In this document: in pieces, positions 1 to 64,000 of the stretch | Layout: each line of letters opens with the position of its first letter | Position numbering within the stretch: the first letter of the stretch is position 1 | Assembly (NCBI RefSeq): GCF_000336915.1 | Contig: NZ_AOMD01000015.1 | Span: 1 to 64,000 of the forward strand | Reading direction: 5' to 3' | Length of the DNA: 64,000 nt | Source of the DNA: Halococcus saccharolyticus DSM 5350 | GTDB lineage: Archaea > Halobacteriota > Halobacteria > Halobacteriales > Halococcaceae | Position numbers and translations under genes: made by a program | Notes under the pieces: model-generated | The model's database searches: none | Seen by the model: the letters and a program-made list of their open reading frames with translations, nothing else | What the model was told of the DNA's origin: nothing

Positions 1-19
1 AGATGTGTATAAGAGACAG
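1..19. other. Nextera transposase mosaic-end adapter (artefact)
   Basis: The first 19 bases, AGATGTGTATAAGAGACAG, are exactly the Tn5 mosaic-end sequence used in Illumina Nextera libraries. It abuts the coding sequence of an ATPase that would otherwise continue. This is untrimmed library sequence and not genome, so the true contig starts at about position 20. Confidence 0.97.
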
Positions 20-1961
20 GCGTGAGCGCGGGCGCGTCGTTGATACCATCTCCAACCATCGCAACACGCTCGTTTTGCTCGTCCTGAAGTCGACGAATCT
101 CTTCGCGCTTGTCATCCGGGAGTACCTCGGCCATCATGCGGTCAATACCCACCTCACCGGCGACGGTCTGGGCCGTCCGCTCGTTATCGCCCGTAATCAT
201 CACCGGATCGATTCCAGCGTCTTTGATCCGCTGAATGGTGGCAGTAGCGTCGTCTTTGATTTCGTCGCCGATCCCGACGACCCCAACCAGCTCACCATTA
301 ACGACGACGCCAATAGTGGTGAGACCGCGATCTTGGAGGTCTTCAACCACGTTCTCACCGTCGCTCAGATCCACGCCTTCGTCGGTGAGCCAACCGGGCT
401 TACCGACGAGCACGTCGTCACCATCGACCGTAGCAGTAACGCCCTTGCCTGTCACCGAATCGAACTCGGCAGGATCGGAGAAGCCCAGATCCAGCTCATC
501 GGCATGATCGAGGATTGCGTCGGCGAGCGGATGTTCCGAGAACGCCTCCGCGCTTGCCGCCGTTCGGCGGACATCGACCTCGGGGTGTTCACCGATCCCG
601 ACGACCGTATTGACGGCGGGTTCGCCCTGCGTGATCGTCCCCGTTTTGTCGAGCACGACCGTGTCGACATCGCGGTAGACTTGGAACGCATCACCGCTCC
701 GCATCAGAATCCCGTTTCTGGCGGCTTCGCCACCACCACGAATCAGCGCGAGCGGCGTTGCCATCCCGAGGGCGCACGGATATCCAAGGACGAGTGCGGC
801 GAGGGCTGCGTAGGCTGCGGTCTGGAGCTGTGGGCCGCTTCCAAGGATCGTGCCGGGGAAAGCCGCCGGGATGATCACCCAGAAGAGGAACGCGGCGGCT
901 GCAATCGAGAGTACGCCCGGCACAAAGTATTTCAGGATTTTATCAGCGAGTTGGATGATACCCGGCTTCATCGCCCGTGCCTCCTCGATCTGCTGGGCAA
1001 CTTGGTTGAGGAAAGCGTCCTCGCCGGTCGCAGTCACCTCGATCAGCAGCGTCCCCGTTTCGTTGACGCTGCCGCCGATCACTTCGTCGCCGGGTTGCTT
1101 GTCAACCGGAGCGGACTCGCCGGTCGCAACGCTTTCATCGACAGCACTCTCGCCATCGATGACCTCCCCATCGATGGGGATATTTTCGCCGGGCTTGACG
1201 CGCACGTTGTCACCGACATCGAGTTCATCGACTTCGACATCTTCGACCTCACCGTCCTCGGTGACGCGGCGTGCCGTATCGGGCTGAAGGTCCATCAAGT
1301 CCTGGACTGCGCGTGAAGCCCGTGTGCGGACGATGAGACTTGTATACTCCGAGAGAATGTGGTAGGTAGTGATGAACGTCGAGACGATGAAAAAGTGGAC
1401 GACTGGGAACGACGGGAACACGAACCAGCCGAGGAACCCGCCGGTGAGACCAGCGAACGCACCGGCTTCGAGCAGGACGTGCTGGTTGAAGATGCCTCGC
1501 TTGAGGCTGTTGTACGCTTTCTTTTTGATATAGAGTCCCGGCCAGAACATCGTGCCCAGCGCGAGCGCGAGCGAGCCGTACCACATCCACTGCTGATCGG
1601 TCTCAGCGAAGATGTTCCAGCCGTTCCGAACGACCATCAGGCCCATCAACCCGAGGGCAAGGAGAGACGCAATCCCGCTGATAAGCAGTTGGCGCTTGCC
1701 CTGGTCGAGTTCTTCCTGCTGTTCTTCGAAACGTTTCTCCTTGTTCGGATCTCGGATCGTGTAGCCGAGATCGCGGAGCGTATCCTTGAGTTCGGCGTCT
1801 CCCAACTGGTCGTCGTCGTACTGGACAAGCACTTCCTCGTGAGCGAGACTGACGTCGACGTCCTCGACGCCGTCGGTCCGGTCATACGCCTTGGTGATGG
1901 TTTCGGCGCAGAATGAACAGCTCATCCCGCCGACGTTGTACTGTGCTTGCTGAGTCGTCAT
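20..1961 (-). CDS. Heavy-metal (copper-type) P1B ATPase, 3' end cut by contig edge
   Basis: Integral-membrane ATPase that would export or import a soft metal, probably copper. Read from ATG at 1961. It has an N-terminal HMA domain (GGMSCSFCAET, residues about 11-21), membrane helices, the actuator loop VATGES, the phosphorylation site DKTGTITQG, the SEHPLADA motif and GDGINDAPAL, just before which the usual hinge is reached. About 647 codons are present; the last helices are lost at the contig edge. Oddity: the intramembrane metal site reads GYPCALGMATP, so the canonical CPC is YPC. Divergent from an ArsR-like regulator, which probably controls it. Family call firm, metal not certain. Confidence 0.93.
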
Positions 1962-2057
1962 TGTAGGCACCTCTTGGCTGCGGAGCCACTTGACCATTAT
2001 CACTCTCATTGTAGCTGCTTTATCTGCGTGCTATCACTATCGAATTTGTGCCGGTAA

Positions 2058-2072
2058 TCTTAATTCGATAGC
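2058..2072 (+). promoter_or_regulatory. Putative TATA element of the ArsR-like regulator
   Basis: AT-rich stretch around TTAATTCGATA centred about 30 bases before the ATG at 2095. That spacing would place the transcript start at or next to the start codon, the leaderless arrangement common in haloarchaea. It lies in the 133-base divergent region shared with the ATPase. Inference from spacing only. Confidence 0.4.
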
Positions 2073-2094
2073 GCCCATATCAACACAGCATACA

Positions 2095-2649
2095 ATGAGT
2101 CTCCTCGAAACCGAGGTCCCAATCACCGACGTTATCACAACTGGCCCGGAAAAAGCGAAGGCGCTCGAAAACGATGTCCGCGCGAAAATCCTCGATATGC
2201 TCGCCGACGAGGAGATGACCATCGAAGCGATCAACACGGAACTCGAACGGCGTGGCGAGGAGAAAGCAAAGACGACTGTCCGTCACCACGTGAACGTGCT
2301 CAAAGACGCTGGGATGGTCCAGCTGTCGCGGCTCGAAGAGGCCGGCGGGGGGACACAGAAGTTCTACAAATCGAACACCCGAGTGTTCTCTTACGAACTC
2401 CCCGAAAGCGCCGAAACGACCCTCAACGATGCCGGAGGAACGGCCCGGAAAGGGATGACCGAACTAATCGAACAACTGTACGCTGATCATGGCGAGGAGA
2501 TCGAAGCGGCTGCGAGCGAAATGAAGCCCTGTGAGTACTGCGAAACCCAACACTACGAGGAGTTCATCGTCCGGGAGCTAGTGAACCGTGCACTGACTGA
2601 ATTGAGCGAAGACGGCGATCTTGATGCGTTGCTAAGTTCATCGATTTGA
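2095..2649 (+). CDS. ArsR-like winged-helix metal regulator with C-terminal Cys/His motif
   Basis: 184-residue cytoplasmic DNA-binding protein. The N-terminal half is a winged helix (KALENDVRAKILDMLADEEM, then VRHHVNVLKDAGMVQLSRLEE). The C-terminal part carries CEYCETQHYEEF, a possible metal-binding CxxCxxxH motif. The ATG at 2095 was chosen over the in-frame upstream start at 1990 because it follows a TATA-like element at leaderless spacing and the upstream extension resembles no ArsR sequence. It is divergent from the copper-type ATPase, so it is a probable metal sensor for that exporter. Ligand is inferred. Confidence 0.85.
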   Translation: MSLLETEVPITDVITTGPEKAKALENDVRAKILDMLADEEMTIEAINTELERRGEEKAKTTVRHHVNVLKDAGMVQLSRLEEAGGGTQKFYKSNTRVFSYELPESAETTLNDAGGTARKGMTELIEQLYADHGEEIEAAASEMKPCEYCETQHYEEFIVRELVNRALTELSEDGDLDALLSSSI

Positions 2650-2901
2650 GGAAGTGCTCGACCGAGAACGAAGAAATCAGGAAGGATCGATGCCCCATGT
2701 CGTCCCACCGAATATCCAAGAAGAAGAAAGATTACGGATAATGAGAGAGGTTCAATAAGGAGCCTGACAACGAAGGAGAAACAGACCGAGGGTATCATAA
2801 AACGATTCTCACGGAATCGATTTCAGAGCAGAATATAGCGAATCGACCAGGAAGTCGTTCTGCGGAGTTTTCAATGGAGGAGACCCCAGTGGAAACGAGT
2901 G

Positions 2902-3108
2902 CTACTCTGGCGACCACTCGCAGGCGTCGCCGTAGGTCAGTTCGTTTTCGTTGATATACGCCGACAGGCACGCGTAGTTGCAGAAGTAGTGAGGTGAGCC
3001 ACAATCGGCGGTGCAGTCGCGTACACAGATGGGGTCGTGGTCGAAGATACGCGAACCACAGTATGCACACGTCTCGTCTGTTTCCGGAGTCTCAACGGTT
3101 GTTGCCAT
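2902..3108 (-). CDS. Small cysteine-rich zinc-finger protein
   Basis: 68 residues starting MATTVETPETDE. Contains CAYCGSRIFDHDPICVRDC, CGSPHYFCNYACLSAYINEN, that is, several CxxC-type knuckles resembling TRASH/MYM-like treble-clef zinc binding. Start at 3108 chosen over the upstream non-ATG extension to 3180, which is unlike the rest. The function is unknown; its place between metal genes suggests a metal-binding or regulatory role, which is inference. It is a single gene with no close operon partner. Confidence 0.7.
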   Translation of the reverse strand: MATTVETPETDETCAYCGSRIFDHDPICVRDCTADCGSPHYFCNYACLSAYINENELTYGDACEWSPE

Positions 3109-3363
3109 ATTTCTGGTTGTTAACGAATCACCGAAAGCATTCCGACCCTCTGCCGCTACGCCTGCCAGTGATACGTTCAACCTCTGTACGTGCCGTTTGT
3201 CTGACGATCAGAAAGGATACGTTAATTTCTCTACAATACGATCTACGCAGAGGTCAGCTAGGTCGATTCATCATGCACAGTCTCCTACGCAATTTAGACC
3301 GAGATTGTTCCACTGTTGCTCGTGCATGATCAAACTACCTGCCTGACTCCAGAATGATGGTAC

Positions 3364-4446
3364 TTACTCCCCGACGATGGAGGGAGGGGCTTCGCTTTCA
3401 GCTCCATGTCGTATTGTGTCGAACGCGAACGGGCCGGCTCCAGTGATGATGAGAGCTGATACGAGCCCGAACAGAGAGATGTGAGCGAGTACCGGGTCGT
3501 CCGGCAGTCCAAACAGCGTCGTCGTGAACAGGAGGATGGCGACCCCGGAGAACAGCCGTGTGAATGCCCCGGCGATGAGCATGACCCCGACCAGCATCTC
3601 GACGAGTCCAGCCCCAAGAACCCATAATTCAGGCGCGACAGGTACGACCTCCGTCAGGTGATATTTAGCCACGACAGCGAGAGCAGTGCCCGGACTCAGC
3701 AGCTTCTGTGTCAGGCCGAGATAGATGAACGCCAGACCGAGGCCGACGCGGGTCACCGTCGGGACGAACTGCACATACGGCTTCACCCACGACTCGAAGG
3801 GGAGGGCGACGGCGCGGTAGAACGGGTCGATACGCGAGTAGTTCGTCCGTTCATCGGCAGCCATCTTCGCAATGACGTGGTCAGCACTTGGACGCCCGCC
3901 CCCGAGGAGAACGATAGCGATGAAGCCAGGGAGGTACTCGAATGCGAGCAGGAGACTGGGATTCGACACGAGACCGATCACATACGCGCTCAGACCGAGA
4001 GCGGCAACGGCCCGCGTCGCCAGTCCAAACAGAAGCAGGAACCCGACTGTGATGCCGAACAGTCGAACGAACGTCGAAGCTGCTGGGCGAAACACAGGCG
4101 AAAAGAAATACCCGGAGAAGCCCGCACCGACGAGGGGCAAGCCGATGCTCAGGCGGAGCAACCACGGCAGGAGGTCGTGGTACTCGACGAGCGCTTCCCG
4201 GAGGCTCTCAATGTCGCGGGTAACCGGCTGAAACCGAAGGTAGAGGGCAAGGGCGACGACGAGACTCCCCGCACTGACACCCAGCACGAGCAGGTTGAAC
4301 GGGTCCGAGAGGGCCTCGACGAGAAAGTCCATTGCCGCTATCGAATCGCCGCCCGGTGTGACGTATTTCACGTGGGCGCTGGCGGTTCCGCTCGCTCCGA
4401 GCAGCCCAACACCAGCGAGCGTCGCACTAATCGGTTGCCTGCTCAT
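3364..4446 (-). CDS. DoxX-like multi-pass membrane protein
   Basis: About 360 residues beginning MSRQPISATLAGVG, with a signal-like first segment ending near ASAHVKYVT and about eight to nine hydrophobic helices. The C-terminal portion (from about residue 230: RVGLGLAFIYLGLTQKLLSP through VEMLVGVMLIAGAFTRL) matches the DoxX pattern of four helices with a KxL motif. DoxX-type proteins are linked to quinone-dependent redox or stress roles, but the exact function is unknown. The ATG at 4446 is preferred over an upstream TTG at 4476. Nothing obvious ties it to its neighbours. Confidence 0.75.
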   Translation of the reverse strand: MSRQPISATLAGVGLLGASGTASAHVKYVTPGGDSIAAMDFLVEALSDPFNLLVLGVSAGSLVVALALYLRFQPVTRDIESLREALVEYHDLLPWLLRLSIGLPLVGAGFSGYFFSPVFRPAASTFVRLFGITVGFLLLFGLATRAVAALGLSAYVIGLVSNPSLLLAFEYLPGFIAIVLLGGGRPSADHVIAKMAADERTNYSRIDPFYRAVALPFESWVKPYVQFVPTVTRVGLGLAFIYLGLTQKLLSPGTALAVVAKYHLTEVVPVAPELWVLGAGLVEMLVGVMLIAGAFTRLFSGVAILLFTTTLFGLPDDPVLAHISLFGLVSALIITGAGPFAFDTIRHGAESEAPPSIVGE

Positions 4447-4576
4447 GGTAGTCGTCCGTTCTCTCTCCACTCTCAAATAATGTATTATCGATTCATCGAC
4501 AGTCTGAGACGCGGTTCCTCCGATATCGAATTATACGCTGCCAAAGCTTATACTACGACTGAGCGTGGGATGGCGT

Positions 4577-5019
4577 ATGCTACTGGTTCCGTTCGACGGT
4601 TCGGAGCTTGCGAGGACGGCGCTGGTTCGCGCCCGCGGGTTCGGGGAAGAACCAACGAAGACCTGCTCACGCTCATCGTCGTCCCACCAGACGAGGTGTT
4701 CGCCCGCAATCGCGGTTGGATCACCTCTGACGAAGCGTTTGATCCCGAGCGCGTCGGCAGCGAATTGGAGACGGCCGTCAACGAGGTCGCACCCGACGTG
4801 ACCGTTCGGATCGAAGCGACCGAGGAAATGAGTTCGCTCGCCTCAACCGAGATGGACATCAGTCGGACGATACGGCAGGTCGCCCACGAGATCGACGCGT
4901 CCGTCGTGTTCGTCGGGAGCGAGAACGCCGGTCGCGTTACATCGCCAGTTACCAGTGTCGGCACTCCCGTTTCAAAGGATCCAGGGTACGATGTCTATAT
5001 CGTCCGCCACGCTGACTGA
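4577..5019 (+). pseudogene. UspA-family stress protein, frameshifted
   Basis: The first frame gives MLLVPFDGSELARTALVRAR, the canonical UspA N-terminus. The second frame, from about 4655, continues NEDLLTLIVVPPDEVFARN through ASVVFVGSENAGRVTSPVTS and TPVSKDPGYDVYIVRHAD to the stop at 5019. The frames differ by one base, with the switch around 4640-4660. Both halves align to one ordinary UspA protein of about 147 residues, so this is one gene with a single-base indel, either a real mutation or an assembly error. The C-terminal half looks degenerate at the ATP-binding G-x2-G-x9-G(S/T) region. Confidence 0.8.
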
Positions 5020-5138
5020 CAGAGCTTTGAGCGTCCAGAAATCCCATCCAATATCTCATAGCTCAAAAAGCACGTTGACCTCAACCTTCTCTAGGGCGGA
5101 AGTGCTCGAAACAGCCGTTCCATCCACATGTGTTGGCG

Positions 5139-5687
5139 TCAATTTGACATCGGCGACAAGTTGATCGACATCTCTACATCGGAACCTCGGGCTTCCGTGA
5201 CGACGAACCCGACGTCATGATAGAGATTTACGGCTATTCTATTCTCCCGCTCGACGAGCAGCCAGACCCGCTCGACGCCCTGTTGTCTCCCGTAACTAAA
5301 GAGCGACCACATCATGTAGGTCCCGATCCATGCGCGGTGATAGTCCTGATGGAGAAATATCGCCAGTTCGTAGCTCCCCGAACGGTCTTCGGCGAGGACC
5401 GCTTGGCCGGCGACTCTGTCTCCCTCCCAGGCGACGACGCAGTATCCGTCGAGCAGTTTTTCGAGCCACGCTCGTATGCGACTCTCCTCTCCGGGTGGAA
5501 TCCCTAACGTTCGGTGTGCCGGGTCGAAATCGAGGTACATCTCGACGAGTGCCTCGAACTCGTTTTCGACCGGGCCGTCGCCGTAGACCCGGAGGTCGAT
5601 TTCACGACCGATTTGATCGACGAACGAGACCGGAGGATGTGAGATTGCCGCGGAACTTGCTGGTGGAGGATAGTAGCCGCTGTACAT
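5139..5687 (-). CDS. GNAT-family N-acetyltransferase
   Basis: 182 residues. The GNAT fold shows in the middle and end: CVVAWEGDRVAGQAVLAED (strands 2-3), YELAIFLHQDYHRAWIGTYM (strand 4 and acetyl-CoA loop, where the usual Q/RxxGxG/A pattern reads HRAWIGTYM), then VERVWLLVERENRIAVNLYH and VGFVVTEARG (strand 5 to 7). The substrate cannot be predicted. The 5' end (MYSGYYPPPASSAAIS) is low-complexity and the true start could lie slightly downstream. Monocistronic between a broken Usp gene and a truncated DRTGG gene. Confidence 0.85.
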   Translation of the reverse strand: MYSGYYPPPASSAAISHPPVSFVDQIGREIDLRVYGDGPVENEFEALVEMYLDFDPAHRTLGIPPGEESRIRAWLEKLLDGYCVVAWEGDRVAGQAVLAEDRSGSYELAIFLHQDYHRAWIGTYMMWSLFSYGRQQGVERVWLLVERENRIAVNLYHDVGFVVTEARGSDVEMSINLSPMSN

Positions 5688-5815
5688 CGTTGTTATCGGT
5701 GAGCCGATTTTCCAACCCTACCACTCTTGTTCCCGAGAACGTTTTCACCGTGGTAGACGAGCGCCGCAATCGGTTGAGGGCCTGAGAGAGCGTGTATCAT
5801 CGTTATGGCCTGTAT

Positions 5816-6277
5816 TTATTCGTGACCAAGCATCTCGTGCAGGTCAGCATGGTCGGTCAGTAGCTCACGCATTCGCTCGACGGTTACCTCATCTCGCGTC
5901 CGTCCGGCGTGGACGATCTCCTCGGCACGCTCAATGATGGTGAGCGTATCCGATTGCGCGAGCAGGATCGGGATGCCACGCTCCTCGGCCTTCCCGAGTA
6001 CCGCAGACGACGGTCGGAACCCGCCAGTCAGACAGAGGCATTTGATTCCCGGCGCTTCGAGCGCAACCGAGTGGATATCCGAGCGGTCACCGCCCGTGAT
6101 GAGCACTGCATCTTTCGTCCGTCTGAAATGCCGGAGGGCCGCGTCCGCCCCCATCGCGCCGACCGACAGCCGTTCGATGTACGTGTCCGTGGGTGCGTCG
6201 GTCGCGATCTCCGCACCGAGCTCCGCCGCGAAATCGGCGATCGAGACGCCGGCGAGCTCTTTCGTCCGTGGATTCAC
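5816..6277 (-). pseudogene. 5'-truncated DRTGG-domain protein (phosphotransacetylase-like)
   Basis: The remaining 153 residues are a DRTGG domain, with [37 protein letters not shown], and [20 protein letters not shown] recognisable. In haloarchaea this domain normally follows an N-terminal P-loop BioD-like ATPase domain in a protein of about 350 residues; that half is missing. The sequence loses family similarity at about 6270, exactly where a TnpB C-terminal fragment starts on the other strand, so a transposition or deletion removed the 5' part. The ATG at 6277 may be fortuitous. Whether the domain is still expressed is unknown. Confidence 0.75.
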
Positions 6278-6485
6278 CGTCGAAGCGAACCGCGACCGCG
6301 AGAGCTTCGCGTGCCAGTCGTGCGGCTACGAGAACCACGCGGACTACAACGCGGCGAAGAACATCGGTCTGAAACTCCTTCGGAGCCAAACCGGAGCCGA
6401 GGGAGGCGCACCCGTAGGCGTGCGCTTGAATAGCGAGATGGTGAACACGAGCGGGCTTACATCCGCACCGACTGTTTCGGTTTGA
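6270..6485 (+). pseudogene. TnpB C-terminal remnant (IS200/IS605 family)
   Basis: The frame ending at 6485 reads [19 protein letters not shown], then [20 protein letters not shown] and the Gly/Val-rich tail [18 protein letters not shown]. This is the second zinc-ribbon half and the conserved [11 protein letters not shown] of TnpB RNA-guided nucleases of IS200/605 elements. Only the last 70 or so residues remain. A 3' hairpin (6506-6525) typical of the element's right end follows. It truncates the adjacent DRTGG gene. Confidence 0.9.
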
Positions 6486-6505
6486 GTGGGAGTCCATGCT
6501 AAATG

Positions 6506-6525
6506 CCACGGCCTTCAGGCCGTGG
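6506..6525. repeat. Right-end hairpin of the TnpB remnant element
   Basis: Perfect inverted repeat CCACGGCCT-TC-AGGCCGTGG (9-bp arms, 2-base loop) 20 bases after the tnpB stop. It resembles the subterminal hairpins recognised at IS200/605 ends and those flanking the complete element at 25.6-27.0 kb, so it marks the 3' boundary of the remnant. Confidence 0.85.
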
Positions 6526-6529
6526 TAGC

Positions 6530-6754
6530 TTACTCAGCTTCCTTCTGCACTAGCCACGTGATATTCTTCGAGTGGCCCCACTGTTCGAGTGTCATCCCGG
6601 TTAGTTCGGTTTGGAGTCGCTGTAGGTGTTGGGCTACCGCCTGCGGCGTTTCGCCAATGTCATCCGCGATTTCATGAGCCTTAAAATAGGTTGGCTCACT
6701 GTCTGCTTGTTGCTCCAAGTATGCCCGTACCACTTGACGTGTAAGATTGGTCAT
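6530..6754 (-). CDS. DUF7123-like small winged-helix protein
   Basis: 74 residues, MTNLTRQVVRAYLEQQADSE then TYFKAHEIADDIGETPQAVA and the C-terminal LEQWGHSKNITWLVQKEAE. It matches the pattern of haloarchaeal DUF7123 proteins (YFKSxxIAxDLG...WGxSxxxTWxV), predicted as small HTH proteins of unknown function. Its stop is at 6530, only 5 bases from the TnpB-element hairpin, so the insertion sits immediately behind it. It is 22 bases downstream of copA on the same strand and could be cotranscribed with it. Confidence 0.75.
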   Translation of the reverse strand: MTNLTRQVVRAYLEQQADSEPTYFKAHEIADDIGETPQAVAQHLQRLQTELTGMTLEQWGHSKNITWLVQKEAE

Positions 6755-6775
6755 AGAGAGAAAGTCCCCACTTTG

Positions 6776-9403
6776 TTAGCGGAGGAATCCGAGCAGCTTG
6801 TAGTCGTGGTCGGGAGTGTACCGACGGAACAGAAGGCTGTTCGACAGCACCGACACGCTCGAAAACGCCATCGCTGCTGCGGCTAGCACCGGCTGGAGCA
6901 ACCCTAAGGAGGCGAGTGGAATCATCGCCGTGTTGTAGCCGAGCGCCCAGAAGAGGTTCTGTTTGATCTTCTGGAGCGTCCCGTCACTGATGCGGATGGC
7001 CTTGACCACGTTGAGGGGGTCGTCGCGCATCAGCGTGACGTCGGCGGCCTCGATGGCCACGTCGGTGCCCGAGCCGATGGCGGTGCCCACGTGGGCGGTT
7101 GCGAGCGCCGGTGCGTCGTTCACACCATCGCCGACCATCATCGCCTTCGTTCCATCCTGCTGGATGTCGTCGAGTGCGTCGGATTTGTCCTCGGGGAGGA
7201 CCTCCGCACGGACGTTTTCGGGGTCGATGCCGACCTCTTCGGCGACCGCTTCAGCCGTGCGCTCGTTGTCACCAGTGATCATGTGGACCGCGAGATCCCG
7301 TTCGTGGAGCGCCGCTACAGCCTCTTTGGCGCTCTCTTTGACCGTGTCGGCATCGGCGACGAGACCGAGGAGGGTATCGCCGCGCGCGACCAACATCGCG
7401 GTCTTGCCCTCGCCTTCGAGCCGTTCGAGTTCGTCTTCGGCAGCCGAAGGATCGATATCGTTGTCACGCATGAGCTTGCGATTGCCGACGAGTACCTCCT
7501 CGCCGTCGACCGTCGCGCGAACGCCGTGACCGGGCACGTTCTCGAAGTCTTCGGGGTCGGCGAGGTCGATGCCACGTTCTTCAGCACCGTCGACGATCGC
7601 TTGTGCGAGCGGGTGCTCGCTTCCAGACTCGGCACTTGCCGCGGCCCTGAGAACCGTCTCTTCGTCGCTTTCTGCCTCGCTCTCGGGCTCAGATCGGTCT
7701 TCGAGCGCCTGTGCGCCGCCGTCGGCTGCTGTTTCAGTACCGCCGTCGGTTGTTGTACGAGTTCCGCCAAGCGGGACGACGTCGGTCAGTTCCATTTCAC
7801 CTTCGGTGAGCGTCCCCGTCTTGTCGAACACGACCGTATCGACGTCCTTCGCGCGTTCGAGGATGTCACCGCCCTTGAACAGGACACCCGTCTGGGCACC
7901 GATCGAGGTACCGACCATCGTCGCCGCTGGCGTAGCGAGCCCGAGCGCGCACGGACACGCAATCAGGACTGCCGACGCGAAGACCACTACCGCGAACTCG
8001 AAGACCGAGACCGTGCCGCCGGCAACTGCTGGACCGCCCGCGACGAGTCCCCAGAGCGGTAGTGCCCCGACGAACCCGGCGAGTGCTTCGGGGAACAGAT
8101 ACCAGACGACGCCCCAGAGCAGCGCGTTCACAATGACGATCGGGACGAAATACGCCGAGATCCGGTCGGCGAGATTCTGGATGTCGGGCTGGCGTGACTG
8201 GGCCTCCTTGACAGTCTGAACGATCTGCTGGATCGCGGTGTCGGACCCAACTTTCGTCGCTTCCACTACCAAGACGCCGTTTTCGTTGATGGTTGAGCCA
8301 ACCACCTCGTCACCCTCTTCTTTCTCGACCGGGACGGATTCGCCGGTGACCATCGATTCGTCGACCGCGCTTTGCCCGTCGACGACAGTGCCATCGGTCG
8401 GGATCTGCTCGCCCGGACGGACCTTCATCCGGTCGCCGACGTCGACTTCGTCGAGGGGGATCTCCTCCTCGTTACCCTCGTCATCGACGACAGTCGCGGT
8501 ATCGGCTTCCATCTCCAGCAGTTGCTGGAGCGCCTCTCCGGCCTGTCCCTTCGAGCGGGCTTCGAGGTAGTTACCGAGCGTGATGAACACGAGGATCAAC
8601 GCGGCGGTATCGAAGTACAGCCCGCCCGCGAGTAGGCCCAACAGGACCACGACCGAATAGAGATAGGCTGTAGTCGAGCCAAGCGCGATCAGCACGTCCA
8701 TGTTCGCCGAGCGGTTTTTCACTAGCGCCTTGTACGAGTTCTTGTAGAACGGCCAGCCGAGGACGGCCTGTACGGGCGTTGCGAGCGCGAACTCTACCCA
8801 GCCGAACTCGATGCCGAAAATCGTCTCGGGGAGTGCCCCGCCGCCCAAGATGAACTTCTCAACGAGAAACGCAAGTAGCGGAAGTGAGAGCGCCGCGCCG
8901 AACAGCGTCAGCCGGAGTTGGTGGCGGATCTCTTCGTTCCGTGCGGCGTCGCGCTGGTCCTGCTCGGAGTTTCCGCTCCCGTCGTCGCGTACGGGTGAGT
9001 AGCCGGCGCTCTCGATTGCCTCGTAGAGCTGTTCACGAGAAGTTTCGGCGGGGTTGTACTCGACGTTCGCCTCGTCGGTTGCGTAGTTGACCTCCGCCGA
9101 GATCACTCCAGGGATGTCTTCGAGTGCCGTCTCGTTGGTCTCAGCGCAGTTCGAACACGTCATGTCGGTGATGCCGATAGAGACCGACGTGCTCATCGCG
9201 CTGTACCCGGCATCGTCGATCGCCGTGTAAATTTCCCCGAGCGTCGTCTCTTCCGAGTCGTACTCGACGGTCCCCTCGTCGGTGGCGAAGTTGATGTTCG
9301 CCTCGCTCACCCCGTCGAGGTCGGTGAGGGCCTGAGTTATGGTCTGTGAGCAGTTTGCACAACTCATGCCCTGGATGTCGAGTTGTGTTTTGCGGTGACT
9401 CAT
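6776..9403 (-). CDS. copA: CopA copper-exporting P1B-1 ATPase
   Basis: 875-residue membrane pump exporting Cu(I) at the cost of ATP. Two N-terminal HMA domains are visible ([10 protein letters not shown] near residue 13 and [10 protein letters not shown] near residue 80). They are followed by eight membrane helices, TGES in the actuator, the metal-site motif [40 protein letters not shown] and [11 protein letters not shown]. An acidic, Thr/Gly-rich insert of about 45 residues after DKTGT is typical halophilic decoration. The ATG at 9403 is preferred to the GTG one codon upstream. It lies downstream of the TRASH-Lrp gene on the same strand with a shared promoter element, and next to copZ. Assignment is secure. 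Confidence 0.97.
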
Positions 9404-9429
9404 CACCAGTAACTACGGGACCCTCATTC

Positions 9430-9438
9430 AATGCACTT
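9430..9438 (-). promoter_or_regulatory. Shared 9-bp element upstream of copA
   Basis: AAGTGCATT on the minus strand, with 26 bases between it and the copA ATG. The identical 9-mer stands 27 bases before the TRASH-Lrp regulator start (10133-10141). AT-rich bases follow immediately where a TATA element of a near-leaderless transcript would lie. Candidate operator or upstream promoter element for copper control. Confidence 0.45.
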
Positions 9439-9508
9439 GCTCTTATGATACTCAGGATTCCACCCCAAGCAGATTTGTGGTTCGAAAGTGAATGTGGTGG
9501 ACTTCGAT

Positions 9509-10105
9509 CTATCCTGCTGCTCCCTCTTCCATCCGGTCGAATTGTTCTTCGAAGCGGGCTTCACAGGAGGGACAGCAGAACTGGTAGAGTTCTTCACCGA
9601 TACGCGCGGCGGTTCCCTCACGGGTGACGGTGTTGCCGCACTCGGCACACGTCAGCGCGAACTCCGTTTCACCGAGCGTCGGCGTCCATTCGACGCCCGT
9701 CAGAAGTTGTACGTCGTATTTTTTGATGCTTCGTAGGTCGAGTATCTCCGCAAGCCATGTTGGGACGTCGCCATCAACGACGAGTGCGTAGCAGAGGAGA
9801 TCGTGTTCCGCGGTCGTGAACATGAACTCAATCGCTTCGGCATCCAGGAGAGCTTCACGAACGGATTCGAACCGATCCGGTTCTACTGTGAGCCTCACGA
9901 GGACGGGAACACCCTCATGAAGTTGTGACCGATCGACGTCGATCGTAAAGCGACGGATGACGCCTATTTCCTGAAGTCGCTTGACGCGCTCCGAGACGGC
10001 CGGTGGCGAGAGATCGACTACCTCAGCGATTTCGCTCCATGGTCGACGGGCATCACTCATCAACAGTTCGAGGATTTCGAGGTCCGTTTCGTCGAGATCG
10101 CGCAT
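9509..10105 (-). CDS. Lrp/AsnC-family copper regulator with TRASH domain
   Basis: 198 residues. The AsnC-type HTH is DLDETDLEILELLMSDARRP then LSPPAVSERVKRLQEIGVIR, followed by a RAM-like ligand domain and a C-terminal TRASH metal-binding domain with CAECGNTVTREGTA and FCCPSCEARFEEQF. The closest described relative is Halobacterium VNG1179C, which activates the copper ATPase gene; the same arrangement here (next to copA and copZ) supports that role. The start at ATG 10105 was chosen over GTG 10126 because the shared upstream element is then at the same spacing as for copA. It would act as a cytoplasmic Cu sensor and activator. Confidence 0.92.
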   Translation of the reverse strand: MRDLDETDLEILELLMSDARRPWSEIAEVVDLSPPAVSERVKRLQEIGVIRRFTIDVDRSQLHEGVPVLVRLTVEPDRFESVREALLDAEAIEFMFTTAEHDLLCYALVVDGDVPTWLAEILDLRSIKKYDVQLLTGVEWTPTLGETEFALTCAECGNTVTREGTAARIGEELYQFCCPSCEARFEEQFDRMEEGAAG

Positions 10106-10132
10106 ATACTGTGATGAGGGCACCAACCACTA

Positions 10133-10141
10133 AATGCACTT
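10133..10141 (-). promoter_or_regulatory. Shared 9-bp element upstream of the TRASH-Lrp gene
   Basis: AAGTGCATT on the minus strand followed by TAGTGG, 27 bases before the ATG at 10105. Same 9-mer and near-identical spacing as before copA. It suggests autoregulation or a common activator site; not tested. Confidence 0.45.
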
Positions 10142-10238
10142 CCGAACATCCACTTTGGAATCAACAGCTTCCGGACCGCCAAATCACCACTATCGAAGCA
10201 GAAATCGGAATAAATCAGGCGGGCATAGAATCACCTGT

Positions 10239-10433
10239 ATGACGACGATCACAGTCGAAGGAATGAGCTGCGAGCACTGCGAACAGACTGTCGAGGAGGC
10301 ACTCCAGAGCGTCCCCGGCGTCTCTGATGCCCGTGCGGATCACGAGGCGGAACACGCGACAATCGAGGGCGACCCTGATAGCGCCGCCCTCGTTCGAGCG
10401 GTCGAAGACGCGGGCTACGAAGCCTCGGTGTGA
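10239..10433 (+). CDS. copZ: CopZ-like copper chaperone (single HMA domain)
   Basis: 64-residue HMA protein, MTTITVEGMSCEHCEQTVEE, with the GMSCEHC Cu(I)-binding motif, followed by the typical beta-alpha-beta ending AVEDAGYEASV. It would carry Cu(I) to CopA in the cytoplasm. The start at 10239 is fixed by homology; the upstream open frame to 10134 does not look coding. It is divergent from the TRASH-Lrp gene and precedes the DUF302-SHOCT-oxidase-copB operon. Confidence 0.95.
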   Translation: MTTITVEGMSCEHCEQTVEEALQSVPGVSDARADHEAEHATIEGDPDSAALVRAVEDAGYEASV

Positions 10434-10479
10434 AGACTCCACCCTACTCCACCACACAAAAGAAATCTAAAGGACAACA

Positions 10480-10497
10480 TAGTGCAAAATCGCACTA
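10480..10497. promoter_or_regulatory. Inverted repeat upstream of DUF302 gene
   Basis: TAGTGC-AAAATC-GCACTA, a perfect 6-bp inverted repeat with a 6-base spacer, ending 18 bases before the ATG at 10516. It contains AGTGCA, the core also seen before copA and the TRASH-Lrp gene. Likely operator for the 10.5-15.5 kb operon; inference. Confidence 0.5.
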
Positions 10498-10515
10498 CTA
10501 TACATAACCAAACCC

Positions 10516-10911
10516 ATGACGTACACACTCACCACGACTGCCGACGAACCGTTCGACGAGGTAGTGACCGCCACGACTGATGCACTTGAAGACGAGGGAT
10601 TCGGCGTCCTCAGCGATATCGACGTCCGTGAGACGCTCAAACAGAAACTCGACGTCGACACCCGACAGTACCGCATTCTTGGCGCGTGCAACCCCCAGCT
10701 CGCCCACGAGGGTCTCGACGAGGAACCTGAACTGGGTGCGCTCTTGCCGTGTAACGTGATCGTCTACGAATCCGACGACGGCGTCACCGTGAGCGCGGTC
10801 GACCCCGGACGGCTCGTCGGCATTACCGACAATCCCGCGCTCGATTCCATCGCCGAGGAGGTCCACGAGCGTTTCGAACGCGTCCTCGAAACCGTCGGCG
10901 AGGGGGCATAA
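10516..10911 (+). CDS. DUF302-domain protein
   Basis: 131 residues. The DUF302 signature is seen in FDEVVTATTDALEDEGFGVL, IDVRETLKQKLDVDTRQYRI, LGACNPQLAHEGLDEEPEL and the closing GALLPCNVIVYESDDGVTVS. The biochemical role of DUF302 is unknown; the fold resembles a small alpha-beta dimer and the family is repeatedly found beside copper and sulfur redox genes. First gene of the apparent operon running through SHOCT, multicopper oxidase, copB and methyltransferase genes, with gaps of 4-26 bases and one overlap. Confidence 0.9.
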   Translation: MTYTLTTTADEPFDEVVTATTDALEDEGFGVLSDIDVRETLKQKLDVDTRQYRILGACNPQLAHEGLDEEPELGALLPCNVIVYESDDGVTVSAVDPGRLVGITDNPALDSIAEEVHERFERVLETVGEGA

Positions 10912-10915
10912 GGCG

Positions 10916-11251
10916 ATGGCCAACTCCACTCGGGCGGATCTTGCGACGGTTCTGCTGATCGGTCTCGCAATCCTCGTTTTGAGCCCGATGCTCATGATGG
11001 GGTTCGCAATGCCGATGATGGGCGGAATGTACGGCTACGGCGCAAGTGGAAACATCGGACTCGTCGGGTTTCTGGTGCCGCTCGCCGTGCTCCTCGTGGT
11101 TCTCGGGGCCGGCTATCTCCTCGTCCGTCGCGTGACCGGCCACACCGACTCGCGTGATCCTGCGCTGGAGGAACTTCGGAGCGCCTACGCACGCGGCGAC
11201 CTATCCGACGAGGAGTTCGAAACGCGCCGTCAAACCCTCGAACGCGATTGA
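10916..11251 (+). CDS. SHOCT-domain membrane protein
   Basis: 111 residues with two hydrophobic helices (LATVLLIGLAILVLSPMLMM and LVGFLVPLAVLLVVLGAGYL), a Met/Gly-rich loop GFAMPMMGGMYGYG between them that could bind Cu(I), and a C-terminal SHOCT motif (LEELRSAYARGDLSDEEFET). Four bases after the DUF302 gene and 12 before the multicopper oxidase, so cotranscribed. The function is unknown; the Met-rich loop in a copper operon is suggestive only. Confidence 0.85.
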   Translation: MANSTRADLATVLLIGLAILVLSPMLMMGFAMPMMGGMYGYGASGNIGLVGFLVPLAVLLVVLGAGYLLVRRVTGHTDSRDPALEELRSAYARGDLSDEEFETRRQTLERD

Positions 11252-11263
11252 TTTTCGTCCCTC

Positions 11264-12781
11264 ATGATACCTACCCTCTCCCGGCGACAGTTGCTCGCAG
11301 CCACCACTGCGTCATTCGGCATGCTTGCCGGCTGTTCGTCTTCGCTCCCATCGACTGGCGACTCGTCCACTACAATGGCTGCCTCGGGATCGGCTCCAAC
11401 CACCGAACCGTCCAACGTAACGGCAACCGCTCAATCATCGGCCGTCCCGAAAGACGCCGACCAGCAGCGAGCGCTCACCGCCAGGACCGGCCCGATTTCG
11501 CCGGCCGGCGACGGAGATTCGAATCCTACATGGCTCTACAACGGGCGGACGCCCGGACCGGAGCTGCGGGTTGCCGAGAGCGACGTGCTTCGGGTTGATC
11601 TTACGAATCGGCTTCCCGACCCGACGACGATACACTGGCATGGCGTCCCGCTCGCCAATCCGATGGACGGCGTGCCGAACGTTACGCAAGCGCCTGTCGA
11701 ACCCGACGGGTCGTTTACCTACACGTTCGAGGCAGCCCCGGCCGGGACGTATTTCTATCACAGTCACGTCGGTCTCCAACTCGACCGCCATCTCATCGGC
11801 CCGCTCATCGTCGAAGAGGAATCACCGCACGTCGCATTCGACCGCGATATCGTCGTACTGTTCAACGATCATCTGACGAGTGCCCCGCGGCCGGAATCCA
11901 AATGGAGCACAGGGGGTGGAGACGGGATGGGTGGTGGCGGAATGAGTGGTGGCGGAATGAGTGGTGACGGGATGGGCCGAAATCAGATGGGCGGTGGGAT
12001 GAGTGCGGCCTCGCGTCCGGACTACGCGGGACTACTTGCGAACGGCCGTCTCCCTTCGAACCCGCCGGAATTCACCGTCGAGAAGGGCGAGCGACTCCGC
12101 GTTCGGTTCATCAACGCCAGCGGCGCAACGACCTTCGGTGTCGGCGTTGGCGGCCATCCACTGAACATCACCCACGCCGATGGCCGACCGGTCGAACCCG
12201 TGGCGACCGACTCGTTCGCCTTCGGTCCCGGCGAACGGTATGATGCGGTCGTCGAAGCGACCAACCCCGGAGTGTGGGCCATCGAGGCCCAATCAGTCGA
12301 TGGCGACGAGTCGCCGGCGAGCGTGACGCTACGATACGAGGGCACTACTGGCGACCCGCGCGGGCCGTCGTTCGATGGCAGCCAACTCGAGTACGGCGAT
12401 CTGCGCGCGGTCGAATCCACCGAAGGACTACAGGGGTCACCGGACCGGACGTTCGACGTCACCCTCTCGGCGGGTCGCGATCCGGGAACGTGGCTCATCG
12501 ATGGCCAGCGATTTCCCGATGCGGACCCGCTACAGGTCAGCGCCGGCGAGCACGTCCGACTGCGGATGCGCAATCGAAGCCCGGTGGTCCACCCGATGCA
12601 TCTTCATGGACACTTCTTCCGCGTCGGCGACGCGTTCAAAGACACGGTGATGGTGCCGGGCCACATTGGCCGCGTAACGATTGACTTCCTCGCGGACAAT
12701 CCCGGTGAATGGCTATTTCACTGTCACAATATCTATCACCTCGACGGCGGCATGGCACGTATCATCGAATACGCCGACTGA
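11264..12781 (+). CDS. Tat-exported lipoprotein multicopper oxidase (CueO/laccase-like)
   Basis: 505 residues. N-terminus [15 protein letters not shown] with lipobox MLAGC indicates Tat export and lipid anchoring outside the cell. Four copper-ligand segments are intact: [24 protein letters not shown] and [15 protein letters not shown], giving the trinuclear and type 1 sites. A Met/Gly-rich insert at about residues 222-247 (repeated [17 protein letters not shown]) resembles the CueO Met-rich region that takes up Cu(I). Probable cuprous oxidase protecting against extracellular copper. In operon with copB, 26 bases upstream of it. Confidence 0.95.
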
Positions 12782-12807
12782 GCACGAAACAGGACACCAC
12801 ACTACCA

Positions 12808-14883
12808 ATGAGCGAACATTCGACACGCGACAAGGCCGGACGAGAGCACGAAAACGAGACCACCGACACACCGCCGGCTCACCGGAGCGATAGCGGCAGC
12901 GACATCGCCCAGACCGATCATTCGGGCCACGAGCAGATGTTCCGCCGGCGGTTCTGGATATCGCTCGTTCTCTCGATTCCGGTCATCGTCTTCAGCGAGT
13001 TCATTCAAGACGTTTTCAACTACACTGCACCGACGTTTCCCGGCAGCGAGTGGGTGACGCCGGTTCTTGCGGTGGTCGTCTTCGCGTATGGCGGCGTGCC
13101 GTTCCTCTCGATGGCCCGCACGGAGGTCGAAAACCGCGAGCCGGGCATGATGATGCTCATCTCGCTGGCGATCACCGTCGCGTTCGTCTACTCGCTGGCG
13201 AGCCTCGTCCTACCGGGAACGACGCCGTTCTTCTGGGAGTTGGTGACGCTGATCGACATCATGCTGTTGGGTCACTGGATGGAGATGCGTTCGGTCCGGC
13301 AGGCCTCGGGCGCGCTCGACGAGCTCGCAAAACTCATGCCCGACACCGCAGAGCGGGTCACCGACAGCGGTGACACCGAGGAAGTCCCGATTGATGAGTT
13401 GACCGAGGACGACGTCGTGCTCGTCCGTCCGGGTGCGAGCGTCCCCGCCGACGGCGAGGTAGTCGAGGGCGAATCGTCGGTCGACGAGTCGATGATCACC
13501 GGCGAATCCCGTTCGGTCGACAAAGATCCTGGTAGCGAGGTCGTCGCCGGGACGGTCAACCAGGACGGCAGCCTCCGTGTGCGAGTGACCACGACGGGCG
13601 AGGAGACGACGCTAGCGGGTATCATGCGTCTCGTCGATGAAGCTCAGCAGTCGAAATCCAGAACACAGTTGCTCGCCGACCAGGCGGCGGGCTGGCTGTT
13701 CTATGTCGCGTTGGGTGTTGCGGCTCTCACGCTGGTCGGCTGGGTGGTTGCAACCGGGTTCAATATCACTGTCCTCGAACGCGTGGTCACCGTCCTCGTC
13801 ATCGCGTGTCCGCACGCGCTTGGGCTCGCAGTCCCACTCGTGGTCGCCATCAACACCTCGACCGCGGCGGAGAACGGTATGCTCATCCGGGACCGCATCG
13901 CCATGGAGGAAGCCCGGAATCTCGACACGGTGATGTTCGATAAAACTGGGACGCTCACCAAAGGCGAGCAGGGCGTCGTTGGCGTCGAGACGGCCGACGA
14001 GTGGAGCGATGAGAGAGCATTCGGGGTGGCTGCTGCCGTCGAGGGCGACTCCGAACACATGATTGCCCGTGCCATTCGGAATGCGGCCGACGAACGCGAC
14101 GTCGACCGTCCACGTGTCTCGGAGTTCGAGAACCTCCGTGGTCTCGGCGTCCGCGCTACCGTGGATGGGACAACTGTGCATCTCGGCGGGCCGAACCTCC
14201 TCAGAAAATTCGGCATCGAGCGGTCCGAATCCATCACGTCGTTCGCCGAAGAAGCCGGCGCGAACGCGCAGACGGTCATCTACCTCGTCCGCGAGGAAAC
14301 CGACGTAGTCGCCGCGTTCGCACTCGCGGACGTCATCCGTGAGGAGAGCCACCAAACGATCCGCGCACTCCACGACATGGATATCGAGGTGGCAATGATC
14401 ACCGGCGATTCCGAGGACGTTGCGTCCGCGGTCTCCAAAGAGCTGGACATCGACCAGTACTTCGCCGAGGTGCTTCCCGAGGAGAAAGACCAGATGGTCA
14501 CGCAATTGCAAGAGGAGGGAAAGCTGGTCGCGATGGTCGGCGATGGAGTCAACGATGCACCCGCGTTGACGCGGGCCGACGTCGGTATCGCCATCGGGTC
14601 AGGTACCGATGTCGCCATCGAGTCGGGTGACATCATTCTCGTCGAGAACAACCCGCTCGACGTGATGCGCCTCGTTCGACTTTCAAAAGCGAGCTACCGG
14701 AAGATGCAGGAAAACCTCGTGTGGGCGACCGGCTACAACGTCTTCGCACTTCCGCTCGCCGCCGGGGTGCTCGCGCCGATCGGTATCCTGCTTTCGCCCG
14801 CGGTCGGGGCGGTGCTCATGTCGTTGTCTACTATTATCGTCGCCATCAACGCACGCCGACTCCGCGGAGTCGACCTGTCATGA
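12808..14883 (+). CDS. copB: CopB-type (CPH) copper P1B-3 ATPase
   Basis: 691 residues. No HMA domain; instead an acidic, His-containing N-terminus ([15 protein letters not shown]) typical of CopB. Motifs: [26 protein letters not shown] (CPH metal site), [55 protein letters not shown]1B-3 pumps move copper (Cu(II)/Cu(I)) or silver outwards. The ATG at 12808 was chosen as the first ATG giving a CopB-like N-terminus; the longer frame from 12709 overlaps the oxidase gene. It overlaps the following methyltransferase by 4 bases (ATGA), so translation is coupled. Confidence 0.95.
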
Positions 14884-15542
14884 GCAGCCGAGGGCAACCG
14901 ATCTACGACTGGTGGAGCCGTCACCAGAGCCTGTTCGACGTCCTCTACGTCATCGCCTTTCTCGGCCGTGAATCCGAATTCCGGAATCGGGCAATAGAGG
15001 CCCTCTCGCTTGACGCTGGCGAACAAGTGTTGGAGCTCGGCTGTGGCCCAGGCAACTCCTTCGAGGCACTTCGAACACGAGTTGGCGATGGGGGACGGGT
15101 CGTCGGAATCGACTACAGTACCGGGATGACCGAACGTGCTCAAGCGCGGATTTGCGACGGAGACTGGAACAACGTACACGTCGTCCGTGGCGATGCGACC
15201 AAGCCCGGTGTCGAAGATGCTACGTTCGACGCTGTCTATGCCTCGATGTCGCTGAGTGCAATGCCCGATCCGAAGAGCACGCTCAACGCGGCGCACCGTG
15301 CGTTGCGACCCGGCGGTCGAATAGTCGTCCTCGACGCGCGTCCGTTCCAGGAGTTCCCGTGGACGTTGCTCAATCCCGTGATGGTTCCACTTTCGAGATG
15401 GACAACGAACTGGTTTCCTGAAGAAAACATCCTGGATGCGCTCGACTCCCGATTCGGAACAACGAGAGTAACCGAGTTCAACGGTGGAACGATTTTCATC
15501 GCTACCGCACGAAAACCGACACAGAAGGGCACTCCCGAATAG
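14880..15542 (+). CDS. Class I SAM-dependent methyltransferase
   Basis: 220 residues. Methyltransferase motif I is [15 protein letters not shown] and motif II/post-[36 protein letters not shown] and [18 protein letters not shown] complete the Rossmann fold of the UbiE/Methyltransf_11 type. The substrate is unknown; the last position in a copper operon gives no clear clue. Start overlaps the copB stop by 4 bases. Confidence 0.92.
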
Positions 15543-15590
15543 AGTGATGCAACAGACCTTGATTACCGAACGCCCGAAAGGTGCTCCATT

Positions 15591-16130
15591 ATGAGCCAAA
15601 ACGCCGTTCGCACGCAGGTAGCAACCCGATTCGCTACAGGTGCGGCGGTATCTGCGGGTGGACTCCTCTGTTTACCCTCGCTTTTGGGAGACGTCGACCA
15701 TATCCACGTTCTGTGGCCTGCGATCAGTGTTTTCGGAGCGATTGCGCTCACGATCATGGTCTGGCTGGCGATCCGTCGCGTCTCGCCGTCGGTCTCTACA
15801 CAAGCTGGCTGGATGGGGCTCTTCGTCGTGTTCGGTCAAGCAGTCGACGCCGTTTCGACGGCGGTTGGCGTCGACGTTCTCTCCGTGACCGAACAGGTTC
15901 CGCTCTCCCGTGCCGTCTTGGAACTCGCCGCGATACTGCCCACCGCATCACTGATCGGCGTCGGGTGGCTCTTCGTTATCGTCAAGATGGTTCTCGCGAC
16001 GGGCCTGGTCTGGTTGGTCGCTACCGATAGCGAAACGACACCACTCGGTACTCGGCTCCTCTTTCTCGGAGCAGGGCTTGTGGGGCTCCTTCCGGGAGTG
16101 CGGAATCTCATCCTCTACACGCTAGGGTGA
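15591..16130 (+). CDS. DUF63-like polytopic membrane protein
   Basis: 179 residues with five or six hydrophobic segments. FGQAVDAVSTAVGVDVL, EQVPLSRAVLELAA and the closing GAGLVGLLPGVRNLI follow the DUF63 family pattern (conserved Asp/Thr and EQ motifs in membrane), shorter than the usual 260-300 residues because the family's N-terminal helices are lacking. Function unknown. It lies 48 bases beyond the methyltransferase, convergent with the permease. Confidence 0.65.
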   Translation: MSQNAVRTQVATRFATGAAVSAGGLLCLPSLLGDVDHIHVLWPAISVFGAIALTIMVWLAIRRVSPSVSTQAGWMGLFVVFGQAVDAVSTAVGVDVLSVTEQVPLSRAVLELAAILPTASLIGVGWLFVIVKMVLATGLVWLVATDSETTPLGTRLLFLGAGLVGLLPGVRNLILYTLG

Positions 16131-16190
16131 CCGACTGCCGGTTCACTGGCTACAGGATGCCTGTTTCAAAGACGCATCCCGGTCAGGCGC

Positions 16191-16316
16191 TTACGAGTCG
16201 TCTCTCCCAACGAGTCGCTTGAGCGAGCGCCCGACACGCCGGGGTACCCAGAGATAGCGTTCGAGGGGAGAGGACGAACAGTCGAACTCGGTCGCGTTTG
16301 AATCGTTCTCGGACAT
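16191..16316 (-). CDS. Small basic hypothetical protein
   Basis: 41 codons, MSENDSNATEFDCSSSPLER followed by a basic tail (WVPRRVGRSLKRLVGRDDS). It starts 10 bases downstream of the permease stop on the same strand, as an operon partner would. No family recognised. The coding case rests on position, a good ATG and the Ser/Asp-rich halophilic start, so it is tentative. Confidence 0.4.
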   Translation of the reverse strand: MSENDSNATEFDCSSSPLERYLWVPRRVGRSLKRLVGRDDS

Positions 16317-16326
16317 CGCTACTCCC

Positions 16327-17463
16327 TCAGTTAGCACCCGGAACGACGCCGGCGATGCCACCGCCGCGTTCCTCGAAGTACATGAAGTACGCCTGAACGA
16401 GGAACACGCCGCTGAAGACGACGTTCAAGATGGTAGTGTACCATCCGGGTTTGGTTCCGCCGACCGCCCCGCGTGCGGGGATCAGCCCAGCTCCGGCCCA
16501 CACGGCGTGGATGACCACCCCGGCGACGGCCGCCGCCGCGAAGAAGAGAACGAACATGGTCGCGGCCATCCGCCAGCCGTAGAACTTCCGGTACATATCG
16601 ACAATGTGTGGGACGATGAGGTCGGCGAAGATGTATGAGAGGACGCCGCCGAAGGGGATGCCGCCCTGCCAGAGCACCAGCGCGAAGGGGACGTTCGACA
16701 CCGAGCAGACGAACGTGAGTACGCCGATAACGGCCCCGATGACGACACCGAAGACGATCCAGCCGACCGTTCCCTCGGGGAATATCGAGAACAGCTGCTG
16801 CCATGCCGACTCCGGGACGAATCCCTTGATCAGCGCCGCAATGATGAAGCCAGCGACGAGTTCCTTCCAAAGCATCTGCCACTCGCCGATAGCGTTCTTC
16901 GAGGCCTTCCGCCAGCCACGGAGCGTGAGCAGCTTCTCCTTCCACGAGTGGTTCTGCACCCAGTCTTCGTCCATTCCGTGACCACCTTCGTCGTCATCGA
17001 GGTTCCGAACGTGTTCGCGGGCGTCCTCGATCCAGCTCTCGGGCACGAGGTACTTGAACGCGCCCGCGAGCAGGACGATGAGCAGGGCTCCGCCGACGAA
17101 GTCGGCCACCATGAACGTCGGACTGAGGACGATCCAGATGACGATGCCGATCTCGATGACGAGGTTCGTGCTGGCGAACTCGTAGGCCGCGAGCGAGGTG
17201 GCAGCCGACGCCCCTTTTTTGAACAGGGATTTCGCCGTGGCGACCGCGCCGAACGAACAACTCGAAGAGATGAACCCGAAGCCAGAGGCGAGACCGATCT
17301 CGCGCCAGCTGTCACCGCCGATCATGTCGCCCATTCGCTCTTGGCTGACGAACGCCTGTATCGCCCCCGAGATGGTGAATCCGAGGACGATGGGCCACCA
17401 CGTGATCCACACCATCTCGATGAGGAATCGTCCCGACTCGATCAGGCCCTGTTGAATCGCCAT
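16327..17463 (-). CDS. Permease of the ArsP/DUF318 family
   Basis: About 378 residues and eight to nine membrane helices. Family traits: ISGAIQAFVSQERMGDMIGG, then GLASGFGFISSSCSFGAVAT with the conserved SSCSFG cysteine-serine motif, later GVLTFVCSVSNVPFALVLWQ, and the cytoplasmic loop around residues 175-220. ArsP-type permeases move methylated or organo-arsenicals and related oxyanions, though many archaeal members are uncharacterised. ATG 17463 was chosen; the extension to 17589 is not coding-like. A small ORF follows. The nearby metal genes suggest metal or metalloid export. Confidence 0.85.
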   Translation of the reverse strand: MAIQQGLIESGRFLIEMVWITWWPIVLGFTISGAIQAFVSQERMGDMIGGDSWREIGLASGFGFISSSCSFGAVATAKSLFKKGASAATSLAAYEFASTNLVIEIGIVIWIVLSPTFMVADFVGGALLIVLLAGAFKYLVPESWIEDAREHVRNLDDDEGGHGMDEDWVQNHSWKEKLLTLRGWRKASKNAIGEWQMLWKELVAGFIIAALIKGFVPESAWQQLFSIFPEGTVGWIVFGVVIGAVIGVLTFVCSVSNVPFALVLWQGGIPFGGVLSYIFADLIVPHIVDMYRKFYGWRMAATMFVLFFAAAAVAGVVIHAVWAGAGLIPARGAVGGTKPGWYTTILNVVFSGVFLVQAYFMYFEERGGGIAGVVPGAN

Positions 17464-17745
17464 GGTTGAACAAGGAGTGTCCCGTTTACGTGGTTTTTCG
17501 CTAACGACCCAAAGGTCCGCAGCCACTAATATTGGTCTTTCAAAGGTAATCCATCGCATCAAACCGAAGGAAATGATCCCAATAGGCACCTCACCCCCAG
17601 TTAGTTCAATAGTCTTTCGCAGAGAACAGTAACACCTAGTTCAGAAATCACCGACCTGAATGAGATGGATTCATGAGCGAATTCTCAGTCTCACCTTGGT
17701 TCTAAAAGGCGAACTGAAATAGATGGCGAGGACGTACTGGCTGAT

Positions 17746-18429
17746 ATGGCCGGGAGCAGCCTGTCCCCTCTCGTTCGACGCTTCTCCGAACGGTCAGACT
17801 CTGGCAGTGGGCCACTTCCTCGCTGGCTGGCCCGCACTTCTGAATACGGCCTGTATGCGTTGCTCGCCGGGAGTGCGTTGATGGGGGTGGCGTTCCTGAC
17901 CAATCCCGTTCCCGATCCATCGTTTCCATGGGCATCGCTACCAGAATCGCTTCGATTGTCGTACACGCAACCGCGGATCGAACACTGGCCAGTCACGTAC
18001 ACCGTCGGGTTGTGGCTGGTCGTCTTTTCGCTCCCTCTCGTGATTTTGCGTGCGTATCACCGATATGAGTCGGATGCTCGGTTCTCGGCGAGTGGGTGGC
18101 TAATGGCTCTCCCTGTGACCACCATGCTGGCGCTGACGACGTACTGTCGATTTTTCTGGCCGAAACTCGATCCCGCGACATGGAACGCGCCCTCGTACAC
18201 GCTCGTGTGTTGGGGGTACTGCTCGTCGTACGTCCCGCTCTGGAGCAATCTGGCATACGCAATCGGGCTTTTCGGTATTGGAGCGGCCTATCTTGCCTAC
18301 CGAGATTCGCCGCGGGCGACGTATGGGCTGGCCGCCTGGGGCATACTGGCGTTCCCGCTGGGGGTTCCTGCGCTCTACGAGGCTTATCGACGACACGCGA
18401 AAACGAAGCGAGCCGATCCGGCCAGATAG
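17746..18429 (+). CDS. Multi-pass membrane protein of unknown function
   Basis: 227 residues. Five predicted helices (YGLYALLAGSALMGVAFLTN, VTYTVGLWLVVFSLPLVILR, LMALPVTTMLALTTYCRFFW, LWSNLAYAIGLFGIGAAYLA, LAAWGILAFPLGVPALYEAY). N-terminal segment is Ser/Arg-rich, cytoplasmic. No family recognised and no operon partner; possible relation to haloarchaeal conserved membrane proteins only. Confidence 0.7.
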   Translation: MAGSSLSPLVRRFSERSDSGSGPLPRWLARTSEYGLYALLAGSALMGVAFLTNPVPDPSFPWASLPESLRLSYTQPRIEHWPVTYTVGLWLVVFSLPLVILRAYHRYESDARFSASGWLMALPVTTMLALTTYCRFFWPKLDPATWNAPSYTLVCWGYCSSYVPLWSNLAYAIGLFGIGAAYLAYRDSPRATYGLAAWGILAFPLGVPALYEAYRRHAKTKRADPAR

Positions 18430-18523
18430 TCACGATAGCGGATCGTCAGCAACCAATGGACTGTCCCGAAATCCCGATGACTCGATCTGCACCAATCAGC
18501 TCGGAGACGCCATCAAAACTGTT

Positions 18524-18551
18524 CCAGCGAAGCGGCCAGTCGCTTCGCTGG
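18524..18551. repeat. Perfect 11-bp inverted repeat (hairpin)
   Basis: CCAGCGAAGCG, a 6-base loop GCCAGT, then CGCTTCGCTGG. No U-run follows, so it is not an obvious terminator for the membrane-protein gene ending at 18429. It lies between that gene and a pentapeptide-repeat remnant and could be an element end or an attenuating structure. Confidence 0.6.
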
Positions 18552-18578
18552 ATTGATCTCCTCAACACCCTCAGGTGG

Positions 18579-18713
18579 TCATCCGATCGCCACCACATGA
18601 TCCGAAAGATCCACACCTGAGAGATCGGCTTCCTCGAAACGTGCGTGCGAAAGATCGGCACCGATGAGCGTAGCGTCAGCGAGACGAGTGGCTTGTGATG
18701 ACCAACTCGTCGG
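18579..18713 (-). pseudogene. Pentapeptide-repeat protein remnant
   Basis: Minus-strand frame ending at 18579 reads RLADATLIGADLSHARFEEA followed by DLSGVDLSDHVVAIG, which are A(D/N)LxX pentapeptides folding as a right-handed beta helix. Only about 6 repeats remain, with an upstream stop and no start. Pentapeptide-repeat proteins have structural or DNA-mimic roles; this is a decayed fragment. The rest of 18430-18844 holds no other gene I can support. Confidence 0.65.
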
Positions 18714-18844
18714 CTAGGTCTACCGTTTCGGCTTGGTTCGACCAATGGACACTCTCTATGCGCCATTGTTCGAGTACCGAAAATCAGGGCGTGGATGCTT
18801 CTTTGCCCCGTACCGAGGGTGATTTTGAAGTCGCTGGGCCGTAC

Positions 18845-19183
18845 TCAGGCCATGTTCCGGCAGCTCTCCGCACAGCGGGGCAGGATCTCCGCACAGGCCT
18901 GACAGTGGTCGTGATCGTGCTGTTCGCACTCCTCAGCACACGCCTCACAGGCGTCAGCACAGGCCTCCGCGACCTGGGAGTTGAACGCGGAGTCACGAGT
19001 ACACAGCCGCGCACATAGCGACGCGAGGTCGGCAACGTCTCGGCACAAGCGGAGACACTCGGCCATGTCCTCGCCGTGGCCCGCACACTCGTCGGCACAC
19101 CACTCACAGACCTCTGCGGCCTCGATACAGGTATCTACGCACTCTTCCATCTCGTCGCTCAGACCGATCTGTTGGACTGCCAT
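18845..19183 (-). CDS. Csp-like four-helix-bundle copper-storage protein
   Basis: 112 residues beginning MAVQQIGLSDEMEECVDTC. Cys-rich pattern along helices: CIEAAEVCEWCADECAG, CLRLCRDVADLASLCARLC, ACADACEACAEECEQHDHDH and CQACAEILPRCAESC, about 18 cysteines with CxxxC/CxxC spacing. This is the Csp/DUF326 layout, in which thiolates lining a four-helix bundle bind many Cu(I) ions. No export signal, so cytosolic storage or buffering is likely. It lies convergent with no partner but in the copper-rich region. Strong family match. Confidence 0.92.
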   Translation of the reverse strand: MAVQQIGLSDEMEECVDTCIEAAEVCEWCADECAGHGEDMAECLRLCRDVADLASLCARLCTRDSAFNSQVAEACADACEACAEECEQHDHDHCQACAEILPRCAESCRNMA

Positions 19184-19436
19184 TGCACTTCAGATGATGG
19201 CCGGCTCCTTTTTCGCGTTTCTGGGTAACGATGTTCGGTTTCTCACGCGCTGATCTCGACTACTTCGGAGGGATTTCGTCCGACAGTCGTGACAACGAAC
19301 CCTTGAAACGAGGAAGAACGAGTTCGCTCACCGAGAAATGGCACGTTCAAGGCTCAGCCGACGATTCATGACGGTTTGCCGTGACCTTACAAATCAGGAG
19401 GCAAGAGGTATCACTCGTTACGACGTCCATACAGTC

Positions 19437-20033
19437 ATGACTGGAATCGACGATATCGATCACGAGATTCTCGAGTTGCTGATGGAGAACGCTCGTTACT
19501 CCTATCGGGATATCGCGGAACAAGTCGACCGTTCGCCACCGACGGTCTCAGACCGGGTCGAACGTCTCCAAGAGTTGGGGATCATCGAACGGTTCACGCT
19601 TGACATTGATCGATCGATGCTTATCGAGGGATCGACAGTACTCGTAGAACTCGATGTCGAACCCGGCAGCGGCGAGACCGTAGCGGACACTCTCACCGAC
19701 GTGACGGCCATCGAACACGTCATTCAGACGGTCGACGCGACGGTGGTCTTCATCGCACACGCGAACGAGCGAGATATTAGTACCCTGCTCTCAGAAACGC
19801 TTGACGGTGACCAGGTCAGAGATTACACTGTGCGGCTGGTCAGCGAGTCGACCTGGGAGCCTCGATTGGACGAAGAGATGCTTTCAATCGAATGCGTCGT
19901 CTGTGGAAAATCTGTCGACGACGGTGAGACCATCGATCTGGGTGAGCGTACCCACGAAGTGTGCTGTACTTCATGTGCTGGCGAGATCAAAGAGCAGTAC
20001 GACTCTCTCCAGCAGACTGTGGCGAACGAATAA
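19437..20033 (+). CDS. Second Lrp/AsnC regulator with TRASH domain
   Basis: 198 residues from ATG 19437. HTH: DIDHEILELLMENARYSYRD then RSPPTVSDRVERLQELGIIE; RAM-like middle; C-terminal TRASH domain with CVVCGKSVDDGETIDLGERT and CCTSCAGEIKEQYDS. A clear paralogue of the 9.5-kb copper regulator, though diverged in the middle domain. A longer frame from 19338 exists but the homology starts at MTGIDDID. Target unknown; the copper-storage gene, divergent on the minus strand, is the nearest candidate. Confidence 0.9.
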   Translation: MTGIDDIDHEILELLMENARYSYRDIAEQVDRSPPTVSDRVERLQELGIIERFTLDIDRSMLIEGSTVLVELDVEPGSGETVADTLTDVTAIEHVIQTVDATVVFIAHANERDISTLLSETLDGDQVRDYTVRLVSESTWEPRLDEEMLSIECVVCGKSVDDGETIDLGERTHEVCCTSCAGEIKEQYDSLQQTVANE

Positions 20034-20216
20034 GCAGTACCGGGACCGTGAGGGTCATTGAAACTTCAGACACCACGTCGATGCTCAGTCGTTTTGCATA
20101 CCAGAGCGGCAGGATGATTTAGATAGTCATCCAGGTATCTGTGCTGAAATCCTCTTACCCAGGCATTGATTTTTGTGAAACATCCTGAGGTAAGGTTTGT
20201 GAATCCATCATCTGGA

Positions 20217-21011
20217 TTAGAGCAGGCCAGTGATAAACCCGACACCCATAATAATGAGAACGGCGGCAGAGAACGCTGGAAGGTACGGCGTGTACTGTTC
20301 GACTTTCTCCTCGTAGTGCTGGTAGCCCGCAACCAAAAGCATCGTCAGTCCAACAATACCGACGAGTACTGTGAGTGCGTAGGCACTCATCAGTTCGAGA
20401 CAGTACTCCGACCCGGTACACAGCGCGATGATCTCGAACTCCTCCTCGTGGGCGAATCCAAGGACGAATGCGAACCACGCGATACCGAGGAGGCCACGCT
20501 CAGCTGCCCCATCAAGATCCTCGTCTGAATGAGAATGTCCCCCGATGAACGGGAGGAATCCTTTCAGACGGGAAAGTAACCCCCCATGGTCGTCTGAGTG
20601 ATTCTGGTCGTGCGAATGTCTGTGGTCGTCAGGTTGGTCGGATTTGTGGTTGTGGCCTTCGTGGGAGTGACCGTGACGGTACTCGCGGATGCCGAGGGCA
20701 ATGAGTAAGACACCGGCCACGATACCGACTTGTCCCCCGATTTGGACGCCACCGAGTATCGTGATCGGGTCGTTGATCTGCGTGAGATTGAAATACTCTT
20801 TTGCATAAAAAAACACCCCCACCATCGCTATACTGCTGATGAGGTGACCGACGCCGAGAATGAAACTCGCCGCGAATCCATGTACCCATTTGTTCGTTTG
20901 ATCAAGGGCATACGCAGCGGCAACGGGCCACCCATGTCCTGGTTCGATGCCGTGGACAGCACCGAGCGCGATCGCACCGAGGAGAATCAGAGGTGCTTCG
21001 GTGTGTAACAT
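20217..21011 (-). CDS. NicO/RcnA-like nickel or cobalt transporter
   Basis: 264 residues, about six to seven membrane helices. The first helix carries AIALGAVHGIEPGHGWPVAA, matching the H-x-PGH motif of NicO transporters. The cytoplasmic loop is His-rich: REYRHGHSHEGHNHKSDQ, DDHRHSHDQNHSDDHGG. A second polar motif is GFAHEEEFEIIALC. RcnA-like members efflux Ni/Co, other NicO members import. It is divergent from nikR, so nickel is the probable substrate; direction of transport is open. Confidence 0.85.
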   Translation of the reverse strand: MLHTEAPLILLGAIALGAVHGIEPGHGWPVAAAYALDQTNKWVHGFAASFILGVGHLISSIAMVGVFFYAKEYFNLTQINDPITILGGVQIGGQVGIVAGVLLIALGIREYRHGHSHEGHNHKSDQPDDHRHSHDQNHSDDHGGLLSRLKGFLPFIGGHSHSDEDLDGAAERGLLGIAWFAFVLGFAHEEEFEIIALCTGSEYCLELMSAYALTVLVGIVGLTMLLVAGYQHYEEKVEQYTPYLPAFSAAVLIIMGVGFITGLL

Positions 21012-21114
21012 CTACCTTCGTATCCGCCGAGAGCGTGATTAACGGTTGTTATTACCGAAACGGGGGCATCGTCATACAGAGGGATCTTGTACAAGCACGA
21101 CGAGGCAATACAAC

Positions 21115-21510
21115 ATGCGAACGAGCTTTAATATCCCCGATGACGTGGTCGAAGAGTTTGATAGAGTATGGAAGGAGGAAGATATTGAGAATCGATCCCG
21201 AGCAGTCAGAGAGGCGATGCTGGAGTACATCGAGTTGCACTCACGGCTCGAAGACACGACCGGCGAGGTCGTCGCACTCGTTGCTTTCGACTACCGCCAC
21301 CACGACGTAATACAGGAGCTTCATGCTGTCCAGCACGGATATCAAGACGTCATCCTCAACACGAGTCACACGCACCAAGGCGAGTGGTGTCTCGAATCAC
21401 TCTTCTGTCGCGGGGCCGCCGAACGAGTCCGTGAGCTCATCTACCGGCTCCGCGACTTCGACGGTGTACGTCGCGTGAAGGTGATGGTCATCCGCGATGG
21501 GGAGGCGTGA
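21115..21510 (+). CDS. nikR: NikR nickel-responsive regulator
   Basis: 131 residues. Ribbon-helix-helix N-terminus (MRTSFNIPDDVVEEFDRVWK, ENRSRAVREAMLEYIE) and an ACT-like C-terminal domain with the nickel ligands H, HxH and C preserved in ELHAVQHGYQDVILNTSHTH and QGEWCLE. E. coli NikR has H76, H87, H89, C95 in this spacing. The ATG at 21115 gives the typical NikR start; the upstream extension is not homologous. It binds Ni(II) and represses, presumably the divergent NicO gene. Confidence 0.92.
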   Translation: MRTSFNIPDDVVEEFDRVWKEEDIENRSRAVREAMLEYIELHSRLEDTTGEVVALVAFDYRHHDVIQELHAVQHGYQDVILNTSHTHQGEWCLESLFCRGAAERVRELIYRLRDFDGVRRVKVMVIRDGEA

Positions 21511-21692
21511 CGCCTCGATATCGAGGTATGGGAGAAACCAGCATTAGATGTTGGCTACCAGTTCGTTACCGAAAGAGCGTGACTCCATGAGAATCCCGCT
21601 GAAGTCACTGGAGCGTGAAGTCCGTCAGGGAGTCACAAAGGTCGATCTATGACATGCACACCAGAGCGCATGAGGGTGTCATAGAACCCATC

Positions 21693-22075
21693 TCATGCCG
21701 TGAGCATCTCGCGGCCCGGGTTGTTTCCTTGTTTGTCGTTGGTGATCGCGACGACCACTCGGAGGCACAGCGCGAGGAACACCTGCGACCGTGCGTGGTG
21801 CGGCCTCGGGCGCGGACGGGCCCGAGGCCGCAGTTCTTGACCGCATCGTTGATCCGTTCGACCTGTGTCTGGCGGTTGTACGTCTCGTCTAAGACTGAGC
21901 GTTTGAGCTGAACGTCCTTGCTGTGGTTTTCGATGCGGTCTTCGACCCGGTACTCGATATCGAGCGGATCGTCAGTATTTTGAGAGTTGTACGGGGCGAT
22001 TGGCACGACCCCTGCATCCAGCAGGAGATCGTACCAGTCCAGCGTGTCGTACGCACTGTCGGCGATCATCCACAT
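21693..22075 (-). pseudogene. Transposase remnant (DDE family, C-terminal, frameshifted)
   Basis: MWMIADSAYDTLDWYDLLLD, VVPIAPYNSQNTDDPLDIEY and RVEDRIENHSKDVQLKRSVL are the C-terminal part of a haloarchaeal DDE transposase with the ADSAYD motif. Near 21790-21800 the frame breaks: the expected ending ARSQVFLALCLRVVVAITND then KQGNNPGREMLTA lies in another frame down to a stop at 21693. No intact start, and in-frame stops lie above 22080. A decayed, non-functional copy. Confidence 0.75.
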
Positions 22076-22174
22076 GGCTGCTCGATGGCGAGCGCGTCAC
22101 GAGTGACTCTAGGAAACTGCTGGGTGATGACTCATCGAGATGAGCGTTGATCGAAACATCACGAATTCCCTGGC

Positions 22175-23662
22175 TTACGGGTCCAGTGCGAGGAGATTCG
22201 AGTCTCCAGTGGCCGAGTTCCCATCCGCCAAGTATGCTGTATCGCTCAGCCCCGTTGCATCGAACACCGTCTCTTTCCCGAGGGAGGCAGTCGGCTGTCC
22301 CTGAGAATTTATCGCATAGACGGTGAGGAACGGTTGATTTGCAGTATCACCTGTAATAGCCGAAACGATTAGAGCGTCGTTCGTTGCAGCCTCAGGCCAA
22401 GCGTTGTTCGACGGCGGGTCGAACGTCCAGCGTTTCTTGCCAGCCACGTCGTATGCTGTGGCCGCGTCGGATCGTATTCGGGATCGCGTGTATAGAGTAT
22501 CACCGTCGGGATCGAGCAAGAGCCACTCGCCATACGTATCGTCGCGCCAAACGATGGTGCCGTCGGTTTCGACTGTGACAACTGCCTTACCGCCAGCATA
22601 GAGACGATTGCCATCGAGCAGTAGCTCATGTATCGGAAGGTCGTGCTGCCAGTCCACGCTTCCGTTTGGACCGACACCGTGGAGAGTCGAAGCGGCATCC
22701 TTGCCGGTGAGATAGAAGACCCGCTCGGTGGCGGCCTCGACTCTAGTGGCTGGTCCATACTCGTATGCAAATCGTCGTTTACCGTCTAGTTCAAGGCCCA
22801 CGAGACGGTCTGCGACAGCGACGTAGACCCCGTTGGAGTTCACAGCCACATCCTGAACGCCGATGAACTCACGCGTCCAGCGTACCTTACCATTAGCTGA
22901 ATCGAGACCGTAAACGACTGTCGATAATGGTGATCCAGTTGTTGTGTGGCTAACAGTTCTCCGTTCCGAAAACTCGAGACCGGTGGCGACCACGAGGTCG
23001 GCGGTGACACCAGCGAGGGCAAACTCTCGATTCCGTCGGAGCGACCAACGACGCTCACCAGTAGCTTGGTCAAGTGCCTGGACGGCACCCCATCGTCGTT
23101 CCCCCACGCGGCCAGTAACGGCATAGACGGTTTCATTGGCGAGTGTCACTCCCCACTGGCCGCGGGCGATACGCTGGTAAGACGCATGAGAACCTCCGAC
23201 TGGCTCTCCCTCGGATTTCATCTGCCAGATGATTGACTGCTCAGCAGGGTCGATAGCCGCGACTGCTGAGGGGCCGTTGTTTTCACTTAAGGTCGCGAAC
23301 AGTCGGTTATCGGCAGTATCCAGTCCTAATACCTGCCAATCGTCGAGAGGCATGGACCACTGAGGCGTCCACTCTGAATCATCATCAACCGTCGCTGGCG
23401 TGGTCTCTGGTGGTTCATCGTCTACTGTTTCTGAAGTGGTCTCTCGGGGTTCGTCTGTCGTTCTTGAATGGAACGTTTCAGTTCGAGTGGAGGTCCGTAA
23501 CCGATCGACAGCTGTGGTTGTTTCGACGGATTCGGATGGTTCCGTCGCCGCTCGTGTCGGATCGGCGTCTCCAGTTTCGCCGCCAATACAGCCTGCCAAC
23601 GCAGCGCCTGCGAGCAGACTGCCGCTGGCGCGGAGAAGCGAGCGTCGCGTGGGTGCTGCCAT
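22175..23662 (-). CDS. PQQ-like beta-propeller lipoprotein (Tat-exported)
   Basis: 495 residues. Tat motif TRRSLLRASGSLL with lipobox ALAGC, then a Thr/Glu-rich linker (residues about 30-110), then PQQ-like propeller repeats: AAIDPAEQSIIWQMKSEGEP, VQALDQATGERRWSLRRN, VYGLDSANGKVRWTREF, each with the GxxxW motif. Extracellular binding or structural protein; no PQQ-dehydrogenase catalytic residues are recognisable, so the substrate is unknown. Stand-alone gene. Confidence 0.88.
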   Translation of the reverse strand: MAAPTRRSLLRASGSLLAGAALAGCIGGETGDADPTRAATEPSESVETTTAVDRLRTSTRTETFHSRTTDEPRETTSETVDDEPPETTPATVDDDSEWTPQWSMPLDDWQVLGLDTADNRLFATLSENNGPSAVAAIDPAEQSIIWQMKSEGEPVGGSHASYQRIARGQWGVTLANETVYAVTGRVGERRWGAVQALDQATGERRWSLRRNREFALAGVTADLVVATGLEFSERRTVSHTTTGSPLSTVVYGLDSANGKVRWTREFIGVQDVAVNSNGVYVAVADRLVGLELDGKRRFAYEYGPATRVEAATERVFYLTGKDAASTLHGVGPNGSVDWQHDLPIHELLLDGNRLYAGGKAVVTVETDGTIVWRDDTYGEWLLLDPDGDTLYTRSRIRSDAATAYDVAGKKRWTFDPPSNNAWPEAATNDALIVSAITGDTANQPFLTVYAINSQGQPTASLGKETVFDATGLSDTAYLADGNSATGDSNLLALDP

Positions 23663-23871
23663 GTTCGGATAGTCAACAGGTGGTTATAAGGGTCTTGTGT
23701 GGCCTCAAGCGGCATTTGAGCTAGCTATGACCTGTACTCAGTATCGTCCAAAGCTTCCCGGTTGACTATCTCGAAGTGCGTCGCCAAGTCTCGATTAATC
23801 AGCAGAGGGGGCTCGAGACACTCGAATTCGGCACCGTGATCGTCGGGTTTACTGGCTTCTATAGGATAACA

Positions 23872-23884
23872 TCTAACCGTTAGA
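23872..23884. promoter_or_regulatory. Inverted repeat in DtxR-gene promoter (candidate metal box)
   Basis: TCTAACCGTTAGA, perfect 6-bp arms with one central base, 18 bases before the ATG of the DtxR-family gene. A similar repeat stands before the GDT1 gene at 24710-24725. It resembles the DtxR/SirR-type TTAG...CTAA operators, so autoregulation is plausible. Confidence 0.55.
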
Positions 23885-23901
23885 CGCACCTAATAGGGCG
23901 T

Positions 23902-24603
23902 ATGTCGAGCGCAAAGGCTGAGGACTACATCAAGGCGGTCTACCAGCTCAGCGACGGCGAGGAGCCGGTCCCGCCGTCAGAGATCGCCGAGGCCCTTGAC
24001 GTGACGACCCCAACTGTGACCGCGACGATGAAGCGCCTCGCCGACCAGGACCTCATCGAGCGCGAGGAGTACAAGGGGTCACACCTGACCGAGGAGGGTG
24101 AACTCCTCGCCATCGAGACGATCCGCCATCACCGCCTGCTCGAACTCTTTCTCGCCGAGCAACTGAACTACGACTGGACCGAGGTTCACAACGAGGCCGA
24201 CCGACTCGAACACCACATCAGCGAGCGATTCGAAACGGAACTTGCCGCCGCACTCGACGAGCCGACGGTCGACCCACACGGCTCGCCGATCCCGACCGCC
24301 GATCTCGAACAATCCAAAGAGAACGATGCTCCGCTCTATGAGTTCGGAGAAGGCGATAGTGTAATTGTCGCACAGGTGGCCGACCGCGATTCCGAGGTGC
24401 TTGACTACCTCGCCGAGGCCGGAATCACGCCCGGCACGCGACTCGAAATCAACGAGATCGCACCGTTCGGGATGGTTACTGTCACGCCCACGAATGAGGA
24501 CGGAGACGAATCGGTTTCGCTGCCCGAGGAGATCGCGGCGACCGTTCGCGTCCGTGACCTAGACCCCGATGAGCCCGATAATGGGAGTGTGTTAGCAGGG
24601 TGA
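23902..24603 (+). CDS. DtxR/SirR-family metal-dependent regulator
   Basis: 233 residues. Three parts: winged-helix (EDYIKAVYQLSDGEEPVPPS, TTPTVTATMKRLADQDLIER, GSHLTEEGELLAIETIRHHR), a dimerisation and metal-binding helix region (HRLLELFLAEQLNYDWTEVH, NEADRLEHHISERFETELAA), and a C-terminal SH3-like FeoA-type domain (LAEAGITPGTRLEINEIAPF). Ligand residues of the primary site (HHR, E, H in EADRLEHH) are kept. Iron- or manganese-responsive repressor. Its neighbour GDT1 suggests Mn. A palindrome lies before the start. Confidence 0.93.
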   Translation: MSSAKAEDYIKAVYQLSDGEEPVPPSEIAEALDVTTPTVTATMKRLADQDLIEREEYKGSHLTEEGELLAIETIRHHRLLELFLAEQLNYDWTEVHNEADRLEHHISERFETELAAALDEPTVDPHGSPIPTADLEQSKENDAPLYEFGEGDSVIVAQVADRDSEVLDYLAEAGITPGTRLEINEIAPFGMVTVTPTNEDGDESVSLPEEIAATVRVRDLDPDEPDNGSVLAG

Positions 24604-24709
24604 TTCGGTCCGCGACAACCCGACAACAGAGCCGTACCTGAGTATCTACCCGCACGATACCTGGCCCACATGCCGTGTTGTGCTATCCCAAGTCTTATGT
24701 TTGCTTGAT

Positions 24710-24725
24710 CTAAACCTGTGTTTAG
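24710..24725. promoter_or_regulatory. Inverted repeat upstream of GDT1 gene (candidate metal box)
   Basis: CTAAAC-CTGT-GTTTAG, six-base arms with a 4-base spacer, flanked by T and G (TCTAAAC...GTTTAGG). It shares the TCTAA(A)C/GTT(T)AG character of the repeat before the DtxR-type gene. It lies about 160 bases before the GTG start, far for an operator of a leaderless transcript, so the promoter may be upstream of here. Confidence 0.5.
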
Positions 24726-24882
24726 GTAGTCGACAACAAGATATCCGAACCCTACAACAGTAGCAGCTGCTACGACAAATGATACATGATCGAAACTAAC
24801 AACGGGTGAATGATACCATGGTAGAGGATGCTCTTATCAGATATGTCGGGACGAACAATGGCTCGGCCAGGGTGATCGTATC

Positions 24883-25584
24883 GTGAGCGACGTGGGGTGG
24901 CTGGCCGTCGTCGGGATCGCCTTCGGCGCACAGCTAGCCGTGTTGCCTGGCGAGAAGGTCCAGTTCATCATCGCGGGCCTCTCGACCCGGTACCACCCGT
25001 TGCTCGTCGTCTCGGCGGCCGGCACTGCATTCGCGGGATGGACTGCCCTCGAGGTCGTCTTCGGACAGCTGGTGCAACAAGCTCTCTCGGGGACCGTCCT
25101 CGCGCTGTTGACAGCGGGAATGTTCGCGCTGTTCGCTGTCCTGTTGGTCCGCTCAGCACCCACGGAAAACGACGCTACGGTAACCGACGGCGGTGCGTTC
25201 GATGCTGGCAACGAACTGGATGTTCGAATACCTGTGCTCGACCGACAGGTCCCGAACGTTCTCGGCGGTTTTTTGCCGATCTTCGTCATGATGGCTGTCG
25301 GCGAGTTCGGTGACAAGACCCAGCTGATCACGATCACACTGGCGAGCAACTACGCTGCGCATCCGACTGCGATCTGGGCCGGTGAGATGCTCGCTATCAT
25401 TCCTGTAAGCCTCGCAAACGCCTACTTCTTCAACCACTTCTCTCATCGATTCGATCTACGGAAGGCTCACCTCGCGGGGGCGGCGCTCTTCGCCTTCTTC
25501 GCGTTCGATACGGTACTCGGCCTCGCAACCGGGTTTTCGCTGTGGGAGACGTTCATCGAGGGCGTCGCAACCCTGCTGACTTGA
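24883..25584 (+). CDS. GDT1/UPF0016 (TMEM165-like) cation transporter
   Basis: 233 residues, six helices in two repeats of three. The second repeat has the signature FGDKTQLITITLASNY (ExGDKT: VGEFGDKTQ). In the first repeat the equivalent position reads LPGEKVQFIIAGLSTRYHP, so the first motif is degenerate. Family members exchange Mn2+ or Ca2+; fits with the DtxR-type regulator upstream. Starts with GTG at 24883. Ends 17 bases before an IS200/605 element, so its 3' context was altered. Confidence 0.85.
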   Translation: MSDVGWLAVVGIAFGAQLAVLPGEKVQFIIAGLSTRYHPLLVVSAAGTAFAGWTALEVVFGQLVQQALSGTVLALLTAGMFALFAVLLVRSAPTENDATVTDGGAFDAGNELDVRIPVLDRQVPNVLGGFLPIFVMMAVGEFGDKTQLITITLASNYAAHPTAIWAGEMLAIIPVSLANAYFFNHFSHRFDLRKAHLAGAALFAFFAFDTVLGLATGFSLWETFIEGVATLLT

Positions 25585-25601
25585 CATATAGCAAGCGGAC
25601 G

Positions 25602-25621
25602 CCCGCACCTTTAGGTGCGGG
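25602..25621. repeat. Left-end hairpin of IS200/605-type element
   Basis: CCCGCACCT-TT-AGGTGCGGG, perfect 9-bp arms and 2-base loop, about 85 bases before the tnpB ATG. The central TTTAGG pattern is also found in the right hairpin. Confidence 0.85.
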
Positions 25622-25707
25622 TCCAAGCGATAGGCCGTCTCGTGGACCACCACACCCACCAAAACCAATAGACTTAGGCCGTTTGGGGTCGATTCTCTGG
25701 TACGGCA

Positions 25708-27021
25708 ATGAGGCGTTCCAACACCTTCGACGTAGCCCCTCGCTCGGAGTTGGACGGCGAGTTGCTACGGCGGCTATTGGACGCTTCTGCCGCTCTCTGG
25801 AACGAACTCACCTACGAACGCCGTCAACGGTTCTTCGACGGCGAATCCGTGTGGGATACCGACGACTACCGCAAGCGGTACGTCGGCGTCCTCGGGTCCG
25901 CGACCGCCCAGCAGGTGATTCGCAAGAACCGCGAGGCGTGGCGATCTTTCTTCTCGCTCAAAGAGAAGGGCGAAGCCGCCGGGCCGTCGGGCTACTGGGG
26001 CAACGAGGACGACGGCAGGGTATTGCGAACCTATGTCCGCAACGACCAGTACACACTCGAAACCGGCGAGCGGTCGCGCCTCGAAATCCCGGTCGGGTCG
26101 GACCTCAAGGACGAGTACGGACTCGGCCACACCGAGCGCCTCCGTTTGGAAGTACGCGGCGAACCGAAGTGGTCGGGCAAGCAGGGCCGTCTCGAATTGT
26201 ACTACGACGAGTTGGACGACCGATTCAGGGCCATTCAACCCGTGAGCGACTGTTCTCCACGGGACACACCATTAGCCGACGAAACGGCTGCTCTGGACAT
26301 CGGCGCGAACAACATCGTCGCGGCGACCACTTCGACCGGCCAGCAATTCCTGTACGGTGGACGCGACCTGTTCGACCGCTTCCGCGAAACGACGCGAGAA
26401 ATCGCTCGGCTACAATCGCTACTCGCCGAGGGTCGGTACACGTCGGAGCGGATTCGACGTCTCTACCGGCGTCGGACGCGGCGGCGCGACCACGCGATGG
26501 ACGCGCTCGCCAGAGACCTCATCGAGCGCCTCCACGCCGAGGGGGTTTCGGCGGTGTACGTCGGCGCGCTCACCGACGTACTCTCCGCGTCGTGGTCGGT
26601 TCGGGCGAACGCGAAGACGCACAACTTCTGGGCGTTTCGCGCGTTCATCGACCGACTTACTTGCACCGCCGAGGAGTTCGGCATCACGGTCGAAGTTCGC
26701 TCCGAAGCGTGGACCTCGCGGGAGTGTCCGAACTGCGGGTCGACCGGTCGGACTACCAGGCACCGCGATACGCTCACCTGCGAGTGCGGATTCGAGGGCC
26801 ACGCGGACCTCACGGCGTCCGAGACGTTCCTGCGACGCCACAGCGACACGACAGTACCACGGCCGATGGCACGGCCCGTGTGCCTCAAGTGGGACGACCA
26901 TCGATGGTCGGCGTCACCATGCGCTCGCCGTCCCAACGAGGAGCACACGAACCCGCAAGATGCCTCCGTCGAGGTGGGTCAGCGTGACCGACCCCGATCG
27001 CGGGGATTCCCCGGCCTTTAG
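25708..27021 (+). CDS. tnpB: TnpB RNA-guided nuclease
   Basis: 437 residues. N-terminal OrfB HTH region ([20 protein letters not shown]), then the split RuvC-like domain with [15 protein letters not shown] (first catalytic Asp), second region [20 protein letters not shown] with [16 protein letters not shown] (Glu) and the zinc ribbon CPNCG...CECG, and [13 protein letters not shown] (final Asp). Zinc fingers and RuvC motifs appear intact, so it may be active. TnpB cuts DNA guided by an omega RNA made from the element's 3' end. No tnpA, so mobility would need a helper in trans. C-terminal 50 residues are less conserved. Confidence 0.93.
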
Positions 27022-27026
27022 GCCGG
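27011..27026. repeat. Right-end hairpin of IS200/605-type element
   Basis: CCGGCC-TTTA-GGCCGG, six-base arms, spanning the tnpB stop codon. Probably the 3' stem of the omega RNA scaffold; the guide would be whatever sequence follows the element's end (starting about CGGAGGATGTCAAC). The exact boundary is uncertain. Confidence 0.75.
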
Positions 27027-27174
27027 CGGAGGATGTCAACACGCTGGTGGAGTTGACTACCATCACCAGGCTGAAATTGAGTTGTTGCGCTAATCGTGTC
27101 TGAGTGTATAGTTCCACCGACGGGATTCGTGTAGAGACAGTACCGACGCTTTCGTAGTTTTGATCGATTCAGTA

Positions 27175-28479
27175 TTAGTCGCCAAATATACTTCTCTCCG
27201 AAAACCCAGTTGGTGCTCGTCTCCAAACACCCTCGTCGAGGTCGATAGCATCGTTCCACTTCCCGACGATCGTCGCGACGGCGAGATCACCGGTGACGTT
27301 GTTCATCGTGGCGATCCGGCCGAGTATCGGATCCACACCGGCGACGAAGCCGACGACCTCTAGGGGAAGTCCGACCTGGTTGAGCACCACGGTGAGCATG
27401 ACGAGGCCCGCTCCCGGCACGCCTGCCGTCCCGATGCTGATGAGCACGGCGACGAGCAACACCAGCACCTGCTCCGAGAGCATGAGCGGCTGTCCGACCG
27501 CGTTCGCGGCGAACATTACCGTGATCGCCTGCCGGAGTGCCGCGCCGTCCATGTTGGCGGTAGCGCCAACCGGGAGGGCGAACGAGTACACTCGCTCGTC
27601 GATCCGGAGGTCCTCCTCGGCGTTGGTCATCGTCACCGGGAGCGTCCCGCTGGAAGAGCGAGTCGCGAACGCAGTCACCATCGCATCCCTCGCCCCGGCG
27701 AGAAAGGCTATCGGCGAGACGTCGCCAATCACCTGCATCAGGACGAACAGATAGGTGATCGTGATCTGGGCGACGACCGCGAGAGCCACGGCCAGAACGA
27801 GCATCCCGAGCGAGGAGAACACGCCGATCCCTTCAGTACCGATCCCGGCCGCCATCAGGGCAAACACACCGATGACGCCGTACTCGAGCACGCCGCGCAC
27901 CACCACGAACATCGCCTCGGCACCGATCTCGAAGGCCTCGAACAGCGAATCGACACTCTCGGCGTACTCGTCCTGTCGGGCACGAACGTAGGTAAGCGCG
28001 ATCCCGAACACGATGACGAAAAATACGGTCGCAAGCAGATTTCCCTCTGCCATCGCCGCTACTGGGTTCGTGGGAACGATCCCGAGGACGACTTCGGTGA
28101 GGGTGGGTGGGACCTGGGACTCGGCCTCTCCGGCGACGAACTCGACGCCTCGACCCGGCTGGAGAACGTTTGCAACGACGAGTCCGATGATCCCCGCCAT
28201 CGTGGTCGTCAGCGCATACAGACCAACCGTTGCGCCCCCGATGCGACCGAGTCGGGCCGGGGAAAGCTGGCGGATCCCGGTAAGGAGAGTGAACACGATG
28301 ATCGGGACGATCAGCATGTTGAGCAATCGCAAGAAGAGATCGCCGAGCGGACTGAGGACGCTCATGCGGTCGCCGAAGAGGAGACCTGCCGCTGAGCCCA
28401 CGACGAACGCGAGGAAGATTCGATACACGAGGGGGGTCGACTGATATCGCTTCCAAAGCGAGCCGAGAGTACGATTCAT
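27175..28479 (-). CDS. Dicarboxylate/amino acid:cation symporter (DAACS)
   Basis: 434 residues with eight helices and two reentrant loops. Family motifs: GLLFGDRMSVLSPLGDLFLR, LNMLIVPIIVFTLLTGIRQ, SSSGTLPVTMTNAEEDL (hairpin 1 serine-rich), ALPVGATANMDGAALRQA (NMDG Na+ site), GTAGVPGAGLVMLTVVL (hairpin 2), DPILGRIATMNNVTGDLAV. Couples inward Na+ or H+ to uptake of glutamate, aspartate or C4-dicarboxylates. ATG at 28479 chosen on homology (MNRTLGSLWKRY); the extended frame to 28620 is upstream sequence. Upstream UspA gene is on the same strand. Confidence 0.93.
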   Translation of the reverse strand: MNRTLGSLWKRYQSTPLVYRIFLAFVVGSAAGLLFGDRMSVLSPLGDLFLRLLNMLIVPIIVFTLLTGIRQLSPARLGRIGGATVGLYALTTTMAGIIGLVVANVLQPGRGVEFVAGEAESQVPPTLTEVVLGIVPTNPVAAMAEGNLLATVFFVIVFGIALTYVRARQDEYAESVDSLFEAFEIGAEAMFVVVRGVLEYGVIGVFALMAAGIGTEGIGVFSSLGMLVLAVALAVVAQITITYLFVLMQVIGDVSPIAFLAGARDAMVTAFATRSSSGTLPVTMTNAEEDLRIDERVYSFALPVGATANMDGAALRQAITVMFAANAVGQPLMLSEQVLVLLVAVLISIGTAGVPGAGLVMLTVVLNQVGLPLEVVGFVAGVDPILGRIATMNNVTGDLAVATIVGKWNDAIDLDEGVWRRAPTGFSERSIFGD

Positions 28480-28552
28480 ATACGGAGATAGTTTGCCACC
28501 TTCAAACAGGTCCGCTTTCCGTCTGTATCTGCAGGGATCTATGACGAACTGA

Positions 28553-28978
28553 TCAGATGATCGTGACAAGTACTGGTGAGCGACAATCCACAGTTTCAGC
28601 GACACTCTCCGGAGAGACATAGTCCGTACTTGAATGTCCGTGACCGTCTATCACGATCTGATCGATGTGGTGCTGTTCGGCGTAGTCGACGATCGTTTGA
28701 GAGGGGCGACCAATTTTCGTTGTGGTAGACAGTCTGACGCCGTACTCACAAGCCATCCTTTGGACATCGGTAATGAGTGAGGTCACCGTGTCGTGGCCTT
28801 TTTCGTAGTAGCTCTTGAGCTCACTTTCTAAGGTTTGTGGAGCAAGATGGCTGACCTCGGCAGAATCGATGACATGAAGGACCGTTACCTCAGCACACGG
28901 ATGCTCAGACAATATGTACGCTAAGCTCTTTTTGGCTTGAAGAAACTCATCCACCGGCACGAGCACGCGTCTTGTCAT
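28553..28978 (-). CDS. UspA-family universal stress protein
   Basis: About 141 residues from MTRRVLVPVDEFLQAKKSLA, the normal UspA strand 1, through EVTVLHVIDSAEV, IGRPSQTIVDYAEQHHIDQI and VIDGHGHSSTDYVSPESVAE to CRSPVLVTII. The nucleotide-binding G-x2-G-x9-G(S/T) loop is altered (GHGHSSTDYVSPESV), so ATP binding is uncertain. Cytosolic. 73 bases upstream of the DAACS symporter gene on the same strand, possibly an accessory of it. Confidence 0.9.
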   Translation of the reverse strand: MTRRVLVPVDEFLQAKKSLAYILSEHPCAEVTVLHVIDSAEVSHLAPQTLESELKSYYEKGHDTVTSLITDVQRMACEYGVRLSTTTKIGRPSQTIVDYAEQHHIDQIVIDGHGHSSTDYVSPESVAETVDCRSPVLVTII

Positions 28979-29072
28979 GTATTTTAGTCGGTGATCCGTG
29001 CTATTCAAGGGTGATAGCGATTCTCAACGTGTGAGAATTACGCCGATGTGTCTGTGTCGGAAGCGAACCACA

Positions 29073-30371
29073 CTATGGCCAGAGACCGCGTGCTTCGTGG
29101 GCTTCTGCGAGTCGGGAGAGCGCAACGATGTACGCGGCATCACGCCACGACACACCTCGCTCATCGACTTCCGACCGAACTTCCTCCCATGCCGCTAGCA
29201 TCTCTTTTTCAAGTTCGTCGTTGACGCGTTCGAGCGACCACGACCGGCGGTTAATATCTTGCAACCATTCGAAGTAGCTCACGGTCACGCCACCAGCGTT
29301 GGCAAGGATGTCTGGAACGACAGGGATATCCCGGTTGTCGAGGATCGTATCGGCTGCGGACGTCGTCGGGCCGTTTGCTCCCTCAATGATGATACTTGCT
29401 TGGATCGCGTCGGCATTCGCTTCGGTGATGACGTTACCGACCGCGGCCGGGATGAGGACATCCACATCGAGCTCGAAGAATTCGTGGCTCGGCAGGACGT
29501 CATCGGCGTGTTTGGTGACTGCTTCCGGTTCTTCATCGTGTGAGGGGATCGCTTGGACGTCGAGTCCATCAAGGTCGTAGACGACACCGTTCACGTCACT
29601 CACAGCGGCGATAGTTGCGCCCCAGTCATCGAGTAACCGAGCCGCGCTCGCACCAACGCTGCCGAAGCCTTGGACCGCAACCGTCGTTCCCTCTAACGAG
29701 CGGTCGTAGTAGTCACACACCTCGCGAGTGATGATCGCGACACTCCGACCGGGGGCTTCACTCCGACCGTAGCTTCCACCGACGACAGGTGGTTTCCCGG
29801 TGACGACACCCGGAGTGGTTTCGGCCTGCTGCATACTGTAAGCATCCATGATCCACGCCATCGTCTGTTCGTTGGTGCCCATATCAGGGGCTGGAATGTC
29901 CCGGGTCGGGCCGATGGCGTCTCGTATTTCCTGCGTGAACCGTCGAGTAAGGCGCTCCTCTTCGCCAGAGCTCAGTTCCTTTGGGTTAGCGACGACACCA
30001 CCTTTCGCCCCGCCGAACGGGAGATCCAGAACGGCGCATTTCCACGTCATCCACATCGCTAACCCAACGCACTCGTCATGGCTGACACCGGGATGAAACC
30101 GAAGGCCACCCTTGTACGGTCCCCGGACGCTATCGTGCTGTGCACGGTACCCGGTAAACACCTCGACGGTCCCGTCATCCCGTTCGAGCGGAACCGACAC
30201 CTCGTGAACCTTCGCTGGATGGTTGAGTCGCTCGACCGTATTTGGATCGATATCGATGTGACTCGCTGCACGCGCGAGCTGGCGACGGGCCGTGTCCAGT
30301 GCGGACTCGAATTCGGTCGGATCAGCCGGCTCCTCGGATGCACGTCCTTGTTGGGTTGATTCTGAGGCCAT
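29073..30371 (-). CDS. gdhA: Glutamate dehydrogenase (NAD(P)-dependent)
   Basis: 432 residues. Catalyses reversible oxidative deamination of glutamate to 2-oxoglutarate and ammonium. Conserved blocks: [20 protein letters not shown] with catalytic lysine [56 protein letters not shown], Rossmann [19 protein letters not shown], and [12 protein letters not shown] followed by [12 protein letters not shown]. Hexameric family II type, typical for haloarchaea. A small zinc-ribbon gene lies 3 bases upstream on the same strand, so the two are cotranscribed. Confidence 0.97.
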
Positions 30372-30373
30372 TG

Positions 30374-30520
30374 TTATTCGAAGGGAACCAGGCGGTTCCG
30401 TAGTTCACTGCCACAATCAGCACAGAGGCCGGGGTTCGATTCGGCCATCACGATCGTCCCACACTCGAAACACTCATACGGCGTTTCAGCCTGAGTATCG
30501 AAGTCGACATCTCGTGCCAT
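30374..30520 (-). CDS. Small rubrerythrin-like zinc-ribbon protein
   Basis: 48 residues, [20 protein letters not shown] followed by [20 protein letters not shown]. Two CxxC pairs form a zinc or iron ribbon like the C-terminal rubredoxin part of rubrerythrin, the pattern of a short haloarchaeal family (rubrerythrin-like domain, DUF7129-type). It stands 3 bases before gdhA, so probably translationally linked; function unknown. Confidence 0.8.
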
Positions 30521-30607
30521 TATCGGATAGTACGAACCAGTAGCAAATGTGCGGCTTTGTTAAAAGACGAAACTCGATCTCGATATGGAGTTCGTTATTG
30601 AACCCAT

Positions 30608-33481
30608 CTATCCTGTGGTGGCGGCGGCTGGAATTCCGATATCATCGAACAGTGCGGAAAACAGCTTCCGCTGGACAGTTCTGGCGTGCCGATAGAATGC
30701 TGGCGGGGAGATTCCGAGGGTGTCTGCGACCTCTTCGCCCGTGCTTTCGCGTGGTGACTCGAAAAACCCGCTGTAGTACGCTGTCTGGAGCACTTCTAAC
30801 TGCCGTTCCGTCAACCGGTCGAAAAACTCCGCGTGAAGATTGCGGGACGATGCGCGTTCGACTGTCTGTTTCGATTGGAGTTCGATATCCGTGAACGTCT
30901 CGGTGATGACTTGGTGTATGTGCCGAACGTCGACGCTACTCGGGACATCAACGACGAGCGTCGTGGTCTCGCCGTCGGCTGTGCTGCTTCGAAGTACGAC
31001 TCCGTGATCGGCAAGATCGCGCGCGAGAAACGGTTGCGAGAGGTGGAGTCGAAGCACCGCTTCGTCCTCATCATCACTGATACGACGGACGTCGTTGATC
31101 GACACCAGGTTCTGTGCAGCGGCGACGACGGACTCGACAGTAGCACCCGTCACACTGATGAATACGTACACCCCCTCGGCAGCTTGCTGAATTCCGCCTT
31201 GGTAGGTGAGAGTACAGTCCGCTCGTTGTGCGAGCCGGGAAAACACGAACGCTGGATCCCGTACCTCGAACTCAAGGCGCGTATTCGACGTGGTTAGCAG
31301 CGCGTTCTTCCGCTCGACTGCGCTTGTCGCCGAGGCGATCGTCTCGCCAAGCTCCGTGAACACAGCCTGGGTCATCTCATTGAACGCATCGGGGGTGTCT
31401 GCGTAGACAGCCAGGACGCCATACTTGAATTCATCGTAAGCCAGCGGCACACTCAGCACGGAGAGGTACTCACGCGAGAGTGCCTCCTTTCGCCATGGCT
31501 CTTCGCGCAGTCGATCGGCTACGTTTGACACTAACTGTACTTCCTGTGTGGTTGCAGTCCGCCCTGCTGGATCCGTCTCCTCTGGTCCGACCGGGAACGA
31601 CGTACTGTCCAGATACCCCTGTTCCGCCCCGTCCCAGACTCGTGGTTCCAGCGTCTCGGTGATCGGATCGGTTTCACCGATCCACGCGAACGTGAATCGC
31701 TCCTCCGTCGTCAGCAGATTACAGACAGCGTGGTTGATTTCCTCGCGCGTTTCCGCCTGGACGAGCGCCTGATCGATCTCCCGAATGATCTCGTTGATGC
31801 CGTTGACCTGGGTGAGTTGGCTGTTTCGTTGCTGGAGTTCCCGATCCTGCTTCCGGAGTTGGCTTTCGCGTTTGACCCGATCAAGGGCGGCCTCAGTTGT
31901 TGCTGCGAGCAGATCAGTGAGTTCTCGAAGTACCTCGTCGAATTGCCCGACCGTTTCAGCGGCGGCGATGAACACCCCGTGGTCACCGAGCGGGATGTAC
32001 GCCCCACTTCGGATGTCAGTCGCTGGGTTCTCGAGACGGTCAGAGTCATGGACGTCAGCGAAAAACCGGGTGTCGTTCTCGACGAAACAGTGGCCCGTGA
32101 TGGTTTCATCGTCCGCACGCAACGTCGGAAGCGGTCCGTTCAGACGTTCCATCCCGCTTGAAGCGGCGACCGGCTTAAGCTCGTTCTCGTCGGCCTCGAA
32201 AAGATACACGGCGCTCGCATCCAGATCGAGAACCGTGGCTGCATCATCGACGACGCGTTGGCTTATCTCATGATTGGTTTCGGCGTACTGGAGTTCGCGC
32301 GTTGTCTTGTGAAGCCCGGCCAATGCTTCCTCGCGTCGTTTGCGCTTTGTGATGTCGCGACAGCTGTAGAGGAGTGTTCCATTTTGGATCGACACCTCTC
32401 GTACGTTCACCAGCAGGGTATGTTCGCGGCCTGCCTTGTCGGTGGCCGTGCATTCGATGTTCTTCAATACGCCGTCGTCGCCCAGTTCGTCCCGGTCGAA
32501 CAATCCGTCGCCGAGAAGGCGGTCGATCGTGCCGAGGTCGTTGATCTCGTCGGCAGTATAACCGAATATGAAGTGAACATTGGGACAGACGTAGGTGAAT
32601 TCGCCAGCATCGTCGGTGATGAGGATCGTGTCGGTCATGTTGTTGAGCGTGATCCGGTGGAGTTCTTCGGACTCACGAAGCTCGTGTTCAAGCGAAACTC
32701 GCTCGGTGATGTCTACCCCTTCAACGATGATCGAGACGATCGTCTCAGTTTCGTCCCGAACGGGTCGAACCGAGAGCTCGAGCGTCTGTGACGGAGCATC
32801 TTCAGGTTCGCGGGTGACGGTAGATTGAGTGAATTCGCCAGCGATAGCTTGCTCAACGATTTGCTGGATAGTCGTTTGTGTCCCATCGGATTCCGACCAC
32901 CACGGTAGCGTCCAGAATGACTCTCCAACGATTGTGTCAGCGTCTGGTTTGATCATCTCACGCGCCCTCTGATTGACCCGTTGCAGCGATCCGTTCGGGT
33001 CGAGCACCCAGGTGGCCGTTTGGGTATCGTGAAAGATCGCGTCGAACTGTCGTGCTCGATCTCGCTGAGTGATGGTCCGCCGGGATGTGCGCACGGCTCG
33101 GGTGAGCCGCGTTAGGATGTCGTCTAGGATATCGTCAATCGGGGGTGAAATGACGATATAATCGGTCACGTCCGCAGCGATCGCTTTACTGGCGACAGCT
33201 TCGGTGCCGGACGCCGTACAGAGCACCACCGGAAGCGTCGCTGTTTCGTTGCGAATCGTTCGAAGCAGTTCGAGTCCTGTCTGGTCATCTATCTCGTGTG
33301 CGGTGATGACACACTCAATCGGATGCTCGTCGAGAACAGACATTGCGGCATCCAGAGTCTCAACCGTCCGGACCGATGCTCCCCGATGGGTTTCGAGCGC
33401 GTTTGCAAGAGGGGCGACCCAGTCAGCTGTTCCAGCGAGAAGCAGATGAGCCGATTCCAACGTACCTGTGGAGGACGCCAT
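30608..33481 (-). CDS. Large Bat-like sensor-regulator (REC-PAS-PAS-GAF-GAF-HTH_10)
   Basis: 957 residues. A receiver-like domain at about 1-125 (VRTVETLDAAMSVLDEHPIE, LLLAGTADW) whose phospho-Asp loop is degenerate; PAS domains at about 145-255 (FDAIFHDTQTATWVLDPNGS) and 265-385 (DTILITDDAGEFTYVCPNVH); GAF domains at about 390-560 and 575-735; the Bat-type GAF/HTH-associated domain at about 740-890; a bacterio-opsin-activator HTH_10 at about 895-945 (LTERQLEVLQTAYYSGFFES, EEVADTLGISPPAFYRHART). A one-component sensor acting on transcription, signal unknown. No histidine kinase. Unlinked to a partner. Confidence 0.93.
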   Translation of the reverse strand: MASSTGTLESAHLLLAGTADWVAPLANALETHRGASVRTVETLDAAMSVLDEHPIECVITAHEIDDQTGLELLRTIRNETATLPVVLCTASGTEAVASKAIAADVTDYIVISPPIDDILDDILTRLTRAVRTSRRTITQRDRARQFDAIFHDTQTATWVLDPNGSLQRVNQRAREMIKPDADTIVGESFWTLPWWSESDGTQTTIQQIVEQAIAGEFTQSTVTREPEDAPSQTLELSVRPVRDETETIVSIIVEGVDITERVSLEHELRESEELHRITLNNMTDTILITDDAGEFTYVCPNVHFIFGYTADEINDLGTIDRLLGDGLFDRDELGDDGVLKNIECTATDKAGREHTLLVNVREVSIQNGTLLYSCRDITKRKRREEALAGLHKTTRELQYAETNHEISQRVVDDAATVLDLDASAVYLFEADENELKPVAASSGMERLNGPLPTLRADDETITGHCFVENDTRFFADVHDSDRLENPATDIRSGAYIPLGDHGVFIAAAETVGQFDEVLRELTDLLAATTEAALDRVKRESQLRKQDRELQQRNSQLTQVNGINEIIREIDQALVQAETREEINHAVCNLLTTEERFTFAWIGETDPITETLEPRVWDGAEQGYLDSTSFPVGPEETDPAGRTATTQEVQLVSNVADRLREEPWRKEALSREYLSVLSVPLAYDEFKYGVLAVYADTPDAFNEMTQAVFTELGETIASATSAVERKNALLTTSNTRLEFEVRDPAFVFSRLAQRADCTLTYQGGIQQAAEGVYVFISVTGATVESVVAAAQNLVSINDVRRISDDEDEAVLRLHLSQPFLARDLADHGVVLRSSTADGETTTLVVDVPSSVDVRHIHQVITETFTDIELQSKQTVERASSRNLHAEFFDRLTERQLEVLQTAYYSGFFESPRESTGEEVADTLGISPPAFYRHARTVQRKLFSALFDDIGIPAAATTG

Positions 33482-33581
33482 GTGCTAAAGATGTGGTCCC
33501 GACCATGTTCAAGACACCGGAACCCAACCTACCATATTGACAGTCATTTCGCGTAGAACTGCTTGAATCGCTCTCTGTAGG

Positions 33582-33905
33582 TTAGTGCCCTGTGATTTCG
33601 AGACCGACGACGCCAACGATAATCAGTCCGATGAATCCGAAACGAGCCACGCTTGAGGATTCGTCGAAGAGGAGAACACCAAGGATAGCCGTTGCGGCGG
33701 CCCCGATGCCTGTCCAGACTGCGTATGCGGTTCCGATTGGGAGCGACTGGACTGCCTTCGCTAGCAGCACCACGCTGATCGCCATCGAGACGATCGTGGC
33801 CACACTAGGGACGAGGTTCGTGAATCCGTCGGAGTACTCAAGGCCGATTGCCCAGCCGGTTTCAAACACTGCTGCAACGATGAGGTACACCCATGCCGAA
33901 ACCAT
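33582..33905 (-). CDS. SMR-family small multidrug/guanidinium exporter
   Basis: 107 residues, four helices. Glu-14 equivalent in AAVFETGWAIGLEYSDGFTN, the conserved AVQSLPIGTAYAVWTGIGAA, and LFDESSSVARFGFIGLIIVG. The AVWTGIG motif and the GxxxE placement fit the Gdx/SugE branch (guanidinium or quaternary ammonium, proton-coupled). Single gene, next to a MITE insertion. Confidence 0.92.
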   Translation of the reverse strand: MVSAWVYLIVAAVFETGWAIGLEYSDGFTNLVPSVATIVSMAISVVLLAKAVQSLPIGTAYAVWTGIGAAATAILGVLLFDESSSVARFGFIGLIIVGVVGLEITGH

Positions 33906-33958
33906 CTAGAAAACGACCAAGCATCGCGGTATAGTGGTTGTGGAACAGCTATTGAACT

Positions 33959-34123
33959 TTCGCTCTCACGAAACACATTGTTGATAGGAGCCGTCCGGCG
34001 ATTTTGTTCTGCGGTGAGTTGATCTGGAGAGAGCGGCAGCTCCTTCGGCGGGTCAACCGAGGGTTCTACGGGCTCGGAGCGAATCCCGTTATTGCCACCA
34101 ACAAACTCCTTCACAAGAGCGTT
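33959..34123. mobile_element. MITE copy 1 (non-autonomous element)
   Basis: Near-identical in layout to 39148-39313 (same length within 1 base, roughly 85-90% identity by eye). The ends form imperfect inverted repeats: left CGCTCTCACGAAACACATTG, right revcomp AACGCTCTTGTGAAGGAGTT. The internal part carries GGTTCTACGGGCTCGGAGCG in both. No transposase gene. It lies between the SMR and ZIP genes. Together with copy 2 this is a small mobile family; the parent element is not in this window. The rest of 33906-34301 holds no gene. Confidence 0.85.
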
Positions 34124-34301
34124 GTACGCTACTGCGTACGAGTCACCCGCTCAGAGATCTTTTCGTTCTTAGTGTGCAAAATAAGCCCCGTGCCACGACT
34201 ACCCTCACGGCCCACAGGGGGCCGGAGGGCTGGCAGGATAAGAACCAACCTTTGTCGCATCACCTTGCCAGAGCGGGGAGACGGTCGAGTTATCACCTCC
34301 T

Positions 34302-35024
34302 CTAATGCAGCATGTCGAGCAGGAAAACCGAGAGGAACCCAACAAAGAACAGCGTCGTCGATACCGGCGTCTCGGGGACCTTCTGGGCTTTCACGAGCAG
34401 TTCCTCGGTGACTAAATACAGTAGGGCCGCCGACCCGAACGCGAGTATGACCGCGATGGGAGATCCAGTCACCCCATCCAGTGCCAACACGCCGATGGTT
34501 ACGCCCGCCGTCAGCAACAGTCCGAATGCCGCTGGAACCGCGAGTTTCCGTAGCGTGGAGACACCGGAGGGCAGCGCGACGACGCCAGCGACGCCCAGAA
34601 AGAGCACCTCGATGGCCAGCGCCACGGCGATGAGGATGCCCGTCGCGGCCTCTGTGAGGAACGTGACGCCGATGAGTACCCCGTCGATGAGCATATCGAT
34701 GCTGACCGTGATGAGCAGGCTCGCAGCGCCCGCGAAGCTCCCGCCGATGTCCCGCTTCTCGATGAGCTTGCTCAACCGATGAATCCCGAGCATCGCCGCA
34801 ACCCCGAGAGCGAACCCGACGACGACTACGACCGGCGCTCGGTCGTGGATGTCCGGTAACAGCTCGGCCGCAACGGCGGCGATGACGACGCCAGCTGCGA
34901 AATGCTGGACATTACTCTCCATCTGCGGCCCTGGAGGTCGGTACACGGCGACTATGCCCCCGACCATCGCGGCCACGACGGCCAGCATCGTGTACGATAG
35001 GGCCTGAACGAGCGTCCCGACCAT
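34302..35024 (-). CDS. ZIP-family metal transporter (divergent)
   Basis: 240 residues, eight helices. HFAAGVVIAAVAAELLPDIH matches ZIP helix 2, with helix 4 reading SIDMLIDGVLIGVTFLTEAA and helix 5 AIEVLFLGVAGVVALPSGVS. In classical ZIPs helix 4 has HNxPEG and helix 5 HxxPEG; here these positions are Asp and Glu without His (DMLIDG; EVLFLG). It is therefore either a divergent ZIP with changed metal choice or a related non-ZIP transporter. Gene ends next to MITE copy 1. TATA-like ATTTATCAT precedes the start. Confidence 0.7.
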   Translation of the reverse strand: MVGTLVQALSYTMLAVVAAMVGGIVAVYRPPGPQMESNVQHFAAGVVIAAVAAELLPDIHDRAPVVVVVGFALGVAAMLGIHRLSKLIEKRDIGGSFAGAASLLITVSIDMLIDGVLIGVTFLTEAATGILIAVALAIEVLFLGVAGVVALPSGVSTLRKLAVPAAFGLLLTAGVTIGVLALDGVTGSPIAVILAFGSAALLYLVTEELLVKAQKVPETPVSTTLFFVGFLSVFLLDMLH

Positions 35025-35603
35025 TCGATTGTGTCCCCTGATCGAACCATGATAAATCCGGTTGGTTTGACCTCAAACGAGCGCCTCAATGTCCGTCGCC
35101 GGTCGGTCGATGGCACGGGGACGGGCGGGGGATGGTGGCTTCCTGGGTCCGTATCGGGGCTGGCGGTGGGTAAATATGGCCTCGGTCTCGATCGCTCCAA
35201 CACGAAACGGCCCACATTGTCGAACGATATCGTCTCGTCACTCGACATTTCGCCGAGTCTCGTTTGCACCCGTATCCAGTGGCTCGAATCGAACGATGGG
35301 ATCCAGGATCCCACGCCGGTGTCGACGACGAGGAGGCGTGCTGCCAGTTGTTCACGTTCATTATCTGTGCGGCCTCCCCACGGAGTATGCGTATCGCTGG
35401 AAGATCGAGCGCGGTCACAAGGGGTGAAACGATTCACGACCGCGACGATGTGAGGAGCGATGCTGCTTTGTTTCGATCTTTTATTGTTATTGATTGCTTC
35501 GCCTCACCGTGTTCCACAGACCCGATGAGAGGAACGAGTACAAACGCTTTTTATCCAGAACGGCTGAAAATTGTCACCAGCTCACGATGGTTTCTTTCTC
35601 TGA
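35025..35603. other. Non-coding or degraded region
   Basis: No gene I can support. A C-terminal fragment VHVHYLCGLPTEYAYRWKIE at about 35350-35425 (+ strand) is faintly transposase-like, but no motif is firm, and several overlapping frames on both strands are open only through GC bias. From about 35460 the sequence becomes AT-rich, as a promoter region would be. Confidence 0.4.
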
Positions 35604-35837
35604 GTTAATATCGGAGATCTAATTCTCTCGGAGAATTCGACGCTTGCTGAATCGGGGATCTATGAGACAACTGGCTGCCGGGTGATCGCTGTCACGGATG
35701 ATTCCGGGTTCTCAAGCACTATCGACCCCCAACGGGAGTTCACAGGTGACGAACGGCTCGTGGTTGTGGGAACCGACGAAGCGGTTCACCAGTTCGAGAA
35801 GCGGTTCGATGTCTCGTCGACTGAAGCGGTCTCGTGA
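35604..35837 (+). pseudogene. RCK_C (TrkA-C) domain remnant of a K+ channel or transporter
   Basis: Frame ending at 35837 reads NSTLAESGIYETTGCRVIAV, then DERLVVVGTDEAVHQFEKRF. This is the RCK_C domain that ends TrkA or ion-channel regulatory subunits (TLAExxIxxxTGCxVIAV ... GDxLVVVGT). Only about 78 codons remain without a start, so it is a 5'-truncated gene fragment. It lies directly before an UspA-like gene, as RCK proteins often do, so the pair may once have been one operon. Confidence 0.8.
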
Positions 35838-35955
35838 GTCGATATGAACATGGGGGTAGAAGGCGGTCGAAGAGTTATCAGGGTGAGTAATCACTGCGGT
35901 AACGTGAACGCTTACAACCCGAACGCGAATATGACTGGACCGGAAACAGTGAGCC

Positions 35956-36675
35956 ATGCCTCTGGGTGACAGCGCAACGATACTCGTGCCGGTCGACGTT
36001 ACGGCCGACGATCGGCCTGCTCGCCCCCTCGTCGATCTCTGTCGGTCGGTCGATGTCGTCCTGCTCGGGTACTATCCGGTACCGGATCAACTCGCTCCCG
36101 CACAGCTGAAACAGGATCACGAAACCGACGCTCAAGCAACACTGGAGGAGACCGCCGACAGATTCCGGGATAACGGAATCGACGTCACGGACATTCTCGT
36201 GTTCACCCACGACCGAGAGGACACTATCGACCGCGTCGCCAATGAGTACGACTGTGATGCGGTTCTGGTCTTGAGCGAGACGGAGCACATTGAACAGATA
36301 CTTGCCCCGATACGTGGCGACACGAATCTCGAACGAATCGTCTCACTCCTCGAGGCCCTCATGCAGACGAGCGACGCGTCGGCCACTTTCTTCCATTCCG
36401 TGGCGGAAGACAGTGATCCGAGTCACGGAGAGTTTCTCGTACGAGGAGCCGCCGACCGACTTGCGGAGGCGGGAATCGACCGGGATCGGATCGATTGGCA
36501 ACTATCGGAGGAGGAGTCCCCCCACGATGAAATCGTCGAACTCGGGCAGGCGTATGACCTCTTAGTCCTCGGTGAAACGAAACCGTCGCTTCGCGACCGT
36601 ATCCTCGGAGCGGTCCCAACCCGAATCGTCGATGAGGTAGACAGACCAGCCTTCATCGTGAGGGATGTCGAGTAA
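35956..36675 (+). CDS. Tandem UspA-like protein
   Basis: 239 residues, two UspA-like halves. First: ILVPVDVTADDRPARPLVDL, with an intact strand and VLVLSETEHIEQILAPIRGD; second from about residue 118: LERIVSLLEALMQTSDASAT ending IVDEVDRPAFIVRDVE. ATP loops look partly lost. It stands 139 bases before the amino-acid permease that has its own UspA-like tail, and 118 bases after an RCK_C fragment. Presumably stress or transport regulation. Confidence 0.85.
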   Translation: MPLGDSATILVPVDVTADDRPARPLVDLCRSVDVVLLGYYPVPDQLAPAQLKQDHETDAQATLEETADRFRDNGIDVTDILVFTHDREDTIDRVANEYDCDAVLVLSETEHIEQILAPIRGDTNLERIVSLLEALMQTSDASATFFHSVAEDSDPSHGEFLVRGAADRLAEAGIDRDRIDWQLSEEESPHDEIVELGQAYDLLVLGETKPSLRDRILGAVPTRIVDEVDRPAFIVRDVE

Positions 36676-36814
36676 TGCCGCTCAGCGTGGTCCAGGCAGC
36701 CAAACACCGAATACGCTGCGCCCGGTATCCTCCCGTGATTCACTTGCCCGCTCTACTGTCAACCGAATGTTGCAGCCGATCACAACCGACCGATGACACA
36801 ACAGTGGTGAACGG

Positions 36815-39121
36815 ATGAGTGAGGAAGCGGGCCAATTAGAACGCAACCTCGGTTTTCTCGAGGCGATGACGCTGGGCGGCGGGACGATGATCGGAGCCGG
36901 TATTTTCATTCTCCCTGGGCTTGCCGCGGAGGGAGCTGGACCCGCGAGCTCGATCTCCTTTGTGATCGCTGGCGTCGTCGCACTGCTTGCGGCGGTGTCG
37001 CTATCGGAGCTAGCAACTGGAATGCCGATCGCTGGTGGCAGCTATCACTACGTCAACCGCGCGCTCGGCGGACTCTTCGGTAGCATCGTCGGCTGGGGAA
37101 TGTGGTCCGGATTGATGTTCGCAAGCGCCTTCTACATGATCGGATTCGGCCAGTACATCGTCGTGCCGCTTCCGTTCCTCGATGGACGAGTGCTCGTCGT
37201 TCTGTTGGGACTCATCGGGTTGGGGCTGATCACCGGGATCAACTTCTACGGCACCGACGAGTCCAGTGGCGCACAGAACCTCATGATCGGTGCGGAACTC
37301 GTGGTCGTTCTCGCCTACGTCGCACTCGGGGTGTTCTTTATCGAGCCCGGGAACCTCCAGGACTTCGCGCCGACGGGACCGTCGGGAGTACTCGCAACGA
37401 CGGGGATCGTCTTCGTGACGTACCTCGGCTTCGAGATAATCGCCACTGTCGCCGGAGAAATCGAGGAGCCAGGGCGGCTTATTCCGCTGACGATGATCCT
37501 TTCGGTGGTGTTGGTGACTATACTCTACGCGGCGATCATGATCATCAGCACCGGTGTCGTGCCGTATCAGGAACTAGGGGATTCGTTCGTCCCGGTGTCG
37601 GAAGTCGCATCGATCACTATGCTCGGGGTCATCGGAGTGGCAGCCGTCACGATCGCTGCGGCGATCGCGGCTATCTCGAGTTCAAACTCGTCGGTCCTCG
37701 CCGCCTCACGAGTCATCTACGCGATGGGACGTGATGGCTTGATGAGCGAGCGGTTGAACGTCACCCACGATCGGTTTGCCACTCCCCACCGAGCGATCAT
37801 GGCGACCGGTGGAGTAACGGGACTGCTGATTCTCGTCGGACTCCAAGTACAGGAGATCGTTGCCCTGTTGGCGCAAGTAGCTAGTTTCAGCTTTCTCGTC
37901 ACGTACGGATTGGTGCATATCGCTGTCGTCGTCTTCCGTCGTGCCGATCCTGACGTCTACGAACCGGACTTCGAAATTCCGGCTGCCCTGTATCCGGCTG
38001 TGCCGGTACTCGGCGTAGTGATGACCTTCGTCATCATCTCGCAGATGGAACTGCAGGTCATCCTCGTTGGGTTCGGGGTCGTCATCTTCGGCGTTGTATG
38101 GTACGTCGTCTACGTTGGAGGACAAGCGATAGAAACAGGGCTTATCGACGATGCGTTCGAGGATCCCGTTCAGGCGGCGATAGCCAAACTTCCAATAACA
38201 AGCAACGTCCCGGAAACCGTCGAACCATATCGGGTGGTCGTGCCGGTAGCGAACCCAGAGACACAACGCGAACTCTTACGGCTCGCTGCCGCCACCGCGC
38301 GTGCACACGCTGATGAGGGAACACCCGAGCTTATTGCGATCAACATCATCGAGGTCGATCCATCGACCGAGCGGAATATCGCATCCGAACGGCTCGAACA
38401 TCAGCGAACTCTCCTCGCAAACGCCCGTGATATCGCGGCGGAGATGCACGTCGATCTCCGAACCAGTGCGATAACTGCCGAACAGGCTGGTGAGGCGATT
38501 CTCGACGTCATCGAAGAGGAGACAGCTGACCAAACCCTTCTGGGTTGGTCCGGAACGCTGGATCGAGAGGAGCACGCGTTCAGTTCGACGATCGATCCGG
38601 TCGTCAAGCAGGCTCCGTGTGATGTCTCACTCGTTGAGATTCAGCAGCCGTCGATCGGAACACCTGTCGCGCTGGCGGGGCCGGGACCACACTCTCCTGT
38701 GGCCGCCCGACGTGCTGTCGATTTCGCAACTGTTGATGAGACCATCCCGACTCTCCTCAACGTCCAACCACCGAATAACGATGGCGACATCACGCCGACT
38801 GAACGGGGAACTGCGGCGATCCGATGGGTCGCTGAACGGGCGGGCCTCGCCCCTGACGAATACGAATCCGAGGTCATCATCGCCCGAGACGCTGAATCAG
38901 CGATTCTCGACGCTGTTGAGGAATACGATACTGTGTGTGTCGGGCTCTCCGAGCAACGAGATATCTCACGAATTCTGTTCGGATCGATTGCAGAGCGTAT
39001 CAGTCAGGAAGCTACAGGAAACGTTGGTATTATTCGTGGCACCAAACGCCTCGACCAATCTGGAATCGACGACCCACTCGCGCTGGTCGATGACCCCGAG
39101 ACCATATTCGCCCAAAAATGA
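36815..39121 (+). CDS. APC-family amino acid permease fused to two UspA domains
   Basis: 768 residues. N-terminal 430 or so: twelve-helix amino acid/polyamine permease (LEAMTLGGGTMIGAGIFILP for helix 1 with the GxG substrate loop, GYHYVNRALGGLFGS-like region, FVTYLGFEIIATVAGEIEEP helix 6). C-terminal tail from about 470: two UspA-like domains (VVVPVANPETQRELLRLAAA; PVALAGPGPHSPVAARRAVD). Such APC-Usp fusions are found in haloarchaea, with the Usp part thought to regulate transport. Substrate unknown. Stop lies 26 bases before MITE copy 2. Confidence 0.9.
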   Translation: MSEEAGQLERNLGFLEAMTLGGGTMIGAGIFILPGLAAEGAGPASSISFVIAGVVALLAAVSLSELATGMPIAGGSYHYVNRALGGLFGSIVGWGMWSGLMFASAFYMIGFGQYIVVPLPFLDGRVLVVLLGLIGLGLITGINFYGTDESSGAQNLMIGAELVVVLAYVALGVFFIEPGNLQDFAPTGPSGVLATTGIVFVTYLGFEIIATVAGEIEEPGRLIPLTMILSVVLVTILYAAIMIISTGVVPYQELGDSFVPVSEVASITMLGVIGVAAVTIAAAIAAISSSNSSVLAASRVIYAMGRDGLMSERLNVTHDRFATPHRAIMATGGVTGLLILVGLQVQEIVALLAQVASFSFLVTYGLVHIAVVVFRRADPDVYEPDFEIPAALYPAVPVLGVVMTFVIISQMELQVILVGFGVVIFGVVWYVVYVGGQAIETGLIDDAFEDPVQAAIAKLPITSNVPETVEPYRVVVPVANPETQRELLRLAAATARAHADEGTPELIAINIIEVDPSTERNIASERLEHQRTLLANARDIAAEMHVDLRTSAITAEQAGEAILDVIEEETADQTLLGWSGTLDREEHAFSSTIDPVVKQAPCDVSLVEIQQPSIGTPVALAGPGPHSPVAARRAVDFATVDETIPTLLNVQPPNNDGDITPTERGTAAIRWVAERAGLAPDEYESEVIIARDAESAILDAVEEYDTVCVGLSEQRDISRILFGSIAERISQEATGNVGIIRGTKRLDQSGIDDPLALVDDPETIFAQK

Positions 39122-39147
39122 CAATGAGCCAGCCATCATTAATGCAT

Positions 39148-39313
39148 AACGCTCTTACGAAGCACATTATTGGTAGGGGGCCGTCCGGCGGTTTTGTTCT
39201 GGATGAGTTGATCTGGAGAGAACGGCAGGCTCCTTCGGCGGGTCAATCGAGGGTTCTACGGGCTCGGAGCGAACCCCGCTATCGCCACCAACAATCTCCT
39301 TCATAAGAGCGTT
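39148..39313. mobile_element. MITE copy 2 (non-autonomous element)
   Basis: Left end AACGCTCTTACGAAGCACAT, right end revcomp AACGCTCTTATGAAGGAGAT, about 26-base imperfect inverted repeats. Internal sequence shares GAGTTGATCTGGAGAGA and GGTTCTACGGGCTCGGAGCG with 33959-34123. Target duplications are not clear. Copy is inserted just behind the APC-UspA gene and within 30 bases of the opposite-strand membrane gene. Confidence 0.85.
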
Positions 39314-39341
39314 GAACATTATTTCAAATGTACATCGCATA

Positions 39342-40523
39342 TCACCGTGCGTGGAATACAGCGATAATCTGGTAGACATATACAACTGTTCCGATGAGCG
39401 TCAGTAGCTCTCCGGTCAGAATCAGGAGCCTCAGTGGAACGACAAGGCCAACCACTTGAATGAGAAGACCACCAGCAAGGCATCCGATAGAAAGCAAGGC
39501 GGCGTGATTGGACGCCCCCCGAAAAGTCCCGATAGCGGGAGGATAGAATTGGTATGCGACGCCGACGATGGTGAGTCCCAGAAAGCCGAGCACATTGAGT
39601 CGAAAGTGAGCGAGCGCCAACGACGGCGTAAGGTGGCCGAGCGCGAATGACAACCCCAGTATGATCGCTAGTACGCCACTCGCTACGCCGGTGAGCACGC
39701 CGTAAAATCCGACACGTCGGCGCTCCGACCGGACGAACAGCACCCCATATACAAGGGCGAATCCGATCACAGCTACGGCTTCAATAACCGCGCCGAGTGC
39801 GAACCACGTACTACTGCTGCCGAGCGTCGTTGCGAGGAGTAGCGGTCCGAGCGCTCCCGCTGGAAGCACAAGGATGACGAGTCGTGCGGGTGGGGAGGCA
39901 ACCAGAAATCGCGGAAGCAATCGAAATCCGAGAGCGAAGACAAGCATTGTCGCCGTTCCCGCCGCGAGCAGATGGGAGACGCGTGGAAAGTACCCGTCAA
40001 AGAGCATCGGGAGAGTAGTGTGGATCGCGACCGCTTCGTATGAGCCGATCGCCAAGTAGCCCAGTGCGACCGGAACGAACCCGTTTGCAACCCGATCTAC
40101 TGAGCGTCGGTCGGCGTTCGCTTCCCCCGTTCCAGTCGCTTCTCCAGTGAGATTTCCACGGATCGTCCAGAGGAGGCCCACGAGAAACACGCCGACACCG
40201 AGTCCCCAGAGGATCGCACCAATGGGCTCAAGCCACTCCAAACCCGGTAGAACTGACGAAACGGCAAGACTACATGTTCCACCGACCGTGAGGGGAAACT
40301 GTACCGCGGGCGCACGAGTGATTTCGAGTTCACGTTCGAAATACGACGGGACGAGCGAGTAGGCCTTCCCAAAGATCATGTGGAGGACGAACCCGAACAT
40401 GCCGAGCAGCACCTCCGTTCGGCGCGGGAAACCGACCAGCATACCGATCTGCCACACTAACAGGAACAGAGCACTAATGAGGACATATCGACGCGCCCAC
40501 CGTGAAACGATGGCTGCGCTCAT
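39342..40523 (-). CDS. NnrS / heme-copper oxidase subunit I-like membrane protein
   Basis: 393 residues, about twelve helices. Conserved His positions in helix context: LHMIFGKAYSLVPSYFEREL, VSHLLAAGTATMLVFALGF, AHFRLNVLGFLGLTIVGVAY, similar in placement to heme ligands in CcoN-like/NnrS proteins. These proteins are linked to NO and heme-copper metabolism. The last gene of a three-gene run (41590 to 39342) behind a candidate NarO-type palindrome. No copper-site tyrosine-histidine pair is recognised, so catalysis is doubtful. Confidence 0.6.
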   Translation of the reverse strand: MSAAIVSRWARRYVLISALFLLVWQIGMLVGFPRRTEVLLGMFGFVLHMIFGKAYSLVPSYFERELEITRAPAVQFPLTVGGTCSLAVSSVLPGLEWLEPIGAILWGLGVGVFLVGLLWTIRGNLTGEATGTGEANADRRSVDRVANGFVPVALGYLAIGSYEAVAIHTTLPMLFDGYFPRVSHLLAAGTATMLVFALGFRLLPRFLVASPPARLVILVLPAGALGPLLLATTLGSSSTWFALGAVIEAVAVIGFALVYGVLFVRSERRRVGFYGVLTGVASGVLAIILGLSFALGHLTPSLALAHFRLNVLGFLGLTIVGVAYQFYPPAIGTFRGASNHAALLSIGCLAGGLLIQVVGLVVPLRLLILTGELLTLIGTVVYVYQIIAVFHAR

Positions 40524-40617
40524 CCCGCTTCACAACAGATAGACGCTTGCCGCTGCGATCGGGATGTATTTGTCACAATCATCGATTGACTCGTTCGATA
40601 GTTGAGACTCGACCCAT

Positions 40618-41001
40618 CTATCCGTCGTCTGCTTGTGGATCGAACTCATCGCGCCGAATCCCTGCTCTAACAGGATCGTGTTCGGCGTCCGACGGCGGTG
40701 GGGCCGTCACCAGTAATGCTTCCAACTCCGTGTCATCGGCCCTCACTCCTCGATCGGTCCCTGCTTTCACGACGACAACGTCGCCTGGCTCAACGATGTG
40801 CTCCTCTGACCCTTCGCGGATCACACCAGTTCCTGACTGGACAGCGATCGTGACGTCGCTGTCGGGGGCATGGACCGGAATGAACTGTCCTGGCCCGAAG
40901 TAGCCGAGGGCGACCTTCATCCGCTCGCTCTTTGAGACGGTCTGAGCTGCGAACTGTTCGTCGTTGTACGCGCGTTCTGTATCGAAATCAGTGCTAACCA
41001 T
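40618..41001 (-). CDS. Cupin-domain protein
   Basis: 127 residues. Small beta-barrel cupin: ALGYFGPGQFIPVHAPDSDV with metal-ligand pattern G(x)5HxH-like reduced to PVHAPDSD, then the second motif EHIVEPGDVVVVKAGTDRGV. The second histidine of motif 1 and that of motif 2 are not clear, so metal binding may be partial. Part of the minus-strand operon, 10 bases downstream of the unknown gene at 41012-41590. Function unknown, possibly anaerobic respiration-linked. Confidence 0.8.
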   Translation of the reverse strand: MVSTDFDTERAYNDEQFAAQTVSKSERMKVALGYFGPGQFIPVHAPDSDVTIAVQSGTGVIREGSEEHIVEPGDVVVVKAGTDRGVRADDTELEALLVTAPPPSDAEHDPVRAGIRRDEFDPQADDG

Positions 41002-41011
41002 CTATCTTATA

Positions 41012-41590
41012 TCAAAAGGGCGTGGTTGGGCCAGATCGCTGCCCAATGTCTGTCGGTGTGACTCCCTGTCCTCCCTCTTCTGATGGGGTAGTACAAGCGT
41101 CGTCTCCTGATTCGAGGTACTCATCTTCGAGATCGGCGAGTTCGTCGTTGATCTCACCGCTTCGATGATGCATCGGATGAACGCGAACACTGACGAGATC
41201 GTATTCATGACGTTTCGTCAACCCGTTCCACGCACGGAACGAACCGACCGTAAGCGTGTGGCTCTGCGGACAGAACGGTGTCGTTGGGGTGAACTCGGCA
41301 TGAAGCGTCCGTTGGTCGTCGACGTCCTCCGCATACCGATAGCCAGCACTCGGATGACGGTGGTCGAGATTGAGTTGAGCGAGGTTATAGCCGAAGGTCA
41401 TGTCGTAGACTCCCCGCTCTTCGAACAACTGTTTCGTCAGGCTGTGGAACGCCGCGTGATCTTCTTGTGACAGTAGGTCTTGGCCGTCGAGAAACGTTCC
41501 TGGCTCCGGAAGATGGTCGGGAACGAACTCGTCGTACGTGTCGAAGATAGCGTCGTCTGATCCCGAGAACGGTGACGGGAAATCGGACAT
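41012..41590 (-). CDS. Conserved haloarchaeal protein of unknown function
   Basis: 192 residues starting MSDFPSPFSGSDDAIFDTYD. Best-preserved part: NLAQLNLDHRHPSAGYRYAE, TPTTPFCPQSHTLTVGSFRA, HEYDLVSVRVHPMHHRSGEI. Cys/His-rich middle (CPQSH, HPMHH) suggests metal binding; some resemblance in the CPQSHTL segment to DUF59/MIP18-like iron-sulfur helpers but not enough to call. First gene of an operon with the cupin and the NnrS-like gene, with a CGAA-N4-TTCG palindrome 36 bases before its ATG. Does not resemble a characterised enzyme. Confidence 0.75.
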   Translation of the reverse strand: MSDFPSPFSGSDDAIFDTYDEFVPDHLPEPGTFLDGQDLLSQEDHAAFHSLTKQLFEERGVYDMTFGYNLAQLNLDHRHPSAGYRYAEDVDDQRTLHAEFTPTTPFCPQSHTLTVGSFRAWNGLTKRHEYDLVSVRVHPMHHRSGEINDELADLEDEYLESGDDACTTPSEEGGQGVTPTDIGQRSGPTTPF

Positions 41591-41626
41591 AGCTGCGTGT
41601 TGGATGCGAGCGAGTGTAGGTGCCGT

Positions 41627-41642
41627 CCCGAACCTGTTCGGG
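41627..41642. promoter_or_regulatory. Candidate NarO/DmsR-type operator
   Basis: CCCGAACCTGTTCGGG: a palindrome with central CGAA-CCTG-TTCG. CGAA-N4-TTCG is, as I recall, the motif described for the NarO/DmsR anaerobic regulators of Haloferax volcanii. It lies 36 bases before the start of the minus-strand operon ending at 39342. The same motif occurs at 49987-49998. Confidence 0.7.
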
Positions 41643-41781
41643 TTACCCGGGTGAATTTTGCCACCCTCCACAACGAATTCCTCTCTCAGGTGGCCGATTG
41701 ACCAAATCGTGTAAGAATTGCGGAAGTTACTTCTCGACAGCAAATGATGTTACGTCTCTCGGTTGTGGTCCTCACACACCC

Positions 41782-41793
41782 CAAATCCATTCG
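41782..41793. promoter_or_regulatory. Near-match to the same operator, before the truncated hemoglobin
   Basis: CAAATCCATTCG differs from CGAA-N4-TTCG at one position. It is followed by ATTAATTG (TATA-like, 41803-41810) and then the hemoglobin start about 20-25 bases on, the spacing of a leaderless transcript activated from just upstream. Weaker than the two perfect sites. Confidence 0.4.
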
Positions 41794-41831
41794 GGTAAAG
41801 ACATTAATTGATGACCCTCCATCCACTGATG

Positions 41832-42197
41832 ATGTCAGCAACCAGTTCGATGTACGAAGACATCGGTGGTAACGAGGCTATCGAAGCAGTAGTTTCGGAT
41901 TTCTACAAGCGCGTCCTCGACGATCCCCTTCTGGAACCATACTTCGAGGAGACCGATATGGACGCTCTCTTCGCTCACCAGGTCCAGTTCGTCAGTGCTG
42001 TGGCCGGTGGTCCCGTCGACTACGAAGGCGACGATATGCAGAATGCTCACGAGGGAATGGCCATTACCGAGGAGGCGTTCTCACACGTTGCCGGGCATCT
42101 CGCGGACGCTCTCCGCGCGAACGGTGTCTCAGAACCTCATGTCGAAACCATCATTGAGGAAGTCGCGACGCTCGAAGACGACGTCGTCGGCCAGTAG
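41832..42197 (+). CDS. Group I/II truncated hemoglobin
   Basis: 121 residues. Typical truncated globin: MYEDIGGNEAIEAVVSDFYK, VLDDPLLEPYFEETDMDALF, AHQVQFVSAVAGGPVDYEG, then the proximal-His helix NAHEGMAITEEAFSHVAGHL. Heme-binding protein usually tied to NO detoxification or O2 handling. Start chosen for the ATG behind the TATA-like element; ATGs at 41811 and 41829 also fit. Its neighbours are NO/nitrite-type genes. Glycine and Phe heme pocket residues (YFEE, DYEG) are kept; the B10 Tyr equivalent appears in DFYKRVL. Confidence 0.9.
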   Translation: MSATSSMYEDIGGNEAIEAVVSDFYKRVLDDPLLEPYFEETDMDALFAHQVQFVSAVAGGPVDYEGDDMQNAHEGMAITEEAFSHVAGHLADALRANGVSEPHVETIIEEVATLEDDVVGQ

Positions 42198-42240
42198 CAC
42201 CCTGTAACAACTCTCTCCCAGCCAACCGGAGTGACCGCAT

Positions 42241-43000
42241 GGCACTGCTAGATTGAGGTTGAACTGAGCGGAGTTCTTCGAGGCGGTTGGAACCATGCTC
42301 GAAGAACTCCAGGTAGAGGTCACGAACTGCTCGGATGTGCCGTTTTTGGACACGGATCGGACGAGCACGCCAGCCTGGTTGATCAGGCTGGCGTGCGCTG
42401 CTCACGCCGCCGCAGCGTCGCTGGCGGAGTGCTGCGACCTCTGCGAGTGGTTCGGCGTCAGCCGAACCCGAGCCGCCATCCACCACTGGTACCAGTCATA
42501 CGCTGAACACTACGACCAGGACTTCACCGCCGAACCTGATCGTGTCGCCGTCGACGAGAAACAGATCCAACTCGAAGAAGAGCGGAAGGTCTGGCTCTAC
42601 GCCGCTATCGATGTCGATTCGAAAGTCGTGCTCCACGCACGACTTTCTCAAAATCGCGGCACCGAGCCCGCAACGACATTCTTACGCGAACTCAAAGAGG
42701 AACACCGCGTCTCCGACGCGGAGTTCCTCGTCGACGGCATGGGCTACCTGACGGCACTGGCTAAAACCGATCTTCTCGGCGACCTCAACTACTCCGACCG
42801 GAACATCGTCGAGAAACTGTTCCAGACCTACACCATGCGTGTCGGTCGATTCCACGAGACGTGGAACGGCAGTCAGCCAAGCGCCGAGCGCTGGCTGACT
42901 GCCTACACCGCCTACTACAATCGTCTCAGGAGCCACCAAGCGCTGGAGAATCAGCCGCCGATCGAAGCGCTCGAACGGGAGGGCTCAATCTAGCAGTGCC
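42241..43000 (+). mobile_element. Complete IS6-family insertion sequence
   Basis: 760 bases with perfect 17-bp terminal inverted repeats, GGCACTGCTAGATTGAG at 42241-42257 and its complement at 42984-43000. An 8-bp target duplication GACCGCAT flanks both ends (42233-42240 and 43001-43008). One transposase gene. Intact ends and duplications point to a recent insertion, between the truncated hemoglobin gene and the multicopper oxidase. Confidence 0.95.
42295..42993 (+). CDS. IS6-family transposase
   Basis: 232 residues. N-terminal HTH/zinc-like part (LAECCDLCEWFGVSRTRAAI), DDE catalytic residues in DRVAVDEKQIQLEEERKVWL (D), SDAEFLVDGMGYLTALAKTD (D), and NRLRSHQALENQPPIEALER (E, in the C-terminal helix). 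Stops 7 bases before the right terminal repeat's end. Looks intact and potentially active. Confidence 0.95.
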   Translation: MLEELQVEVTNCSDVPFLDTDRTSTPAWLIRLACAAHAAAASLAECCDLCEWFGVSRTRAAIHHWYQSYAEHYDQDFTAEPDRVAVDEKQIQLEEERKVWLYAAIDVDSKVVLHARLSQNRGTEPATTFLRELKEEHRVSDAEFLVDGMGYLTALAKTDLLGDLNYSDRNIVEKLFQTYTMRVGRFHETWNGSQPSAERWLTAYTAYYNRLRSHQALENQPPIEALEREGSI

Positions 43001-43131
43001 GACCGCATACATGTGTACTCGAAGCCCGATCAAAAACACCTATGAAGCTCGAGTGCGTGTAGCGCCGTTCCCAGTCGCTGAGAATTGGGTTCGCGGTTTA
43101 TTCTCTCACTTCTCGAACGATCAACTGTATC

Positions 43132-44292
43132 ATGACCGACCGTATCGGCGCACCCGGCACGGGTATCTCGCGGCGTGAATTCCTGGCGGCAAGCGGTGGT
43201 GTCGGCACGGCAGTGCTGGCGGGCTGTACGGCAATCGACCAGAAATCGTCGACGAACCCGACCCTTGGGGACCCACCGGCAAACGTGAGTGGCGACGGCG
43301 GTAAACTCCCGTACACGTCCCCACCCGAGGTCGTGCAGGTCGACGAACAGGGTGGGAAGGTGACGCTCAGCACCCAGCAGTGCAGACACGCGGTCCACCC
43401 GAAGGAGACGATGGGCGGACCGATTGAGCTCCCCCAGGTTTGGGCGTTCAAGGCCGACGACGGTCCCGCGAGCGTTCCAGGGCCGATCCTCCGCACCACC
43501 GAGGGCAACGACATGGAGGTGACGCTGGACAACTCGAACGGGATGCGCCCGCACACGGTTCACTTCCACGGGTCTCAGACCACGTGGAAAAACGACGGCG
43601 TGCCGACCACGACCGGCATCGAAGTCGGCCCCGGTGAGAAACACACCTACACCATCCCGGCGAACGTCCCTGGGACCCACTTCTATCACTGCCACTATCA
43701 GACCCATCGCCACATCGACATGGGGATGTACGGGATTCTTCGGATCGATCCGAAGGGGTACGAGCCCGCCGACAAGGAGTACTTCATGACGGTGAAAGAG
43801 TGGGATTCGCGACTCAACCGGATGATGGCCGGCGAGGACGCCCAGTACAGCCCGCGGCAACGCAACCCCGACGTGTTCACCATCAACGGAAAGAGCGCGC
43901 CGCGGTCCTTCCACCCTGAGGATGGCTCGCCGATCATCGTCGACAAGGGCGACTCGGTTCGAGTCCACCTCGTCAACGGCGGGTACATGGCCCATCCGCT
44001 CCACACCCACAACCACCGCTTCGAGGTGGTCGAATCCGACGGTGGCCAGATCCCTGAAGCCGCACGATACACTCAAGATGTCGCCAACATCGCCCCTGCG
44101 GAACGCCGCACCATCGAGTTCACCGCCGATGCTGATCCCGGTATCTACCTCCTGCATTGCCACAAAGTCCACCACGTGATGAACAGGGACAGCTATCCTG
44201 GCGGGATGCTCGGGGCGATCGTCTATCGCGAGGCAATGAATTCGGACATCTTCGCCCAGCTCATGGAGTACGCCGGCTACGACGGAGAGTGA
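43132..44292 (+). CDS. Two-domain multicopper oxidase, Tat lipoprotein (NirK-like neighbourhood)
   Basis: 386 residues. Twin-arginine motif SRREFLAASGG and lipobox VLAGC for export and anchoring. Two cupredoxin domains. Domain 1: HTVHFHGSQTTWKND (HFH), then THFYHCHYQTHRHIDMGMYG. Domain 2: HPLHTHNHRFEVVE, then YLLHCHKVHHVMNRDSYPGG. Both HCH segments are followed by His and a distant Met, so a type 1 copper could sit in each domain, with trinuclear histidines between. That is the type A two-domain oxidase pattern and not the classic NirK T1-Cys block. Substrate unknown: nitrite, metal or phenol. Halocyanin gene follows 5 bases on. Confidence 0.88.
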   Translation: MTDRIGAPGTGISRREFLAASGGVGTAVLAGCTAIDQKSSTNPTLGDPPANVSGDGGKLPYTSPPEVVQVDEQGGKVTLSTQQCRHAVHPKETMGGPIELPQVWAFKADDGPASVPGPILRTTEGNDMEVTLDNSNGMRPHTVHFHGSQTTWKNDGVPTTTGIEVGPGEKHTYTIPANVPGTHFYHCHYQTHRHIDMGMYGILRIDPKGYEPADKEYFMTVKEWDSRLNRMMAGEDAQYSPRQRNPDVFTINGKSAPRSFHPEDGSPIIVDKGDSVRVHLVNGGYMAHPLHTHNHRFEVVESDGGQIPEAARYTQDVANIAPAERRTIEFTADADPGIYLLHCHKVHHVMNRDSYPGGMLGAIVYREAMNSDIFAQLMEYAGYDGE

Positions 44293-44297
44293 TCTCA

Positions 44298-45335
44298 ATG
44301 GAAGCAACGAGAGTACAACCGAGTGCGAGGCAGGTCGACCGGCGAGGGTTCCTGAAGGCCGCTGGCGGGACGGCAGTCGGCGTCGGAGCGATCGGAGCCA
44401 CGGCAGGAACTGCTAGCGCACAGGAAGGAAGCGACGCTGCAGGCGGGTGGTTCGGCGGTGTCAGCAACTACGAGAGCGTCGTCGACAAGACGGGACAAAG
44501 CCAAATCGAGATCAGCGTCGGTGCGAAGGGTAACGGCGGGAACTTCGCGTTCTCGCCGCCGGCTATTCGCGTCGACGCTGGGACGACAGTCACGTGGAAG
44601 TGGACAGGTGAGGGTGGTGGCCACAACGTGGTTGCCGAAAACGGCGCGTTCGAGAGTGACATAGCAAGCGAGGCCGGCCACACGTTTGAACACACCTTCG
44701 AGACGGAGGGGGCGGTCAAATACGCCTGCCTGCCGCACAAGAGTATGGGAATGCGAGGAGCAGTCCTCGTTGGTGCTGATGCGACCATCGATACCGGATC
44801 GAAGCAGGCCAGTGGTGAATCGTCGACACCGTACGGTGGCTGGCTCGACGATACCGAGAACTTCGAGAACGTCGTCGATTTGTCCGACCGTGATCGAGTT
44901 GAGATTCAGGTGGGTGCAGCAGGCAATGGTGGGAATTTCGCGTTCTCACCACCGGCGATCCATATCAACCCGAAGACGACTGTCGTCTGGCGGCGGATCG
45001 AGGACAACACCGCGCTTAGCGTGGTTGCCGAAGACGAGTCGTTCTGGACCGATTTCGACGAAGAAACTGGCGAGGCGTTCGAGTGGACGTTCACCGGCAA
45101 TCGCGTCGTGAAATACTCCTGTCCGGCGTACGAGGAACTCGGGATGAAGGGGTTGATCGTCGTCGGGAATCCCGATCTCCCGACGATCGGCGAAGTGGTG
45201 TCGACGCCGTGGGGCGGCGCGCTGGCCGGAAGCGGTCTGATGGCGGTTCTCTCACCGGTTGCATTCGGCGTGTTCCTTGCGATTCATGGAACTGGTGACG
45301 CCGACTCGACCGAAACATCCGACCGACAAGGATGA
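44298..45335 (+). CDS. Two-domain halocyanin (blue copper protein), Tat-exported
   Basis: 345 residues. Signal QVDRRGFLKAAGGTAVGVGA, then two halocyanin-like cupredoxin domains and a C-terminal hydrophobic anchor (ALAGSGLMAVLSPVAFGVFL). Domain 1 has all ligands: GGGHNVVAENGAF (His) and VKYACLPHKSMGMRG (Cys, His, Met). Domain 2 has IEDNTALSVVAEDESFW (no His) and VKYSCPAYEELGMKG (Cys and Met but His replaced by Tyr), so its copper site is probably lost. Electron donor or acceptor for the adjacent oxidase, outside the membrane. ATG at 44298; 5 bases after the oxidase stop. Confidence 0.93.
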   Translation: MEATRVQPSARQVDRRGFLKAAGGTAVGVGAIGATAGTASAQEGSDAAGGWFGGVSNYESVVDKTGQSQIEISVGAKGNGGNFAFSPPAIRVDAGTTVTWKWTGEGGGHNVVAENGAFESDIASEAGHTFEHTFETEGAVKYACLPHKSMGMRGAVLVGADATIDTGSKQASGESSTPYGGWLDDTENFENVVDLSDRDRVEIQVGAAGNGGNFAFSPPAIHINPKTTVVWRRIEDNTALSVVAEDESFWTDFDEETGEAFEWTFTGNRVVKYSCPAYEELGMKGLIVVGNPDLPTIGEVVSTPWGGALAGSGLMAVLSPVAFGVFLAIHGTGDADSTETSDRQG

Positions 45336-45444
45336 GATCCCCCATCCCTGGGGGCGTACCAAACGCTCACTCGTGAAGCGGTTCTCGTCATAACGACCCA
45401 GTTCCACGCTGACCGATCGGTTTCGGAACAGAAGTAGGGGAGAT

Positions 45445-45750
45445 GGACGGTCTGGGGCTGCCCGACGTTCCGGCACGGGGAAGCCCGCGTGCCTTCTCCA
45501 CCCCGCGACCCGGCGAGCGACGACTGTCCGGCGGTCCGCTGCTCGCTTCCGCGCCTGACGGACTGCCGCCGGTTAACCGCGGCGAGTCGTCCCTGCAGAC
45601 GAGTGGCCGTGGACCGCCGCCCCCGACGGACGAGGCTTCGACGTTGGCTTGCGGGGCCCGTGCTGGTCTGTCCGGACGCACCCAGGGTTCGGCCCCCGCT
45701 GAAGACCGTGTTGCGGGTGACGAGCAGGGCCTAACTGCCCGACCTAGTCC
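45445..45750 (-). ncRNA. Signal recognition particle (7S) RNA
   Basis: Reads 5' GGACTAGGTCGGGCAGTTAG and 3' ...CAGACCGTCC, giving complementary GGAC/GTCC and GGTC/GACC ends. The S-domain helix 8 hallmark is GTCAGGCGCGGAAGCGAGCA with following GC (about 45538-45559 on the plus strand), which carries the universal GUCAGG...GGAAG...AGCAGC loops. The Alu-domain part holds GTCACCCGCAACACGG and GGGGGCCGAACCC. Length about 306 nt fits haloarchaeal 7S RNA. Required for co-translational targeting of membrane proteins. Overlapping open frames on either strand are shadows. Confidence 0.93.
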
Positions 45751-45760
45751 GATTTGGGGT

Positions 45761-45783
45761 AAGCGCTTCGGACACAAGCGCTT
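45761..45783 (-). promoter_or_regulatory. Promoter region of the 7S RNA with direct repeats of AAGCGCTT
   Basis: The self-complementary octamer AAGCGCTT occurs at 45761-45768 and again at 45776-45783, 15 bases apart, just upstream of the RNA 5' end (45750). The second copy overlaps the likely TATA position (GAAAAGCGC, about 25-35 bases before the start). Stable-RNA promoter element; inference. Confidence 0.4.
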
Positions 45784-45815
45784 TTCGCAGGCTCTATTTT
45801 CCCAAAATCGACATG

Positions 45816-46241
45816 TTAGGACTCAGATTCAGGTGTAGTCGAACTGTCGTACATTTCTTCGAACTCTTGCTCGCCGCGGATCAGTTCATCGATGCCTTCA
45901 CTGAGCGTGACCTCTCCGAACACGGTCGCCCGATAATATGTATATAGTCCGTCCTGTCCTCGCTCGGTGTGCTGGCGCTTCTCAATGAGACCGACATCGA
46001 CGAGCTTGTTGAGGTGGTAGTGGAGGGTGCTGTCATCGATGGATATCACTTCCTCAAGCTCCTTGGGACTCATTTCCCCGCCATGGACGAGCCGGTAGCA
46101 AATCTCGTATCGGGTACGGTGCCCGACGGCGGCGTGCATCTCGAGATACTCATCGAGGCTGAGAATGCCGTCTGTCGGCAGCAGATCTTCTGGGTCATCC
46201 GGAAAGTCCCCGCCGATTGTACGCGTTTGATCGATCGCCAT
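45816..46241 (-). CDS. ArsR-like winged-helix regulator
   Basis: 141 residues from MAIDQTRTIGGDFPDDPEDL. Winged helix: HAAVGHRTRYEICYRLVHGG, then MSPKELEEVISIDDSTLHYH and LNKLVDVGLIEKRQHTERGQ. Longer open frame from 46307 has a non-matching start. Function unknown. It is divergent from the DUF7509-like gene with about 98 bases between and may regulate it. Located immediately upstream of the 7S RNA gene. Confidence 0.82.
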   Translation of the reverse strand: MAIDQTRTIGGDFPDDPEDLLPTDGILSLDEYLEMHAAVGHRTRYEICYRLVHGGEMSPKELEEVISIDDSTLHYHLNKLVDVGLIEKRQHTERGQDGLYTYYRATVFGEVTLSEGIDELIRGEQEFEEMYDSSTTPESES

Positions 46242-46339
46242 CTTGCTCCAGAACACGGGTGGAAGACTCTTAGCCTTTGTCAAGCCAAGAAATTTCGAAA
46301 ACAGCATCTTTTATATTCGCTCCCGAGCAGGAACCACCC

Positions 46340-46960
46340 ATGTCCGTGGAGATTACGCGTGAACTGATCGCCGAGCGGTTGGGGAGCGTGAAATACGACC
46401 GCTTTCTCTTCTACCTGATGGGACCGTACAAGTCATTCAACCTCAGCTACGTCCTCAACGAGGAGGAACGTCGTGAGATCGATATCGAAGACCTCCCTGG
46501 GCCGCTGCGCCGAGTCTTCCAGAACAGGGACGAGATCAACGCAGCGCAGACACTCTTACGGCGGGTGGAGGGAGCGCTTCGGATGACTCCCGGTGTGAAT
46601 GCGTTTCTGGCCCTCGATGTCGAGGTGGACACTAACAATGTAGATGCAGTGACCCAGAGCATCGAGTACACCCGATGCAGCAACGCGACCGCGTTCGTGG
46701 TTCCGTTTCTCGGTCACAACTTCGGCGTCGGAGAAGAAGCCGGAAGCATTCTCGAAAACCTCGCAGAAACACACGGTGATCGATTGGTCTTCGTCCATGA
46801 AGACGACGTGACGAGTGCGATGATTCGATCGGCGAATATGCGGTGGGACCTGCGAGTCGAGACGTACGAAACTGAAGAAGAACTCGTCGCCACTCTCCGA
46901 CGATTCGCGGGCGGCATCATGCAACGCGAACGCCGCGGAGACCTCGAAAGTCTGGACTGA
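46340..46960 (+). CDS. DUF7509-like protein
   Basis: 206 residues from MSVEITRELIAERLGSVKYD. Key segments: FLFYLMGPYKSFNLSYVLNE near residue 25, ATAFVVPFLGHNFGVGEEAG near 130, and LAETHGDRLVFVHEDDVTSA. The MGPY motif near the N-terminus and a Glu-containing GHNFGVGEE loop recall nucleotide-processing folds of the TIR/nucleoside-deoxyribosyltransferase class, but this is only a pattern; the biochemistry is unknown. Haloarchaea-restricted family. Divergent winged-helix gene upstream; AT-rich PIN-like gene downstream. Confidence 0.7.
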   Translation: MSVEITRELIAERLGSVKYDRFLFYLMGPYKSFNLSYVLNEEERREIDIEDLPGPLRRVFQNRDEINAAQTLLRRVEGALRMTPGVNAFLALDVEVDTNNVDAVTQSIEYTRCSNATAFVVPFLGHNFGVGEEAGSILENLAETHGDRLVFVHEDDVTSAMIRSANMRWDLRVETYETEEELVATLRRFAGGIMQRERRGDLESLD

Positions 46961-47078
46961 TCGAGATGCAAGATGAGACTATACCATGTATAGATCCCAT
47001 GCGTAATTCATATATTTCGACAGTTAGGGCGGCTTGAGCTGTAAAGTAAAGACCATCCATCGCGATTGACCTACAAGC

Positions 47079-48164
47079 ATGTCTCAAGACTCGGATTTTG
47101 GACTTATAACCGTGCTCAAGATGCACTACCATGCTGCTCATCAGATGTTGAAAGAGGCATGGGATATGCCGGAAATCGAAAAGGATATGGATATTGTATA
47201 TTTGGACCAGAAGCAGTGGATCCAACTTTCTGAACAACGCCGAGGCAACACATCTGATCCTGAAATAGCGGAAGTACTGGAGTTGATAGAGCGAACGTCT
47301 TCAGCAGGCAAGGCTGTTTATCCGCTTTCTATTATCCATTTGATCGAAACCGCCTCACGATCAGATGATGATAGTCGTATGGATCTTCTTGACCTCATGT
47401 GTGATATTTCTAATCTTTACACTATATCTCCGGCTACTGATATAGAAAGGAAGGAAGTAGAGCTATTCGTCGAAAGAGAACAAGAGAAAGATCCAGATGT
47501 ACGAAACCAGATTTTTCAGAGGGGGATTGCCCATTCCATATTGGGAAAAGACGAGAATGCATTTCAAAATTTGAATGAATTAGATGAAGATAGAGCTGAC
47601 TTAGTACGCGCTCTTATGCGGTCAAAGTACGGATTTAAGCTGGTATTTGGCCATCAGTCTATGCTACCAAAATTGAGTGATAGAAGCTACGAACTTGAAT
47701 TGAAGGAATTTGCTGATCAGAGATTGTTCAACTATGATGACTTGGACCCCGACGAATATAAACGATTCATGCGGAGGAACATGGTTGGATACTTTAACGA
47801 CAATATTCGGCCACTCATCAACCAAGTATGTGATACGCGAGGTGTTGCTGTTAGTATACCTAATGTCGGAGAGATGAGGTCCTGGATCAGGGGCGACGAT
47901 AATGAAATAGGTGAATTTCTCCGTCAGTTTCCTATGATGTACATCCATTTGACGCTGACCTTTTCACGAAATGTCGAATTAGAGGGTACTATCGATAGAA
48001 ACGATCTCAATGATCTCATGTCACTAAGTCCTGCAATTGCTTACTCAGACATCGTTTTGACGGAACAAGATTGGACGAGGAGATACTTTACGAGCAATCT
48101 CAACCAGGATTTTGACACAATTGTGAGGGATGATCTCCTCAAACTCCCCGAGCACCTTGACTGA
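47079..48164 (+). CDS. PIN-like domain protein in an AT-rich island
   Basis: 361 residues, clearly more AT-rich than its neighbours, so likely acquired. Segment DMDIVYLDQKQWIQLSEQRR looks like PIN strand 1 (xxLDxNxW), SIIHLIETASRSDDDSRMDL is a polar helix, and PAIAYSDIVLTEQDWTRRYF resembles the C-terminal PIN acidic motif (D in a strand, then D/E). These suggest a metal-dependent ribonuclease, but the family is unrecognised. No obvious antitoxin partner next to it. The region between 46961 and 47078 is AT-rich non-coding. Function not established; candidate defence or toxin gene. Confidence 0.55.
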   Translation: MSQDSDFGLITVLKMHYHAAHQMLKEAWDMPEIEKDMDIVYLDQKQWIQLSEQRRGNTSDPEIAEVLELIERTSSAGKAVYPLSIIHLIETASRSDDDSRMDLLDLMCDISNLYTISPATDIERKEVELFVEREQEKDPDVRNQIFQRGIAHSILGKDENAFQNLNELDEDRADLVRALMRSKYGFKLVFGHQSMLPKLSDRSYELELKEFADQRLFNYDDLDPDEYKRFMRRNMVGYFNDNIRPLINQVCDTRGVAVSIPNVGEMRSWIRGDDNEIGEFLRQFPMMYIHLTLTFSRNVELEGTIDRNDLNDLMSLSPAIAYSDIVLTEQDWTRRYFTSNLNQDFDTIVRDDLLKLPEHLD

Positions 48165-48479
48165 CTTTGTGATCTCACGCATCTAAACAAGGTCCATAGC
48201 ACGCATCGGTAAAAAATAATAATATAGATAAATCTAATCAGAGATGGCTGAAATTCGATTGAATAATTTTAAGTTATCTAAATCGTTTCAGGAAGCACAC
48301 TACCCATACCACTGAACAGAGATCCAAAATACGCTCTCTTTATTTCACACTCTAACTTCAACAAGTCAAAATCTATAATAAGAAAATCCCGAAGATCAGT
48401 TAGTAGTCCCTATACCCCCGATTCAGGATTGTCGATACTCGTCGCAAAACACATAGCGATAGGAGACCAAGCGACGTAT
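48165..48479. other. AT-rich intergenic region
   Basis: About 315 bases of strongly AT-rich sequence after the PIN-like gene (for example GGTAAAAAATAATAATATAG). No gene with a recognisable product, no terminal repeats. T/A tracts near 48210-48235 could serve as a terminator and the stretch near 48440 as promoter for the next gene. Its base composition marks the edge of an acquired segment. Confidence 0.6.
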
Positions 48480-48983
48480 ATGTCTAAGGAGGTGCAGCAC
48501 GCGTCTACCGTCACCGATGACAGCAGTGGTGGTAAGACTGCTTTCCCAGAGCACGAGATGGATGCCGCCCGCCTCAGTGATCTCCGCGCGATTCTCACCC
48601 AGACAAAGGTCCGCCTCCTTCAGCAGATTCTCGCCAGTCCCACCGGTGCGTTGAGCGCCGTTGAGCTTGCCGCACGGAACGACATCACCGAGAGCACCAT
48701 CCGTGACCACCTCCGCGATCTCGCCCACCGCGACGATTCCATCATTCAGACGATGGATGCCGAGACGGACGATCCCGTTCCAAACGGAATTCCGCGAAAA
48801 TACTACGCTGTCACCGAATACGGTATCGACTTGCTCAACCAGGTCGGGCTCTACGAACAGATTGGAATTCTCTACGATATGTACGAAGCGGCGGACCTCA
48901 ACCTCCCCGATGCAGACGATCGTCCAGTCACTATTCATGATATCGAAGCGTATGAGCACCGCCCGACGCCAAACTGGCTGTGA
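48480..48983 (+). CDS. Winged-helix transcription regulator
   Basis: 167 residues from ATG 48480 (MSKEVQHASTVTDDSSGGKT). Winged-helix/MarR-ArsR type: LRAILTQTKVRLLQQILASP, SAVELAARNDITESTIRDHL, RDLAHRDDSIIQTMDAETDD with KYYAVTEYGIDLLNQVGLYE. Typical of haloarchaeal ArsR-like regulators (DUF-type HTH). No ligand residues stand out. Close to the NarO-like gene but no operon. Confidence 0.82.
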   Translation: MSKEVQHASTVTDDSSGGKTAFPEHEMDAARLSDLRAILTQTKVRLLQQILASPTGALSAVELAARNDITESTIRDHLRDLAHRDDSIIQTMDAETDDPVPNGIPRKYYAVTEYGIDLLNQVGLYEQIGILYDMYEAADLNLPDADDRPVTIHDIEAYEHRPTPNWL

Positions 48984-49048
48984 ACCTCTTTCACCTACTC
49001 AGGGAGCGGAACTTCGAGTGATTCAGGAATGTTCTTGTTACCACAGGC

Positions 49049-49234
49049 TCACCTACTGTGGTTACTGAACGCCTCTGTCGATATCGGGCCACCACAGGCG
49101 ACACAGCCCGACGCGAGTAATAGCTCCATCATATCGGCGTCGACTTGGACGTACTCGCCGCAGTGCGGACATCGGAAATCATACCGCTGGCCTGCACCCC
49201 TGCTCGTCACGAGCAATCTCTTCGAGTACACCAC
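49049..49234 (-). CDS. DUF7560-like zinc-ribbon protein
   Basis: 61 residues as read from GTG 49234; core GQRYDFRCPHCGEYVQVDAD and LLLASGCVACGGPISTEAF with two CxxC pairs. The start may be slightly downstream. Haloarchaeal small zinc-ribbon family of unknown function. Convergent neighbours only. Confidence 0.65.
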   Translation of the reverse strand: MVYSKRLLVTSRGAGQRYDFRCPHCGEYVQVDADMMELLLASGCVACGGPISTEAFSNHSR

Positions 49235-49270
49235 TACAAAGAGCCACCCACAATTGTTTGGGAGTTAATA

Positions 49271-49948
49271 TCACGATCGGGTGAGAACCGAGTCCATGAG
49301 CTTCGACTGAGCGGCCGCGAGGTGTTCAGCAAACGTCGAGACCGTGATATCAAGCGCCCCCGCGACTGTCTCGGCGTTGGCCTCCCGTGGGTGAGCGAAG
49401 TAGCCCATATCGTGTGCGACGGTGAGCACCTCGCGCTGACGGTCGGTGAACATGCTCCGATCGATGAACATGAGGTCACTTTCTGCCTCGTCTGCATCCG
49501 ACCGCAGCAGCCGGCGAACCGATACAGTTTCGAACCGATCCTTGAGATCCCTAATCACAGTCTGAAGCGTCTCGATATCAATTGCAAAGAACGTGACGGT
49601 GACCTGGTCACCGTTGACGGTGACGTCCCGAACCGGACAGCCGAGCGCTTCGACTCGGTCGCAGACACAGCCCCGTCTCTCGCGATCGAATCGGTAGACG
49701 GTTTCCGAGTCAGTATCGAATACTCGAGTCATCGATCTGATTTCGTCGAGTGCGGTGTCGTCGGAGTCGTCCCGCGTTCTCCCGTTCACCTGTTCGACGG
49801 TGAACTCTTCAGTGATGGCTTCGTCCTCTGTCGGTATCGTACTCCGCGTGATGCTGTTAATTGTCGCAGCCGTCTCGGTCCCCTTTGTTGGGAGTCGGCA
49901 TGAGGCAGGCCCTCCGACCTCAAGTTCGGCGAAGATACCGTCCCCCAT
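49271..49948 (-). CDS. narO: NarO-like (DmsR-type) oxygen-responsive regulator with HTH_10
   Basis: 225 residues from ATG 49948 (MGDGIFAELEV), a leaderless start behind CAGTAAACTC and a palindrome. The middle has RRGCVCDRVEALGCPVRDVT, a CxC...C cluster plus other cysteines, which could hold a redox-sensitive metal site as in Haloferax NarO/DmsR. The C-terminal HTH_10 is SMFTDRQREVLTVAHDMGYF, EANAETVAGALDITVSTFAE, HLAAAQSKLMDSV. Divergent from the nar operon with a CGAA-N4-TTCG site in between, as described for narO in H. volcanii. Gene symbol inferred from context. Confidence 0.75.
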   Translation of the reverse strand: MGDGIFAELEVGGPASCRLPTKGTETAATINSITRSTIPTEDEAITEEFTVEQVNGRTRDDSDDTALDEIRSMTRVFDTDSETVYRFDRERRGCVCDRVEALGCPVRDVTVNGDQVTVTFFAIDIETLQTVIRDLKDRFETVSVRRLLRSDADEAESDLMFIDRSMFTDRQREVLTVAHDMGYFAHPREANAETVAGALDITVSTFAEHLAAAQSKLMDSVLTRS

Positions 49949-49986
49949 ACACCGGTGTCGCTTAGCCACTCACTTGAGTTTACTGA

Positions 49987-49998
49987 CGAACATGTTCG
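49987..49998. promoter_or_regulatory. Candidate NarO-type operator between narO-like gene and nar operon
   Basis: CGAACATGTTCG, a perfect 12-bp palindrome of the CGAA-N4-TTCG type. It lies 39 bases before the narO-like ATG and about 300 bases before the first nar gene, with a TATA-like stretch between it and narO. Same motif at 41629-41640. Confidence 0.7.
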
Positions 49999-50301
49999 GA
50001 AGGGCCAATCAGCACGGTAGCAGGGTGGAGCCCGCTTCGTCAGCTAGCCACCGCGGAACGCTATCCCGTCTTTTCGCCGAACAATGGGAAGATGGGAGTA
50101 GGGTGGGGGAAGTTAGGACCTGAGGGAGTACTTGAACTCCCCCAGTATGGAGGGAGGGGACTCACACCCCGTTGGTGTCGAGAATTGATATGGTCACGGT
50201 GTTCGAGCCTCGGCGCGCACGTCGCCAAACGTATCGACACCGGTGGACCGGGGTGGCGAAGAGAGGGACGAAGTGATGCGAACGAATCAGTGGACCATCC
50301 A
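49999..50301. other. Long leader or intergenic region upstream of the nar operon
   Basis: About 300 bases with no gene I can support. It contains self-complementary GGGAGTACTTGAACTCCC (about 50124-50141), which can fold into a hairpin and might act as a terminator or attenuator for the leader. A GTTCGAGCC stretch near 50201 recalls a tRNA T-arm but no cloverleaf can be drawn. Confidence 0.45.
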
Positions 50302-50946
50302 ATGATGAGGCGAGAAACGCTCGTCATTGGCGTGCTCATCGCGCTGGTGCTGCTTCCGATGTGGTACGTCGGGATCCAGGGAGAAGCGACCAGCGAAGAA
50401 ATCCAGATCGACCAGAGCGTTAGCGAAATCCAGCCCCTTAGTGGCCCGGTCGATCTGCCGAACAAACTCTCACCAAGTCAAGTCGGTGTCATCGTATGGA
50501 TCGCGTTGTTCGGGCTCTACGGCGTGTTGGCAGGTGCTCATCGCTTCATGAACACCGCTGTCAGACCATCCGATCCAGACGCCGAAGCAGTCGTTTCCGA
50601 CGGCGGCTACTCCGGGCAGGATGATGCTGAACGTGAACTGGAGCCGCCAGATGAGCGGACGGACGGTGGCGTCAATCGCCCCTCGTGGCTGACCGCGGAG
50701 AATCGTTGGCTCGTCGAGTACCACGACGCGACTGGATCGAACGAGGGGATCATCGTGATGGGAGCGCTGACCGTGCTCGCCATCGTGTTTTCGGCACTAT
50801 TCACAGGTGAGTACCTAACACTGGCCCGGACGCAGTACTTCGGCCTCTACGCGACGGGGCTGTTCCTGTCGCTGGCCGCACTGACCGTCGCGTACTACGC
50901 TTGGTTCATGCCACACGTCGAAGTCGCGGAGAAGCGGGAGCACTGA
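50302..50946 (+). CDS. narA: Nar operon first gene, membrane protein (NarA-like)
   Basis: 214 residues from ATG 50302. About four helices (LVIGVLIALVLLPMWYVGIQ, VGVIVWIALFGLYGVLAGAH, GIIVMGALTVLAIVFSALFT, LYATGLFLSLAALTVAYYAW) with an acidic loop in the middle. Corresponds to the first ORF of the haloarchaeal pNar operon (orf1/narA), of unknown function. Stop is 3 bases before the Rieske gene, so cotranscribed. Confidence 0.75.
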   Translation: MMRRETLVIGVLIALVLLPMWYVGIQGEATSEEIQIDQSVSEIQPLSGPVDLPNKLSPSQVGVIVWIALFGLYGVLAGAHRFMNTAVRPSDPDAEAVVSDGGYSGQDDAERELEPPDERTDGGVNRPSWLTAENRWLVEYHDATGSNEGIIVMGALTVLAIVFSALFTGEYLTLARTQYFGLYATGLFLSLAALTVAYYAWFMPHVEVAEKREH

Positions 50947-50949
50947 TCC

Positions 50950-51630
50950 ATGAGGGACAAAAATCAACCAACTGACCACGAACGACCCACGGCCGAGGAC
51001 CAATCGACCGACTCGTGCGAGAGTTGTCCGTGCGTTCGCGCTGACGGCGGTGCGGAATCGACACCCAACGACGGTGAGGGTGGGAGACTCGACCGACGAG
51101 ACATGGCGAAGATCCTCGCCACAGTTGGTGGCCTGACTGCGGTCGGGAGCCTGGCCGCGCCGCTTGCGGGACTGACCCGCGTGTTCGAGCGCGAATACGA
51201 CGGTCCCATCTATAGCGATAGCGTGCCGCTCGTGGATGCGGACGGCAACCAGATCGGCGAAAACCAGCTGGAGATGGGTGACTTCATGACCGTCTTTCCT
51301 GAGCCGCGACCGGGGCTCGAAGATGCGCCGACCTTGCTGGTTCGGTTCCCCGAAGAGGAGTACGCTGAGCCGACGAACCTCGAATTCACCGTTGGGGGCT
51401 ATGCAGCGTACTCGAAAGTCTGCACGCATGCGGGATGTATGGTGGCCAATCAAGAAGGCCAAACGATGGTCTGTCCCTGCCACTTCGGGAAGTTCAATCC
51501 GGTTCAGGGGGCATCGGTCGTCGGCGGGCCGCCGCCCCGGCCACTTCCGCAGCTCCCCATCACGCTGTCCAGCGATGGCTATCTCATCGCCACCGGGGAT
51601 TTCGACGGAGCAGTCGGGGTACAGGGGTGA
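50950..51630 (+). CDS. narB: Rieske iron-sulfur protein (NarB)
   Basis: 226 residues. The Rieske [2Fe-2S] motifs are intact: CTHAGCMVANQEGQ and CPCHFGKFNPVQG. An N-terminal anchor region (RLDRRDMAKILATVGGLTAV) with Tat-like RR exports and anchors it. Partner of the cytochrome b that follows 6 bases later; forms a bc-like quinol-oxidising module feeding electrons to nitrate reductase outside the membrane. Confidence 0.93.
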   Translation: MRDKNQPTDHERPTAEDQSTDSCESCPCVRADGGAESTPNDGEGGRLDRRDMAKILATVGGLTAVGSLAAPLAGLTRVFEREYDGPIYSDSVPLVDADGNQIGENQLEMGDFMTVFPEPRPGLEDAPTLLVRFPEEEYAEPTNLEFTVGGYAAYSKVCTHAGCMVANQEGQTMVCPCHFGKFNPVQGASVVGGPPPRPLPQLPITLSSDGYLIATGDFDGAVGVQG

Positions 51631-51636
51631 GAGCGT

Positions 51637-53088
51637 ATGTTGAACCGCATCTACGGTTGGTTTGACAGGCGATTCGACCTCGAAGACAGCAGCAAGTTCC
51701 TCGGGAAGGCCTTCCCGGCTGAAGACTCGTTCCTGCTCGGCGAGGTCGCGCTATTCACGTTTTTCCTGCTGGTGATGACGGGTATCTTCCTCGGATTCTT
51801 TTTCGAACCGAGTACTACTGAGGTCACATACGATGGGAGCGTTGCCCAGTATCAGGATCAGGAGCTCCCAGCAGCGTTCGCGAGTGTTCTCTACATCACT
51901 TATGATATTCCCTTCGGGATGTTCCTCCGGCGGCTACACCACTGGGCCGCCCACTTCTTCGTGGCCTCGATCGGGCTGCATATGCTCCGCGTGTTCTTTT
52001 CCGGAGCGTACCGTAACCCCCGCGAGCCGAACTGGGTTGTCGGCGGTCTGCTCGCTCTGCTGGCCATCTTTGCAGCGTATACTGGGTACTCGCTGCCGTT
52101 CGACGAGTTCGCCAGCACCGCGACCGGCATCGGGTATAGCATCGCCAACTCGATACCGATAGTTGGTGATATCATCTCAAAAATCGTGTTCGGGGGAGAG
52201 TACCCTTCCAGCGCTACTCTTCCACGGTTTTACTTCCTGCATGTCTTTGCCATCCCAGTCGCCATCATGGCGCTGATCGGGGTTCATATGGCGATACTAA
52301 TCCGACAGAAGCACACCGAAGGTCCGCGGAGCAGCGACGTAGCGGGTGAACAAACGGTTGAGAAAGATGACGATACGTACGTCATTGGCTTGCCCGCGTT
52401 CCCGAATCAGGCCGCAGTAAGCGTCGTGGTGTTCTTCCTTACCCTGGCGTTCGTCTCCCTACTCGCTGGATTTCTCCCCGTCCACAACGTTGCAGCGTAC
52501 GGCCCTAATGATCCAGCGAGCACGCCCGAGCTCATCATGCCCGACTGGTTCTTGATGTGGGTGTTCGGCTTCCTGAAGGTGATGCCGTCGTGGATGAGTT
52601 TCACCGTTCCGTTCACCGATATCCACGTCTCGACGGAGTTCCTTAGTGGGGTGGTCCTCCCGGGTATCGTGTTCGGTCTGGTGTTCCTGTGGCCGTTCAT
52701 CGACTACCGAAAGGATCCAACTCATTTCACTGTCAATCCCCTGCGACGCCCGTGGCAGACTGCTGTCGGGGTCGCGGCAGTGACGTTCATCATGATCGCG
52801 TCGATTGCGGGGATGAACAACATCCTCGCGGACGTCATCGCTGTCTCGACTGGTACTATCAACAACATACTGCTTGTCGCAACGTTGGTCTATCCTCTCG
52901 TGGCTGGGGCGATTACGTACTACATCCTTCGCGGTAACGGCCGGGAAGAGTCACAAGAACGCGGCGAACCTGCCGCAGATGGTGGATCACGGTCGATGAA
53001 GCCGACGTCAGAGAACGGACCAACCGACGGACCGAGCGATGATCCGACTGCTGACTCGTCGCCCTCGGGAGGTGAGGCAGATGACTGA
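51637..53088 (+). CDS. narC: Cytochrome b (NarC), fused b6/subunit IV type
   Basis: 483 residues. Helix B/D bis-histidines are visible in [20 protein letters not shown] and [20 protein letters not shown], giving two b-type hemes. The subunit IV-like portion begins [20 protein letters not shown], with [19 protein letters not shown]. The C-terminal tail (about 60 residues) is acidic and low-complexity. Receives quinol electrons and works with the Rieske protein. Its stop overlaps the next small gene's start by 8 bases. Confidence 0.93.
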
Positions 53089-53269
53089 CCACCGCGTGAC
53101 AGTGGACGGTCGAGTGTATCGGCTACTCGACTATGCAACGAAACTGGCTGGCCTCGCACTCATCGTAGCGGGGTTGGAGGTCGGCGGCGCAACGATGGCT
53201 GGACTGCTGCTCGGCATCAGCGGAGCGGTACTCGGACTCACGACAGTATTCATCGGGAGACAATCATGA
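53081..53269 (+). CDS. Small membrane protein of the nar operon
   Basis: 62 residues from ATG 53081, [20 protein letters not shown], then a hydrophobic hairpin ([40 protein letters not shown]). Corresponds to the orf4 of haloarchaeal nar clusters. Overlaps narC by 8 bases and narG by 4, so tightly coupled. Function unknown; probably a membrane anchor or assembly piece. Confidence 0.85.
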
Positions 53270-56200
53270 GTGACAACCAATCGAACGTGGACATAGAGAA
53301 CACAGACGAATCGAACAGCGGTGTCGGTCGCCGAGGGTTCCTGAAAGGACTCGGTCTCACGACCGCACTCGGCCTGACCGGGACGACCATCGGCGACGAG
53401 CTTACTCAGATGGGCGGGATCGAGAACGTCGATGGATCGGACTACATCGGGAGTTACCCGTATCGAGAGTGGGAGGATTTCTACCGTGAGAAGTGGGACT
53501 GGGACTCGGTAGCCCGGAGCACCCACGGCGTCAACTGCACGGGGAGTTGCTCGTGGAACGTCTACGTCAAAAACGGCCAGGTCTGGCGCGAGGAGCAGGC
53601 CGCCGATTATCCCGAGATCAACGACGAACTGCCTTCTTCGAACCCGCGTGGCTGTCAGAAAGGAGCGTGCTACACCGATTACGTGAACGCCGAACAGCGC
53701 ATCAAACACCCTCTGCGGCGGGTCGGGGAGCGTGGTGAGGGGAAATGGAAGCGCATCTCGTGGGACGAAGCCCTCACCGAGATCGCCGAGAAAGTCATCG
53801 AAGAAGTCCAGGGAGGCAATTACGATGCCATCTCCGGATTCACGCCGATCCCGGCGATGAGTCCGGTTTCATTCGCCTCGGGATCGCGGTTCGTCAACCT
53901 CATCGGCGGCGTGAGCCACTCGTTTTACGACTGGTACTCCGACTTGCCGCCGGGTGAACCCATTACATGGGGTACGCAGACCGACAACGCGGAGAGTGCC
54001 GATTGGTACGATGCTGACTACATCATCGCGTGGGGATCGAACATCAATGTCACTCGGATCCCGGATGCCAAGTTCTTCCTCGAGGCCGCATACAAAGGCA
54101 CCAAGCGGGTCGGAATCTTTACCGACTACTCCCAGACCGCCATCCACTGTGACGACTGGTTGTCACCGAAGGCTGGCTCCGATGCGGCACTCGCGCTCGG
54201 AATGGCTCGGACTATCGTCGACGAGGATCTCTACGACGAAGCGCATCTGAAAGAGCAGTCGGATATGCCCTTCCTCGTCCGCGAGGACTCCGGAAAGTTC
54301 CTTCGCGTCGCCGACGTTCCGAGCCTCTCGACCAGCGGCGAGGCGGGCAAAGTGTTTGCGATGGTCGATCAACAGGGCAATCTTCGGAACGCCCCGGGAT
54401 CGCTCGGCAATCGTGATGGGAAACACGACGACAGTGCGAGCATCGCCCTGGACTTCGATCCACAGTTAGATGTGAACCAATCGGTCGATCTCCAGGACGG
54501 GAGCGTGCAAGTCCGATCGGTCTGGTCGCATGTCACCGAGGAGCTGTCGAACTACACTCCCGAACGCGTACACGAGCTCACCCGCGTCGGCGAGGAGACC
54601 CACCAGGAGATCGCCCGCGAGTTCGCCAACGTAGACAAGGGCAAGATCATCCACGGCAAGGGCGTCAATGACTGGTATCACAACGATCTCGGGAACCGGG
54701 CGATCCAGCTGCTCGTGACTCTCACGGGTCACATCGGTCGACAGGGTACTGGGTTCGACCACTACGTCGGCCAAGAGAAGATCTGGACATACAATGGCTG
54801 GCAACAACTCTCGTTCCCGACAGAGAGCGTTCGGGCAGTTCCGACAACGCTCTGGACGTACTTCCACGGCGACATTCTCGGAAACGTCGAACCCGATACT
54901 CGACAGCGGATTCAGGAATCCATCGACAAGGGATGGATGCCTGTCTATCCGAAGGAGCGTGAGGATGGCTCGCGCCCCGATCCGAGCGTCTTCTTCTGCT
55001 GGCGAGGTAACTATTTCAACCAGTCGAAGGGCGGCATCGCCATCGAGAACGTGCTCTGGCCGAAACTCGATCTCATCGTCGATATCAACTTCCGGATGGA
55101 TTCGACGGCACTGTACAGCGACATCGTGCTGCCGACCGCGAGCCACTACGAGAAACACGACCTGAATATGACCGACATGCACTCGTACGTCCATCCGTTT
55201 ACCCCGGCGATCGAACCGCTGGGCGAGTCGAAAACGGACTGGGAGATCTTCCGGCTAATCGCGAAGAAAGTCCAGGAGATAGCAACGGAACGGAATCTGA
55301 GTCCGATCCAGGACCGCGAGTTCGACCGTCAGATCGACCTCACGAGCGTCCACGACGACTACGTGCGAAACTGGCCGGACGACGAACCGGATGCACTGAA
55401 AGAGGACAAAGCGGCTTCCGAGTTCATACTCGATCACTCCGAGGAGACCAATCCCGAGGGGAGCGATAGCCAAATCACGTTCGACGATACGGTTGAGCAC
55501 CCACGACGGTTTGAGGCGGCGGGCGATCACTGGACCTCACCACTGGAGGAGGGCAAACCGTACACGCCGTGGAAGCGCTATGTCCAGCAGAAGAACCCGT
55601 GGCCGACATTCACCGGCCGCCAGCAGTACTACATCGACCACGACTGGTTCCTCGATCTCGGTGAGGCAGTGCCGACGTACAAAGAGCCTGAAGTGCTTCA
55701 GTCCGAGCAAGAGTACCCTCTCCAGTACAACACGCCTCACGGACGGTGGTCGATCCACTCGACGTGGCGGGACAACAAGCATATGCTCCGCCTCCAGCGG
55801 GGTGAACCCATTGTCTACATGCATCCCGACGACGCCGAAGAGCGCGGTATTGAGGACGGCGATACCGTTCGAGTCTACAATGACCTCGACGAAATCGAGG
55901 TCAGCGTCAAGATCTATCCCAGTGCCCAGCCCGGTGTGGCGAAGCTCTACTTCGCGTGGGAGCGTTTCCAGTTCCCGAGCCGCGGGAACTTCAACACGCT
56001 CGTCGGGATGTACATGAAGCCGACGCAGCTGGTGCAGTATCCCGCAGACAGCGGCGAACACCTCGAATTCGTCCCCAACTACTGGGGGCCAACTGGCGTT
56101 AATAGCGACGTCCACGTCGAGGTCGAACTGGTCGAAGACGAAGCGACGGGTGAGGGGACTGCCACTACAACCGCCCAAGATCAAAACGGGAGTTCGGGAA

Positions 56201-56394
56201 CCACGACGGCGAATCAGACCACCGCTAACTCTGGCACAATGAATACAACAAGTGGAACGACCGACGGGACGGCAAGCAACGAGACGACAACAAGCAGTGA
56301 GAGTACCAACACGACGACCAGCGGTAACACGTCCGACCTCGACGTGATTCCGGGCGATGCGCCTGATGAGGCTTCCGGCGGTGATTCCCAATGA
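53266..56394 (+). CDS. narG: Nitrate reductase alpha subunit (NarG), molybdopterin catalytic
   Basis: 1042 residues. Tat signal VGRRGFLKGLGLTTALGLTG, so the enzyme faces outward (pNar). FS0 [4Fe-4S] ligands H87, C91, C95 and C129 (THGVNCTGSC...RGCQKGAC). Mo-bis-MGD region with the catalytic Asp in DWYSDLPPGEP. Reduces nitrate to nitrite. The last 80 or so residues are a Thr/Ser/Asn/Gly-rich tail (NTTSGTTDGTASNETTTSSE) beyond the usual NarG end, probably extracellular and possibly glycosylated. Overlaps narH by 4 bases. Confidence 0.97.
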   Translation: MSDNQSNVDIENTDESNSGVGRRGFLKGLGLTTALGLTGTTIGDELTQMGGIENVDGSDYIGSYPYREWEDFYREKWDWDSVARSTHGVNCTGSCSWNVYVKNGQVWREEQAADYPEINDELPSSNPRGCQKGACYTDYVNAEQRIKHPLRRVGERGEGKWKRISWDEALTEIAEKVIEEVQGGNYDAISGFTPIPAMSPVSFASGSRFVNLIGGVSHSFYDWYSDLPPGEPITWGTQTDNAESADWYDADYIIAWGSNINVTRIPDAKFFLEAAYKGTKRVGIFTDYSQTAIHCDDWLSPKAGSDAALALGMARTIVDEDLYDEAHLKEQSDMPFLVREDSGKFLRVADVPSLSTSGEAGKVFAMVDQQGNLRNAPGSLGNRDGKHDDSASIALDFDPQLDVNQSVDLQDGSVQVRSVWSHVTEELSNYTPERVHELTRVGEETHQEIAREFANVDKGKIIHGKGVNDWYHNDLGNRAIQLLVTLTGHIGRQGTGFDHYVGQEKIWTYNGWQQLSFPTESVRAVPTTLWTYFHGDILGNVEPDTRQRIQESIDKGWMPVYPKEREDGSRPDPSVFFCWRGNYFNQSKGGIAIENVLWPKLDLIVDINFRMDSTALYSDIVLPTASHYEKHDLNMTDMHSYVHPFTPAIEPLGESKTDWEIFRLIAKKVQEIATERNLSPIQDREFDRQIDLTSVHDDYVRNWPDDEPDALKEDKAASEFILDHSEETNPEGSDSQITFDDTVEHPRRFEAAGDHWTSPLEEGKPYTPWKRYVQQKNPWPTFTGRQQYYIDHDWFLDLGEAVPTYKEPEVLQSEQEYPLQYNTPHGRWSIHSTWRDNKHMLRLQRGEPIVYMHPDDAEERGIEDGDTVRVYNDLDEIEVSVKIYPSAQPGVAKLYFAWERFQFPSRGNFNTLVGMYMKPTQLVQYPADSGEHLEFVPNYWGPTGVNSDVHVEVELVEDEATGEGTATTTAQDQNGSSGTTTANQTTANSGTMNTTSGTTDGTASNETTTSSESTNTTTSGNTSDLDVIPGDAPDEASGGDSQ

Positions 56395-57554
56395 GCTCAC
56401 AGAACCAGCAGAACGCCACCAACGAGACCAGCAGTGGTAATGAGAGCACCACGGCTCAGTCCGGGCAACAAATCGACATCGCAGACGGGATCGACCATCA
56501 GGTAGCGATGGTGATGGACCTCAACAAGTGCGTCGGCTGCCAGACCTGTACGATCGCCTGTAAGACGCTCTGGACCGATTCCGGCGGCCGCGAGTATATG
56601 TACTGGAACAACGTCGAGACCCAACCCGGAAAGGGCTACCCGCGCGGCTGGGAGGACGACGACGGTGGGTACCAATCGGCCGAACAGGCCGGAAATCAGG
56701 AGCATCTCGACTATCAGGAAGGGGACACCTCCATCCCATCGCAGGAAGACTACGGCCGAGCGTGGGATTTCAACCATACCGAGGTGATGTACGACGGGAG
56801 CGACGCACCCCTCCGCCCACAGGGAGAGAACCCCGAATGGGGAGCGAACTGGGACGAAGACCAAGGTGCGGGCGAGTACCCGAACTCGTACTACTTCTAT
56901 CTCCCGCGCATCTGCAACCACTGTACCCATCCTTCCTGTGCCGAAGCCTGTCCGCGGAAGGCGATCTACAAGCGTGAGGAGGACGGTATCGTTCTCGTCG
57001 ATCAAGAGCGGTGTCGCGGCTATCGCTACTGTGTCGAGGGGTGTCCGTACAACAAGGTCTATTATAATGTCATGCGCAAGCGCTCGGAGAAGTGTATTTT
57101 CTGTTATCCCCGCCTCGAAGGCGAGGGATCGGGCGACGGAAACTTCAACCTCAACGACGGCGATGCGGTGCCGCCCGCCTGTGCGACGGAATGCCCGCCT
57201 CAGCTCCGGATGGTCGGCTTCCTGGACGACGAACAAGGACCGATTCACAAGCTGGTCAACGAACACGAGGTGGCGCTCCCGCTCCACCCCGATTATCACA
57301 CCCAACCGAACGTCTACTACATCCCGCCGTTCGCTCCACCACAACACTCCGAGGACGGCGAGAGTATCGACGTTGAGCGGATCCCGCGCCCTCTCCTCGA
57401 GAACCTGTTCGGTGATCGAGTGCATGACGCGCTCGACACCATCGAGCGTCATCGCGACAGGGTTCGACGCGGTGAGGACAGCGAGCTCATGGATATCCTC
57501 ACCACCAACAACCCGGCTCAGCAGTATCGACTGGAGGCGTTCGACGGTGAGTAA
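56391..57554 (+). CDS. narH: Nitrate reductase beta subunit (NarH), iron-sulfur
   Basis: 387 residues. Cysteine clusters for four Fe-S centres: CVGCQTCTIACKTLW, CNHCTHPSCAEACPRKAI, CRGYRYCVEGCPYNK, CIFCYPR and CATECPPQLR. Asn/Ser-rich N-terminal stretch (NQQNATNETSSGNESTTAQS) echoes the NarG tail. Carries electrons to NarG. No own signal peptide, so likely piggy-back export with NarG. Start overlaps narG's stop. Confidence 0.96.
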   Translation: MSSQNQQNATNETSSGNESTTAQSGQQIDIADGIDHQVAMVMDLNKCVGCQTCTIACKTLWTDSGGREYMYWNNVETQPGKGYPRGWEDDDGGYQSAEQAGNQEHLDYQEGDTSIPSQEDYGRAWDFNHTEVMYDGSDAPLRPQGENPEWGANWDEDQGAGEYPNSYYFYLPRICNHCTHPSCAEACPRKAIYKREEDGIVLVDQERCRGYRYCVEGCPYNKVYYNVMRKRSEKCIFCYPRLEGEGSGDGNFNLNDGDAVPPACATECPPQLRMVGFLDDEQGPIHKLVNEHEVALPLHPDYHTQPNVYYIPPFAPPQHSEDGESIDVERIPRPLLENLFGDRVHDALDTIERHRDRVRRGEDSELMDILTTNNPAQQYRLEAFDGE

Positions 57555-57668
57555 GCGACGCGTCGAACCGTCGAGTTCGCTGGAACTCGCTTCCAGCGGC
57601 GTTCGAATGAGCGTCCAGAAGGCGCGAGTTCGGGCGTGCCGGAACGGTGTTCCCGAGGTGTTCAACAG

Positions 57669-58517
57669 GTGACCGAGGACCTCACAGCGATAGCACGGAA
57701 ACTGCTCGTCGCGGCGGTGTTCGTCCTTGCTGCAGCCCTCGCCCCGATGCTCGTTGCAGGAGCGCCCGCCGATCAGATTCCAGTTATGGAAGCATCTCAA
57801 TCGGAAGCTGACTCGGTCTCGAATCCGACGGCTTCGGTATGGAACGACGCGTCAACTGTCACGGTCCCGCTGTCGAGTGCCCCGAGCCAAGTGCCGGATG
57901 CTAATAACACCACCATCAGCCGAGCGAACGTCGAGGCGATTCATACGCAACAGCGGCTCTTCCTCCGAGCGTCGTGGTCGGACGCGACAAAGGACGGCAA
58001 CGTCACGCCGTCTCAGTACGAAGCACCTCGCCTCAATTCCTACGGCGATGCCATCGCTGTTCAGTTGCCAGCAAACGTCAGCCAACAGCCCGGTATCGCC
58101 ATGGGGAGCCCCGAAGCGATGGTGAACGTCTGGTGGTGGAACGGTGCAATGGGTCAGCAGGAACTCCTGGCCGCCGGTCCAGGGACGACGACGCCGTTCA
58201 ATCAGACCGCTATTTCGACCAACGCCACATATCGAGATGGTCGATGGCACGTGGTACTCTCGCGGAGCCTTGCTGCCAACGAAACGAACCGCGGCTCGAT
58301 GGCGATGGACCAGGACGTGCCCGTCTCCTTTGCAGTCTGGAACGGGTCGAACACTGAGCGCGCGGGGCAAAAGGCTGTCAGTGAGTGGTATACGTTTCCG
58401 TTCGGACCCGGGCCAGAGGGGCCGCCGTACCAGACGGTACTCTGGACCATTGCAGGAATCGCTATCGCCGTTGTCGCCGTCGTCACTGCAACAGCAGTCA
58501 GGCGGGGTGGAACCTGA
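57669..58517 (+). CDS. Heme-binding subunit (ethylbenzene dehydrogenase gamma-like)
   Basis: 282 residues from GTG 57669. A signal-like first helix (LLVAAVFVLAAALAPMLVAG), an extracellular beta-rich body with family features (VWNDASTVTVPLSSAP, LFLRASWSDATKDG, AIAVQLPANVSQQPGIAM GS, MVNVWWWN), and a C-terminal anchor helix (TVLWTIAGIAIAVVAVVTAT). Resembles EBDH/DMSO-type gamma subunits, which bind one heme b, and would link cytochrome b to NarGH. Corresponds to orf7 of haloarchaeal nar clusters. GTG 57636 is an alternative start. The ATG of narJ overlaps the stop by one base. Confidence 0.82.
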   Translation: MTEDLTAIARKLLVAAVFVLAAALAPMLVAGAPADQIPVMEASQSEADSVSNPTASVWNDASTVTVPLSSAPSQVPDANNTTISRANVEAIHTQQRLFLRASWSDATKDGNVTPSQYEAPRLNSYGDAIAVQLPANVSQQPGIAMGSPEAMVNVWWWNGAMGQQELLAAGPGTTTPFNQTAISTNATYRDGRWHVVLSRSLAANETNRGSMAMDQDVPVSFAVWNGSNTERAGQKAVSEWYTFPFGPGPEGPPYQTVLWTIAGIAIAVVAVVTATAVRRGGT

Positions 58518-59221
58518 TGACGGCCGACGTTCCTGCACCGGAACCCGATGATCCACCACTCGATCGTGAGGATCTCGAACCGGATGCGGCGGCCCGCGGA
58601 ACAGTGTACGCCTTACTTGCTAGTGCATTCGAACACCCGACCGAGAGCCTCCACACCGCGCTTGCCGAGGACGACCTCCGCGAGCACCTCGACGACCTGC
58701 TCGCTCGGACACCTCTTGATGTCGCCACGGAGGCGGTCGGGACCGACGACGACTACGATACGTTTTGCGCCCGGTACAACGACCTCTTCGTTATTGGCTA
58801 CTCGGAATATGAGGACCGGACTGATGGTACGCTCTCGACTGACGAACCACCGGTTCCACTCTATGAATCAGCCTACCGACCCGAGGCGTCGTGGACCGAC
58901 GTGAACCTCGATCTCGCGCGGGCTTACGATTACTACGGGGTACGACCTGCATCGTCCAACCGGGAACACCACGATTACCTCGTCCTCCAGTTGGAGTTTG
59001 CTGGCTATCTCGCCCGGCGCGAAGCCGTCGAGGACGGACCGGATGCCGCACGGGCACGGCTCGATCTCCTCGACCGTCACCTCCGAATTCTCGTTGAGGG
59101 CGTCGTCGAGCGCATCGACAACGAACCGAACACGGGTGCATATGGACGGTTTGCTCGGTTGCTCGATGAGTTCACCGCTACGGATCGCGAGGAACTCCTC
59201 GAACAGCTGGAGGGCGAGTGA
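58517..59221 (+). CDS. narJ: NarJ-like molybdoenzyme chaperone (TorD family)
   Basis: 234 residues from ATG 58517. Helical TorD/NarJ protein: AARGTVYALLASAFEHPTES, FCARYNDLFVIGYSEYEDRT, VPLYESAYRPEASWTDVNLD, and DYYGVRPASSNREHHDYLVL with the conserved H-D-x2 region. Chaperone that binds the NarG Tat leader and helps cofactor insertion, in the cytoplasm. Followed after 1 base by the next nar-operon gene. Confidence 0.92.
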   Translation: MTADVPAPEPDDPPLDREDLEPDAAARGTVYALLASAFEHPTESLHTALAEDDLREHLDDLLARTPLDVATEAVGTDDDYDTFCARYNDLFVIGYSEYEDRTDGTLSTDEPPVPLYESAYRPEASWTDVNLDLARAYDYYGVRPASSNREHHDYLVLQLEFAGYLARREAVEDGPDAARARLDLLDRHLRILVEGVVERIDNEPNTGAYGRFARLLDEFTATDREELLEQLEGE

Positions 59222-59222
59222 G

Positions 59223-60134
59223 ATGAGTCAATCGACCGGCGGAATGAGCGAACGTGTGCGATCGTTCGCGGGGACAGCCTCCCGGGTCGTTCCAAACTCG
59301 CAGACGCCGACGGTTCGACTCTCGGCGGGTCTCGTAGCAGTAGTCGGCATCGCTCTGCTGACCCTCACTCGAATCGCCGTGAACGTTCCCGTCGGTCTTC
59401 CACTGGTTAGTTCCAGCGTATGGTTCGATACAGTGACGACTGCGGCGGTTGTCGGCCCGGCTGGCGGGATTATCCTTCTTGGTGTGACTGCTGAGGAGGC
59501 ATGGGAACGAATCGGACTGATACTTGTCGGCGTGTTCGGGCTCCTGTCGGCATTGACGTCCGCAATCGCTGTGCCGGCGGTCGGAGTCACCGTTGCTGGA
59601 AGCTGGTTGCTGCTGATCGGCCAAACGAGAGGTCTCAAACGGCAGGACTATCGATGGCAGAGCCTCGGCGGCCTCGTCGCGATAGCGCTTCTCGGAAGCC
59701 TGACTCTCTCGTTGTTCGGAGCCATCGGTGTCCGCCCGGCTGCGCTCCGACCTGCCGGTACGACGCTCGCACTCGTCGGGATGGCAATGACGCCGCTTGC
59801 CGTTAGATCGAGCCTCGGCCCGCTTGCGGTTGGCGCTCTCACTGGAGTTGGAACGTTCTCCCTGACCGCATCTGCCCCGTTCGTGTCGGGGGCGATCGTG
59901 CTGATAGCCGGAAGCGCCGTCGGTGCGTCGGCGGTCCTGCTCGCGGCAGCCGTGGGTGGACTGACCGCAACGATAACAGAGGGGGTAATGCGTCACCGAA
60001 TCACGCCGGCGGTCGCGGGACTCCTGCTCTTGATGGCGGGCGTTCCCTCGTCGATCCCGCGCGCACTCAGTGTCGTACTTGCAGTAGCACTCATTCTCGG
60101 GATTCTATTCGACACCGGAAGTGATTCAGCATGA
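59223..60134 (+). CDS. Nar operon membrane protein of unknown function (orf9-like)
   Basis: 303 residues from ATG 59223. Nine to ten hydrophobic helices (SAGLVAVVGIALLTLTRIAV, AVVGPAGGIILLGVTAEEAW, LVGVFGLLSALTSAIAVPAV and later AVGASAVLLAAAVGGLTATI). Small-residue-rich, no motif of a known transporter. Last-but-two in the operon; overlaps the HEAT gene by 4 bases (ATGA). Possibly narE-like or a scaffold. Confidence 0.75.
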   Translation: MSQSTGGMSERVRSFAGTASRVVPNSQTPTVRLSAGLVAVVGIALLTLTRIAVNVPVGLPLVSSSVWFDTVTTAAVVGPAGGIILLGVTAEEAWERIGLILVGVFGLLSALTSAIAVPAVGVTVAGSWLLLIGQTRGLKRQDYRWQSLGGLVAIALLGSLTLSLFGAIGVRPAALRPAGTTLALVGMAMTPLAVRSSLGPLAVGALTGVGTFSLTASAPFVSGAIVLIAGSAVGASAVLLAAAVGGLTATITEGVMRHRITPAVAGLLLLMAGVPSSIPRALSVVLAVALILGILFDTGSDSA

Positions 60135-61042
60135 GCCACAACCACGATCACGACCACGACTGCGGCTGTGATAGCGGATGCGGGTGCGAGAGCAACCCGT
60201 ACTCGGATGACCCGGAGTACGAGGAGATCGAAGAAGAACCTGACCCACAACTTGATCCGCGGAAGAGTCCAGGGTTCGATCACACTCTTGATAGTCTCGC
60301 GGACATCGAGGTAGGCCGGGACGTCACGCTCGGGGAAATGACTCCGGACGAACTGACCGCGAGTGACACTGATCCAGTGGCTGACGCGTCGGCCCGCGAA
60401 CTGCTCGCCGATCTCGAGGATGGATCGAAAACGGAACGGCGGCGTGCCACGCTTGCGCTCGCCGAAACTGACGGGTCAGCGGCGGTCGTAAGCGCGCTGT
60501 CACAGGTAGCGCTTGGCGACGATGATTCCGATGTCCGACAGTTCGCGATCGAATCACTCGCCAAACTCCGAGCCGACGACGCCGGCGATGTCGCACTCGC
60601 CATCTCGCACGACGACGAGGACCCCTGGGTTCGGGCTGAGGCTCTCGTTGCACTCGATCGTATCGACCGAGAAGGGTATGCTGAACGAATGGAGGCTGCA
60701 CTGACCGATGACCACCATGCTGCTCGCCGGAACGCCCTGATCTCGCTGTTCAAAGTTCGCGGCGAGGATATCGAAGACGACGCTATCGAGATGGCGACCG
60801 ATCCAAGTGAGCGTGTCCGAGAGTGGGCCGCTCATGTCCTCGGAGGTATCGACGACGATCGTGCCCGCCGGACGTTGGAGGGAATGGCAACCTCCGACGA
60901 CAGTGACATCGTGGCGCTGACTGCCAGACACGCCAGGTCGGTCGATCCTGCCCGCTTCCGGCGGCGGTTCACGGGAGCGATGGAGGAGGGAGACACTCTC
61001 CTCCCCGGTGAAGACCTACTGAATCGTCAACCGACCCTCTAA
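60131..61042 (+). CDS. HEAT-repeat protein with metal-binding N-terminus
   Basis: 303 residues. The start is MSHNHDHDHDCGCDSGCGCE, a His/Cys cluster that could bind iron or copper. From residue about 70 it has five or six HEAT-like helical repeats (RATLALAETDGSAAVVSALS, QFAIESLAKLRADDAGDVAL, WVRAEALVALDRIDREGYAE, AARRNALISLFKVRGEDIED). Proteins of this type act as adaptors in cofactor assembly. Between the membrane gene and the Mrp ATPase; the arrangement suggests iron-sulfur insertion for NarGH or NarB. Function inferred from context. Confidence 0.8.
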   Translation: MSHNHDHDHDCGCDSGCGCESNPYSDDPEYEEIEEEPDPQLDPRKSPGFDHTLDSLADIEVGRDVTLGEMTPDELTASDTDPVADASARELLADLEDGSKTERRRATLALAETDGSAAVVSALSQVALGDDDSDVRQFAIESLAKLRADDAGDVALAISHDDEDPWVRAEALVALDRIDREGYAERMEAALTDDHHAARRNALISLFKVRGEDIEDDAIEMATDPSERVREWAAHVLGGIDDDRARRTLEGMATSDDSDIVALTARHARSVDPARFRRRFTGAMEEGDTLLPGEDLLNRQPTL

Positions 61043-61045
61043 CTC

Positions 61046-62296
61046 ATGAGTGAACACGACCCTCAAATTCAGGAAGACGTAGAAGAGACGCTTCGATCGG
61101 TTGAGGACTCCCGGTCCGGAATGAACGTATTCGAGGCCGGGCTGGTCGAAGATATCACCATCGAGGGGGACTCGGTCACCGTCGAGGCGAATTTAGCCCA
61201 GTTCGATCCCCGGACCAGCACTGAAGTCATGGATACGATGTTGCACGCGGTTCGGGACGTGGCCGGTGTCGAGAGTGCCCACGTCGAGCCCGCGGAAGTC
61301 GATACCGGCGACCGGGTATCCATCGCCGAGATCGATACCGTGATCGCCGTCGCATCAACGAAGGGCGGGGTTGGAAAATCCACTGTCGCCACCCAGCTGG
61401 CCTGCACTTTCGCGGCCGATCGCGATGTGGGCTTGTTCGACGCGGATATCTTCGGTCCGAACGTCCCCTCACTCCTCGATGTCGATGGTCCGATACTGTC
61501 CGACGATGACGATAATCCGATTCCGGCCACCGTCGGAGGTATGGAGGTCATAAGCGTGGGCCTGATGACTGAAGGTGGTCCTTTGGCCTGGCGGGGAGCG
61601 ATGGCCCACGACGCGCTTTCTGACCTGTTCGCCGACACTGCATGGGACGATCCCGATACACTCGTCATCGACTTGCCGCCCGGCACCAGCGACGTTCTGT
61701 TGACGACGCTGCAAGAGGTCCCTATCGATGGTGTCGTCTTCGTCACGACGCCGTTTCACACCAGCGTCGAGGATACCCGTCGGAGTCGGCGTCTGTTCGA
61801 GGAGAACGGTGTCCCGGTTCTCGGGTATGTGCTGAATATGGACCACTTCGTTTGCGACGATTGCGAGAAGAACCACGACATGTTCCCCGGGGGGACGCTG
61901 ACTGAAGAACTCGATATGCCGGCGTTGACTCGTCTTCCGTTCTCGCCAGACTTGCAGGCGCAACCGAAACCGGGCACCGCCCCCGAAGCATTCGAGAGAT
62001 TGGCCGAGTCGGTTGGTGAGCAGTTGGACGATGCTGACCGCCTCGAACTTCCCGAAGATCCAGTTGATATCCGTGGTCTCGAAGCCCAACAACGAGTGGA
62101 GCGGGTGCGCGGAACGTTCGAGTCGCTTGATTCTGGTGAATCACTGTATCTCGTGAGCGACCGCGATCCAACCCCAGTCGGCGAATTTTTAGTCACCCTC
62201 ACGGGCACAGATGGGGATCCGACTGATGTACTCCCAGAGTTCACGACCGAGCGCCGTGGGCTCGAAAAGTGGGTACTCAAGGCAGTTTCTCCGTGA
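61046..62296 (+). CDS. Mrp/ApbC-family ATPase fused to DUF2249
   Basis: 416 residues. N-terminal DUF59-like domain (EETLRSVEDSRSGMNVFEAG, VTVEANLAQFDPRTST, DVAGVESAHVEPAEVD); ATPase domain with deviant Walker A (STKGGVGKSTVATQLA), LFDADIFGPNVPSLL, LVIDLPPGTSDVLLTT and the metal-binding CxxC FVCDDCEKNHDMFPGG; C-terminal DUF2249-like domain (LDSGESLYLVSDRDPTPVGE, TTERRGLEKWVLKAVSP). Mrp/Nbp35 proteins carry Fe-S clusters to target enzymes. End of the nar operon, 3 bases after the HEAT gene, so it probably matures NarH/NarG clusters. Confidence 0.9.
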   Translation: MSEHDPQIQEDVEETLRSVEDSRSGMNVFEAGLVEDITIEGDSVTVEANLAQFDPRTSTEVMDTMLHAVRDVAGVESAHVEPAEVDTGDRVSIAEIDTVIAVASTKGGVGKSTVATQLACTFAADRDVGLFDADIFGPNVPSLLDVDGPILSDDDDNPIPATVGGMEVISVGLMTEGGPLAWRGAMAHDALSDLFADTAWDDPDTLVIDLPPGTSDVLLTTLQEVPIDGVVFVTTPFHTSVEDTRRSRRLFEENGVPVLGYVLNMDHFVCDDCEKNHDMFPGGTLTEELDMPALTRLPFSPDLQAQPKPGTAPEAFERLAESVGEQLDDADRLELPEDPVDIRGLEAQQRVERVRGTFESLDSGESLYLVSDRDPTPVGEFLVTLTGTDGDPTDVLPEFTTERRGLEKWVLKAVSP

Positions 62297-62464
62297 ATAT
62301 TCTACTCACGAACCTCTCGTTTCAGCTGGACAGCAAGGCGGAGCTCTCTTCCTCAATGAGCGAGACGCCGTGCGTAGGAGAACGAGTAGGAAGGGAGGAG
62401 CCAACAATTTGCAGGTACTGGTCCACTATATTATTTAATACCTACAAGCGACGACCAGACGAAT

Positions 62465-62689
62465 ATGCCGAATCAACTGGACGACGATGTGCGTGTGTGG
62501 CTGGTTGAACGCACCTACACCGACGATGAGCAGAATTTGATTATTCTCACCTATGCGACCACTGGCGGTGAGCAATACTACCGGAAGGAGCGGGCACTTA
62601 CCTCCTTTACTGACGTGCGCGACACCACAGCGGCCGTCGATGCTGACCCGGATAACCTCGGCTCCGTCGATGACCCGGATCTCCAGTAA
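62465..62689 (+). CDS. Small hypothetical protein with an in-frame early stop
   Basis: 74 residues, MPNQLDDDVRVWLVERTYTD then GGEQYYRKERALTSFTDVRD and the end PDNLGSVDDPDLQ. The frame continues after the TAA (62687-62689) as RYAAEAQRMQETHDPDDVI to a second stop at 62749, with no frame break and the same acidic style. So the original protein was probably about 94 residues and the TAA (one base from CAA) truncates it. Family not recognised. Confidence 0.65.
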   Translation: MPNQLDDDVRVWLVERTYTDDEQNLIILTYATTGGEQYYRKERALTSFTDVRDTTAAVDADPDNLGSVDDPDLQ

Positions 62690-62765
62690 CGGTACGCCGC
62701 CGAGGCACAGCGGATGCAGGAAACGCACGATCCGGACGACGTGATCTGATCCGACTAGTCGAATC

Positions 62766-62788
62766 TAACAGGCTGAAACCACCTGTTA
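62766..62788. promoter_or_regulatory. Inverted repeat upstream of the Bat-type regulator
   Basis: TAACAGG-CTGAAACCA-CCTGTTA, perfect 7-bp arms with a 9-base spacer, ending 26 bases before the ATG at 62815. Position suggests an operator or autoregulatory site overlapping the TATA region. Confidence 0.5.
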
Positions 62789-62814
62789 TGGCTCTGTAGT
62801 ACCTATCGGATCCT

Positions 62815-63564
62815 ATGCGCGAACTCGTCTTTGCCCTCGAATACGAACCCGGCTGCAATCGGGTAGCTGATACTCTCGCTGACCATCCAGATGCTTCGAT
62901 TCGTTCGCTCTCGCTGCACGTTACTGAGGAGCGTCTCTGGCGTGTCGATCACGCCACGGGGACGCCCGACGCTCTCGCTGCCATCGAAAATGCCTTTCTC
63001 AACAGCGATTACTACGCGGACTGTCTCGCCACCGAGGACTGCGACGCTACTCAGAGTACACAGGTTCTCGACCATACCGACGACACACTTGTTCTCTACT
63101 CGTACTGGGAGCGCACTCCCCTCTGTTCGTCCATCCCCCACATCGCCCGCGATCATCTCGGTGACGGCTTGCTGTTCGATACGCACCACGAGAGTCGCCA
63201 CTATACCTGGCGCATCATCCACTCCGGCGAGGGGGATGTGAGTGGGTTTTTTGATGAGCTTGAAACTGCCGTCGGCGACTGCGCGCAGATGGAGATGCTC
63301 CGAACGGCAGCTGCCTCGACACCGCCGAGCAACGGAGACGGCAGTGCAACCGAGTTGTCGCCAGAGCAGGAAGCGGCTCTCCAGGCCGCCGTCGAACATG
63401 GCTACTACGAGTCACCACGGGAGGTCGATGTGTCTGAGTTGGCTGAGCATCTTGACGCGCCACGGTCAACGCTTACCTACCGACTCCGGCGGGCGGAGGA
63501 ACACTTGGCGAAGCAGCACGTCGCTCGCGAGCAGCTACCAGACGAGCTGTCGACGCCGCTCTGA
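62815..63564 (+). CDS. Bacterio-opsin-activator-type HTH regulator
   Basis: 249 residues. N-terminal sensor part (MRELVFALEYEPGCNRVADT, SLSLHVTEERLWRVDHATGT, CDATQSTQVLDHTDDTLVLY) of the Bat_N type; C-terminal HTH_10 (LSPEQEAALQAAVEHGYYES, VDVSELAEHLDAPRSTLTYR). Cysteines at CLATEDCDA and CAQMEM might bind metal. It directly precedes a Zn/Cd-type ATPase, with a palindrome between them, so it probably controls it. Ligand inferred. Confidence 0.9.
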   Translation: MRELVFALEYEPGCNRVADTLADHPDASIRSLSLHVTEERLWRVDHATGTPDALAAIENAFLNSDYYADCLATEDCDATQSTQVLDHTDDTLVLYSYWERTPLCSSIPHIARDHLGDGLLFDTHHESRHYTWRIIHSGEGDVSGFFDELETAVGDCAQMEMLRTAAASTPPSNGDGSATELSPEQEAALQAAVEHGYYESPREVDVSELAEHLDAPRSTLTYRLRRAEEHLAKQHVAREQLPDELSTPL

Positions 63565-63575
63565 CCCCCTTTGGA

Positions 63576-63589
63576 TTGGAATGTTCCAA
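63576..63589. promoter_or_regulatory. Palindrome upstream of the Zn/Cd ATPase
   Basis: TTGGAATGTTCCAA, a perfect 14-bp palindrome, followed by AACGCTTATC (TATA-like) and then the ATG at 63627, giving near-leaderless spacing. Activator site candidate for the Bat-type protein next door. Confidence 0.55.
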
Positions 63590-63626
63590 CTAACGCTTAT
63601 CGAGTTGACTGCCCTATCTCGCAGTG

Positions 63627-64000
63627 ATGACCGAAAACGCAGACGCAGCAGCGCAGGAACACGACAGTGGGCAGGCGCGAGAGTTGTCCGTCCGGCTCAC
63701 CGTTCCGGAGATGGACTGCCCCTCTTGTGCGCAGAAAGTCGACAAGAGTCTCCAGCGCGTCGACGGAATTACTGACACCACCCTCCAACCCACGACGGGC
63801 ATGGCCACGGTAAGCTATGATCCTGACCGTGCCGCCGAGGCCGACGTGATTGCGGCCATCGAGGGCGCGGGCTATGAAGTCATCGGCGGCGAAGACGGTT
63901 CTGACGGAGAATCCGTCGATGGCATGGAAATTGCACCTCCGTCCGAGATCTGGACGAGTTCGCGCGCCATCAAGACGTGGATAGGGGCAGGATTCGTCGT
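63627..64000 (+). CDS. Zn/Cd/Pb-type P1B ATPase, 5' part only
   Basis: 124 codons, open to the window end. Starts MTENADAAAQEHDSGQAREL; HMA domain with LTVPEMDCPSCAQKVDKSLQ, then TTLQPTTGMATVSYDPDRAA and a linker to the first helix (TSSRAIKTWIGAGFVV). The MDCPSC(A)xKV form of the motif is typical of ZntA/CadA-type pumps for Zn2+, Cd2+ or Pb2+. The catalytic domains lie outside the window, so the call rests on the HMA. Confidence 0.85.
   Translation, partial: MTENADAAAQEHDSGQARELSVRLTVPEMDCPSCAQKVDKSLQRVDGITDTTLQPTTGMATVSYDPDRAAEADVIAAIEGAGYEVIGGEDGSDGESVDGMEIAPPSEIWTSSRAIKTWIGAGFV

Follow-up and report, generated by a model that had tools for sequence, protein, structure and literature searches.

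Promoters of the nar, nirK, nor and nos genes of Haloferax mediterranei are reported to carry a CGAAYATDKTYG motif, and its mutagenesis lowered the activity of the nos and nor promoters (PMC10062603). The nirK-nor island of this organism, its motif, its DUF2249 genes and its cyanoglobin gene have already been published; the island and the cyanoglobin gene are induced under denitrification, and the P-loop NTPase of the nar operon is reported with DUF2249 (PMC11218638). HFX_2180, a 440-aa heme-copper oxidase I-type protein encoded near nirK, was found in the denitrification membrane fraction of H. mediterranei (PMC7754194). One protein of the H. mediterranei nir-nor cluster is labelled nitrite reductase though it is just 23% similar to NirK. 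A second family relevant here is DUF59/MIP18 (PF01883), which includes SufT, YitW, PaaD, CIAO2A/B and the N-domain of ApbC/Mrp and has the published motif DPE-X26-31-T-X2/3-C (PMC9045647). SufT is required for Fe-S maturation and depends on its single Cys for partner binding, and Mycobacterium tuberculosis depleted of it becomes sensitive to NO (PMC9045647); in Staphylococcus aureus SufT matters under high Fe-S demand (PMC4982691).

In this study, we analysed the first 64,000 nucleotides of contig NZ_AOMD01000015.1 of Halococcus saccharolyticus DSM 5350 (the window). A first-pass annotation had proposed a three-gene operon at 39342-41590, and three minus-strand open reading frames were found at exactly these coordinates; the operon is thereby confirmed. 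It consists of P1 (41012-41590, ATG at 41590, 192 aa), the cupin P2 (40618-41001, 127 aa) and the membrane protein P3 (39342-40523, 393 aa), with gaps of 11 bp between P1 and the cupin and 95 bp between the cupin and P3. The cupin matches Pfam Cupin_2 (E 1e-8). In a congener (G099) the order P1, gap, P3 is preserved and the proteins are 93% (P1) and 89% (P3) identical to those of the window. P1 is 63-64% identical to its counterparts in two Halococcus loci (L031, L032) and 63-65% identical to those of the congeners G045, G061 and G077. The tie among P1, cupin and P3 is genetic only, and any contact between the three proteins is putative.

A denitrification/NarO-type promoter motif, CGAACCTGTTCG, precedes the operon, which the first-pass annotation had already placed under a motif. 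It occupies 41629-41640, starting 50 nt before the P1 ATG, and is conserved upstream of P1 orthologs. We searched for CGAA-N4-TTCG within 200 bp upstream of the P1 start in 124 loci, a few of which repeat one genome. The exact motif was present in 58/124 loci (47%), compared with 3.7% for random windows; when one mismatch was allowed, the count rose to 117/124 loci (94%) vs 21% for random windows, with most copies at positions -47 to -50. In the window itself exact copies are mildly enriched (6 vs 2.6 expected; 2/100 shuffles as high), and the phylogenetic footprint upstream of P1 is much stronger than this count. A further motif, CGAACATGTTCG, is located at 49987-49998 between the nar operon and a DmsR/NarO-type regulator (49271-49969, minus strand; DmsR_N + HTH_10), which is a candidate reader of the motif. 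Divergently from P1 and on the plus strand lies a truncated hemoglobin gene (41832-42197; Bac_globin E 1.4e-24) with its own one-mismatch motif at 41782, 50 nt before its ATG. This gene was considered as a conserved partner of P1 and dismissed, as it was found in 0/80 P1 loci.

The first-pass annotation had placed P1 in no named family and had pointed to its Cys/His segments, and both observations hold: CPQSH starts at C107, HPMHH surrounds H141, and none of 18 P1 orthologs searched gave a Pfam match, PF01883 (DUF59) included. Furthermore, the NCBIfam SufT model (TIGR02945) stayed below its cut-off (E 0.19, 12 bits vs 143), and neither a comparison of the P1 sequence with PDB sequences nor a BFVD search returned a match. 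P1 does not represent a new fold, since Foldseek, VIA and profile comparison all point to DUF59/MIP18. With the AlphaFold model (core pLDDT ~90, both ends disordered), the top 15 Foldseek matches were all DUF59/MIP18 proteins (6tbl_C E 3.6e-4), and in the VIA structure comparison CIAO2B reached Z 8.8 vs 5.1 for the best unrelated chain. The full-length match is moderate, with a TM of ~0.35 over the whole model including its disordered termini. A P1 profile built from 105 sequences and compared with 44 profiles ranked DUF59 (T/S-x2-C members) first, with a score of 39.9 (P 4.6e-6) vs 25.6 for the best unrelated profile, and placed TPFC107 on T-x2-C with C107 at the reactive Cys. In a relaxed alignment D63-M-T65 falls loosely on DPE, with the invariant D63 at its Asp. 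P1 thus carries the T-x2/3-C half of the published signature (T104-P-F-C107, followed by Pro), whereas the DPE half is replaced by D-x-T65, whose D63 lies 38 residues before T104 instead of 26-31. C107 is invariant in the ortholog alignment; its context in the window is FTPTTPFCPQ, and TPTTxFCPQ occurs in 100/104 distinct orthologs. In contrast to DUF59/MIP18 proteins, P1 has an extra N-terminal region, five invariant His (H45, H49, H79, H128 and H141, not H142) and a variable disordered linker that ends in [ASTV]-P-F in ~95/104 distinct orthologs. This tail resembles the eukaryotic CIA targeting peptide ([LIM]-[DES]-[FW]) but has no acidic residue, and the comparison is offered only as an idea. 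Given the matching fold and a signature of which half is present, P1 is filed, on its predicted structure, as a divergent DUF59/MIP18-type protein that folds like known Fe-S assembly factors (CIAO2B, SufT, YitW, ApbC N-domain) and not as SufT.

We tentatively favor, without calling it probable, a reading in which P1, as a divergent DUF59/MIP18 member specific to haloarchaea, is an accessory protein that helps to build, target or repair Fe-S (or related metal) cofactors during NO production; the likeness to the family in an accessory role in metal-cluster maturation is presumed. DUF59 proteins also have non-Fe-S roles, as in PaaD, and this counts against the Fe-S reading, as do the missing Pfam DUF59 match, the E of 0.19 for NCBIfam SufT, the altered DPE of P1 with its longer spacing to T104 and the moderate full-length structural match; nor did a suf gene appear among the neighbours recorded. 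A very doubtful alternative is that P1 acts in regulation or as a scaffold, makes its protein-protein contacts through the DUF59 fold and the -PF tail, and does not handle metal. The conserved -PF behind a variable disordered linker would suit such a role, and M. tuberculosis SufT was found to bind neither Fe nor Fe-S, its Cys serving partner interaction (PMC9045647). However, C107 together with the five invariant His exceeds what a pure scaffold needs.

The distribution of P1 bears on the Fe-S reading through its link to denitrification. P1 is present in 174/293 Halobacteriales genomes and in 0 of 197 genomes sampled from the phylum outside the order, so that in this sample it is confined to Halobacteriales, which again sets it apart from DUF59/MIP18, as does its tracking of nirK and of the denitrification motif. 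Canonical copper nitrite reductase NirK, called by TIGR02376, was found in 145/293 genomes. Both proteins occur in 131 genomes, P1 only in 43, NirK only in 14 and neither in 105, which corresponds to an odds ratio of 23 (p 1.8e-28) with kinship among the 293 genomes ignored. P1 also co-occurs with qNor (p 1.3e-19, kinship likewise ignored). Counting contigs on which both genes could be located, at least 39 genomes have P1 and nirK no more than 10 kb apart, and in 14 genomes the distance is ~115-230 bp. The tie to denitrification and anaerobiosis proposed in the first-pass annotation is therefore upheld by NirK and qNor co-occurrence, nirK linkage and the conserved motif; conservation near nir/nor genes across haloarchaea is strongly positive, and a random, unconserved neighbourhood is excluded by the neighbourhood and co-occurrence data. 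Both NirK and qNor are absent from 15/174 P1 genomes, and these, like the 14 NirK genomes without P1, stand against the Fe-S reading. In H. saccharolyticus itself the true nirK (contig C15, 84441-85370) adjoins qNor (C15, 80941-83181); both lie outside the window, ~43 kb from the operon in the case of nirK, in contrast to the published nirK-nor island. A gene at window positions 43132-44292 was tried as NirK and rejected: it reaches 60.9 bits with TIGR02376, below the cut-off of 296, and encodes a different two-domain multicopper oxidase, which co-occurs with P1 (p 4e-21).

Genes within 10 kb of P1 were surveyed in 80 P1 loci, with open reading frames ranked by conservation. The 460-aa membrane protein MEM1 was found in 59/80 loci (49/80 within 3 kb), DUF2249 proteins in 38-47/80 depending on type, a second cupin in 38/80, a bacterio-opsin-activator-type regulator in 36/80, the cupin of the operon itself in 29/80 and P3 in 23/80. 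Across genomes, P1 and P3 lie within 10 kb of each other in at least 36 and within 200 bp in 23. The first-pass annotation had suggested that the operon may encode a novel NO or metal redox system; these numbers lend no support to a single system of all three proteins, as P1 usually occurs without a nearby cupin and P3. In Haloferax denitrificans (L033), MEM1, halocyanin, NirK, P1, a CGCGG RiPP, a regulator, a cupin, P3 and DUF2249 are found in a single island in which NirK and P1 are adjacent. The operon shares with the published haloarchaeal nirK-nor island the CGAAYATDKTYG motif and the kinds of neighbour (DUF2249, halocyanin, bacterio-opsin activators and truncated hemoglobin), whereas cupins, P1 and P3 were not found named in the text searched (PMC10062603, PMC11218638). 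A CGCGG-family RiPP was seen within 10 kb of P1 in 34/80 loci and the pseudo-radical-SAM/SPASM protein TIGR04347, related to NirJ/AhbC, in 28/80, with examples at 9585-9935 (L062) and 5893-7110 (L079). These two may form a putative, uncharacterised peptide- or heme-modification system of haloarchaeal denitrification islands.

The neighbourhoods also allow for a somewhat unlikely reading in which P1 would be devoted to maturing a single metalloenzyme of its locus (NirK, NorB or the heme-copper oxidase I-like P3/MEM1), in the manner of PaaD, and would not be a general Fe-S factor. The short distances of P1 to nirK in 14 genomes and to P3 in 23, and of MEM1 to P1 in 49/80 loci, would fit it. The genome contains three Pfam-recognised DUF59 proteins, one of which belongs to the PaaD equivalog class (NF041868) while the one in the window is Mrp-type; a DUF59 protein of the PaaD class is thus already present. 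However, no partner is constantly adjacent to P1, given P3 in 23/80 and MEM1 in 59/80 loci, and no signal peptide is evident in the P1 sequence, whereas NirK and NosZ are exported copper enzymes that mature outside the cytoplasm.

P3 had been called NnrS-like in the first-pass annotation, and this assignment was abandoned. NnrS (PF05940) is a heme membrane protein of bacterial denitrifiers, and P3 resembles it as a multi-helix membrane protein of a denitrification regulon. PF05940, however, matched neither P3 nor its 38 homologs, nor any protein of the whole genome, and it gave no match in any control genome either. On this Pfam evidence P3 is not a recognisable NnrS. The P3 model (pLDDT 94.8) has a minimal version of the 12-helix fold of heme-copper oxidase subunit I over its whole length (Z 35.8 to cbb3 CcoN, 35.1 to NorB). 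In sequence, the window protein has no significant Pfam match, Pfam COX1 was matched by 2/38 homologs (best E 1.6e-4), and the qNor and CoxI profiles gave weak local matches only. MEM1, which in H. saccharolyticus is encoded on a different contig (C14), is homologous to P3 (hhalign P 6.5e-6), shares its islands and is probably the counterpart of HFX_2180 in H. mediterranei. Ligands of P3 were assigned from helix order and secondary structure together with sequence. H184 and H306 are invariant and H48 is present in 31/38 homologs; no other candidate ligand position is mostly His, so that the six canonical His (helices II, VI, VII x2, X x2) are not all present. Invariant H306, the helix His that is kept, aligns with AH of the NorB helix VAHAHAAMFG, and R308 takes the place of the second His of HxH, in what is a weak alignment. 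Residues 213-233, the helix expected to hold the paired CuB/FeB ligands, contain no His. P3 is smaller than the superfamily members it resembles and lacks most CuB/FeB and low-spin heme ligands. We predict that P3 most likely binds heme; because there is no paired-ligand His and R308 stands at the second HxH position, a canonical binuclear centre is unlikely, and with this ligand set canonical NO reduction by P3 appears unlikely as well.

Closest to the first-pass annotation is the idea of an operon for NO detoxification or sensing, with P3 at its centre as a minimal heme-copper oxidase I-like hemoprotein able to bind or reduce NO and with P1 and the cupin in partner roles. The fold of P3, the weakly aligned H306, the motif-driven promoter and the related MEM1 argue for it. 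We nevertheless consider it unlikely, given the ligands missing from P3 and the many P1 genomes without P3 (P3 in 116/293 genomes, P1 in 174/293). The family consensus of the cupin, IPVHAPxSD, has one motif-1 His (HAPxSD for HxH) and no motif-2 His, in place of the motif 1 HxH...E and motif 2 His of functional metal cupins, and because of this P2 is probably not a standard metal cupin.

Several other features of the contig were recorded. An IS6-family element at 42241-43000 (transposase 42295-42993, NF033587) with the terminal repeat GGCACTGCTAGATTG and an 8-bp target duplication GACCGCAT lies between the truncated hemoglobin and multicopper oxidase genes and is missing from the corresponding place in congener G099. 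A gene at 61046-62296, after the nar genes, encodes an Fe-S carrier of the Mrp/ApbC type that begins with a DUF59 domain at its N-terminus. Upstream, at 6776-9406 and 11264-14883, genes for copper-type P-type ATPases and for a multicopper oxidase of TAT type hint that this contig also has a region for copper handling. The contig starts with AGATGTGTATAAGAGACAG (window 1-19), which we take to be a Nextera transposon end; as residual sequencing adapter, these first bases are an assembly artefact.

Returning to P1 as an Fe-S accessory factor, NO attacks Fe-S clusters, and a DUF59 factor under denitrification control fits a role in maturation or repair. Starting from the operon, the conserved motif, the co-occurrence and linkage with nirK, the kept residues and the modelled folds, we infer the following course of events, including the regulator that reads the motif. 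Transcription of P1, here along with the metal-poor cupin and P3, would be driven by a promoter of the denitrification type, with CGAA-N4-TTCG ~50 nt ahead of the start codon. In low oxygen with nitrate or nitrite, a regulator of the NarO/DmsR or bacterio-opsin-activator type would become active at this motif, and NO released by NirK would damage Fe-S clusters. P1 might then help to re-mature cluster proteins through a C107/T104/D63 pocket, with NarH, the Rieske protein and radical-SAM proteins of the same islands as candidate clients, and its C-terminal -PF tail would perhaps dock a partner. P3 and its homolog MEM1 could bind membrane heme and handle or sense NO or electrons. Going further, it is tempting to speculate that haloarchaea evolved a denitrification-specific NO-tolerance module for detoxification and repair, distinct from NorB, NnrS, flavohemoglobin and YtfE. 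In it a rebuilt DUF59 protein would restore metal to targets that NO has damaged or that are of the P3/MEM1 type, and P3 and MEM1, as heme-copper oxidase I relatives with fewer ligands, would act as single-heme NO-handling membrane proteins; we regard this module as quite improbable.

The folds assigned here, the footprint of the motif and the co-occurrence of P1 all appear to be new. No mention of P1, P3 or cupins was found in the text searched on the nirK-nor island, and the published RNA-seq covers this island of H. mediterranei without naming the P1 ortholog in that text (PMC11218638). Our literature search returned no paper tying DUF59 to haloarchaeal denitrification, and in RefSeq plasmid records P1 and P3 are labelled 'hypothetical protein'. 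The P1 family is found in more than half of the sampled Halobacteriales genomes and closely tracks nirK, yet it has remained unannotated. P3 and MEM1 enlarge the accessory set of denitrification with ligand-poor relatives of heme-copper oxidase subunit I. If P1 is a DUF59 factor dedicated to denitrification, it would tie the upkeep of Fe-S (or metal) cofactors to archaeal NO production.

Follow-up and report, generated by a model that had tools for sequence, protein, structure and literature searches.

Members of the PIN superfamily, such as VapC (PF01850) and the FEN, Exo1 and Xrn2 nucleases, have an acidic residue ending strand 1, a glutamate in helix 3, a pair of aspartates opening a late helix and a further acid after the next strand. 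The protein encoded by the AT-rich gene of the locus described here appears to share these features in its predicted structure, and PIN/FEN nucleases recur as non-significant neighbours in Foldseek lists; hereafter we call it the PIN-like protein. Unlike VapC, it is more than twice the length, carries a large helical insert and has a motif of its own, and it shows no significant profile match to PF01850 and no conserved antitoxin gene. The adjacent DUF7509 protein may have its nearest described counterparts in nucleoside 2-deoxyribosyltransferases (PF05014) and TIR-like proteins, with which it shares a conserved (F/Y)xxGxY start and an SN-x(9-11)-GxGxExG element, the Glu of which is in register with the catalytic Glu of the deoxyribosyltransferases. 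DISARM, type IIG restriction-modification (RM), SIR2/Dsr1 and Qat loci are each adjoined by relatives of the PIN-like gene, but this gene is a recognized component of none of them, and none adjoins the copy described here.

We analysed a window of 64,000 nucleotides from Halococcus saccharolyticus DSM 5350 (contig NZ_AOMD01000015.1). The original prediction had read the DUF7509 and PIN-like genes as a possible defence pair or effector cassette. Based on comparison with related genomes, the two are unrelated units that have been juxtaposed, not a working pair. The explanation that we favour, with moderate confidence, is that an old DUF7509/ArsR-like unit came to stand beside a recent insert bearing a lone, mobile PIN-like nuclease of the toxin or defence type together with an orphan winged-helix gene. 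The features of the locus are as follows.

45816..46307, minus strand: ArsR-like winged-helix regulator, divergent partner of DUF7509 (Pfam HTH_20, E 3e-13)
46340..46960, plus strand: DUF7509 protein, 206 aa, outside the insertion (PF24349, E 2e-91)
46986..49048, no strand assigned: insertion or replacement block, 2063 bp, 45.5% GC (blastn of the window against locus L023)
47079..48164, plus strand: predicted PIN-like nuclease gene, 361 aa, AT-rich (family alignments, AlphaFold2 model and Foldseek lists)
48429..48983, plus strand: winged-helix regulator within the insert (HTH_20, E 6e-5, below its cut-off)

Layout of the locus and the empty site

The DUF7509 and PIN-like genes lie on the same strand with 118 bp between them, and their open reading frames fall exactly at the coordinates listed above. 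An AT-rich gap of 264 bp separates the PIN-like gene from the winged-helix gene at 48429-48983. The PIN-like gene has a GC content of 0.42 and a GC3 of 0.435, compared with a GC3 of 0.644-0.808 in twelve other genes of the window (0.684 for DUF7509 and 0.663 for the winged-helix gene of the insert). The locus is embedded in what we take to be a denitrification region, including genes for a multicopper oxidase, a halocyanin-like protein, a Rieske protein, cytochrome b, narG and narH, all named by reading of the sequence; the genes flanking the PIN-like gene in the window are assigned to denitrification and none to defence. A transposase-like open reading frame near the locus (42295-42993) gave weak matches to rve_3 and DDE_Tnp_IS240, both below cut-off.

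An empty-site relative was identified in one genome only, at locus L023 (genome G002, contig 88) of the same genus. This locus carries no PIN-like gene and has the same gene order as the window, namely, ArsR-like regulator, DUF7509, zinc-ribbon gene and DmsR. In the blastn comparison, the two sequences showed 93% DNA identity up to position 46985 and again from position 49049, over flanks of 2130 and 1060 bp. Between these flanks, the window holds 2063 bp (46986-49048), which include both the PIN-like and the winged-helix gene, and L023 holds 185 bp that have no clear counterpart in the window. The empty site thus shows directly that the PIN-like gene is an insertion and, because the inserted block starts after DUF7509, that the DUF7509 gene lies outside it. 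The AT-rich insertion proposed in the original prediction is therefore borne out by both base composition and the empty site. At the ends of the block, we found no flanking direct repeats or terminal inverted repeats of the insertion-sequence type, but only short repeats at chance level. Taken together, the PIN-like gene has probably landed recently beside DUF7509, as a probable mobile nuclease gene.

DUF7509 and its divergent regulator

The protein encoded at 46340-46960 matched PF24349 over its full length (positions 1-206 of 206; 305.5 bits against a cut-off of 27), confirming its assignment to DUF7509, and it is an ordinary member of this family, without differences from the other members. 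Its LMGPY (residues 26-30) and GHNFGVGEE (residues 125-133) motifs are both conserved across the family, in which G28, Y30, N115, G125, G129, G131 and E133 are invariant. A paralogue with 45% identity is encoded elsewhere in the same genome, and Haloferax volcanii also carries a member. DUF7509 was detected in 41 records of haloarchaeal replicons filed as plasmids, but searches of phage records and of viral contigs gave no DUF7509 match. A PADLOC search gave no match for the protein at E <= 1, a PDB sequence search with the family profile gave nothing credible, and a literature search on DUF7509 found no papers.

The two motifs had been likened in the original prediction to NAD-processing folds. 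Alignment of the DUF7509 profile with haloarchaeal PF05014 by hhalign gave a probability of 10-12% (P 0.0025-0.003), which is below significance, compared with mostly 86-93% for control pairs of deoxyribosyltransferase against TIR or TIR-like profiles within the fold; one control (NDT2 against TT, two small sets) gave 0.8%. In this alignment, GVGEEAG of DUF7509 was paired with the GTAAEIG segment of the deoxyribosyltransferases, which holds their catalytic Glu. A relationship to TIR found no support by hhalign (probability 0.2%), and a single-sequence AlphaFold2 model of DUF7509 reached a pLDDT of 41. Of the proposed likeness, the conservation of the motifs and a weak deoxyribosyltransferase register have thus held up, and the TIR side has not. 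We regard the deoxyribosyltransferase likeness, as judged from sequence profiles, as a weakly supported lead and not as membership.

The most constant feature of DUF7509 is its upstream neighbour. An ArsR-like winged-helix gene was situated directly upstream of DUF7509, in divergent orientation, in all 47 loci checked, comprising the 31 first fetched and 16 picked for divergence, down to 23% identity. In the window, the start codons of the two genes are 32 bp apart. Downstream of DUF7509, the neighbouring gene varies from one genus to another. The coupling in 47 of 47 loci identifies the ArsR-like regulator and DUF7509 as a true two-gene unit, which is old in haloarchaea; its constant divergent partner is described here for the first time. 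The unit occurs, strictly conserved, in roughly half of haloarchaea, and the conserved regulator partner is the by-product of the analysis that holds more interest. The divergent layout suggests that the ArsR-like regulator likely controls DUF7509, for which binding or cleavage of a nucleoside or a nucleotide is a possible function. As a side observation, the divergent arrangement was kept even in members at 23-30% identity.

A comparable arrangement was seen for the second winged-helix gene. Eight of the closest relatives of the gene at 48429-48983 (L065-L072) are divergently paired with a member of an unnamed family, here P66. This family is absent from the window, so that the winged-helix gene of the insert represents an orphan half-unit. 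Three members of P66 were scanned against Pfam, and no family scored above cut-off. The motif layout of P66 (YFxLGxYD ... DNDGGHELELG; for example, L066:2092-2703) resembles that of DUF7509.

Spread and predicted fold of the PIN-like family

Searches of the PIN-like gene against Pfam, NCBIfam, PADLOC and PHROGs gave no confident match (for PADLOC, none at E <= 1), in agreement with the original statement that it has no known family, and a PDB sequence search with the family profile gave nothing credible. The gene nevertheless belongs to an uncatalogued family distributed across archaea, bacteria and viruses, with at least 30 members that keep the conserved acids. Homologues were identified on plasmids of Halomicrobium, Halobacterium, Natrinema, Rhodococcus and Mycobacterium, in the haloviruses HJTV-1 and HSTV-3, the Pseudomonas Pf phage PfAC03 and viral contigs, and, in a scan of genome contigs with a 4-row alignment, in bacteria from Actinomycetota to Anaerolineales, Colwellia and Phycisphaerae. 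Among the haloarchaea, the family was found in 9 of 196 relatives, a count that includes the genome of the window. Divergence among the haloarchaeal members is 25-29%.

In a 20-row alignment of the family, Y41, L42, D43, Q44, W47, P82, E90, E126, D309, D312 and Y322 were invariant, and S84, H87, N308 and E329 were conserved at 90% or more, giving the motif YLDQNxW...lPlSxxHxxET...NDxxDmxxL...Y. The acids D43, E90, D309 and D312 remained invariant even among relatives at 16-25% identity, which exceeds chance, and the acidic motifs noted in the original prediction are thereby substantiated. The actinobacterial members (L086-L097) have an extra N-terminal domain of approximately 80-100 residues before the YLDQNxW motif.

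The AlphaFold2 model of the PIN-like protein had a pLDDT of 82.5 and a pTM of 0.85. In the N-terminal part, a strand (residues 38-42) ending at D43 is followed by two helices, a helix (85-92) with E90 and a strand (114-116). A helical insert of approximately 185 residues (about 119-305) separates this part from the C-terminal part, in which a helix (307-322) opens with N308/D309 and D312 and is followed by a strand (325-327) and then E329. The order of elements in the model is therefore b1-D43, a3-E90, b3, insert, a5-D309/D312 and b4-E329, which appears to correspond to the established PIN order, interrupted after strand 3 by a large insertion that precedes the last catalytic helix. On this basis, D43, E90, D309 (or D312) and E329 are candidate catalytic acids.

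Foldseek searches with the model against the PDB and viral lists gave no match at E < 0.001, the best being at E 0.69 and the PIN/FEN matches at E 1-6. Among these non-significant matches, the PDB list contained Rad2, Exo1 (seven entries), VapC15, VapC21, VapC4 and Xrn2, and the viral list contained XRN, Vhs, PIN_53EXO and 5'-3' exonucleases. In hhalign, the family aligned with haloarchaeal PF01850 at a probability of less than 1%, with or without the insert; the best local alignment, also non-significant, pairs the strand-1 Asp motifs of both families. Because neither the profile nor the Foldseek test was significant, the PIN assignment is inferred from structure, and homology to PIN proteins is at present topological only. 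The structure prediction that had been proposed as a check thus supports the PIN-like order of elements without a significant match to a PIN family.

Genomic setting and alternative readings

Several relatives of the PIN-like gene have defence genes as neighbours. The member on a Rhodococcus plasmid adjoins drmA/drmC of DISARM, that of HJTV-1 adjoins a type IIG RM gene, and that of L079 is flanked by a type IIG RM gene on one side and AbiEii on the other. The members in L091 and L098 adjoin a SIR2 Dsr1-like gene and a QatC-like gene, respectively, and Abi and ImmA/IrrE genes also occur beside the family. DUF4365 stands divergently beside the PIN-like gene in two haloarchaeal elements and beside a broken copy in a third. 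Other relatives have no defence neighbours. PADLOC families numbered 229 near PIN-like relatives and 126 in a control set of DUF7509 neighbours, but both counts are inflated by a few multi-hit RM genes, so that defence enrichment is not shown statistically. From its neighbours, a defence or mobile setting of the family is plausible, and the family is probably conflict-related.

Two alternatives would give the PIN-like gene a partner within the locus. The cassette of the original prediction, in which a nucleotide-sensing or NAD-processing DUF7509 protein activates the nuclease, would account for two adjacent genes on one strand, 118 bp apart, and for the weak deoxyribosyltransferase-like register of DUF7509. 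The distribution of the two families largely refutes it, being wide and unlinked, which the original prediction had itself named as a refutation: DUF7509 is present in 94 and the PIN-like family in 9 of the 196 relatives, both counts including the genome of the window, and among the six genomes with both, the two genes are adjacent only in the window's own and never in G005, G022, G054, G073 or G123. Moreover, the boundary of the insertion falls between the two genes, their base compositions are very different, DUF7509 occurs without the PIN-like gene in L023 and its partner is always the ArsR-like gene instead. On the linkage counts and the empty site we reject a two-gene cassette, and activation of this kind is highly improbable. 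A second pairing, in which the PIN-like and winged-helix genes moved as one toxin-antitoxin-like unit, would fit their shared orientation within the 2063 bp insert, as well as the weakly similar winged-helix genes that lie approximately 6 kb from the PIN-like homologue in G073 and approximately 25 kb from that in G022. We consider it quite unlikely, given the difference in GC3 (0.66 against 0.44), the AT-rich gap between the genes, the pairing of the L065-L072 winged-helix genes with P66 and not with the PIN-like gene, and the lack of such a neighbour in most PIN-like relatives. A small antitoxin gene of the VapBC type was also not found upstream of the PIN-like gene in the window, where the upstream neighbour is DUF7509, outside the insert.

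The remaining alternatives concern the function of the PIN-like protein itself. Its conserved acids could belong to a different Rossmann-like fold, for example that of a phosphatase or of a binding domain, as the lack of a significant PIN match in profile and fold searches would allow; the agreement of element order and acid positions with PIN, and the recurrence of PIN/FEN nucleases in both fold lists, make such a non-nuclease unlikely. Somewhat more probable, although still doubtful, is that the protein serves housekeeping or plasmid maintenance as an RNase, or acts as an RNA processing factor of mobile elements, with no role as toxin or in defence. Some plasmid and chromosomal relatives indeed have no defence neighbour, and a halovirus copy adjoins ribonucleotide reductase, but the patchy distribution (9/196), the divergence between haloarchaeal members and the repeated defence neighbours favour an accessory role in conflict.

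We therefore prefer the reading of two juxtaposed units, the first being the old haloarchaeal module of DUF7509 and its divergent ArsR-like regulator, and the second being the recent 2.06 kb insertion with the lone PIN-like gene and the orphaned winged-helix gene. For the PIN-like protein, the most likely identity is that of a metal-dependent nuclease of the toxin or defence type, mobile and acting alone. Metal-dependent nuclease activity is likely, and would be carried by D43, E90, D309/D312 and E329 clustered on the predicted Rossmann-like core; RNA is the probable target, with less certainty. The gene would travel as cargo of plasmids, proviruses and defence islands, and a role as a toxin or an abortive-infection type effector is plausible. 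More speculatively, the helical insert may provide substrate recognition or keep the protein inactive until triggered.

The apparent gene pair was thus resolved into its true parts by direct evidence from the empty site, and an uncatalogued cross-domain PIN-like family, for which no Pfam, NCBIfam or PADLOC entry was found, recurs beside known defence systems. As a tentative generalization, possible but rather unlikely to hold in both its parts, DUF7509/ArsR-like and P66/winged-helix pairs may form a haloarchaeal class of two-gene nucleotide-sensing or -processing systems, in each of which a DNA-binding partner accompanies a protein resembling deoxyribosyltransferases, and the YLDQNxW proteins may be an unrecognized large-insert PIN family of stand-alone defence effectors in archaea, bacteria and viruses.

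Among individual loci, L042 and L052 share a haloarchaeal element in which an ArdC-like gene accompanies DUF4365 and the PIN-like gene, and on the Natrinema plasmid L059, DUF4365 lies beside the broken PIN-like copy. In L098 (7110-10023), the PIN-like gene is located near a recombinase-like gene, followed by an uncharacterized gene and the QatC-like gene, possibly representing a Qat-type variant.
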